From: Anaerolineae bacterium
GTDB lineage: Bacteria; Chloroflexota; Anaerolineae; Aggregatilineales; Phototrophicaceae
Reading direction: 5' to 3'
Length of the DNA stretch: 32,983 nt
Assembly (NCBI GenBank): GCA_017303775.1
Contig: JAFLCH010000008.1
Coordinates: 1 to 32,983 of the forward strand
Part shown: piece by piece, positions 1-32,983 of the stretch
Position numbering within the stretch: position 1 is the stretch's first letter
Layout of the letters: every line of letters begins with the position of its first letter
The notes under the pieces: model-generated
The model's input: only the letters and a program-made list of their open reading frames with translations
Database searches by the model: none
Told to the model about the DNA's origin: nothing
Program-made: the position numbers and the translations under genes

Positions 1-1128
1 CGCAGTGGCAGCGTTAGCCGAAATCGGGGGGATACGGGGGGAATCGACGACTTCAAATACAGCAAATGGCTGATCGGATAGGCATGATCCGAGGGCTGCC
101 ATCACGGAGCGGCGACCAATACCCATCGCAGCCAAACGATCGCAGGCAACTTTCTCGGTAAAGATGTCATCCGGTGAAATGCCTGACAGATACAGTCCAT
201 CAAGGACGCGAGCGAGCGCTGGCTGACGATTTGAGAGCAGCCATTCACGGAGTGCATTGCTCACCCGCGATGAAGCGGCACTATTCCCACGGTGAGGACG
301 ACGGCTAAAGGCACTCGTTATCGTGCGAACAGCCTCGGCGTAGCGACCTTTATAGGTTTCCAAGCGATCCTTGACGTGTGACGCATGAACTCCCGCAACG
401 GCCAGCACAACATCTGACTGCGACCAGCCAGCATCCCGCGCTTGAACGGCCACTTGAAAAAGCGCTCTGTTACGACCATTCGGCGCTAGCTGCTGATACA
501 TGGCGACTAGGTCTTCGGGGGTACTATCGCGTCGGAATTCCGACGCGATGGGCTGCACCGGTTGAGGAGAAGCGGCTGAGGCTGCGAAGAATTGAGCTAT
601 GCGGCGTAGATCAATAGCACTTATTTGGTGAAGTGGTAGGTCATTTTCTACCTGCCAGCATTGATTGCCAACGGCAGTCGGAGGGGCAACGACATAAGCG
701 CCCTCACCACGCAAATCCGCGCCTTTGAATGACCGGCTGGGAACTATCTGGCCGGGGCTTAACTTGAAGTAGAGGTGGGGCAGTCCTCGTCCACCAGAGC
801 GGACGGTGAAGGTTTGACACAGATCGGGCAGGAGGCGTCGGAATTCCGACGCGATCCCCGCTTCATCAAAGTCAAGGACGAGCAGTCGGGACACCCGTCC
901 GCATACAATTCCGATCCCTGTAAAGCGTTCGACTTGAAACCAGTCACGAAGATCGTGTTCGGTGGGAGGGGTGTGTTGATAGCGACCCCAGCGAACGGCG
1001 GGCTGCTTCGCACGCTGTAAATCACGCGCGCCAATGAGCGGAATCAGTGAAAAACCGAGTGAGAGGTATCGATTCGATGCAGAGTAGAATGATTCTGTAT
1101 CGAATCCACCAAAATGATGTGAATTCAA
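1..1128 (-). CDS. Primase-polymerase (bifunctional Prim-Pol), 3' end off the window
   Basis: An uninterrupted frame of 376 codons runs leftward off the window edge without a stop; the protein is therefore partial at its C-terminus. It reads as an AEP-superfamily primase-polymerase of plasmids and phages. The catalytic acidic motif LVLDFDEAG has D86 and D88, the second motif SGGRGLPHLYFK has His118, and the third motif GADLRGEGAYVVAPP starts near residue 136. A later segment, NGRNRALFQVAVQARDAGWS, resembles the helical PriCT domain that follows such polymerases. There is no ATG before residue 200, so the start is probably TTG at 1128, after an AGAAAGG Shine-Dalgarno; an in-frame stop lies just upstream. 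A parAB operon lies upstream on the same strand, which supports a replication-initiation role. Family assignment is from motifs only; the downstream helicase part, if any, is outside the window. Confidence 0.85.
   Translation of the reverse strand, partial: MNSHHFGGFDTESFYSASNRYLSLGFSLIPLIGARDLQRAKQPAVRWGRYQHTPPTEHDLRDWFQVERFTGIGIVCGRVSRLLVLDFDEAGIASEFRRLLPDLCQTFTVRSGGRGLPHLYFKLSPGQIVPSRSFKGADLRGEGAYVVAPPTAVGNQCWQVENDLPLHQISAIDLRRIAQFFAASAASPQPVQPIASEFRRDSTPEDLVAMYQQLAPNGRNRALFQVAVQARDAGWSQSDVVLAVAGVHASHVKDRLETYKGRYAEAVRTITSAFSRRPHRGNSAASSRVSNALREWLLSNRQPALARVLDGLYLSGISPDDIFTEKVACDRLAAMGIGRRSVMAALGSCLSDQPFAVFEVVDSPRIPPISANAATA
526..549. repeat. Perfect 24-bp palindrome, copy 2, inside the primase gene
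   Basis: The 24 bases equal their own reverse complement, with core GCGTCGGAATTCCGACGC. The copy lies in the linker after the Prim-Pol domain and encodes I-A-S-E-F-R-R-D in the gene frame. On the minus strand 21 bases (positions 529-549) recur exactly at 835-855, in the same reading frame. Confidence 0.9.
835..852. repeat. Perfect 18-bp palindrome, copy 1, inside the primase gene
   Basis: GCGTCGGAATTCCGACGC is a perfect palindrome 306 bp from the second copy. It lies between the DFD and SGG-H motifs of the primase and encodes A-S-E-F-R-R. Being twice in one gene beside parAB makes it a candidate protein-binding site (parS-like or replication-initiator site) or an iterated genomic palindrome. 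Confidence 0.85.
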
Positions 1129-1133
1129 AGCAA

Positions 1134-1156
1134 AAATCGCCTTTCTGTGGCGATTT
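1134..1156 (-). promoter_or_regulatory. Stem-loop over the primase ribosome-binding region
   Basis: An 8-bp perfect inverted repeat (AAATCGCC at 1134-1141, GGCGATTT at 1149-1156) has a 7-nt loop. In the primase mRNA the AGAAAGG Shine-Dalgarno sequence falls in the loop and the 3' arm, 6 nt before the TTG start, so folding could limit translation. A short T run follows the stem on the minus strand, so premature termination is the alternative reading. Confidence 0.5.
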
Positions 1157-1158
1157 CG

Positions 1159-1187
1159 TTGAATTTAACACGATTTGGTGCTAAACT
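1159..1187 (+). promoter_or_regulatory. Sigma70-type promoter for the candidate small RNA
   Basis: TTGAAT (1159-1164) and TAAACT (1182-1187) are separated by exactly 17 bases and point away from the primase gene. Transcription would begin near 1194. No protein-coding frame of convincing length follows before a strong terminator. Confidence 0.5.
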
Positions 1188-1193
1188 AACACG

Positions 1194-1398
1194 TGGGTGT
1201 GGGAGCTGGCTCTGTTGTTCCTACAGTGACAAGAGCACTACTCGCCGGATGTTGTTAGTCTAGCGTAGTCTGGTGATCGTGTTACGAAGTAGTTACGGAT
1301 CGCCCCGGTTTTCCGACCAGTGGGATCGCGTTAAAACAACGGAATCGCCCCTAAAGAAGTTGCCCGTATCTTTTCCGAGATACGGGTTTCTTTTTTTC
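1194..1398 (+). ncRNA. Candidate structured small RNA, about 205 nt
   Basis: This stretch runs from a plausible promoter to a strong intrinsic terminator and holds no credible ORF (the longest start-to-stop frame noticed is a 22-codon GTG frame at 1193). Complementary pieces suggest folding, for example GCTCT near 1210 with AGAGC near 1234, and ACTAC near 1243 with GTAGT near 1288. It sits between the primase and parB, where plasmids often carry copy-control RNAs, but it is not antisense to either coding region. It does not match an RNA family I recognise. An origin region with transcription through it is an alternative. Confidence 0.4.
1363..1398 (+). terminator. Rho-independent terminator
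   Basis: A 9-bp perfect stem (CCCGTATCT at 1363-1371 with AGATACGGG at 1378-1386) has a 6-nt loop and is followed by TTTCTTTTTTTC. The T tract is on the plus strand, so it ends a rightward transcript starting near 1194, not the leftward parB mRNA. Confidence 0.85.
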
Positions 1399-1524
1399 TA
1401 CGATAGTCTGATATTCAGTTTTCTTCATTCATGTTGACAGACCAGTCTGATCACCTGTTCTACAACCGGTTTCCGATCCCCTGCCCTATCAACTATCCTT
1501 CATGTACCAACTATTTACAGGCTA

Positions 1525-1548
1525 AATTGTTATAAATAAATAACAGTT
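1525..1548. repeat. AT-rich inverted repeat downstream of parB
   Basis: AATTGTTAT (1525-1533) and ATAACAGTT (1540-1548) form a 9-bp stem with one mismatched or wobble pair and a 6-nt loop, 15 bases beyond the parB stop. It could be a weak end signal for the parAB mRNA or a protein site; there is no good T tract. The rest of 1399-1524 shows nothing definite. Confidence 0.4.
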
Positions 1549-1562
1549 TTGTCGTCGAGATA

Positions 1563-2804
1563 TTATTTTTTCATTTGACTGCGAACGCTTTTTTCCATGT
1601 CGTTCAACCAGTCGTTCAACCAATTCCGCATCGCGCCAATTTCAATGAGGTCAATATCTTTGACCTTACCCCCCTCCCCTACTCGCTTCGCCAAGCTCTT
1701 GAGTCGTTGCAACCGCTTGGCAACTTGAGCGGAGAAAAGCGCATTTTCAGAGTCAAATGATTCACGGCGCGGTGGGGTAGGGGAGTCTGGAATGGCTATC
1801 CCAACCTGATACCCAATGGCCGAAGCTTCTTGTAAGGCTAGACTAATTAATTTTTTATCGTCACCATCAGACAGTCTTTGGAGCTGCCTAATTTTCCCTT
1901 GTGTCCAGTTTAAATCGTCTGCAACTTTCCAGACTTCATCGGGCAATCGAAGCAGCGACCGGTGCTCTCGAAGCTGACTTGAACTTTTGAATCCCGCGGC
2001 ATTTAGAATGGTTTCAACGGAATGGCGGGGCAGGGGATAGGCTTCCCCGTCCGCGACCTGTGCATAGTAACTACGGTCACTATCACCGGTTTGTACGATG
2101 CGCTCGAAAGGCGCAAACTGCTGTCCCTGTTCTTGAAGCACTTCCATAATGAGCAGCGCCAATTGACGCGCTTTGCTGATGGCGTTCAGGTTGGCACGGG
2201 CGTTGTTCTCGCTGGCCTGACGCCACACGCTGAACTGATCCATCACACGGGCTGAGATGCGCCCCCATTTATCCTGTTCATCTACAAAGGAGATATACAG
2301 GAAGTGATAGGCTAACCAGCGGCGTTCACCTGTCTCCAAGCGGTAGTTGCGGGACTGCATGTGGGCAACGGTGATCGGATTTGTTAGCCCATTCGCACGG
2401 ATGTTCGCAGCGAGGGAGACGATCTCAAGGAATGAGCTTTCAACCGGCCCGATTTCTTTTTCGGGGCGGAGGGCTTCTTCCTTGGCGATCAGATAGGGTT
2501 CAATGTCAAATTCATAGCCCCGTTCTTCCACTGCCAAGTTGTACCATGCTGTAAACAAGTCGCTGATGGTTGATGGGCGTCCATCCCAGTAAGAACGGAC
2601 GGGCGTCGGAACGGCTCGACGAGGCTGAAGGACATCCGGGAAAATGTCGAAGATGTTAATCGGTTTGACATTGACGCGACCTGCGTCAACGCGATCCAGA
2701 TCCCCAAAAATAGACGCATCTGTCTCTGCCAATGGCAAGACCGAATCGGTCTGGAAGATATTGCTATCCTCTTTGACTCTTGAGCGTCTAGCCGACACTG
2801 GCAA
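1563..2804 (-). CDS. parB: ParB-like partition protein / CTP-binding centromere protein
   Basis: This is a 413-residue protein of the ParB/Srx superfamily. The N-terminal CTP-binding ParB domain shows IRANGLTNPITV (residues 135-146), the GERRW box (159-163) and the downstream EN..R.NL.AISKA motif (199-212). A helix-turn-helix DNA-binding region and a charged C-terminal dimerisation region follow. It is longer than a typical chromosomal ParB because about 120 residues precede the ParB domain, as in several plasmid ParB proteins. Its start overlaps the end of parA by 17 bases, so translation is probably coupled. It should bind a parS-like site and load the ParA ATPase onto the replicon. No textbook parS (TGTTTCACGTGAAACA type) was seen in the window; the palindromes in the adjacent primase gene are candidates. 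Confidence 0.88.
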   Translation of the reverse strand: MPVSARRSRVKEDSNIFQTDSVLPLAETDASIFGDLDRVDAGRVNVKPINIFDIFPDVLQPRRAVPTPVRSYWDGRPSTISDLFTAWYNLAVEERGYEFDIEPYLIAKEEALRPEKEIGPVESSFLEIVSLAANIRANGLTNPITVAHMQSRNYRLETGERRWLAYHFLYISFVDEQDKWGRISARVMDQFSVWRQASENNARANLNAISKARQLALLIMEVLQEQGQQFAPFERIVQTGDSDRSYYAQVADGEAYPLPRHSVETILNAAGFKSSSQLREHRSLLRLPDEVWKVADDLNWTQGKIRQLQRLSDGDDKKLISLALQEASAIGYQVGIAIPDSPTPPRRESFDSENALFSAQVAKRLQRLKSLAKRVGEGGKVKDIDLIEIGAMRNWLNDWLNDMEKSVRSQMKK

Positions 2805-3579
2805 TTGCCTCCTGTACCCGGTTCACCAGCCCCCAAGCATCCTTCGCGGCTTGACTTTCCGGGGCAAAGCTGAAGACGGGGCGACGAATAGCGGCTGCTT
2901 CCGCCCAGATGGTACGCTGTGGGATCGCTTCCCAGACGAGTGCGCCAAACTGCCCCTGAAGCTGTTTGAGATTTTCGGAATGTTCAAGGGTTTTGGTACG
3001 GTACATGGTTGGTACGATGCCCAGCACACTGATACTGGACAAGCCCCACTGCGAACGATGGGTGTCTGCCGCAGCGCGGTGCTTGATACTTTCGACCAGT
3101 CCATCGAAACTCAGGTATTCACAGGTTGTCGGATAAATAACCCCATCTGTTGCAATATAGATTGAGCCATGCAAGAGTGACGGGGTAGGGGATGTGTCAA
3201 AAATAACGAGATCAATCGTACTTTCCAACTCATGAAACCGTTCGCTAACGGCAAATGAATCTGAAATCGAATTGGCAATGTTACGGGTTTCTACATTGGA
3301 AGGAAGAACAAAGAGCTGCCCGTTCACGGCCTGACCGGGAATCTGATAAGCTTTGGGGGGAATGAAACGCAGGACTGATTTGAATGGCGCATCACGCACT
3401 AATAAGTCGTAAAGCCCCGGTTCTTTTTGCAGCCCTAACGCTACTGTTGCATGCCCCTGTGGATCTGCATCGACCAGCAGTACTCGCATGCCGCGTACAG
3501 CAAGGCCGCAAGCGATATGCGTGGCTAACGTCGTTTTGCCGACGCCACCTTTTTCATTCAGGAGCGTGATGATTTTCAT
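2788..3579 (-). CDS. parA: ParA-type partition ATPase
   Basis: The 263-residue protein has the deviant Walker A motif KGGVGKT (residues 10-16), the A' motif VLLVDADPQG and the Walker B-like LVIFDTSP. These define the ParA/Soj/MinD ATPase superfamily. It starts directly with the ATPase domain and has no N-terminal HTH, so it is of the short ParA class, whose members usually leave operon autoregulation to another protein. The small wHTH gene 18 bases upstream fits that job. A TAAAGGCG ribosome site precedes the ATG by about 8 bases. It should form nucleoid-bound filaments or gradients that position the ParB-bound replicon. Confidence 0.92.
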   Translation of the reverse strand: MKIITLLNEKGGVGKTTLATHIACGLAVRGMRVLLVDADPQGHATVALGLQKEPGLYDLLVRDAPFKSVLRFIPPKAYQIPGQAVNGQLFVLPSNVETRNIANSISDSFAVSERFHELESTIDLVIFDTSPTPSLLHGSIYIATDGVIYPTTCEYLSFDGLVESIKHRAAADTHRSQWGLSSISVLGIVPTMYRTKTLEHSENLKQLQGQFGALVWEAIPQRTIWAEAAAIRRPVFSFAPESQAAKDAWGLVNRVQEAIASVG

Positions 3580-3597
3580 GTCAAACGCCTTTAAAAA

Positions 3598-3867
3598 CTA
3601 CTCGGCTTTGGCGTCTTGGCGGGCATGATATACCCACTCATAGCCAATGGGCGTGCCATTCGGGCGGGACTTAATCTCAACCAAACCGCGATCTTGAAGC
3701 AGTTCCAACAACGCAATATCGTAGGGGGTAAGCCGACGCTTGCCAATTGCTTTGGCAATATCCTTACGGTTCATCCACGGAATCCGGGTCTCGCGCAGAA
3801 TCTCCAGCAGTTTATGTGCCTGCTCGGTAAGGCGAGATGCCGGCGGATGAGTAGGAATCTGATTCAT
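3598..3867 (-). CDS. Small winged-helix DNA-binding protein, first gene of the par operon
   Basis: The product is 89 residues with a predicted winged-helix fold: HKLLEILRE helix, MNRKDIAKAIG as helix and turn, then ALLELLQDRGLVEIKSR leading to a beta-hairpin wing with GYEWVY. I start it at the ATG at 3867 because GAGGAA lies 6 bases upstream; an earlier in-frame ATG at 3888 has no ribosome site. The gene is followed by parA after 18 bases. The promoter upstream carries an inverted repeat, so the simplest role is autorepression of the par operon. That role is inferred; no close family is recognised. Confidence 0.75.
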   Translation of the reverse strand: MNQIPTHPPASRLTEQAHKLLEILRETRIPWMNRKDIAKAIGKRRLTPYDIALLELLQDRGLVEIKSRPNGTPIGYEWVYHARQDAKAE

Positions 3868-3911
3868 GCGTTCTTCCTCGATGCTCATGTTTAAATACTA
3901 TGAACGCTTGA

Positions 3912-3940
3912 ATCATACACTATGTTAGTACAGTATGCAA
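3912..3940 (-). promoter_or_regulatory. Promoter of the wHTH-parA-parB operon with embedded inverted repeat
   Basis: Read on the minus strand it is TTGCAT, 17 bases, TATGAT, a good sigma70 match about 45 bases upstream of the first gene. The region 3914-3937 contains CATAC..ACTA and, inverted, TAGT..GTATG (right arm three bases longer), so an operator probably overlaps the spacer. Confidence 0.65.
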
Positions 3941-4045
3941 TAAAGCAGTGGGAATTTTGTATAGGATGCTCAAATGATACCGCAGCAACGCAAAGCCATT
4001 TTCTACGTAATATAAAGATATGACAACCATGTTACAGGAGGTCTT

Positions 4046-4747
4046 GTGGCTAATATTCTTGATACCCTCGTCACCATTGTGATTGGAACGATCAGCGGCG
4101 TCACCAACGTGGTGGCTACTACCGTCACGGCATTGCAGGATTTCTTTTACGTCAAAGTTTCCGGTGTGTCTTTTATCGTGCTCGGCGCGCGACAGACGGG
4201 CAAGACAACTCTGATCGAATGGCTGCGACACAACATGAGCGCGCTGGATTTGGAGGATTTTAACCCGGACCCGACTGCGGCAGGTGGGGAAGTGGTACCA
4301 GAGTTCACTGCACGGGTTGGTGACACTTACATGAAACTGAAACCTAACCGCGATGTGGGCGGGGAATATGCGATGTGGGAAACGGATTGGACAGATCTGT
4401 TTCGGGCAGCGCAACCCAATGGTATCTTGTTTCTCATCGACCATACGGATGCTTTCCTGCAAAAGGACGCACTGAACTTCGTCTTACAAATGATCGAAGA
4501 TGAACCCGCAGCAGCCAAACAACTTAAGGCGTTTTACATTCTGGTGAATAAGTCGGATGTTTGGGGGGATGAGCAGACGCTGGATGATGTTTTGCTGCAC
4601 TATAAGAACGAGCAGAAACGGTTGAAGGGTCAGGCTGAGCGCATCGGGTATCGATGGGAAATTGGTGAAGGCAGTTTGGCGCTTAACCGGGGCGTGACCG
4701 AATTCATGAAGAAGTTCATCAACAGCATTCGACCCAAGAAGCAGTAA
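4046..4747 (+). CDS. Small Ras/Arf-like GTPase with N-terminal hydrophobic helix
   Basis: This 233-residue protein has the P-loop GARQTGKTT (47-55), a G3 region DVGGEYAMW (103-111) that recalls the DVGGQ of Arf proteins, hydrophobic strand GILFLIDHTD and the G4 motif NKSD (168-171). The first 33 residues are hydrophobic or amphipathic and could anchor it to the membrane. Translation starts at GTG 4046 behind a perfect AGGAGG (4036-4041). A second gene follows after 21 bases and is probably co-transcribed. The G3 glutamine of Arf is replaced by Glu here. The likely role is a nucleotide-dependent switch for the downstream partner; which process it controls is unknown. Confidence 0.8.
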   Translation: MANILDTLVTIVIGTISGVTNVVATTVTALQDFFYVKVSGVSFIVLGARQTGKTTLIEWLRHNMSALDLEDFNPDPTAAGGEVVPEFTARVGDTYMKLKPNRDVGGEYAMWETDWTDLFRAAQPNGILFLIDHTDAFLQKDALNFVLQMIEDEPAAAKQLKAFYILVNKSDVWGDEQTLDDVLLHYKNEQKRLKGQAERIGYRWEIGEGSLALNRGVTEFMKKFINSIRPKKQ

Positions 4748-4768
4748 CGAGATGGGACGAGGACTTTA

Positions 4769-5413
4769 ATGCGGCAGCTCATCATCGAATATGTATTTGA
4801 GGGTCACCAACGCGGGTACAACTTTACCTCGCCAACCAATGGGTTTAATGATGACACGCTCAAGCTGGTGTGGCGATCGGCGATGCCACGAGGGCAGGGG
4901 TGGGGTGCGGAGGTATATGTAGGGGCACGTTCCCTCAAGACCTTCGCACTGCCTGACGGACGCATCGCACTGGCGGATGTGGTCGTGACCGGACAAAAAG
5001 ACGAAGGCGGGCGCGGGGGTATCCGGCGAACAGTGGTCGACATCATGCAGCCGGGAGAGTATCACGATATGCTCGTGCGGCGCTTTCATTCATACCCCCC
5101 GGACGTGCAGCAAGAGGCCAGCCGGAAACCGGGCTTTGGGCGGAGACGACTCCCTAAAATACACGGTGCTGCACAGGTGGTTTTGTCGCATCCTTACATG
5201 CAAGCACAGTTATGGCAAATGGTCGAGGCACTTATTCTGCATGCTGCGCTCGAAGCGCTGGGAAAACGCTGGTTAGGGGGTCAATTTTTCACCTTCACCA
5301 CGCTCGCGCTGGAATATCGGGAAGAGTCACAGCTCGTTGTGCTGCCTGCCCAGCGTGCATCTGAACTTCAAGGTACACGCCCAAAGTTGAATATTCAGGC
5401 GCTGAGTTTGTAG
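4769..5413 (+). CDS. GTPase-linked protein, resembles GAP1-N (GTPase-associated) domain
   Basis: The 214-residue protein has no signal peptide or membrane segment. Its first half has the layout I associate with GAP1-N domains of bacterial GTPase-associated proteins: a short N-terminal beta strand, an RGYNFTSPTNGF turn, then LPDGRIALADVVVTG, RGGIRRTVVDI and an LV-rich helix. The second half (about 120-214) is helical then beta, with LWQMVEALILHAALEALG. GAGG lies upstream of the ATG, and the gene follows the GTPase by 21 bases. The resemblance is from memory of the family pattern, not from an alignment, so the domain name is tentative; the GTPase partnership is firmer. Its stop codon is one base from the convergent neighbour's stop. 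Confidence 0.5.
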   Translation: MRQLIIEYVFEGHQRGYNFTSPTNGFNDDTLKLVWRSAMPRGQGWGAEVYVGARSLKTFALPDGRIALADVVVTGQKDEGGRGGIRRTVVDIMQPGEYHDMLVRRFHSYPPDVQQEASRKPGFGRRRLPKIHGAAQVVLSHPYMQAQLWQMVEALILHAALEALGKRWLGGQFFTFTTLALEYREESQLVVLPAQRASELQGTRPKLNIQALSL

Positions 5414-5414
5414 G

Positions 5415-6863
5415 TCATGAGTCCTTGCGTTCCCACTCGCTGCCCCGAATCTGTTTGAGTTCCCGCCATTCACGGGCAACTGCCACCGTTCCTAATTCAC
5501 GCTGAATTTCCCGCGCGGCCAAACCGACGATTGACGCAAATGTCGGATAAGCAAATTCCAGATTGGCTAACTGATCAACGGTCAGGTTGCCGGCAATGCC
5601 AGAGGCCACGGTTTGAACCACTTCAACGGCCTGTTCACCTACGACGTGCGCGCCGATGACCCGTTTGGAGAAGCGATCTACGATCAGTTTACAGAATCCA
5701 AGCGGATGCCCATCAATGACGGCACGATCCATATCCGAATATGGGACGACCGCAATGACGGGGTTGGCTTGCTCGCGCGCCTGTGCTTCGGTCAAACCGA
5801 CACCACCATATTCAGGATCTGTGAATCCGCCATGGGGAACCAGTTTATGTTCGGCTTTGCGCGATGATCCCAAGAGGGCATTTTCAACAGCCAGCCGTGC
5901 TTGATAACCCGCGCTTTGAACCAGCATCATCTTGCCTGTGATGTCTCCGGCAGCATAAATATGAGGTGCGGTCGTCTGAAGATAGTCATCAACCTTGATA
6001 TAGTTATGCTCTGTTTCCACACCTGCTGCCGGCAGATTAAGGGATTTCATGTTTCCCGGCCAACCAATTGACACGATCACTGCTTCGGCGGCGATGATTT
6101 GTTCCACTCCATCACGCGTGTAGACCAGATGTTTGCGCTGCCCGTGAGCTTCAACCCGCTGCAACCCATCAATACCCGTGATAATTTCGATTCCCCGACG
6201 GTCGAATTCCTCAGCGATGGTTTGGGCCACCAGACTGTCTTCCGAAAGCAGCAAGCGCGGCGCAATATCCATCAGCGTGACCCGCGAACCAAAGGCTTGA
6301 AAGATGGATGCTAGTTGACAGCCTGTTGCGCCGCCGCCAACAATCACTGTTGACTGCGGGAGATGATTCAAATGCCACACATCACTGTGCGTCAAGGTAT
6401 GCTCGCTTCCCGGTATATTCAAGCGGCGAGCTGATCCACCCACACACAAAATAAATTGTTTGGCGCGGAGAATTTGAGCGGAGTTGAAGCGCACCGTACG
6501 GGGGTCAATAAAGCTGGCGTTTCCTACATTGGTAAAGGTCTCAACGCCGACTTCATCCAGATGATCAAGCAACTGCTTTTTCTCTTGAATCTGATAAACA
6601 ACCTGCTGGGTACGGCGCATCACCATCGCAAAATCAAGCTGCAATGGGGTTTCCATCAACAGACCATAGTCACTAAACTGGTTGGAGTCTCGGAGTAAAC
6701 GAGCGGATTTGGCAAGGACACGGGTTGGGACACAGCCATCATTCGTACAAGTCCCACCCATATTCCCCCGTTCGATGAGTGCTACCGTGGCTCCCATTTC
6801 TCGCGCACGAAGTGCAGCGGTGACCCCAGCCGGGCCACCGCCGAGAACAGCGATGTCATACAT
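5415..6863 (-). CDS. Pyridine nucleotide-disulfide oxidoreductase family flavoprotein
   Basis: This 482-residue protein has the FAD site GGGPAG (8-13), the redox-active pair CTNDGC (Cys39, Cys44), the central NAD(P) site VGGGATG, the second FAD motif YAAGDIT and a C-terminal dimerisation domain. It belongs with dihydrolipoamide dehydrogenase, mercuric reductase and glutathione reductase. Two positions are unusual. CVPSK is CVPTR here, and the C-terminal HPT..E acid-base motif reads AYPTFAS, so the His-Glu dyad of lipoamide dehydrogenase is missing. Lipoamide activity is therefore unlikely; a MerA-like or thiol/quinone reductase role is more plausible. GGGGAAG precedes the ATG. The gene appears monocistronic, with GTGACT-18-TACAAT as a possible promoter. 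Confidence 0.85.
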   Translation of the reverse strand: MYDIAVLGGGPAGVTAALRAREMGATVALIERGNMGGTCTNDGCVPTRVLAKSARLLRDSNQFSDYGLLMETPLQLDFAMVMRRTQQVVYQIQEKKQLLDHLDEVGVETFTNVGNASFIDPRTVRFNSAQILRAKQFILCVGGSARRLNIPGSEHTLTHSDVWHLNHLPQSTVIVGGGATGCQLASIFQAFGSRVTLMDIAPRLLLSEDSLVAQTIAEEFDRRGIEIITGIDGLQRVEAHGQRKHLVYTRDGVEQIIAAEAVIVSIGWPGNMKSLNLPAAGVETEHNYIKVDDYLQTTAPHIYAAGDITGKMMLVQSAGYQARLAVENALLGSSRKAEHKLVPHGGFTDPEYGGVGLTEAQAREQANPVIAVVPYSDMDRAVIDGHPLGFCKLIVDRFSKRVIGAHVVGEQAVEVVQTVASGIAGNLTVDQLANLEFAYPTFASIVGLAAREIQRELGTVAVAREWRELKQIRGSEWERKDS

Positions 6864-6959
6864 GAGGTTTCTTCCCCTTCGAAAGTATTGTAGGGGAAGT
6901 ATAACCTTTTAGTCACGATCAGCCACAGATTCGAAGACGAATTTCCATCCCGATGATGT

Positions 6960-7718
6960 TTAGTCGGCTGTCATGCCACCGTCCACCGCAAAGGTCGCTC
7001 CAACCACAAACGAAGCTTCTTCTGAACATAACCAGACGATGGCGTTGGCGAGTTCTTCCGGTTCGGCGCTGTGCCCGATTGGATGTGGATCAGGCGCATT
7101 GGGGTTCTGGGGCATACTCGCAGCTGCGGCAGCAGCCATGGGCGTTTTGACACCGCCGGGGTTAACGGCATTGATTCGTATCCCTTGACTTGCATATTCC
7201 AGTGCGGCAGTCTTGGTCATCCCATTGACGGCGTGTTTACTAGCGACATATCCAACCAGATAGGGCATACCTACTAACCCTGCTGCTGATGAAGTGTTGA
7301 CGATTGCGCCACCACCGTTTTGGAGCATGGCTGGAATTTCATACTTCATGCAGAGGAAAACCCCACGTGCGTTCACGGCCATCACCTTATCAAAGGCTTC
7401 CGTGCTGTACTGGTGGGTCGGGACAAACTTTGGGAGGATTCCGGCATTGTTGGCGGCACAATCCAGCCGACCATAGGTATCCAATGTTTTTTGGATCAGG
7501 CGTTGTACATCGGACTCTTGTGAGACATCTGTATGGATGAAGGTCGCGGTTCCACCGAGGTTGTTGATCTGGCGCACGGTTTCTTGCCCGCCAGCTTCAT
7601 CGTGGTCACTCACAACAACTTTCGCGCCGTGATGAGCGAACTTGAGGGCAGCAGCACGTCCGATGCCAGAGGCCGCACCGGTGACGATCACGACTTTGCC
7701 AGCAAATGATGGACTCAT
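6960..7718 (-). CDS. SDR-family NAD(P)-dependent oxidoreductase
   Basis: A classical short-chain dehydrogenase of 252 residues with TGAASGIG (13-20) for cofactor binding, the NNAG motif, the catalytic Ser in NTSSAAG and the Tyr-Lys pair in YVASK. The C-terminal part ends with the usual VDGG signature. The Asp in VVVSDHD after the second strand favours NAD over NADP. I place the start at ATG 7718, five bases after AAGGAGGG; the frame extends five codons further to a TTG that would overlap that ribosome site. The substrate cannot be told from sequence. The gene stands alone on the minus strand, about 100 bases upstream of the flavoprotein gene. Confidence 0.88.
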   Translation of the reverse strand: MSPSFAGKVVIVTGAASGIGRAAALKFAHHGAKVVVSDHDEAGGQETVRQINNLGGTATFIHTDVSQESDVQRLIQKTLDTYGRLDCAANNAGILPKFVPTHQYSTEAFDKVMAVNARGVFLCMKYEIPAMLQNGGGAIVNTSSAAGLVGMPYLVGYVASKHAVNGMTKTAALEYASQGIRINAVNPGGVKTPMAAAAAASMPQNPNAPDPHPIGHSAEPEELANAIVWLCSEEASFVVGATFAVDGGMTAD

Positions 7719-7761
7719 ATAGCCCTCCTTCAATATGCAATTGGTAACCTTCTACCCTCAG

Positions 7762-7789
7762 TTTATGACCGTTGAATTGGCCGAGTCAA
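7762..7789 (-). promoter_or_regulatory. Possible promoter of the SDR gene
   Basis: On the minus strand TTGACT and CATAAA are 16 bases apart, about 45 bases upstream of the SDR start. The -10 match is only moderate. Confidence 0.35.
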
Positions 7790-7850
7790 CGACTGTTGAA
7801 GCGATCAGGATGAAGATCAGCTTCGTATCATGACATGGTGAGTTTGATGC

Positions 7851-9989
7851 TTATTCAGAAGTCACCCAGCCTAAACTGATGCGGCCACGTTCCTGTTCGA
7901 CTTGCAGGATTTCCACCATGATCACATCGCCTACACTCAGCGTCATATCTCGTGGGATTTGACTGCGATGCAGCAAACCATCTTGTTTGACTCCAATGTC
8001 CACGAACGCACCAAAATCAACCACGTTTCGAACAGTTCCGTTGAGCTGTAAACCCGTGCGTAAATCATCCATCGATAGGACATCACTACGTAGAATCGGA
8101 AGCGGTAAATCCTCGCGGGGATCACGCCCGGGGCGCAGCAGTTGTTCGAATATGTCACTCAAGGTGGGGACACCGGTGTTCAATTCTGCCGCCAGTTGTT
8201 CCAGTGGTTGGGTGGTTTGCAGGCGTGCGAGGGCTGCTGTACGTTCGGTGGAGGGCGTTTCTGGTCGCAGGCCGGCACGTTTGAGGAGCGCTTGTGCGGC
8301 GGGATAACTTTCGGGATGAATGGCGCTGGCGTCCAGCGGGTTTTTTCCATCGCGGATACGTAAAAATCCGGCGGCTTGTTCAAATGCTTTCGGGCCGAGG
8401 CTGGGAACTTTTTTGAGGCCGGTACGTTCGTTGAATGGCCCTTGTTCATCACGGTAAGCGACAATGCGTTCGGCCAGTTTTGGCCCGATCCCTGCCACAT
8501 GAGTGAGGAGAGCAGGAGAGGCGGAATTGACATCGACACCCACCCGGTTGACGACGGTTTCTACCACGCCATCCAGCGCCGCCGACAGTTGTGTCTGGTT
8601 GACATCATGTTGATACAGGCCAACACCGATGGACTGCGGATCGATTTTGACCAGTTCGGCCAGCGGATCTTGCGCCCGCCGCGCAATCGACACTGCGCCG
8701 CGCAGTGTCACGTCTAATTCTGGCAGTTCCGCCCGTGCCAATGGGCTGGCGCTGTAGACGCTGGCACCGGCTTCGTTAACCATCATGTATCGCACACCCT
8801 CACGAGTGCGGGTCAGTTCTGCCGCAAGCTGTTCTGTCTCGCGCGAGGCCGTACCGTTGCCAATGGCGATCAAGCTGACACGATGCTGGCTGACGAGGGC
8901 TTCCAAGGTTTTAAGTGCTTGTGACCACTGCCGCTGCGGGTCGTGCGGATAGATGGTGCTGGTGGTTAAGACCTTGCCTGTTGGATCAACCACCGCCACT
9001 TTGCAGCCTGTGCGGAAACCGGGGTCAATGCCGAGAACTGTGTGTCCCACGAGTGGAGGTTGGCTAAGCAGCCCTCGTAAATTGTTCGCGAAGACTGCAA
9101 TCGCGTGTTGTTCGGCTTGCTCACTCAGCGTCGAACGGACATCACGCTCAATGGCTGGGAGTAGGAGGCGTTTGGCCGCATCATCAATCGCCAGCTCAAG
9201 CTGCCCGGCGACTATCGAACGGCGGTCAGCGCGGAAGACTGCTTCAACCGCTTGACGCCAATCTCGTTCCGCAACCTCAATTTTGACGCGCAGAACTTTT
9301 TCCTGTTCGCCACGGTTAATCGCCAGTACCTGATAGGGCTTAAGACGGCTGACTAGTGATTCGTAGTCATAATAGAGGCGGTAGACACCTTTTTCGTCCG
9401 GCGTTTCGTCGATGCGGGTCACACGCATTAGGCCATAGCGCTGCGCCTTCAGTCGAACGTGTCCGCGCACGTCGGGATGATCGCTGATCACCTCCGCCAC
9501 AATATCCCGCGCACCATCGAGCGCATCCTCAACGGTTGGCACTTGCTCGTTCAGAAAGGGGTGTACCAACTGGGCGAGCGTTTGACTGCTCCGTGTTTGT
9601 TGGAGGATAAGATCAGCGAGCGCTTGTAATCCTTTTTCACGGGCGATCCCGGCGCGGGTGCGGCGTTTTGGCTTGTAGGGTTGATAGAGATCTTCCAGTA
9701 CGGTTAATGTCTCAGCCGTTTCAATCTGTGATCGTAAATCATCAGACAGCAAACCCTGTTCTTCAATACTGGCGAGAATGGTTTCACGCCGTTCATCCAC
9801 ATTCCGCAGCAGAGTAGCTGATGCCAGAATCTGGCGAATGGCGTCTTCATCCAACCCGCCGGTTGCCTCTTTGCGATAGCGGGCGATGAAGGGCAGTGTA
9901 TTACCTGCATCCAACAATTGCAGCGTAGCAGCCACCTGTGGCACAGGCAGTTGAAGTTGACGGGCGATTTTCTGGTCGTAATTGGGCAT
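7851..9989 (-). CDS. tex: Tex family RNA-binding transcription accessory protein
   Basis: The 712-residue protein matches Tex/YhgF end to end. Its N-terminal helical part contains LPFIARYRKEATGGLDE and LEDLYQPYKPKRRTRA, both Tex hallmarks. A YqgF/RNase H-like domain begins at GIDPGFRTGCKVAVVD (about 320). Helix-hairpin-helix motifs (NSASPALLTHVAGIG, about 480-560) follow, then a C-terminal S1 RNA-binding domain (VVDFGAFVDIGVKQDGLLH, about 640-710). Tex proteins bind nucleic acid and affect transcription or ribosome-associated processes; the exact role varies. The protein is a little shorter than E. coli YhgF because the tail after S1 is absent. The ribosome site is weak (GAAAG). Confidence 0.95.
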   Translation of the reverse strand: MPNYDQKIARQLQLPVPQVAATLQLLDAGNTLPFIARYRKEATGGLDEDAIRQILASATLLRNVDERRETILASIEEQGLLSDDLRSQIETAETLTVLEDLYQPYKPKRRTRAGIAREKGLQALADLILQQTRSSQTLAQLVHPFLNEQVPTVEDALDGARDIVAEVISDHPDVRGHVRLKAQRYGLMRVTRIDETPDEKGVYRLYYDYESLVSRLKPYQVLAINRGEQEKVLRVKIEVAERDWRQAVEAVFRADRRSIVAGQLELAIDDAAKRLLLPAIERDVRSTLSEQAEQHAIAVFANNLRGLLSQPPLVGHTVLGIDPGFRTGCKVAVVDPTGKVLTTSTIYPHDPQRQWSQALKTLEALVSQHRVSLIAIGNGTASRETEQLAAELTRTREGVRYMMVNEAGASVYSASPLARAELPELDVTLRGAVSIARRAQDPLAELVKIDPQSIGVGLYQHDVNQTQLSAALDGVVETVVNRVGVDVNSASPALLTHVAGIGPKLAERIVAYRDEQGPFNERTGLKKVPSLGPKAFEQAAGFLRIRDGKNPLDASAIHPESYPAAQALLKRAGLRPETPSTERTAALARLQTTQPLEQLAAELNTGVPTLSDIFEQLLRPGRDPREDLPLPILRSDVLSMDDLRTGLQLNGTVRNVVDFGAFVDIGVKQDGLLHRSQIPRDMTLSVGDVIMVEILQVEQERGRISLGWVTSE

Positions 9990-10071
9990 GAGGAACTTTC
10001 GGTCTGTAATGATGTCCGGACTGAGCAGGGTATTGTAGTGAAGCCCTCATGAAATCGGAATAGAGAACCGT

Positions 10072-11271
10072 TTACTGGTAAACGGTGCAGCCCCGTTCTT
10101 GCAAATCATGAAGCCATTCAGGCTGCTTTCGCAGCCGAACCCAGCGGAGATCCAGTTTTTGGAGTTGGGGTAATTCTGCGAGTGCTGGTGGCAGCACGGA
10201 GAAATTGTTACCACGCAGATCGAGATGAGTCAGGTTCTGCAACATCTGAATTGTAGAGGGTAACGTGGTTAGTGCCGTGTTGCGCAGATCAAGAACCTGT
10301 AACGCCCGGAGTTCCCCGAACGAATCGGGTAGGGTGGTTAGCGGGTTGTTCGACAGATGTAGTTCGACGAGTTGATTGAGGTGACTGATTGCTGGCGGCA
10401 AGGTGCTGAGCCGGTTGTTATACAACCGTAATTCCTTCAGGCTGCCAAGTTCGCTTATCGTTGAAGGTAGTTCATAGAACTGGTTGTGGCTCAGGTTGAG
10501 ATAGGTCAAACGTTTCAAGGCTCGAATGCGATCGGGCAGCGTGTGCAGCGCATTGTGGCTGACATATAAATACCGGCTCAGATTCGTCAATCGCCCTATC
10601 GAATCCGGCAGGGAAATCAGTTGGTTATGGCCAATATCCAGTGTATGCAAATGACCTAAATCGCCCACTGAATCGGGTAGTTCGATCAGATTGTTGGAAT
10701 GGATATAGAGTTCGCGTAGTTCATGCAGATTCGCGAGTTCTGCCGGCATGTTCAAAAGCGGATTATCGCCAATCGACAACAGTCGTAGATTAGTGAGCGA
10801 CCAGAGTGATGGTGGAAGATGATTGAGTTGGTTGTTGTGGAGATAAAGTTGGCGTAGGGTTCTCAGAAAGCCTATTTGATCAGGGAGGCTCTTGAGCTGA
10901 TTATGATCTAGATGCAGGGCTTCAAGTGCCTCCAACCCGCCAATTGAATCCGGCAAGGTAACAAGTTGATTGCCGTCTAGATAGAGCGTTCGCAGCGCCT
11001 TTAACTCGCTGATCCAAGGCGGGATTGTGTCGAGTTGGTTACCGGAAAGATCGAGTGTTTGCAGCGCCGAAAAGTGTCTGATAAAGCTGCTGAGAACTTT
11101 TAACCCACAGCGGCGAGCAGCCAGCTCAGTCATGTGACCATCTTTGATCACGACGCCAATTTGACCTTCACCCGCATTCAGATTGCTGCTGAGTTCAAGC
11201 CCTGTATCCGAAAGAAAATTTTTCAGAACATTTTCTTCGTCCGGCAAAAGATCATAAATCGTGTTCATCAT
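10072..11271 (-). CDS. Leucine-rich repeat protein, cytoplasmic
   Basis: A 399-residue protein with about 13 to 14 tandem 23-residue leucine-rich repeats from residue 65 to the end, of pattern LxxLxLxxNxLxxLPxxIxxL, as in ROCO and Ras-suppressor-type LRRs. The first 60 residues form a non-repeat cap without signal peptide. There is no fused GTPase, kinase or effector domain. It should form a curved scaffold for protein contacts. One repeat (RYLYVSHNAL) has an extra residue. It is divergent from a HEAT-repeat gene across a 160-base gap, so the pair could be co-regulated, but no shared function is visible. Confidence 0.88.
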   Translation of the reverse strand: MMNTIYDLLPDEENVLKNFLSDTGLELSSNLNAGEGQIGVVIKDGHMTELAARRCGLKVLSSFIRHFSALQTLDLSGNQLDTIPPWISELKALRTLYLDGNQLVTLPDSIGGLEALEALHLDHNQLKSLPDQIGFLRTLRQLYLHNNQLNHLPPSLWSLTNLRLLSIGDNPLLNMPAELANLHELRELYIHSNNLIELPDSVGDLGHLHTLDIGHNQLISLPDSIGRLTNLSRYLYVSHNALHTLPDRIRALKRLTYLNLSHNQFYELPSTISELGSLKELRLYNNRLSTLPPAISHLNQLVELHLSNNPLTTLPDSFGELRALQVLDLRNTALTTLPSTIQMLQNLTHLDLRGNNFSVLPPALAELPQLQKLDLRWVRLRKQPEWLHDLQERGCTVYQ

Positions 11272-11304
11272 CTGTGTATCCCGTCAATGATTGAAACCAC
11301 GGCG

Positions 11305-11310
11305 ATTATA
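11305..11310 (-). promoter_or_regulatory. Possible -10 box (TATAAT) for the LRR gene
   Basis: A perfect TATAAT on the minus strand lies 34 bases upstream of the LRR start. The -35 is poor (TCGACT at 15-base spacing). A 9-bp direct repeat TAGTCGATT (11325-11333 and 11357-11365) spans the same gap. Confidence 0.4.
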
Positions 11311-11431
11311 GCGATCAAACAGAATAGTCGATTGGTTTTTACGTCTTTCACAAAGTTAGTCGATTTTTGAAGTCTCGTGCAAGGTCGGGACGATAGCCTG
11401 AAGCTGAAGTTGTTAGAGGTATTCTATTTTC

Positions 11432-12331
11432 GTGATTGTGAACATGACAAACATCGATGATCTTCTTGAAAAAGCCCTGAGTGACAGCCCGATTGTGCAG
11501 CGCATCGCTATCGCTGAACTGAGTCCATTATGTGATGTTCGGGCTGCTGATGTGTTGGTTCAAGTGATGCATACCGCAAACCGTAGTGTGCGCGTACAGG
11601 CTGCCCGTGCACTTGCTAAAATCGGTACTGGCGCTGTTTCACACCTGATTGGTGTATTAAACGCCGATAATCGAGACTCGTGGACTTTAGCTTCGGCCAC
11701 TCTGTTGATGATTGGCAGCGCAGCTGTCCCCGGTTTGATGGATGCGTTAACCGGAGAATCCGAACAGGTACGCTTGTTAGCGGTTGAGGTGTTAGGACAA
11801 ATTGGAGACACCCGCCCGATTCCGCAGCTCGTGGAGATTTTGCAGTCCGATAATCCAGCCCTGCAAACAGCTGCTGCGGCGGCTTTGGTTCGCATCGGCC
11901 CGGAGTCGGTACAGCCATTAGTGGTGCTGATGACGGCCTTCCATCAACCGAATTTGCGTAGGATGGTGACCGAAATTATTAGCCAGATTGGCGAGGACGC
12001 GATTGCCCCGCTCATGACGATGCTTTATGAGTCGAGCGATCTTGAACGCAGTCAAGTCGCGTGGTTGACGGGAAGCTTCGGCAGTGCGGCTGTACCATCA
12101 CTCCTAGAGGCTTTAGAGAGTGAAAACGCCTCTGTTCGCTATGCTGCCGCGACAGCATTAGGGCAAACGGGGGATAACATGGCGGTAGCCGGTTTGGTCA
12201 ATCACCTGACCGATACGGCTTACATCAGCACCATGGGCAAGCGCGTGTGTGATGCAGCCGCTCATGCCCTAGAGCAGATTGGTACGCCCGACGCGTTAGG
12301 GCAGGTAAAAAGCTGGCGGCTACAAAGCTGA
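11432..12331 (+). CDS. HEAT-repeat protein (phycobilisome-lyase-type repeats)
   Basis: The 299-residue product consists almost wholly of about nine 31-residue HEAT repeats, for example VRVQAARALAKIGTGAVSHLIGVL and VRYAAATALGQTGD. These are of the PBS-lyase/EZ type. There is no signal peptide or membrane segment. It is likely a cytoplasmic protein-interaction scaffold. I use GTG 11432, which has AGAGG 12 bases upstream; ATG at 11444 is an alternative start that would remove four residues. It stands alone, divergent from the LRR gene and convergent with the propeller gene. Confidence 0.85.
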   Translation: MIVNMTNIDDLLEKALSDSPIVQRIAIAELSPLCDVRAADVLVQVMHTANRSVRVQAARALAKIGTGAVSHLIGVLNADNRDSWTLASATLLMIGSAAVPGLMDALTGESEQVRLLAVEVLGQIGDTRPIPQLVEILQSDNPALQTAAAAALVRIGPESVQPLVVLMTAFHQPNLRRMVTEIISQIGEDAIAPLMTMLYESSDLERSQVAWLTGSFGSAAVPSLLEALESENASVRYAAATALGQTGDNMAVAGLVNHLTDTAYISTMGKRVCDAAAHALEQIGTPDALGQVKSWRLQS

Positions 12332-12349
12332 TCTTGCTTATTCCATGAA

Positions 12350-12382
12350 TCAAAAGAGGGTGAGACTATGCGTTCACCCTCT
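12350..12382 (-). terminator. Rho-independent terminator of the leftward propeller/ABC operon
   Basis: A 9-bp perfect stem (AGAGGGTGA at 12355-12363, TCACCCTCT at 12374-12382) has a 10-nt loop. On the minus strand it is followed by TTTTGATT, so it terminates the transcript of the 12398-13510 gene; on the plus strand no T tract follows. Confidence 0.75.
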
Positions 12383-12397
12383 CTCCTATCGGTTAGA

Positions 12398-13510
12398 TCA
12401 AGGCTGCCAGCGGAATGCGCCGATAGTCGCAGGTAAGTTAAGCGCTACTTCTGCGCCGCTGGCCAAATCGATGATCGTCAACTGCCCGTAAAGACTGCCG
12501 GAGTCATGCCACTCTGCCGCTTTATAAACGGGCAGCAGTGCGCCGTCTGGAGAAAGTTCACCGGGGAACGTCCCACCAACCTCTGCTGCAATGATGATGG
12601 TGTTAACTGATCCGGCTGTGCCTGCCATCAAGTCATAGTCGAAGTAGAAGAAACGTGTTTCATCAAGCAGCGGGCCGATAGCTTCTCCACTCACGCGCAC
12701 CGTTCCGGGGTGGATTTCAATGGCCTGATTTGCGAACAAGGTTAGATCGGTGAGGTCGGCAAACTGCACCACTTCGCTGGCATTGTTGATGTCGTCTAAC
12801 GTTTGCGCTGCATACAGGCTGAAATCCCCACTGACTCCGTTATTGCCGAATACCAGCACGCGATCACCATACAGCGGCAGCAAGTCACTGTGAAGCTGGT
12901 TTTGTAGAACGTGCAGTTCATCGCTCATGAGGTCATAAACACCGGCGGTATTCCACTCCCAAACGCCAATATCGACGATGATCTTCTCGGATTGACCATC
13001 TGCTCCCAGCACAAACTGTTTCGGGAAGTACAGACGGTATTCCGCCATATTGCTGCCCGATTCATCCAGCGGCACATTTGCCAGCAGTTGGCGGGTTTCG
13101 CGGGTGCTGAGATTGAGCAGCCACACACCTTCGCTCGGATAAGCCAGATACAGCCCGTCCTGACTGAACACCACGCCATTCATGAAGTGGGTTCCGCTCA
13201 CAGGAGCCAGCGCTTCGGCTGTTTCGGTGTGAATGGGTTGGAGCCACAGATACCCGGCGCTGATATAGGCGACGCTCAAGCCATCGAAAGCGGGGGTATA
13301 AGAGAGTACATCCTCGTCGGCAGAGGTGATTTGCCTAGCTTGGCTTTGCCCATCCAACAGTAGTTGATAAACCTGCTGGACACCGTTTGTGTCTGCTGCC
13401 AGATAGTATCCAATCCGGTTGACTGTCCCCATGTCCTGCGCGCCTGCGCTGTTGATGAATAACAGCAGGCTGCTGAACAGGGCTATGAATATCATCAAGG
13501 TTCGTTTCAT
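12398..13510 (-). CDS. Exported beta-propeller (TolB/WD40-like) protein
   Basis: The 370-residue protein begins with a clear signal peptide (MKRTLMIFIALFSSLLLF, cleavage near AGA-Q25). Repeated propeller-blade strands follow, such as VVFSQDGLYLAYPSEGVWLLNL and GELSPDGALLPVYKA, each with an SPDG/SQDG turn typical of TolB-type blades. It is expected to lie outside the membrane. GGGAGCG lies 8 bases before the ATG. It follows the permease gene by about 110 bases on the same strand and precedes a terminator, so it is probably the last gene of the ABC operon. Its ligand is unknown. Confidence 0.75.
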   Translation of the reverse strand: MKRTLMIFIALFSSLLLFINSAGAQDMGTVNRIGYYLAADTNGVQQVYQLLLDGQSQARQITSADEDVLSYTPAFDGLSVAYISAGYLWLQPIHTETAEALAPVSGTHFMNGVVFSQDGLYLAYPSEGVWLLNLSTRETRQLLANVPLDESGSNMAEYRLYFPKQFVLGADGQSEKIIVDIGVWEWNTAGVYDLMSDELHVLQNQLHSDLLPLYGDRVLVFGNNGVSGDFSLYAAQTLDDINNASEVVQFADLTDLTLFANQAIEIHPGTVRVSGEAIGPLLDETRFFYFDYDLMAGTAGSVNTIIIAAEVGGTFPGELSPDGALLPVYKAAEWHDSGSLYGQLTIIDLASGAEVALNLPATIGAFRWQP

Positions 13511-13622
13511 GTTGATCGCTCCCTATAGTTGAGTCTGAGTAACTCCACGATAAGCGGATCAACTAAAGGCTTCATCCGTCTTTGGTTGTAGGGAGGTTGA
13601 ACGTCAGGTAAGCGTAGGGCAT

Positions 13623-14951
13623 CTACTCGGATTTGAGCGCAAGAACCGGGGGAAGTCGTGCGGCTCGCAGCGCCGGATACAGCCCCGCGCCCAAACCGAC
13701 AGCCGTTGCCAGCACCAGCGCGAAAATCGCCAATTCGGGTTGAATGACGAACAACTGCCCGCCAATCCGTGACGTGTCGAAGGGGAGGAAGGAACCAATG
13801 CCGCCGGACTGCCCATCTCCGTTAGCGGCAGCCTGTGCCAGCGCCTGATTGACCACATTTTGTAGGAAATAAGAGAGCGCTACACCGGATGCTCCCCCCG
13901 TTAACCCGACCAGACCAGCTTCGACCAGAAACACAGTCAGCACATCCCGGTCGGTCGCGCCAATCGCTTTCATGAGGCCGATTTCTTTTGTGCGTTCCAG
14001 AATCGCCATTGTCATCGTGTTCGCGACTCCGAAGGCCGCCACCAGCAGCGCAATGCCGCCTACGCCACCTAAGATCAACCGCATAGCACTGAAGAAACCG
14101 TTCAATTGGTTGATATATTCGCCCATCCCGCTGGGCATATATCCCATCTCGCGTATTGCATTCGAAACTGATGTAACTGTTTCGCGGCTGGTTGCCCGTA
14201 CAATGACTTGATCGTAGACGAATGTTTTGGGGTCATACTCGTTGCCGGTAATCCACTCGTTGTAACTGAGTACATCTTGGATCGGCATCAGGATGGATGA
14301 GCCAAAACGATCATTTTCGGTCAGCACGCCCGTCGGATTTCCATCAATTCGACGCTCGCTCGGCGTTGGGCCGCTGTATTGATACAGCTTGATCTTGAAC
14401 GGCGTTGTATAGAGGTCAACTCTTTCTGGTTGGAATGATTCCGTATTCGTTGCTTTCGGATCGAAAAAATAGTCGCCTACGTGTGGCCCCAACAACATCT
14501 GACCCCGTTCGAGGGTGAATTCTCCCTGTTGAACATTCACCCCCAGATACGGCAGTAGGCGCGGATCGACACCCATAATGCTGGCATAACCGGTCAGCCG
14601 CCCCGCGTTGATCTCGCCTGATTGCAGATAGGTGATCGGAATGACCGCCGCCACACCGGGGATGTTCCACAGAGCCTGAACCGCGCTCGGCGAGAGCGTA
14701 GGAATCTCTTCCGGTGTTTCACTGCCCCCGCCCCCGGGTGGGCCAAAACCGTAGTTGGGATAGACTTCCAACTCGGTGAGCTGACTGTTATTGCCGATGC
14801 TGGCTTCTGCGGCCAATTGCAGCCCTGCTGTCAGTGCCACCAGTAGGATGACTGCTGTTGTTCCGACCAGCACCCCTCCGGCTGTCATCGCCAGCCGGGT
14901 GCGCGCCCGGTTCAGGTTATTGATCGCCAGCAGTCCCAGTTCGTACAGCAT
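13623..14951 (-). CDS. MacB/FtsX-family ABC transporter permease
   Basis: This 442-residue protein has the MacB-type topology. One N-terminal membrane helix (about 20-45) is followed by a large extracytoplasmic MacB_PCD domain of about 240 residues, then three C-terminal helices, including LILGGVGGIALLVAAFGVANTM and the FtsX signature TKEIGLMKAIGA. It should work as a dimer with the ATPase encoded two genes upstream. MacB-type systems act as mechanotransmission exporters for peptides, lipoproteins or drugs rather than as importers. The extracellular part starts with a Gly/Pro-rich loop. The gap from the preceding CARDB gene is four bases. Confidence 0.88.
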   Translation of the reverse strand: MLYELGLLAINNLNRARTRLAMTAGGVLVGTTAVILLVALTAGLQLAAEASIGNNSQLTELEVYPNYGFGPPGGGGSETPEEIPTLSPSAVQALWNIPGVAAVIPITYLQSGEINAGRLTGYASIMGVDPRLLPYLGVNVQQGEFTLERGQMLLGPHVGDYFFDPKATNTESFQPERVDLYTTPFKIKLYQYSGPTPSERRIDGNPTGVLTENDRFGSSILMPIQDVLSYNEWITGNEYDPKTFVYDQVIVRATSRETVTSVSNAIREMGYMPSGMGEYINQLNGFFSAMRLILGGVGGIALLVAAFGVANTMTMAILERTKEIGLMKAIGATDRDVLTVFLVEAGLVGLTGGASGVALSYFLQNVVNQALAQAAANGDGQSGGIGSFLPFDTSRIGGQLFVIQPELAIFALVLATAVGLGAGLYPALRAARLPPVLALKSE

Positions 14952-14955
14952 CTGC

Positions 14956-17001
14956 CTAGCTCCCTAATCCCAACAATCCCAGCAGCAGCCGTCCGAGCAA
15001 GTCCCGACTGCTGATACTTTCACTGCTGTTATCCGGCTGCGGTCCGATATCAATCGGCGGAACCACTTCGGGCATCGGGGGAGGCTCCTGTGCATCCATC
15101 TCATAGGTTCGCACGATAGACTGTGGACGGCTGAGCGCATCAGTGTAATTGAGCGTGACGGTTACGGTGACTTTGCCCACCGCGTTCGGCATGACAATTG
15201 CCTCAAATGTGGTCTGATCATCATTCCGTACCGGGCCGAGGTAAAGTTCACTCTCGCTCAATATATCAGCGTTCTCGGCGGTGATGACCGCTGTGGTGAA
15301 GTTCACGGGCTTCGTTCCTTGATTAGCGATTTCCAGCGAAAGCGGATACGTCTCGCCCATATTACCCTGTTCAGGCAGCGGGTTGGTCTCGTTAATGCGC
15401 AACTGGGGTGGCAAAATCACCGGCAGACTTGCGCGCAGATTGTCTTGTACTGCCGCGCCATCCGAACGCTGGTAGCGCAGTGTGATCGGCAGACTGTACA
15501 ACCCGCTGTCCACTGAGCCGTTGACGATGAACTTTTGCGTCACCGTAATGACCTCGTCACTTGCCTCAATGGTGCCAATGTACTGCGTTCCCACAGAATC
15601 CAGCGGGGCGAAGGTATTGCTGGGCGTGGTTGTTGTGGACGATCCGCCGCTTCCCGGCGTTGGGTCTGGGGCTGTACCGCTGGATTCAACACCTCCAAAG
15701 GTGATTACCAACCCTTCGGCTTTATCTGTCCCGATGTTCTTGAGGTTGAGCGTCAAGGTGAACTCTTGTCCCGGTCGCAGGAATTCATAACCGGTGCTGA
15801 ACGAATCAATCAACATCACCGGGGCAGGGGTTTCCACCTTTGCGATGTTGATCGTCATGCTGGCGGTAATGTTCTGAGCTTCTCCTTTTTGTAAAAAGTT
15901 GATCGTCAGATTTTGCGATTGCGGCCCTGCCTTTGCGCTGTTGCTCACAATCAGCGGCATATCCACGCTGGTACTCTCACCCGGCGCAATGTCACCCACC
16001 GGGAAGCTGTTGCCCTGCGGCCCTGCCAGCAGGATACCATCCGTCGCTACAGAAACCAGTACTTGCGACGCCGTTTCATTCCCGCTGTTGGTCAGCAGGA
16101 CTGTCACGGTGACCGGCTCACCCGGAATCACCGGGCTGGGGTTGAACTGGTAGCGCGCCAGCGTCACCTGCGAAGCCTGCGGCACTGCATCCACATTAAC
16201 CGTCAAAGAAGCAGCCGATGTATAAGACTGCCCGCTGAAGTCGCGGTAGCTTAAAGTGAGCGCGACTGTTTGCGGCCCGTCAGGCGTATCGCTGGCCGCC
16301 ACTACGGATAGGCGTACCGAATAGGTCGAGTTGACTCCCAAATCGGGGAGTACCACGGCTGATTGCCCGTTCGCCGGGATGAACTTACCACCTGTGTTCA
16401 CTGCCACTGACACACTTTGTGCCACGCGGCTGCCTTGATTCACAATATCGAGTGTAAAAGTCGTTGTATCACCCGGACGGATCGTTGATGGTGAAGCCGT
16501 GAAGCTGCGCACCACCAGCGCTGGCGAACCGGGGATTTCCGTCGGTTGGGGGATCGCCGTTGGAATAGGTGGTGGGTCTGTCGGCGGGACGGCGGTCGGC
16601 GGTGTGATGACGGTCAGTGTGAAGGATGAATTACTCCCTCCCTGCGAGTCGCTGACCTGAATGATATATTGACCGGCAGTCAAGTTGCCGGGGATGGCTG
16701 CTCGAAGCTCGTTACCGCTAATGAGTGTAGCAGGCAGCGCACCCACGCCGATCAGGTTTACCGTGGTTGTCGTGCGGAAGTTCCCGCCCGTAATCGTCAA
16801 AATACCGCTCTGGCCGGTAAAGATTTGCGAGGGTGTTGTGCCTGTCACCACAATGGGTGCGGGAGTCGCTGTCGGTGGCTCCGGTGGTGGCGTGGTCTCC
16901 TGTGCCGCTGTGATCGAAAGTCCCAGCACGGCACTCATGACCAGCATCAGTGACAGGCCAACCATAAGCAGGGGGGTGACCTGTTTTGTTCTACTCAACA
17001 T
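14956..17001 (-). CDS. Secreted TIG/CARDB-domain protein of the ABC operon
   Basis: The 681-residue protein has a signal peptide (about 1-33) and a TP-rich linker. An IPT/TIG-like Ig domain follows (about 50-130: ITGGNFRTTTTVNLIG...TAGQYIIQV), then a second Pro-rich linker. About four CARDB/alpha-galactosidase-type Ig domains come next, recognised by NQGSRVAQSV, TNSGNETASQV, KNIGTDKAEG and ANQGTKPVNF. The C-terminus is a short hydrophobic stretch, LLGRLLLGLLGLG, which may hold it at the membrane. Its ATG lies inside the end of the ATPase gene (11-base overlap), and the permease follows after four bases. It is therefore made stoichiometrically with the transporter and is probably its extracytoplasmic partner; the function is inferred. 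Confidence 0.85.
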   Translation of the reverse strand: MLSRTKQVTPLLMVGLSLMLVMSAVLGLSITAAQETTPPPEPPTATPAPIVVTGTTPSQIFTGQSGILTITGGNFRTTTTVNLIGVGALPATLISGNELRAAIPGNLTAGQYIIQVSDSQGGSNSSFTLTVITPPTAVPPTDPPPIPTAIPQPTEIPGSPALVVRSFTASPSTIRPGDTTTFTLDIVNQGSRVAQSVSVAVNTGGKFIPANGQSAVVLPDLGVNSTYSVRLSVVAASDTPDGPQTVALTLSYRDFSGQSYTSAASLTVNVDAVPQASQVTLARYQFNPSPVIPGEPVTVTVLLTNSGNETASQVLVSVATDGILLAGPQGNSFPVGDIAPGESTSVDMPLIVSNSAKAGPQSQNLTINFLQKGEAQNITASMTINIAKVETPAPVMLIDSFSTGYEFLRPGQEFTLTLNLKNIGTDKAEGLVITFGGVESSGTAPDPTPGSGGSSTTTTPSNTFAPLDSVGTQYIGTIEASDEVITVTQKFIVNGSVDSGLYSLPITLRYQRSDGAAVQDNLRASLPVILPPQLRINETNPLPEQGNMGETYPLSLEIANQGTKPVNFTTAVITAENADILSESELYLGPVRNDDQTTFEAIVMPNAVGKVTVTVTLNYTDALSRPQSIVRTYEMDAQEPPPMPEVVPPIDIGPQPDNSSESISSRDLLGRLLLGLLGLGS

Positions 17002-17815
17002 AATCCGTTTCCTTCACCTGTGTTGTATCCGAAGCCTTGTGTCCATTAGGCAGCGGTGCTGAATGCTGTCCTGCTGGTAGGCGGATCAGTTTGTCTTCAA
17101 TAATGTGCCCGTCGCGCAAATTGATCATCCGTTGGGCATAGCTGGCGACACCCGGATCATGAGTGACCACAATGATCGTCTTGCCCTGCACCCGGCACAG
17201 CCAGCGCAGCAGGCGCATCACCGTTTGACCGGTCTTGCTGTCCAGCGCGCCGGTGGGTTCATCCGCCATAATGATCGGCGGATCATTGAACAGCGCTCGC
17301 GCAATCGCAACGCGCTGCTGCTGCCCTCCGGAAAGCTGCCACGGACGGTGATCCATGCGTTCTTCCATGCCCAGCGCTGCCAGAATCCGGTAAGCGCGAG
17401 CTTCCCGGATTTCACGCGGTGTACCGGCGAATACACCCGGTAACGCCACATTCTCCAGCGCGGTCATACTGGGAACCAGATGAAACGCTTGGAAGATGAA
17501 CCCAATCGTATCGCGTCGGAATGCAGCCAATTCCTCCCCGCTGAGCACATCCAGCGGATAACCGGCCACCGCTACTTCGCCACCGCTCGGCGTATCCAAC
17601 CCACCCAACAGATAAAGCAGCGTGCTTTTACCGGAACCGCTCGGCCCCATAATCGCCAGAAACTGCCCCTGTGGAATGGTGAGATTCACCCCCCGCAGCG
17701 CATGAACCCATTGATCGCCGAGCTGAAAATCTTTACGCAGATCTTTGACCTCGACGATAGCTGGAATCGCAGACTTTGCTGTTTGGCTGCCATTTGGATA
17801 GGGTTGGATCGCCAT
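16991..17815 (-). CDS. ABC transporter ATPase, MacB/LolD type
   Basis: The 274-residue ATPase has Walker [11 protein letters not shown]-loop [21 protein letters not shown] signature LSGGQQQR, Walker [14 protein letters not shown] and the switch His in VVTHD. The ENVALP and GALDSKTG features are typical of the LolD/MacB/FtsE branch. I start it at ATG 17815, six bases after GAGGTG; the frame extends 18 codons upstream but into the preceding gene. It lies 16 bases after the Yip1 gene and overlaps the CARDB gene by 11 bases. It energises the permease at 13623-14951. Confidence 0.93.
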
Positions 17816-17831
17816 AAACCGCACCTCATCC

Positions 17832-18968
17832 TCAAGGTGAAACGGTTGCTTCGGGTGCAGCCGTCTCATCCCCTGTTATCATAACTTCCGGTGTGGTCTC
17901 ACTTTCAGGGCTGTCGGTAGTTACCTCACCCCCGGCGCTGAATCCACTTTCTTCACGCGGAGGCTCGGTGGATTGTGAATCTTCAAGTGAGGACGAACCA
18001 TCAAACGCTCCTCCATCCGGTATAACCATCTCCCCACCCATCATTGGGTCGGATGGGAGGTTCGTTTCCGGCTGGGGAGGGGCGGCAATCGCGCCTGTCA
18101 CAACCGGCATCACCGCCAGTACAATGACCCATGCCACAACCACGATCATGACTGCCCACCATTTACCTTCCAGCGCCGTCCGTCCCCCGATATACACCAG
18201 CACCAGCGTCCATATCCAGAACAGCGTCACGCGAGAAGTGAGTGAGATCAATACGCTTTGTACGAATGAGGGTAAGGTTGAATACCCCTCCCATAACGTC
18301 AGTAGCCCCGACACACCGTCAGCACCGAGGGTGCCGCCTGCCGCATAATAAATCAGTTGTAAACCGGCCATGAGACCCATCGGCACCGTTGTCCAGATGG
18401 CGATTTGCAAATTTTGCCCGTAACTGGGGCGCACACCATTAAACAGCGGAATTTCACACAGGAACAGCGCCAGCACAAACCAGCCCAGTATGATATGGCT
18501 GCCGCTGATGAGCGCCGTTACCCATGTTGAAGACACATCATTCGTTGCCGGACTTTCGCTGCCGGATGGCCCGCCGAAATCGGGTGCAGGCCCCATATCC
18601 GGTTGAATCAGCATGCCGCCACCACCACCCGTAATGTTGGTCATCATGCCAGAAGGCCTGTTCACGCCTCCAAAGTCCGAGGCGAGTGGCGTATTTCCGG
18701 AATTACTGCCCCCGCTTTTCAGCGCTTCCTGTCGTACCGCTGCCATCCCGTTTAGCGCCAGAATCAACACGGCGACCCAGAACCACTGCCGCGCACTGCT
18801 GGCAGTTTGTGGCAGCGCGAGGAAAAAGTTGTTCGGTTGCAGCGCTAAGGTCCAAACCTGTCCCCATAAACTGCGAGGACGGCCTTGGCGGATAATTTGA
18901 ATATCACGGTTACGAACCGGTTGAATTTGTCTCGTCATGCTATACCCAGTCTGGAATTGTAGAGGCAT
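17832..18968 (-). CDS. Yip1-like polytopic membrane protein, first gene of the ABC operon
   Basis: The 378-residue protein resembles the Yip1/DUF1282-type membrane family. A short cytoplasmic N-terminus with a VWTLALQPNNFF motif precedes helix 1 (about 58-80). A Gly-rich extracytoplasmic loop (85-145) follows, then four further helices between about 150 and 300, and an acidic Ser/Thr/Glu-rich tail of about 75 residues. A second in-frame ATG at 18938 could also serve as the start; neither has a strong ribosome site. Linkage to an exporter-type ABC system suggests a role in assembly or lipid environment, but that is speculation. Confidence 0.7.
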   Translation of the reverse strand: MPLQFQTGYSMTRQIQPVRNRDIQIIRQGRPRSLWGQVWTLALQPNNFFLALPQTASSARQWFWVAVLILALNGMAAVRQEALKSGGSNSGNTPLASDFGGVNRPSGMMTNITGGGGGMLIQPDMGPAPDFGGPSGSESPATNDVSSTWVTALISGSHIILGWFVLALFLCEIPLFNGVRPSYGQNLQIAIWTTVPMGLMAGLQLIYYAAGGTLGADGVSGLLTLWEGYSTLPSFVQSVLISLTSRVTLFWIWTLVLVYIGGRTALEGKWWAVMIVVVAWVIVLAVMPVVTGAIAAPPQPETNLPSDPMMGGEMVIPDGGAFDGSSSLEDSQSTEPPREESGFSAGGEVTTDSPESETTPEVMITGDETAAPEATVSP

Positions 18969-19133
18969 TGACCCATAACTGATGTTCGGGCATGGAATGC
19001 CTATCTTTTAGCTTAATGAGTAGGCGCTTGGGCAGGAACAGACTTTTGATGAATTCCTGTTCAGTCATTTGGCGGAGTTTGACCAAACACCCCTATAAAT
19101 ACGTCCGAAATGGTACTTTAGTTCCAGCTTCTC

Positions 19134-19162
19134 ATTATCGAACTCGCTTTCAAGGCTGTCAA
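19134..19162 (-). promoter_or_regulatory. Strong promoter of the Yip1-ABC-CARDB-permease operon
   Basis: The minus strand reads TTGACA (19157-19162), 17 bases, GATAAT (19134-19139): a perfect -35 and a 5/6 -10. The leader to the first gene would be about 160 nt. The 18969-19337 gap otherwise holds the divergent pgmB promoter and operator. An open frame within it (18992-19273) has no ribosome site and looks spurious. Confidence 0.65.
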
Positions 19163-19242
19163 CAACGCTTGGCCTACGGTTCGATGTCTCTTAAACAATT
19201 TTGTAATGTTCTAAAATCCTCTTTTCTTCGCTTGGCTGATGA

Positions 19243-19271
19243 TTGCAAAGCGAACCTTAGACGTTTAAGAT
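19243..19271 (+). promoter_or_regulatory. Promoter of pgmB with overlapping LacI-type operator
   Basis: TTGCAA (19243-19248) and TAAGAT (19266-19271) are 17 bases apart. The operator-like CTTAGACGTTTAAG (19256-19269) overlaps the spacer and -10 box, where bound repressor would block RNA polymerase. Confidence 0.5.
19256..19269. promoter_or_regulatory. LacI-family operator in front of pgmB
   Basis: CTTAGACGTTTAAG is a palindrome apart from one pair and matches 12 of 14 bases of CTTAAACGTTTAAT in the GH65 promoter. The central ACGT with TTA/TAA arms is typical of LacI-family operators. Confidence 0.65.
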
Positions 19272-19337
19272 GATCATCTGTCTATTCAATCAATGTGTAG
19301 CTTCTGTTACATCACTGAAGTCTTGGAGGATCAGCGC

Positions 19338-19988
19338 GTGGCGACTTCAATAAAAGCATTCATCTTCGATCTTGATGGCGTGATTACGGATACTGCCGAG
19401 TTTCATTATTTGGCTTGGAAACAGTTGGCGGAAGAAGAAGGAATCAGCTTTACGCGTGAAGATAATGAGCAGTTACGCGGGGTTTCGCGCCGCGAAAGCC
19501 TCAACCGCATGCTAAAAGGGCGTCCGATTGACGACGTAACCGCTAACCTTTGGATGGAGCGCAAGAATGTGTACTACAAAGAATTCTTGCACCAGATCAC
19601 TCCCGACCATGCGCTTCCCGGCGTGCCACACTTCCTCACTGCTGCTCGGAACGCTGGTATACTCATCGGTCTCGGCTCGGCCAGCAAAAATGCGCGGGAT
19701 GTACTGGAGCGACTTGAACTTCGTAATGCCTTCGATGCCGTTGGTGATGGCTACAGCGTTGTCAACAGTAAACCTGCGGCGGATTTATTCATATGGGTAG
19801 CGGGACGCCTGAATGTTACACCCCAGCAGGCGGTTGTTTTTGAAGATGCCGAGGCCGGGGTAGAGGCTGCTCTTACGGGTGGTTTTTGGACAGTCGGCAT
19901 CGGCAGCGCCAACGTCCAAAAAGCGCATCTTCTCACAGACGGCATTGGTTCGCTCAATGTCGAAACCGTCATCAGCCGTATGGGATAG
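19338..19988 (+). CDS. pgmB: Beta-phosphoglucomutase (HAD family)
   Basis: The 216-residue protein is a HAD-superfamily phosphatase-like mutase. Motif I is FDLDGVITDT with nucleophile D11 and acid-base D13, followed by the cap-domain start FHYLAW typical of beta-PGM. Motif II is LGSASKNA, motif III the Lys in NSKPAADLF, motif IV VFEDAEAGVEAA. It should convert beta-glucose 1-phosphate to glucose 6-phosphate. That is exactly the product of an inverting GH65 phosphorylase, encoded in the same locus. I start it at GTG 19338, eight bases after GGAGG; the frame extends 15 codons upstream without a better site. The gene lies divergent from the ABC operon and has a LacI-type operator. Confidence 0.92.
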   Translation: MATSIKAFIFDLDGVITDTAEFHYLAWKQLAEEEGISFTREDNEQLRGVSRRESLNRMLKGRPIDDVTANLWMERKNVYYKEFLHQITPDHALPGVPHFLTAARNAGILIGLGSASKNARDVLERLELRNAFDAVGDGYSVVNSKPAADLFIWVAGRLNVTPQQAVVFEDAEAGVEAALTGGFWTVGIGSANVQKAHLLTDGIGSLNVETVISRMG

Positions 19989-19998
19989 AGTAGGGCAT

Positions 19999-20020
19999 AG
20001 GGCAGCGCTTAAGCTGCCCT
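19999..20020. terminator. Hairpin between convergent pgmB and STAS-like genes
   Basis: AGGGCAGC (19999-20006) and GCTGCCCT (20013-20020) form an 8-bp GC-rich stem with a 6-nt loop in the 44-base gap between two stop codons. The T tract is weak on both strands (GATTTTAAG on the plus side), so efficiency is uncertain. Confidence 0.55.
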
Positions 20021-20032
20021 GTAGAGTCGATT

Positions 20033-20413
20033 TTAAGCGACGCCTTCAATCATGGGTTTGACGTATTCCATCGCCTGTTCCATAGTGGCGAAGTACTGGG
20101 TATTCTTGCTGCCGCGTGTGTTTACCGCTGTTGTTTCATTTTCCATCACATGTAACGGATTGAACCCCACCAGCACCCCCCGCGCCGCCATAGGGTGGCT
20201 GTAGGTTCGATGACCGAGGTTGCTCCGCAGCACACCGGGGTCTGCTTTGGTAACCTCCAACCAGTTGATGATGATCACCACCGGTTGGCTAACCGTATCA
20301 AGCTGCACCGCCATATCATCCAAACACGCTTTGAGTGTATCGGGCGTTTGGTGACCTTGATAACTGACATAAAGTACGCGTTCGGGTTTGAGCCAGTATA
20401 TCTCGTGTGCCAC
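20033..20413 (-). CDS. Small STAS/SpoIIAA-like protein of unknown function
   Basis: The 126-residue protein has an alternating strand-helix pattern: WLKPERVLYVSYQGHQTPDTLKACLDDM, then VVIIINWLEV, and a C-terminal FATMEQAMEYVKPMI helix. This resembles the STAS/SpoIIAA-like fold seen in many uncharacterised bacterial proteins. There are no catalytic motifs and no signal peptide. It starts with GTG at 20413, eight bases after a strong GAGGAGG. It lies about 110 bases beyond the LacI gene on the same strand and may or may not belong to that transcript. Confidence 0.6.
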   Translation of the reverse strand: MAHEIYWLKPERVLYVSYQGHQTPDTLKACLDDMAVQLDTVSQPVVIIINWLEVTKADPGVLRSNLGHRTYSHPMAARGVLVGFNPLHVMENETTAVNTRGSKNTQYFATMEQAMEYVKPMIEGVA

Positions 20414-20520
20414 AGTTTCTCCTCCTCATTTCCTGTTATCTGAATTGTAATGCAAATCCCGCTGAAATTCATTAAGGATTTCATTACTATTCGATTACAA
20501 GGTTGAGAAATGAAAGTGGA

Positions 20521-21543
20521 TTACGGAGGTGCGCCGCAGCTGTTTCGTGGGATAAGCTGCGGTGGCAGCAGCAGTTGCATCGGCACACTGTCATCCTTGT
20601 TCAGGACTGCCTCTAACATCCGCATCAGCGCCTGTCCCGTTTCGGGGATCGCTTGCTCAATCGTGGTCAGAGCAGGGCGAAGGTATTGTACCAGCGGCGT
20701 ATAGTCAAATCCGATCACCGAAAGATCGCGTCCGGGGATCATGCCCCGTTCTTCAATCTCGTTGAGAATACCAATCGCCACAATATCGCTTACTGCCACG
20801 ATGGCAGTCGGTCGTTCCGCGGACGGCATTTCTAGCCAGTAACGAACTGCTTCGCGTCCAGTTTGCTCGTTGTGCTCACCGCGTACCAGATATTCGGCTC
20901 GAACAGGTAATCCGGCATTCACCAAACCATCCACATATCCCGCTGTTCGGAAGTCTCCGGAAATCGATCCCTCCGGCCATGCAGCCATGGCGATTCGTCG
21001 GTGACCCATCTCGACGAGGTAGTTCACCGCTTCTCGCATCCCCGTTTGACCATCCGTATCGACCCACGGGAAGTCCCAATCCGGGTTGGATCGTCCGAAG
21101 CACACAAACGGGTAATCAATACTGCGCAAAAACTCAATTCGCCCATCATCCCGAATTGTTTCTGCCAGTATGAACGCGTCCACCCGCCCCGAACGGATCA
21201 TCTCATCATAAACCGGCTCCGGTTTGCCGCTGGGGTGCGTGAAGGTGAGCAGATGATAGCCAGAAGCTTCTGCCGCCTGCGCCAGATAATAGATGAAGCT
21301 GTCCATCATTGGATTAACGTGATGGTAATCGGGTATCTTGTGCCATGCATAGCCGATCAGCCGCGTCTGGTTAGCCTTCAGGTTGCGCGCCGTCGTATTG
21401 GGTGTATATCCCACGCGCTGAATGGCTTCCAGCACCTGCTGGCGGGTCTTCTCGCTCACAAAGTTGTTTTTCTTGTTCAGGACGTAGGAGACTGTCGCTA
21501 TGGAGACGCCCGCTTCCCGCGCGACATCTTTAATGGTGGGCAT
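20521..21543 (-). CDS. LacI-family transcriptional repressor of the sugar locus
   Basis: The 340-residue regulator begins with the diagnostic LacI helix-turn-helix MPTIKDVAREAGVSIATVSYVLN, then the hinge helix NTTARNLKANQTRLIGY and a periplasmic-binding-protein-like sugar domain. I start at ATG 21543 because the HTH begins there, although the frame is open 29 codons further upstream and no strong ribosome site is present. It is the last gene of the phosphorylase-transporter operon. Two similar palindromes, CTTAAACGTTTAAT before the phosphorylase and CTTAGACGTTTAAG before pgmB, are the likely targets. The inducer is probably the transported disaccharide or a product (inference). Confidence 0.92.
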   Translation of the reverse strand: MPTIKDVAREAGVSIATVSYVLNKKNNFVSEKTRQQVLEAIQRVGYTPNTTARNLKANQTRLIGYAWHKIPDYHHVNPMMDSFIYYLAQAAEASGYHLLTFTHPSGKPEPVYDEMIRSGRVDAFILAETIRDDGRIEFLRSIDYPFVCFGRSNPDWDFPWVDTDGQTGMREAVNYLVEMGHRRIAMAAWPEGSISGDFRTAGYVDGLVNAGLPVRAEYLVRGEHNEQTGREAVRYWLEMPSAERPTAIVAVSDIVAIGILNEIEERGMIPGRDLSVIGFDYTPLVQYLRPALTTIEQAIPETGQALMRMLEAVLNKDDSVPMQLLLPPQLIPRNSCGAPP

Positions 21544-21642
21544 AAGTAGTTCGTATTTCGCTAGGTATTCGAATGTTGGGTAATGATCATTTGAAATCCA
21601 AGTATAACCTGTCTGGTCATCTGGCAACAAGCCGGATCATGT

Positions 21643-22311
21643 TCACTCCAATTCGAATCCACCAACATCACCCGCCGCCTCATCCTCAGGTTGGGGCAGG
21701 GCTGGGCGCAGTCCGGCAGCCGCCAACCGTTCAAGGACGGCACGGGTAGCCAGAGCCGCCAACACACTCCCTGTCAGCAGCACCCACATCAGAAACAGAA
21801 ATGTGCTCACCCCGGCCACCAGCATCCCCGCCACTATCAGTATCACACTATAGAGCGGATTCATCAGCAGCATGACCGCTGCGTTTCGCATGGCGCCCCA
21901 TAAACCGGGCTGCTTCAACTCATACATCAACGGCCACATATAAAATTGAATCATGAACCATACTACCAGCGTGATGATCCATGTGCCGCGCAGGATATTC
22001 GCAGATGGGTCACTTACATTTCGGTAGGAACTCAGGTTGCTCAAGTTGATGACAACCACAACTACATTGACCAGCCCCATCACGAGTCCCCGTCGTAAGT
22101 TCATCCGGAAGCCGCGCCAGAAATCATCAAGGCTGACTCCCGGCGCGAGATGCGCTTGTCGGCTCAGTGCACATAAACCGGCGAAGGCCGCCGGAGCGGT
22201 GAGGATCGGCAGCGTTAGCAAAAACCACAGCACGTTCGCCCAGATGTAAAGATAGCCATGCTGGTTCAAATGGCGCAGCGTGTGCCAGCACACCTTCAGG
22301 GCATCAATCAC
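21643..22311 (-). CDS. YesL-like (DUF624) membrane protein
   Basis: The 222-residue protein has four to five hydrophobic helices and the YesL/DUF624 arrangement: ALKVCWHTLRHLNQHGYLYIWANVLWFLLTLPIL, a conserved DDFWRGFRMNLRRGL segment, then WPLMYELKQPGLWGAMRNA. YesL-type genes commonly sit beside carbohydrate ABC transporter genes, as here; their biochemical role is unknown. I prefer GTG 22311 as start, eight bases after AAGGGAG and just beyond the permease stop; the frame is open 20 codons further upstream. A short acidic tail ends the protein. Confidence 0.8.
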   Translation of the reverse strand: MIDALKVCWHTLRHLNQHGYLYIWANVLWFLLTLPILTAPAAFAGLCALSRQAHLAPGVSLDDFWRGFRMNLRRGLVMGLVNVVVVVINLSNLSSYRNVSDPSANILRGTWIITLVVWFMIQFYMWPLMYELKQPGLWGAMRNAAVMLLMNPLYSVILIVAGMLVAGVSTFLFLMWVLLTGSVLAALATRAVLERLAAAGLRPALPQPEDEAAGDVGGFELE

Positions 22312-22330
22312 GCACGTGTCTCCCTTCGGG

Positions 22331-23338
22331 CTATTGACCCGCCAGTCCTGAATAATTCGAGCCTTCCACAAAATATCGCTGGAACATGAAAAAGATCACC
22401 GCCATCGGCAGCGTGGTTAGCACTGCGCCAGCCAGCACCAGATCAAATTGAATATCCTGTCCCGATCCTCGCAGTACTGTCAGCCCCATCGGCAGGTTGA
22501 ACATTTCAGGGTTCGTCCCCACGATGATCAAGGCATCCATAAAATTGTTCCACTGGCCTTGAAAACTGAAGATCGCTAACGCTGTCAGCGCCGGAGTCGC
22601 CATCGGTAGGATGATGCGGAAGAACATCACAAAGCGATTTGCTCCGTCCACCAGCGCTGCCTCTTCCACCTCTTTAGGAATCGACTCGAAAAACTGCTTC
22701 ATCAACATGATGCCAAAAGCGTCCGCTGCCAGCACCAATATATACCCCTGATAGGTGTTCAGCAGCCCCAATTGGTTCAACATCAGGAACCGCGGGATGA
22801 GCAGCACCACGCCGGGGATCATCAGCACACCCAAAATGATGAAGAAGATCACGCGGTTGCCGGGGAAGCGTATCCGCGCCAGCGCGTATCCTGCCATCGA
22901 GTCCAGCACCAACCGCGCCAGCATCACCGCTACAGCATAAATGACCGTGTTTAGTGTCCAACGGGGGAGATTGCTATTCGGCCCTGAACTGTTCAGAATT
23001 TGTTGGTATCCCCCGAATGACGGATTGAACGTGATGCCTTGTACCTGCTGCGCAGCGCTCAAGATTACGCGGTTGCCGCTCTCGTCCGTTGTTTCACATG
23101 TGACTCCGAATGGTGGAATCGGAATGAACGCTCCCGGCGCGCTCGTGATGGCCGGGTCGCATTTGAACGAATTAGCAATCGTCAGAATAAACGGCGCCAC
23201 TTCGATGATCGCCACAATCACGAGGATCGTGACGCCCAGAATTCCCAGAACTCGTTGTATCCTTGCTCTGGAACGATCAGTCATTGTGTAGGAGAGGGTA
23301 TTGCTTGGGGTTGTCATAATCGCTTTGTCCTCTCTCAT
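22331..23338 (-). CDS. Sugar ABC transporter permease, MalG type
   Basis: The 335-residue permease has six predicted membrane helices and the cytoplasmic EAA loop EEAALVDGANRFVMFFRIILP that docks the ATPase. After the first helix there is an extracytoplasmic region of about 60 residues with two Cys (SFKCDP, VTCETT), longer than in E. coli MalG. The start ATG overlaps the preceding permease stop (ATGA); an ATG seven codons on, behind GAGAGG, is an alternative. It pairs with the MalF-type permease in the CUT1 (di- and oligosaccharide) class. Confidence 0.93.
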   Translation of the reverse strand: MREDKAIMTTPSNTLSYTMTDRSRARIQRVLGILGVTILVIVAIIEVAPFILTIANSFKCDPAITSAPGAFIPIPPFGVTCETTDESGNRVILSAAQQVQGITFNPSFGGYQQILNSSGPNSNLPRWTLNTVIYAVAVMLARLVLDSMAGYALARIRFPGNRVIFFIILGVLMIPGVVLLIPRFLMLNQLGLLNTYQGYILVLAADAFGIMLMKQFFESIPKEVEEAALVDGANRFVMFFRIILPMATPALTALAIFSFQGQWNNFMDALIIVGTNPEMFNLPMGLTVLRGSGQDIQFDLVLAGAVLTTLPMAVIFFMFQRYFVEGSNYSGLAGQ

Positions 23339-24414
23339 TCCGCCTTATCGCCGCCGGTCACACGCCGCTGTAGCAGCGTCGCAGCGAAGATGATGACGAA
23401 TAATGTGATCGCCGTTGCTGTCGCCCGATCCATACGTGGATCATTCAGCGAACCGAAAGCAAAATCATAAACTAGATATGCCACGCTCATCGTACTTTCG
23501 CGGGTAGTCGTGTTCCGCAGTACATAAATCTGGTCGAAGACTTGGAAAGTGCCAATCAAGCCTAACGTAATCACAAAGAATGTTGTCGGTGCTAGCAGCG
23601 GTACCGTGATGCGCCGGAACACCTGCCAGTTGTTCGCCCCATCCACATAGGCCGCTTCGTACACTTGCGATGGAATGTTTTGCAGCGCCGCCAGATACAC
23701 CACCATCATCGTTCCGATAGTTGTCCAAATAGCCAATATCATGATCGTGAACATCGACACGCTGGGGCCGCTCAACCAATCCCACAGTGAAATGCGGAAA
23801 ATCTCCGTCTCGCTCAAGAATGGCACGCTGCTTTTGGTAATCCCCAACACACCAAACAGATTGTGCAATAGTCCATCATTATTAGAAAGCCATGTAATCG
23901 GTTGATAGCTTGGGAAGACCGAACTGATGAATCCGTTCACCGGCCCTGTGTTGGAAAACATGAATAGGAAAATCATCGATACCACAATCGATGATGTAAT
24001 CGAGGGGAAGTAGTATGCGGTGCGGAACACCCCCCGGAATCGCAGCCACCTTTGGTTCACAATCACTGCCAGCACCAGCGCGATAATCGTCTGCGTCGGT
24101 ACAACACCGATCACATAATAAACAGTGTTTTTGAGTGCGTTATAAAAATCATCAACCCGCCGCCCCTGCACCAGCAGTTGTTCATAATTACGTAAACCCA
24201 CAATCTCATAAGCATCCGGTCGGGTGAGGGGAGTGCGCCCGTTCCAATCGGTCAGGCTGAAGTAACCTGCCACCAGCAGCGGGAGAATCATGAACAACAG
24301 CAGAATCAGGAACGCCGGCATCATGAATGTCCATCCGGCAATCGCTTCGTCACGCTTCGCGTTGGCGTTCGTTTGCACGGCTCTTTGAACCGTTTGAGAG
24401 GCTATTTGTGCCAT
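23335..24414 (-). CDS. Sugar ABC transporter permease, MalF type
   Basis: The 359-residue permease has six membrane helices beginning with WTFMMPAFLILLLFMILPLL and the EAA motif EAAYVDGANNWQVFRRITVP. It is the MalF/UgpA-type partner in a CUT1 sugar importer. I start it at ATG 24414, nine bases after GGAG; an ATG three codons earlier abuts the ribosome site. Between this gene and the binding-protein gene lies a perfect 13-bp stem-loop. Confidence 0.93.
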   Translation of the reverse strand: MAQIASQTVQRAVQTNANAKRDEAIAGWTFMMPAFLILLLFMILPLLVAGYFSLTDWNGRTPLTRPDAYEIVGLRNYEQLLVQGRRVDDFYNALKNTVYYVIGVVPTQTIIALVLAVIVNQRWLRFRGVFRTAYYFPSITSSIVVSMIFLFMFSNTGPVNGFISSVFPSYQPITWLSNNDGLLHNLFGVLGITKSSVPFLSETEIFRISLWDWLSGPSVSMFTIMILAIWTTIGTMMVVYLAALQNIPSQVYEAAYVDGANNWQVFRRITVPLLAPTTFFVITLGLIGTFQVFDQIYVLRNTTTRESTMSVAYLVYDFAFGSLNDPRMDRATATAITLFVIIFAATLLQRRVTGGDKAE

Positions 24415-24458
24415 GATTGGCATCTCCGGGGTAATAAAAACTACTTTTGAGGATGATT

Positions 24459-24492
24459 GGGAGATACAGCCAGTGATCGGGCTGTATCTCCC
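24459..24492 (-). promoter_or_regulatory. Intercistronic 13-bp stem-loop between binding protein and permease genes
   Basis: GGGAGATACAGCC (24459-24471) and GGCTGTATCTCCC (24480-24492) pair perfectly around an 8-nt loop. No T run follows on the minus strand, so partial termination or 3'-end protection of the upstream binding-protein mRNA is more likely than full termination. Confidence 0.7.
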
Positions 24493-24532
24493 GGAGCGAG
24501 TCGCCTAGATGTGCCTCGCCTGTTCTAGCAAA

Positions 24533-25786
24533 TTACCCTTCTGCCTGAATTTCACGGGCAATCTCAGCGGCTTCAACCATTGCTTCTTCAGCCGTCGCGC
24601 TGCCATTCAGGACATCCACGGTACCTTCATCAACCGCTGACGTGAAGTCGCCGTAACCGAATGGGAACACCGGTGCCCAGGCATAGTCGGCGCCTGCCAC
24701 AAACGGGGTGGCCACATCACCCTGCTTCTCGATCCATGTGTTGATCGCGCTGACGCGGGCGGGCATCGGGCCGAAACCCTGCTCACCATTCTGCGCTGCG
24801 CCTTCCGGCCCCGTCAAGTAGTTGACCAGCGCCCATGCGGCCTCTGCCTTATCACCGGCCTGTGAGCTAACCCCCCAGCATTCCGTAAAGGTTAGTGTAC
24901 CCTTGTCGCCGTTCGGTGCGACCGGAATTTCTGCTACGCCCCAGTTGGTGTCCGGGAAGTCGTTCTGCAAATAACCAATCGCCCAGTTGCCTTCTACTGT
25001 CATCGCGGCCAGTCCACGACCAAAGGCTTCACCGTTCCAGCCAGAGCCGCCGAGGTTAGAGGGCAGCGCGCCGATTCCTTCGCTCACAAAGCTGCTGTAA
25101 TATTCCAGCGAAGCAATCGCTTCCGGACTGTCGAAGACCACTTCACCCGCGTCATTGAACAAACGACCGCCGTTTGCCCAGAAGAACGCCAACCAGCGGT
25201 TGCGGTCTGCGCCAGCGCTGAAGCCCACCACATCCGAACCGTCCGCCGCCTTGATGTCTGCGTCGGTGATAGCCTGTGCCGCCGCCTTCATGTCATCCCA
25301 TGTCCAGTCAGCAGTTGGGGCTTCCAAGCCAGCCTGTTCAAAGTAATCCGTATTATAGAATACCGCTAGCGTCGAGAAATCTTTGGGCGGGCAGTACACC
25401 GTGCCATCCTCGCTGGTGAATGCCGCCAGCAGGCTGGGGTAAATGTCGCTCTGATCAGTGATATTATCGCCAGCCGGGGCAATCAACTCCGAGTCCACAT
25501 ATGACGGGAAGTCGAACTGTCCAACAGTGAATACTTCCGGATAATTGCCGGATGCGAAAGCGGCCTGAATCTGGGTGCCATAATCCGGCGAGATCAGCAC
25601 TTCCAGATCAATATTCGGGTTCGCTTCTTCAAACGCTGCGAATTGTGCTTCCTTGAAAGCATTCTCAGCCGGGGATGACGAGCCAGTCCACACCCGCAGC
25701 ACAACAGGGTCTTGCGCGGCTACTAACCCGCTGACCGAAAGTATAACGACCAGCACGAGCGCCAGCGCGACAAAACGATTACGCAT
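24533..25786 (-). CDS. Extracellular sugar-binding protein of ABC importer
   Basis: The 417-residue protein has a typical signal peptide (MRNRFVALALVLVVILSVSG, cleavage near VAAQ). The mature part belongs to the bacterial extracellular solute-binding family 1: VVLRVWTGSSSPAENAFKEAQFAAFEEANPNI at the start, and NYLTGPEGAAQNGE near the C-terminus. No lipobox Cys is seen, so it is either released or retained by the uncleaved helix. I start at ATG 25786, right after GGAGG; the frame runs 46 codons further without a signal sequence. It is the second gene of the operon, between phosphorylase and permeases, and should bind the imported disaccharide. Confidence 0.92.
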   Translation of the reverse strand: MRNRFVALALVLVVILSVSGLVAAQDPVVLRVWTGSSSPAENAFKEAQFAAFEEANPNIDLEVLISPDYGTQIQAAFASGNYPEVFTVGQFDFPSYVDSELIAPAGDNITDQSDIYPSLLAAFTSEDGTVYCPPKDFSTLAVFYNTDYFEQAGLEAPTADWTWDDMKAAAQAITDADIKAADGSDVVGFSAGADRNRWLAFFWANGGRLFNDAGEVVFDSPEAIASLEYYSSFVSEGIGALPSNLGGSGWNGEAFGRGLAAMTVEGNWAIGYLQNDFPDTNWGVAEIPVAPNGDKGTLTFTECWGVSSQAGDKAEAAWALVNYLTGPEGAAQNGEQGFGPMPARVSAINTWIEKQGDVATPFVAGADYAWAPVFPFGYGDFTSAVDEGTVDVLNGSATAEEAMVEAAEIAREIQAEG

Positions 25787-25830
25787 ACAAGCCTCCAAAT
25801 TTATCCAATAACCAATTTCAAGCACGTTTT

Positions 25831-25848
25831 TTCGCCAGCGTTGGCGAA
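25831..25848 (-). repeat. Stem-loop between phosphorylase and binding-protein genes
   Basis: TTCGCCA (25831-25837) and TGGCGAA (25842-25848) form a 7-bp stem with a 4-nt loop in the 85-base intercistronic gap. There is no T tract on the minus strand. It could mark an mRNA processing or stability point. Confidence 0.5.
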
Positions 25849-25871
25849 CCCCATCGTGCCATCGGGGTCTT

Positions 25872-28064
25872 TTATCCGGGGTTTTGTAGCGTGATCTGCC
25901 GCTTCTCTCCCCGGTAATAGACATTGAATGACAGCCGCTTCCAGTGCGCTGGCAGTCTTGGCTCAGTCACCGGCTCACCCTTTTCATCCAGATGCAGCCC
26001 CGCGAAGCCGAACACCACCGCTTGCCACAAACCGCCGCACGACGCGCCATGAATGCCGTCGCGCACATTCCCCTTGTTATCCTGTAAGTCAATCGCTGCG
26101 GCGTGCTCGAACATCTCGTAGGCCACCTCACCCAACCCCAGCCATGCTGCCACCCGTGCATGCACTGCCGGACTGAGGGATGATCCGTGGTCAGTGCGTG
26201 GATAGTAGGTGTTCCAGTTGTTCAACAGCACAGTCGGTTCGGCCAGTTCTTCGCCCAGCAGCCCCATTAACATCACCACATCGGCCTGCTTAATCATCTG
26301 TGACTGGATGCTTCGTGGATGTCCGAGGATAGCCTGCACGCTGGCCGTGCGCGGTTCATAATGCGGCACCGGGATGTATTCCATCTCGAAGAAACCGGGG
26401 AACTGCACATGAATCTGTCGCTCATCATCAAACGGGATATACATTCGCTTGATGATGTCTCGCCATTTCGCCAGCCGTTCCGCGTTCAAATCCAGCTTCT
26501 CTACCAATCGCGCGTGGTCAGCCAGAGCGTTGTCTTTCAGCCAGATCAGCAGTTCCAGCGCCTGTTCCAGATGCCAGACCACCATCCGGTTGGTGAACAC
26601 ACTGTTATCAATGTTCTCGTGGTATTCATCCGGCCCGATCTGCTGCGAAAGTTCGTAGCGCTCGTTCTTCGCCTCCACACGGCTGCCCCAGAATACCGCC
26701 GTATCCAGTACGATTTCCGCGCCATATCGGGTCAGGAACGTGTCATCACCCGTCCAGCGCCAGTATTGCAGCACCCCATAGCTGATGTCAGTCGAAATAT
26801 GCTGCTCGCTGTCACCTGTCCAGATTCGGATGCGGCTTCCATCCGGCTGCGGATCGCCCCATTGGGGTGTGGTTTCTTCACCGGTATCCGTGCTCTCCCA
26901 CGGGTACATCGCGCCCTCGTATCCATTCGCCTTCGCTTTATGACGCGCGCCTTCCAACCGGTGATAGCGGTACATCAACAAATTGCGTGCCAGTTGGGGT
27001 TGGGTCAGGATCAGCGGCGGTACGATGAACAATTCGGTATCCCAGAACACATGCCCCTTATAGCCGAAGCCTGAAAGGGTCTTTGCCCCGATGCTCACAT
27101 TTTCATCATGTCGCGGTGAAGCAATCAGGATGTGGTACATGGCGAAGCGCACTGCCAGTTGAGCGAACTCATCGCCTTCAATCTGGATGTCGCTGCTTTC
27201 CCAATAGCGCGCCCATTCCGCGGTATGCGCCTCACGTAGGCTTGAGTAGCCGGTCAATACAGCTTCCTGTAGCTTCTGCTGGGCTGCTTCCAGCGGCTGC
27301 TCCACATCGCGGCTCGTATAAATGGTCGTGATCTTGCTCACCGTCGCCGCTTCTTCACGGGACAGGCTGAAGCGTGTGCGCATCACCGGACGTGCATGAG
27401 CGCTGTCAACCAGCGTTTCAATCGGGCTGCTGGCGACCAGTTGCGATGCCATCCCCAGCCGGTAGCCAGATTGTGCCGTCTTCAGTTGTACCCCAACTTG
27501 CCCATTGCCTTGAGTGGTCTGTATATCCGTCCAGTGGGCCACGCCGTTGTTCGTCACGGCATGATCTACATACGCTTCAATCTCGATTTCAGGATCACCA
27601 TCCACCGCGATAATCTGCACTTGCTGCGCCAGTACATGTTCATCAGCCAGACTCACGAACCGCTCGAATACCATCCGTACAATCGTCCCGGATTCCGCCC
27701 GGAACAGCACCTCGCGGGTGAGCAAACCGCTTTGCAAATGCAGCAGCCGCCGGTAGCCCAACAACGCCCCATCTTTAGGGTTCAGGTGCATCTCATTCTG
27801 GTTGACCAGTTGGAACGGCGTGCCATCCACTGTGATCCGGATCGGCAGCCAATTCGGCGCATTCACCAATTCCGGCACCAGCATCCCCGGTGCATGATCA
27901 TAAATCCCGTGTGGCATCGTCGTCTCGATTGCGCCCGGATACCCTTCCTCGAAAGTGCCACGCGTCGCCAGATAACCATTTCCAATCGTAAACAACGTTT
28001 CGTTATGGTTGAGCTTTTCAGGGTGAAAAGGGAATTCTTCTAATTTCCACAAGTGACGTGTCAC
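25872..28064 (-). CDS. GH65 disaccharide phosphorylase (kojibiose/maltose/trehalose type)
   Basis: The 730-residue enzyme has all GH65 landmarks. An N-terminal beta-sandwich begins HNETLFTIGNGYLATRGTFEEG. GYKGHVFWDTELF leads into the (alpha/alpha)6 barrel. The general acid is Glu480 in IGPDEYHENIDN, the phosphate-binding motif is HGSSLSP with His626, and a small C-terminal beta domain follows. Family members phosphorolyse alpha-glucobioses with inversion, giving beta-glucose 1-phosphate and glucose. The exact linkage cannot be fixed by eye. AAGGAG lies seven bases before the GTG start at 28064. It is first in the operon, behind a promoter with a LacI-type operator, and its product suits the PgmB encoded nearby. 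Confidence 0.92.
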   Translation of the reverse strand: MTRHLWKLEEFPFHPEKLNHNETLFTIGNGYLATRGTFEEGYPGAIETTMPHGIYDHAPGMLVPELVNAPNWLPIRITVDGTPFQLVNQNEMHLNPKDGALLGYRRLLHLQSGLLTREVLFRAESGTIVRMVFERFVSLADEHVLAQQVQIIAVDGDPEIEIEAYVDHAVTNNGVAHWTDIQTTQGNGQVGVQLKTAQSGYRLGMASQLVASSPIETLVDSAHARPVMRTRFSLSREEAATVSKITTIYTSRDVEQPLEAAQQKLQEAVLTGYSSLREAHTAEWARYWESSDIQIEGDEFAQLAVRFAMYHILIASPRHDENVSIGAKTLSGFGYKGHVFWDTELFIVPPLILTQPQLARNLLMYRYHRLEGARHKAKANGYEGAMYPWESTDTGEETTPQWGDPQPDGSRIRIWTGDSEQHISTDISYGVLQYWRWTGDDTFLTRYGAEIVLDTAVFWGSRVEAKNERYELSQQIGPDEYHENIDNSVFTNRMVVWHLEQALELLIWLKDNALADHARLVEKLDLNAERLAKWRDIIKRMYIPFDDERQIHVQFPGFFEMEYIPVPHYEPRTASVQAILGHPRSIQSQMIKQADVVMLMGLLGEELAEPTVLLNNWNTYYPRTDHGSSLSPAVHARVAAWLGLGEVAYEMFEHAAAIDLQDNKGNVRDGIHGASCGGLWQAVVFGFAGLHLDEKGEPVTEPRLPAHWKRLSFNVYYRGEKRQITLQNPG

Positions 28065-28118
28065 GTGCTCGCTCCTTAAGTGCGACGATTGGATTACAAT
28101 ATTCGTTAACGTATTTAC

Positions 28119-28130
28119 TTAAACGTTTAA
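28119..28130. promoter_or_regulatory. LacI-family operator at the phosphorylase promoter
   Basis: TTAAACGTTTAA is a perfect 12-bp palindrome that begins inside the -10 box and covers the start site. A similar site precedes pgmB. A shorter palindrome CGTTAACG lies nearby at 28104-28111. Confidence 0.75.
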
Positions 28131-28157
28131 TATAACGTGTCCGCTACCCTTTGACAA
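28129..28157 (-). promoter_or_regulatory. Promoter of the phosphorylase-transporter operon
   Basis: On the minus strand TTGTCA (28152-28157), 17 bases, TATATT (28129-28134) make a strong sigma70-type promoter about 65 bases upstream of the GTG start. The operator TTAAACGTTTAA overlaps its downstream edge. Confidence 0.75.
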
Positions 28158-28209
28158 GGAATTGCTATCAAGATTTGTGAGTTTTGCCCAATTGTGAGCC
28201 TGTGCGAGA

Positions 28210-28262
28210 ATCAAAAATGGGAAGCGCTGTGCTTCCACCTTTTAGGTGCAGCACACTTCCCA
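28210..28262 (-). terminator. Rho-independent terminator of the cupin gene
   Basis: A long interrupted hairpin has stems TGGGAA/TTCCCA (28218-28223 with 28257-28262), GTGC/GCAC and CACCT/AGGTG. On the minus strand it is followed by TTTTTG, just downstream of the cupin stop. A second small stem (TGCCC 28284-28288 / GGGCA 28299-28303) lies between it and the gene. Confidence 0.75.
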
Positions 28263-28322
28263 ACAGCCGCCAAAGTCTGACAATGCCCCGCTAGAGTAGG
28301 GCAGTTTGTTTGATGGGCTTGT

Positions 28323-28916
28323 CTATTTAGCCGGAATGGATTCCATCATCGCGTTGCCTTCATCCCGGAAGTAATGATACTGAGGTCGGTAACCCAATAT
28401 ACGTCCGATCACACTGAAGACGCGGTTCGCCACTCTTTGCAGCCACATTGGCCGCCCCGCCATATACAGATGGTCTTTGAAGTGATGCAGCAGCGTCCCC
28501 ATGAATAACGGCTGTACCCGCCCTTCAGCCGAAATCATCCCCGCGTGTGACCCAACACACAGCGACTCGATCAACTCATCCCAATGCAGCGCCGGTTCCA
28601 TCTCGCGCCGCACAATCAAATCCTCACAGTTGCTCGCGTTCGACCACGTATGTACCATGCCGCGTGGGATAATCACCGTTTCCCCCGGCCCTAGCAGCCA
28701 TTCATGCCCGTTCAACAAAAAACGCCCGCGCCCCTGTTTGATATACACCCGTTCCTCTTGCAGCGGGTGGAAATGCAGCGGGGTATTGCGTCGGCTTCCC
28801 GGCGACATCGTGCAGTCAATCACCAGCAGCTTACCATCGCTGTCCGCCGCCGTTTGAACAAAAACAAAATGCTCCCCGGTGAGGGGGCTGGACATTCGAT
28901 CACCACTTTTCACCAC
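28323..28916 (-). CDS. Cupin-domain protein
   Basis: The product has about 197 residues. A single cupin barrel occupies residues 10-105: the metal-binding motif reads HFHPLQEERVYIKQG with two His and a Glu, and the second motif has GMVHTW. The C-terminal 90 residues are helical with an RVANRVFSVIGRILGY segment that may contact membrane or partner proteins. The start is uncertain: GTG 28916 lies seven bases after GTGGAG, while ATG 28895 is the first ATG. Substrate and activity are unknown; many such proteins are small-molecule sensors or isomerases. It is divergent from an epimerase gene. Confidence 0.7.
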   Translation of the reverse strand: MVKSGDRMSSPLTGEHFVFVQTAADSDGKLLVIDCTMSPGSRRNTPLHFHPLQEERVYIKQGRGRFLLNGHEWLLGPGETVIIPRGMVHTWSNASNCEDLIVRREMEPALHWDELIESLCVGSHAGMISAEGRVQPLFMGTLLHHFKDHLYMAGRPMWLQRVANRVFSVIGRILGYRPQYHYFRDEGNAMMESIPAK

Positions 28917-28953
28917 AATCGTGCTCCACAATCATATTGGACAGAAGATAACT

Positions 28954-28998
28954 TCATTGAAGCGCACTTTGCTCAAGTGTTCGCCTGCCGGAAGCCAC
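28954..28998 (-). CDS. Possible 14-residue leader peptide ahead of the cupin gene
   Basis: A GTG-started frame of 14 codons (MASGRRTLEQSALQ) follows an unusually strong AAAGGAGGAGGG ribosome-binding sequence and ends 38 bases before the cupin GTG. The purine-rich site is the loop of a CGACTA/TAGTCG hairpin (28998-29021). It may be a translational leader; it is too short to judge by composition. Confidence 0.3.
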   Translation of the reverse strand: MASGRRTLEQSALQ

Positions 28999-29163
28999 GA
29001 CTATCCCTCCTCCTTTAGTCGGATTTTTCCCTCCGCCGAAAGTCGGGCAGTTCTCGATCACCCACATCGCTCAAGTGGAGTCGACACGATAATCGAGGTA
29101 CTCTTGAAGCATCCATCGGAAATTGTCCACCACACGCTGTTCATTATCGGATTTGGAGTACAC

Positions 29164-30030
29164 ATGAAAGTTTTGCTCACTGGCGGCGCGGGAGATTTGG
29201 GACGCCTTTTAGCGCGTGATCTCGACGAGCGTGGCGACCTCCCCATCATATTCGACGTTCGTCCGCCATCTGTCTCACGGGGTATCACCTTCACCGGTTC
29301 AATCTTGGATCGCCCGCTTCTCAGCCAAGCCATGACCGGCGTCGATTGCGTCGTTCACATTGCGGCATGGCACGGTGTGCACGATTTTCGGAAGCAAAAA
29401 GATGTCTATGATTTCTGGGAACTGAATGTGACCGGCACGTTCTATGTATTCGAAGCGGCGGCTCGTGCTGGCGTATCAAACATCATCTATATTTCCAGTA
29501 GTGATGCCGAAGATCGCACCACCATCTACGGACATACCAAAGTGCTGGGCGAAGAAATTGCCCGTACCTACGCCGCGCGGCATCACATGAATGTGGTTGC
29601 GCTCCGTCCCCGCGCCTTCATCCCCTACTGGAATCGTGACGTCTACAATTCATTCATCGAATGGGCAAATTGGTTTTGGGGTGGGGCAGTCCACATTGAT
29701 GATGTGCTTCAAGGCGTCCTCAAAACCATTGATCTACTCGCACGCCAGCCCCTCACCCATCCGCTGACGCTCAATCTCGATGGCGCTTATGAATACACCG
29801 ACGAAGATCTCGCACACTGGGATTCGAGCGGGGCAACCTTCAGGAAGTACTATGCTCCCTACGAAAAATTGGTGCTGGCACATGGCCTTGACCCGGCTCG
29901 TAAACCGACTCGGTTGCCAATCACCGAGACAGCCGCTTGGCTCGGTTATGCTCCCCGTTACAGTCTGCGCAATCTGCTGCATGAGCTGGAACAGTATGGC
30001 GAATCCGGCCCGCCCCCGCCGCGCTTCTGA
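29164..30030 (+). CDS. NAD-dependent epimerase/dehydratase (extended SDR)
   Basis: The 288-residue protein has the extended-SDR Rossmann motif GGAGDLG (7-13), a cofactor Asp in IIFDVRPP (favouring NAD), strand VDCVVHIAAWHG, Ser motif IYISSSD and the catalytic YGHTK. The C-terminal half shows an AVHIDDVLQGVLK segment typical of the NAD-dependent epimerase/dehydratase family. The ATG at 29164 is five bases after GGAG; the frame is open about 95 codons further upstream but without Rossmann-like sequence, so I exclude it. The substrate, perhaps a nucleotide sugar or sugar acid, is not evident. The gene stands alone, divergent from the cupin. Confidence 0.88.
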   Translation: MKVLLTGGAGDLGRLLARDLDERGDLPIIFDVRPPSVSRGITFTGSILDRPLLSQAMTGVDCVVHIAAWHGVHDFRKQKDVYDFWELNVTGTFYVFEAAARAGVSNIIYISSSDAEDRTTIYGHTKVLGEEIARTYAARHHMNVVALRPRAFIPYWNRDVYNSFIEWANWFWGGAVHIDDVLQGVLKTIDLLARQPLTHPLTLNLDGAYEYTDEDLAHWDSSGATFRKYYAPYEKLVLAHGLDPARKPTRLPITETAAWLGYAPRYSLRNLLHELEQYGESGPPPPRF

Positions 30031-30037
30031 GTGAATT

Positions 30038-30065
30038 TAAGGGTGTTATCAGCGTAGCACCCTTA
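30038..30065. terminator. Hairpin between convergent epimerase and HEAT genes
   Basis: TAAGGGTG (30038-30045) and CACCCTTA (30058-30065) form an 8-bp stem with a 12-nt loop; the second arm includes the HEAT gene stop. T runs are short on both sides, so it is a weak bidirectional terminator candidate. Confidence 0.5.
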
Positions 30066-31058
30066 TTCATCCCGTAGTCCGCTGCGGATTCGGTTCATCT
30101 CCAACCGCACCTCAGCGTCAGCCTCGCGTTCCATCGCGGCCTCCAGTGCGGCCTCCGCCTCTGGGTCATGCATCCATGCCAGCGGCCACACCGCCGCCAG
30201 TCGGGTCGCTGCAAGTTCATCTTCCAGCGCCAATTGCAGCGCCCGCAGCGCCTCGTCACGGGTCACTCTTTGCGTCAGTGACATCTTCAAATAATTAGTC
30301 GCATGGAATAACCCGCGCAGGATAGCCTCGCGCGCCAACCCCGTCCGCCGCTCAATCAGCCCCAGCAGCTCGCGCAGCCCTTCATTCCCGTCAATCTCCA
30401 GCAGGCTTAACGCCGCCGCATAAATCACCTCTGCGTCATCATCTTCCAGCGACTTCCGGATCACCGGCACGGCTGCCGCCAGCCCGTTCGCCCCCATCAC
30501 CTCTAACGCCTTCACCCGCACTTCAGGATCATCCGCCAGCAGCACCGCTTCCAAGGCCGGAATCGCCGCGGCATCTTGGCAGTCGCGCAAACCCCACGCC
30601 GCTGCCATCCGCACACTGTCCGCCTCATTTTGCAGCACCGTCGCCATTAGGGCATACGCCGCCGCCTCGTAACTGCTGCACAGCGCATAGATCGCCCCTT
30701 CGCGCACCCGTACATCCGTATCCCGCAGCGCCTGCCGAATCAACGGTTCGGCAGCGTACCACGAGAACCCGAACAGATGCCGTGCCACCGACGCCCGCGA
30801 CGGCGCATCTCCATCCGTCAGCACCCGCTGCATCACCAACCGCGCATCACGGTCGCCCCGTTTATGCAGCAGTTTCGCCGCCCCATACCGCACATAAAAG
30901 GATTCACTCCGCAGTGCTTCCTCCACCACATTCAGCGATACCGAATAAGGCGGCAGCACTTCCAGCAGTGTCGCCAATTTCGGCAGCGTCAGCCGCAGCT
31001 TCCCGCTCTGTCGGGAGGCCGTCGAAAGACGGGGTTCGAGTCCCGTAATGGTTGTCAT
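30063..31058 (-). CDS. HEAT-repeat protein co-encoded with Hsp70
   Basis: The 331-residue protein is a run of about nine HEAT repeats, for example VRYGAAKLLHKRGDRDARLVM, VREGAIYALCSSYEAAAYAL and VRVKALEVMGANGLAAAVPVI. No other domain or signal peptide is present. The ATG lies about 10 bases after GGGGAG and 17 bases beyond the Hsp70 stop, so the two are almost certainly co-transcribed. A role as client adaptor or scaffold for that chaperone is plausible but inferred. High GC and repeated GCC/GCG codons make its DNA look more GC-rich than that of the par module at the left. Confidence 0.85.
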   Translation of the reverse strand: MTTITGLEPRLSTASRQSGKLRLTLPKLATLLEVLPPYSVSLNVVEEALRSESFYVRYGAAKLLHKRGDRDARLVMQRVLTDGDAPSRASVARHLFGFSWYAAEPLIRQALRDTDVRVREGAIYALCSSYEAAAYALMATVLQNEADSVRMAAAWGLRDCQDAAAIPALEAVLLADDPEVRVKALEVMGANGLAAAVPVIRKSLEDDDAEVIYAAALSLLEIDGNEGLRELLGLIERRTGLAREAILRGLFHATNYLKMSLTQRVTRDEALRALQLALEDELAATRLAAVWPLAWMHDPEAEAALEAAMEREADAEVRLEMNRIRSGLRDE

Positions 31059-31075
31059 CGTCTTTGTGCTCCCCT

Positions 31076-32674
31076 CTACCGTAACCGTGCAATCGCGACC
31101 TGATCGATTAACACCTTCCGCGTCTTCAAATCCGTCACGGTCAGCCGCAGTTGGCGCTGTGCGTCCACGTTGAACACCGCTTTCACCCGGTCTTCTCCTA
31201 CCACCCCCGCCGGAATAAGTGCAGCCAATCGTTTTGCTGCTGCTTCCTCGTTCAGCGGGATAATCTGCTGTTCGCTCCGCTCTGCCTGTGCCACAAACAC
31301 CGCTTGCCCCCCCTCATACTGCACTTCCAGCATCCCGACCGCCTCGGTATCAATCTCCCCGATCACAAACTCCATCGCCGTTTGTCCCTCATGCGCCGCC
31401 CCCAGCATCACCTCCACCGGTTGGCGCAGCGGATACCGGCTTCCCATCGGGATGATCTCATCATACAAATGGGTTTGAGTCGCTGCATCCAAATGGCGGA
31501 TTCCGTAGCTGTGAACCAGATAATCTTCCAGCCCGTACCCCGCCGCCACTTGCAGCGCCCCTTCAACCACCGCCGTGAACGGTTTATCCGCCCGCACCGC
31601 TGCCGCGTTGAAGTACTGCCGCAGCGTCTCTTGTACCGACGGCATCAGCGAGATTCCCCCCACCAGCAGCACCGCGTGAATATCCTCGCGGAAGACACCC
31701 TTCCGCTGTGCCACATGCAGCACCTTATCCACCACCTGTCGCAGCGCCGTGTAAAATCCATGCGTCTCCAGCAGTGCTTCTAATTCGGCGCGTGTCCATT
31801 CCTGTGTTCGTTCTTGCCCGCCTGCCGTAAATCGCAGCGTCACCATCTCCTGTGTCGAAAGGGCAATCTTCGCCTGTTCGCAAACCGTCAGCAGCCCCGC
31901 GTAATCCGCCCCCAGCGTGCTGCTGTTCAACCCGCTTCGCCGCAGCACCTCCGCCAGCAGCCATTGATCGATGTCACTTCCACCGATTACCCGTCCCGCT
32001 TTAGCGATCACCTTTGCCGAATGCTGCCCCGTCTTCCCACCCAGCAGTCGTCCCAGAAACCGTCCCGTAGTCGCTTTGCTTTCCGGCAGTTGTACCAGCG
32101 ACAAATCCAGCGTTCCCCCGCCGAAGTCGAATACCAGCACCACCGCTCCCGGCTCGGTCACCAGATACCCCAGCGCTGCCGCCGTCGATTCATCCACCAG
32201 CCGCACGCGCTCCTGTGGAATATCGGTAATCAACTCATTCAACCATGTCAGATACCCCTCGAACGAAGCCACCGGCGCGGTCAGCACCAACTGCTCAACC
32301 TGATCCATAGGGTAGGGGATCGCTTTCAACAATTCGCGCATAAATCGGCTGCCGGCCTCCATATCCCCCCACGCTTCCCCGTCAATCAGTCGCGCATCCG
32401 GTGCGGGGGCAGCCACCAATCCCCGCTTGAAATTGCGGAATAGCCGGTTGTCCTGCTCGTAATCCAGCCGCATTTCCCGCACAGCTTGTCCGCTGGTGAT
32501 CTTTCCCGCCCGCCCGTCCGCCACGTACACCAGTGACGGAATCAAAGCCGGGAGTTCATCCGTGACGTTGCTCAACCCCGCCAGCGCGAGGATGCGCGCC
32601 GCCTCTGCCTGATCATTCCACTCTGCTACCACGCTGTTTGTCGTGCCGAAGTCGATTGCCAGACGCTGTTTCAT
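31076..32674 (-). CDS. Hsp70-family chaperone lacking the helical lid
   Basis: The 532-residue protein has Hsp70/actin-type ATPase motifs: IDFGTTNS (7-14), VDESTAAALGY (160-170), DFGGGTLDL (183-191) and the adenosine motif LLVGGISLMPSVQ. After about residue 390 comes a substrate-binding beta-sandwich region (GIRHLDAATQTHLYDEIIPMGSRYP) ending with LRLTVTDLKTRKVL. The protein then stops about 10 residues later, so the alpha-helical lid of DnaK (about 100 residues) is absent. It is not the main DnaK; no grpE or dnaJ lies beside it. It is paired with a HEAT-repeat gene. It probably works as a specialised ATP-dependent binder. Confidence 0.9.
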   Translation of the reverse strand: MKQRLAIDFGTTNSVVAEWNDQAEAARILALAGLSNVTDELPALIPSLVYVADGRAGKITSGQAVREMRLDYEQDNRLFRNFKRGLVAAPAPDARLIDGEAWGDMEAGSRFMRELLKAIPYPMDQVEQLVLTAPVASFEGYLTWLNELITDIPQERVRLVDESTAAALGYLVTEPGAVVLVFDFGGGTLDLSLVQLPESKATTGRFLGRLLGGKTGQHSAKVIAKAGRVIGGSDIDQWLLAEVLRRSGLNSSTLGADYAGLLTVCEQAKIALSTQEMVTLRFTAGGQERTQEWTRAELEALLETHGFYTALRQVVDKVLHVAQRKGVFREDIHAVLLVGGISLMPSVQETLRQYFNAAAVRADKPFTAVVEGALQVAAGYGLEDYLVHSYGIRHLDAATQTHLYDEIIPMGSRYPLRQPVEVMLGAAHEGQTAMEFVIGEIDTEAVGMLEVQYEGGQAVFVAQAERSEQQIIPLNEEAAAKRLAALIPAGVVGEDRVKAVFNVDAQRQLRLTVTDLKTRKVLIDQVAIARLR

Positions 32675-32799
32675 ATTGCCGGGCCTTTTATCCTATACAG
32701 GTACTGATTCCATTGTAAGCGATTCCCCACCTATGGAGTGTTTGTTTGAGGCAAGATTTCTGAAAATACTTTTTTATGACAAGTTTGGAACATTTGTGC

Positions 32800-32828
32800 T
32801 TTTCAAAAAAACCAAACCCTCATATAAT
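32800..32828 (+). promoter_or_regulatory. Promoter for the right-edge gene
   Basis: TTTTCA (32800-32805), 17 bases, TATAAT (32823-32828). The perfect -10 lies about 70 bases upstream of the ATG at 32901. The rest of 32675-32799 shows nothing definite; the Hsp70 promoter was not identified. Confidence 0.6.
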
Positions 32829-32900
32829 GACCTTGCCTCTCATCTTAAATGGGTCACTAGTAGTAAATATCACATCTCTTGGCGAGAAAGGAACTTCAAT

Positions 32901-32983
32901 ATGACCTACGGCGGTATTTTTTCTCTCACTGCTTCCCTCAAAAATGTCCTTGCAGCGCAGGGAGTGTCCTTTTCCGAAGCCTT
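32901..32983 (+). CDS. 5' end of an unidentified gene, cut by the right edge
   Basis: An ATG with GAAAGGAA eight bases upstream opens a frame that stays open to the window end (27 codons, starting MTYGGIFSLTASLKNVL). No stop and no recognisable domain are seen in this short piece. Promoter and ribosome site make it a real gene start; its function cannot be inferred. Confidence 0.6.
   Translation, partial: MTYGGIFSLTASLKNVLAAQGVSFSEA

Follow-up and report, generated by a model that had tools for sequence, protein, structure and literature searches.

Among described systems, those closest to the locus analysed here are the eukaryotic circuits, among them those of human and yeast cells, in which longin-DENN proteins act with Arf- and Rag-type GTPases. 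A 2026 preprint proposes that an Arg between strands β4 and β5 of the longin domain marks the monomeric DENN GTPase-activating proteins (GAPs) for Arf-family GTPases, and GAP activity is reported for Avl9 and DENND6A (PMC12803157). The GATOR1 (NPRL2-NPRL3), FLCN-FNIP and C9orf72-SMCR8 complexes are multi-subunit, each with two longin-DENN subunits, and the catalytic Arg78 of NPRL2 sits on a longin loop (PMC8534245). Two bacterial systems also bear comparison. MglA-MglB pairs a small GTPase with a regulator, encoded beside it, that has the roadblock fold; this fold is a circular permutation relative to the longin order (PMC3521125). GAP1 is a three-domain protein whose gene lies downstream of one for a GTPase that carries a conserved Walker B Glu, and the DO-GTPase/GAP1 systems occupy mobile neighbourhoods with effectors; longin and DENN are unmentioned in the paper describing them (PMC7159879).

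We analysed a 32,983-nucleotide stretch of DNA from an uncultured Anaerolineae bacterium of the Chloroflexota (contig JAFLCH010000008.1 of assembly GCA_017303775.1, termed here the window), in which the initial annotation had placed a membrane-associated Arf/Ras-like GTPase and a GAP1-N-like partner at positions 4046-5413. The coordinates of both open reading frames, on the + strand, and the 21 bp from the GTPase stop to the partner start were confirmed. According to the predictions described below, the pair resembles the monomeric DENN GAPs and GEFs (Avl9, DENND6A, DENND1B) in the succession of a longin domain and a DENN-like unit, in the Arg of the β4-β5 loop and in an Arf-family-like GTPase, but the partner is bacterial, has only 214 aa with a short DENN-like part and no dDENN, and displays no detectable sequence similarity to them. 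With GATOR1, FLCN-FNIP and C9orf72-SMCR8 acting with Rag or Arf it would share the longin domain, the β4-β5 loop Arg and the Rag/Arf-like GTPase, whereas a single partner gene is seen here; the C-terminal roadblock domain of Rag/Gtr proteins is absent from the 233-aa GTPase, whose chain stops after the G domain. As in MglA-MglB, a bacterial small GTPase lies beside a putative regulator of related fold, but the order of the partner is that of longin rather than permuted roadblock and the GTPase is Rag/Arf-like. The GAP1-N2/DO-GTPase systems have in common with this locus a GTPase gene followed by a partner gene, a DxxGRxG-type loop, a Glu in G3 and a weak N-domain profile match, whereas GAP1-M/C, FNIII, effectors and zinc ribbons are missing here and the GTPase is Arf-like. 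A literature search for longin or DENN in bacteria, which covered few subscription papers, turned up no description of a comparable pair.

The GTPase and its linkage to the partner gene

The GTPase gene (4046..4747) begins with a GTG codon preceded, 4 nt ahead, by the ribosome-binding site AGGAGG (4036..4041, + strand), and the start residue is the same in most homologues. Its Arf-like nature could be upheld: the window protein scores 23.0 bits against Pfam Arf (PF00025), marginally above the gathering cut-off of 22.3, and 29 of the 31 homologues match Arf (E up to 0.01), the other two matching Gtr1_RagA. A PDB sequence search with the GTPase profile gave no matches. In a tethered model of GTPase and partner, obtained by reading through the stop codon, the best structural matches of the G domain were the Asgard RagA-like LokiRagO (Z 12.8), Gtr1 (12.2) and Arl1/Arf1 (about 12). 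These matches are tied, and a Rag/Arf-like fold is thus predicted.

The GTP-binding motifs are readily located on the + strand. The P-loop GARQTGKT (G1, 4184..4207) contains R49 and Q50, both invariant across homologues; T77 (4274..4276), likewise invariant, is the probable switch I threonine (G2), and NKSD (4547..4558) forms G4. The switch II DVGGEYAMWETDW (G3, 4352..4390) displays 13 residues invariant in the 31 homologues. All 31 carry DVGGE, with a Glu where Arf and Rag have the catalytic Gln, and so depart from the DxGGQ of Arf. R49 and Q50, which we take to occupy the positions of Ras G12 and G13, might have a role in catalysis replacing the missing switch II Gln. The N-terminal segment (residues 1-31, 4046..4138, + strand), which had been described as hydrophobic, is a borderline case: its KD19 maximum is 1.68, it is weakly amphipathic (hydrophobic moment 0.38) and AlphaFold models it with a confidence below 50. 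Its sequence makes membrane association of the GTPase through this segment, as a possible anchor or helix, plausible.

Of 151 related genomes, 44 contain a relative of the GTPase and 44 are matched by the partner profile; both genes were present in 43, only the GTPase in one (G364), only the partner in one (G426) and neither in 106 (Fisher p 2e-35, uncorrected for phylogeny). Co-occurrence across genomes, suggested initially as a check on the pair, thus links the two genes. Among 30 loci in which the intergenic gap was measured, 25 have a gap between -4 and 41 bp, and several show 4-bp overlaps. The two genes are located on different contigs in four of the genomes carrying both (G313, G319, G323 and G366); in G313 the contig breaks off shortly past the GTPase gene, so the two may still be linked there. 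In another locus (L028:8732-9382) the GTPase and partner genes are separated by an ORF of 216 aa that has hydrophobic segments. GTPase relatives are also present in 32 loci of named MAGs from Anaerolineae, including Aggregatilineales. The divergence of GTPase and partner is correlated (r 0.83 over 26 pairs), as expected, since joint vertical inheritance suffices to produce such a correlation with or without coevolution. We conclude that the GTPase and its partner form a real two-gene unit, minimal as first described, whose functional pairing is well supported.

In a different family of the class, the partner profile detected one diverged relative (L073; E 4.6e-6, about 22% identity). The gene immediately upstream of it encodes a GTPase, likewise diverged, in which DIGGGE replaces DVGGE; therefore the association of GTPase and partner holds at about 22% partner identity. 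Relatives of this diverged partner were absent from the 79 genomes searched, and a phylum-wide profile search over 301 sampled genomes found the partner solely in the window's own genome. Several other candidates were discarded: L074 resembles gyrase A, L003-L005 were probably matched by chance, and a weak match on a Nostoc plasmid is an Arf-like GTPase whose neighbour, a TPR protein, is not recognisable as the same partner. In the latter (Nostoc sp. HK-01 plasmid6, L075:4902-6821) only 3 bp separate the gene of an Arf/SRPRB-like GTPase from that of a downstream 386-aa protein whose C-terminal part is TPR, and the two may be a further GTPase/regulator pair.

Predicted fold of the partner and its conserved loop

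The partner (4769..5413, + strand, ATG start) had no match in Pfam, Robl_LC7 included, nor in NCBIfam, PADLOC or PHROGs; a PDB sequence search with its profile gave no matches, and sequence profile searches detected neither DENN nor longin. It was folded by AlphaFold from a 28-sequence alignment, and the resulting model (pLDDT 89.8, pTM 0.88) consists of a longin-like domain of order β1-β2-α1-β3-β4-β5-α2-α3 (residues 1-119, 4769..5125, + strand) and a short C-terminal β-α-β unit (residues 131-197, 5159..5359, + strand). This order of strands and helices is that of longin, not of roadblock. The C-terminal unit is all that stands in the place of the cDENN/dDENN modules; it is considered DENN-like as the alignment with DENND1B, covering residues 1-212, spans it without any sequence match.

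The sole PDB match of the model with a Foldseek E below 0.001 was the GEF domain of DENND1B (E 3.7e-4). VIA-align gave Z 5.5 for DENND1B (179 residues, 4.6 Å), 5.1 for GATOR1 chains of NPRL2 length (2.6 Å over 81 residues), 5.0 for the Lst4 longin domain and for TagF, 4.9 for an Asgard roadblock-longin protein and for DENND1A, 4.8 for DENND10 and 4.0 for folliculin-complex chains; it is to be noted that a Z of about 5 is modest, as unrelated folds also match at this level and, by the tool's own warning, values below 8 may mean a common arrangement. The fold call carries weight because nearly all the top rows belong to one functional class, mostly GTPase regulators: longin or longin-DENN proteins make up 12 of the 13 top Z rows, TagF being the exception, and PAS/LOV domains, of similar sheet topology, score below them. 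A longin-DENN-like fold is thus probable for the partner. The structural check put forward with the initial annotation therefore agrees with it for the GTPase, which matches Rag and Arf, and leads away from GAP1-N for the partner, whose best matches are longin-DENN proteins.

The RG turn and the LPDGRIALAD and RGGIRR segments on which the GAP1-N likeness had been based are all present. In the 28 homologues, G16 and Y17 are invariant, and so are V73, T74, D78, E79, R82, G84, I85 and R86 of the β4-β5 loop VTxxxDExGRxGIRR. In the model, the strand preceding the loop ends at residue 73 and β5 starts at 86, so that the conserved loop comprises residues 74-85 (4988..5023, + strand) and R86 (5024..5026, + strand) lies at the junction with β5. 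The conserved Arg between β4 and β5 of the longin domain that characterizes DENN GAPs of the Avl9 type thus has counterparts in R82 and R86; among the loop residues, it is R86 that still faces an Arg in the alignment with the diverged L073 protein. NPRL2 Arg78 is found within CIEHKKYSRNALLFNL, as confirmed against PDB entries; both it and R86 stand two residues ahead of the following hydrophobic stretch, a correspondence matched by eye from sequences and strand positions rather than coordinates. Comparison with NPRL2 and with the DENN GAPs makes R86 the candidate arginine finger. R82 or other invariant residues of the partner could be catalytic instead, or the conservation could be purely structural.

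Possible actions of the partner on the GTPase

The two proteins may constitute a compact, dedicated small-GTPase switch. Lacking the catalytic Gln, the GTPase would probably hydrolyse GTP slowly on its own; the partner would bind it, most likely as its GTPase-activating protein, and insert R86, or possibly R82, from the end of the β4-β5 loop into its active site, an arginine-finger action modelled on the eukaryotic DENN GAPs and NPRL2. The N-terminal segment may place the GTPase at the membrane. We infer from these comparisons the binding, the GAP direction, the arginine finger and the membrane site of the pair. In the tethered model (pTM 0.56) no confident docking was obtained, a result that speaks neither for nor against a complex. 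That a longin-DENN-like partner turns the GTPase off by means of an arginine finger is the best explanation of the whole, and we consider the chances of its being right or wrong to be evenly balanced.

Other DENN proteins are GEFs, and regulation could therefore run in the opposite direction. The partner might accordingly activate the GTPase, and its best single fold match, spanning nearly the whole protein, is the DENND1B GEF domain from the Rab35 complex; against this, the most conserved element of the partner is the β4-β5 loop with its invariant Arg, tied to DENN GAPs and not to the Rab-GEF surface (PMC12803157), and we regard a GEF as unlikely. The partner could also be a downstream effector or scaffold recruited by the GTP-bound GTPase and leaving its cycle unchanged. 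Such a protein would show identical co-occurrence and linkage, and longin domains serve beyond GTPase regulation too (PMC10933270), but the invariant Arg in a GAP-like loop, together with a GTPase devoid of catalytic Gln, suggests catalysis in trans and renders this alternative quite unlikely.

Relation to GAP1 systems and genomic context

As for the proposed GAP1-N-like partner, only a weak likeness of the N domain to GAP1-N2 stood up. One partner homologue reached E 0.0011 and 19.5 bits against Pfam GAP1-N2 (PF20013), under the cut-off of 24; the window partner itself had no GAP1-N2 match, and none was found elsewhere in the window's genome. When the partner N domain was compared by profile-profile scoring with 21 GAP1-N2 sequences drawn from another Chloroflexota class, the score was 23.3, just above the maximum of 200 shuffles (22.2), whereas the C-terminal half scored 11.4, below its shuffled maximum of 15.4. 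An earlier hhalign against ten GAP1 sequences gave no signal for the partner, and direct profile searches between partner and GAP1 were insignificant. With 214 aa, the partner is too short for GAP1-M and GAP1-C and its C half is without signal, so that it could not be retained as a GAP1; nor could the GTPase as a DO-GTPase, since it matches Arf and neither the window protein nor its homologues match the DO-GTPase models of Pfam. The resemblance between partner and GAP1-N2 is distant and limited to the N domain, and the pair lacks the features by which those systems are defined. Short GAP1-N2 proteins of about 300 aa (L057, L058 and L077) occur in another Chloroflexota class and may bridge the gap from full GAP1 to the partner.

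The plasmid-like core noted beside the pair was found in the window and in close relatives only. Positions 1-3888 contain a PrimPol-like ORF open at the window start, ParB-like (1563-2804) and ParA-like (2788-3579) genes and a 96-aa HTH-like ORF, and this integrated-plasmid-like core also lies beside the pair in L025, L026 and L028; ParA, ParB and the small HTH-like ORF precede the pair in close relatives, and beyond them no gene family recurs beside it in a telling way. As initially remarked, larger effector genes are absent: no effector, FNIII or GASH genes accompany the pair, and it bears no mark of mobility or of a link to defence. The partner had no match in 72,556 plasmids, and relatives of neither protein were detected in viral contigs or in BFVD. 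Elsewhere in the window, a 399-aa leucine-rich-repeat protein (- strand) is divergent from a 299-aa HEAT-repeat protein (+ strand) at 10072-12331, and a 532-aa HSP70/MreB-like protein is encoded at 31076-32674, only the middle part of HSP70 being matched. Two roadblock/LC7 proteins (L115 and L116, on contigs C81 and C68 of G000) are encoded elsewhere in the window's genome, which may possess a separate MglAB-type system.

That the pair is a reduced GAP1/DO-GTPase conflict system of the GAP1-N2 type, serving in defence or self/non-self signalling, is a reading consistent with the N-domain likeness, with the Glu in G3 as in DO-GTPases (PMC7159879) and with the usual position of GAP1 downstream of its GTPase, but the extent of that likeness, the Arf affiliation of the GTPase, the missing effector, FNIII and GASH genes, the lack of recurrent neighbours and the plasmid and viral searches make it very unlikely. 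Of the signalling or defence module first envisaged, the dedicated GTPase-partner pair is retained and a defence role is unlikely, being disfavoured because inheritance is independent of the neighbours with one copy per genome; a housekeeping-type role, in polarity, envelope or nutrient signalling, fits better.

A genome hardly ever has one of the two genes without the other, and our observations therefore suggest that bacteria have their own form of a control circuit described chiefly in eukaryotes. It is conceivable, though doubtful, that the pair is a minimal, vertically kept GTPase and longin-DENN GAP homologous to the eukaryotic Rag/Arf-DENN circuits, and that GAP1 proteins, too, belong to this lineage of longin-DENN GAPs. 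If this homology were true, longin-DENN regulation of Arf/Rag-type GTPases would predate eukaryotes or lie outside them. A bacterial two-gene version would be small enough for purification and crystals, so that ideas on how the arginine-finger longin GAP arose could be put to a direct test, and it would provide a hypothesis for the way in which the GAP1 proteins of bacterial conflict systems, as yet uncharacterised, act.
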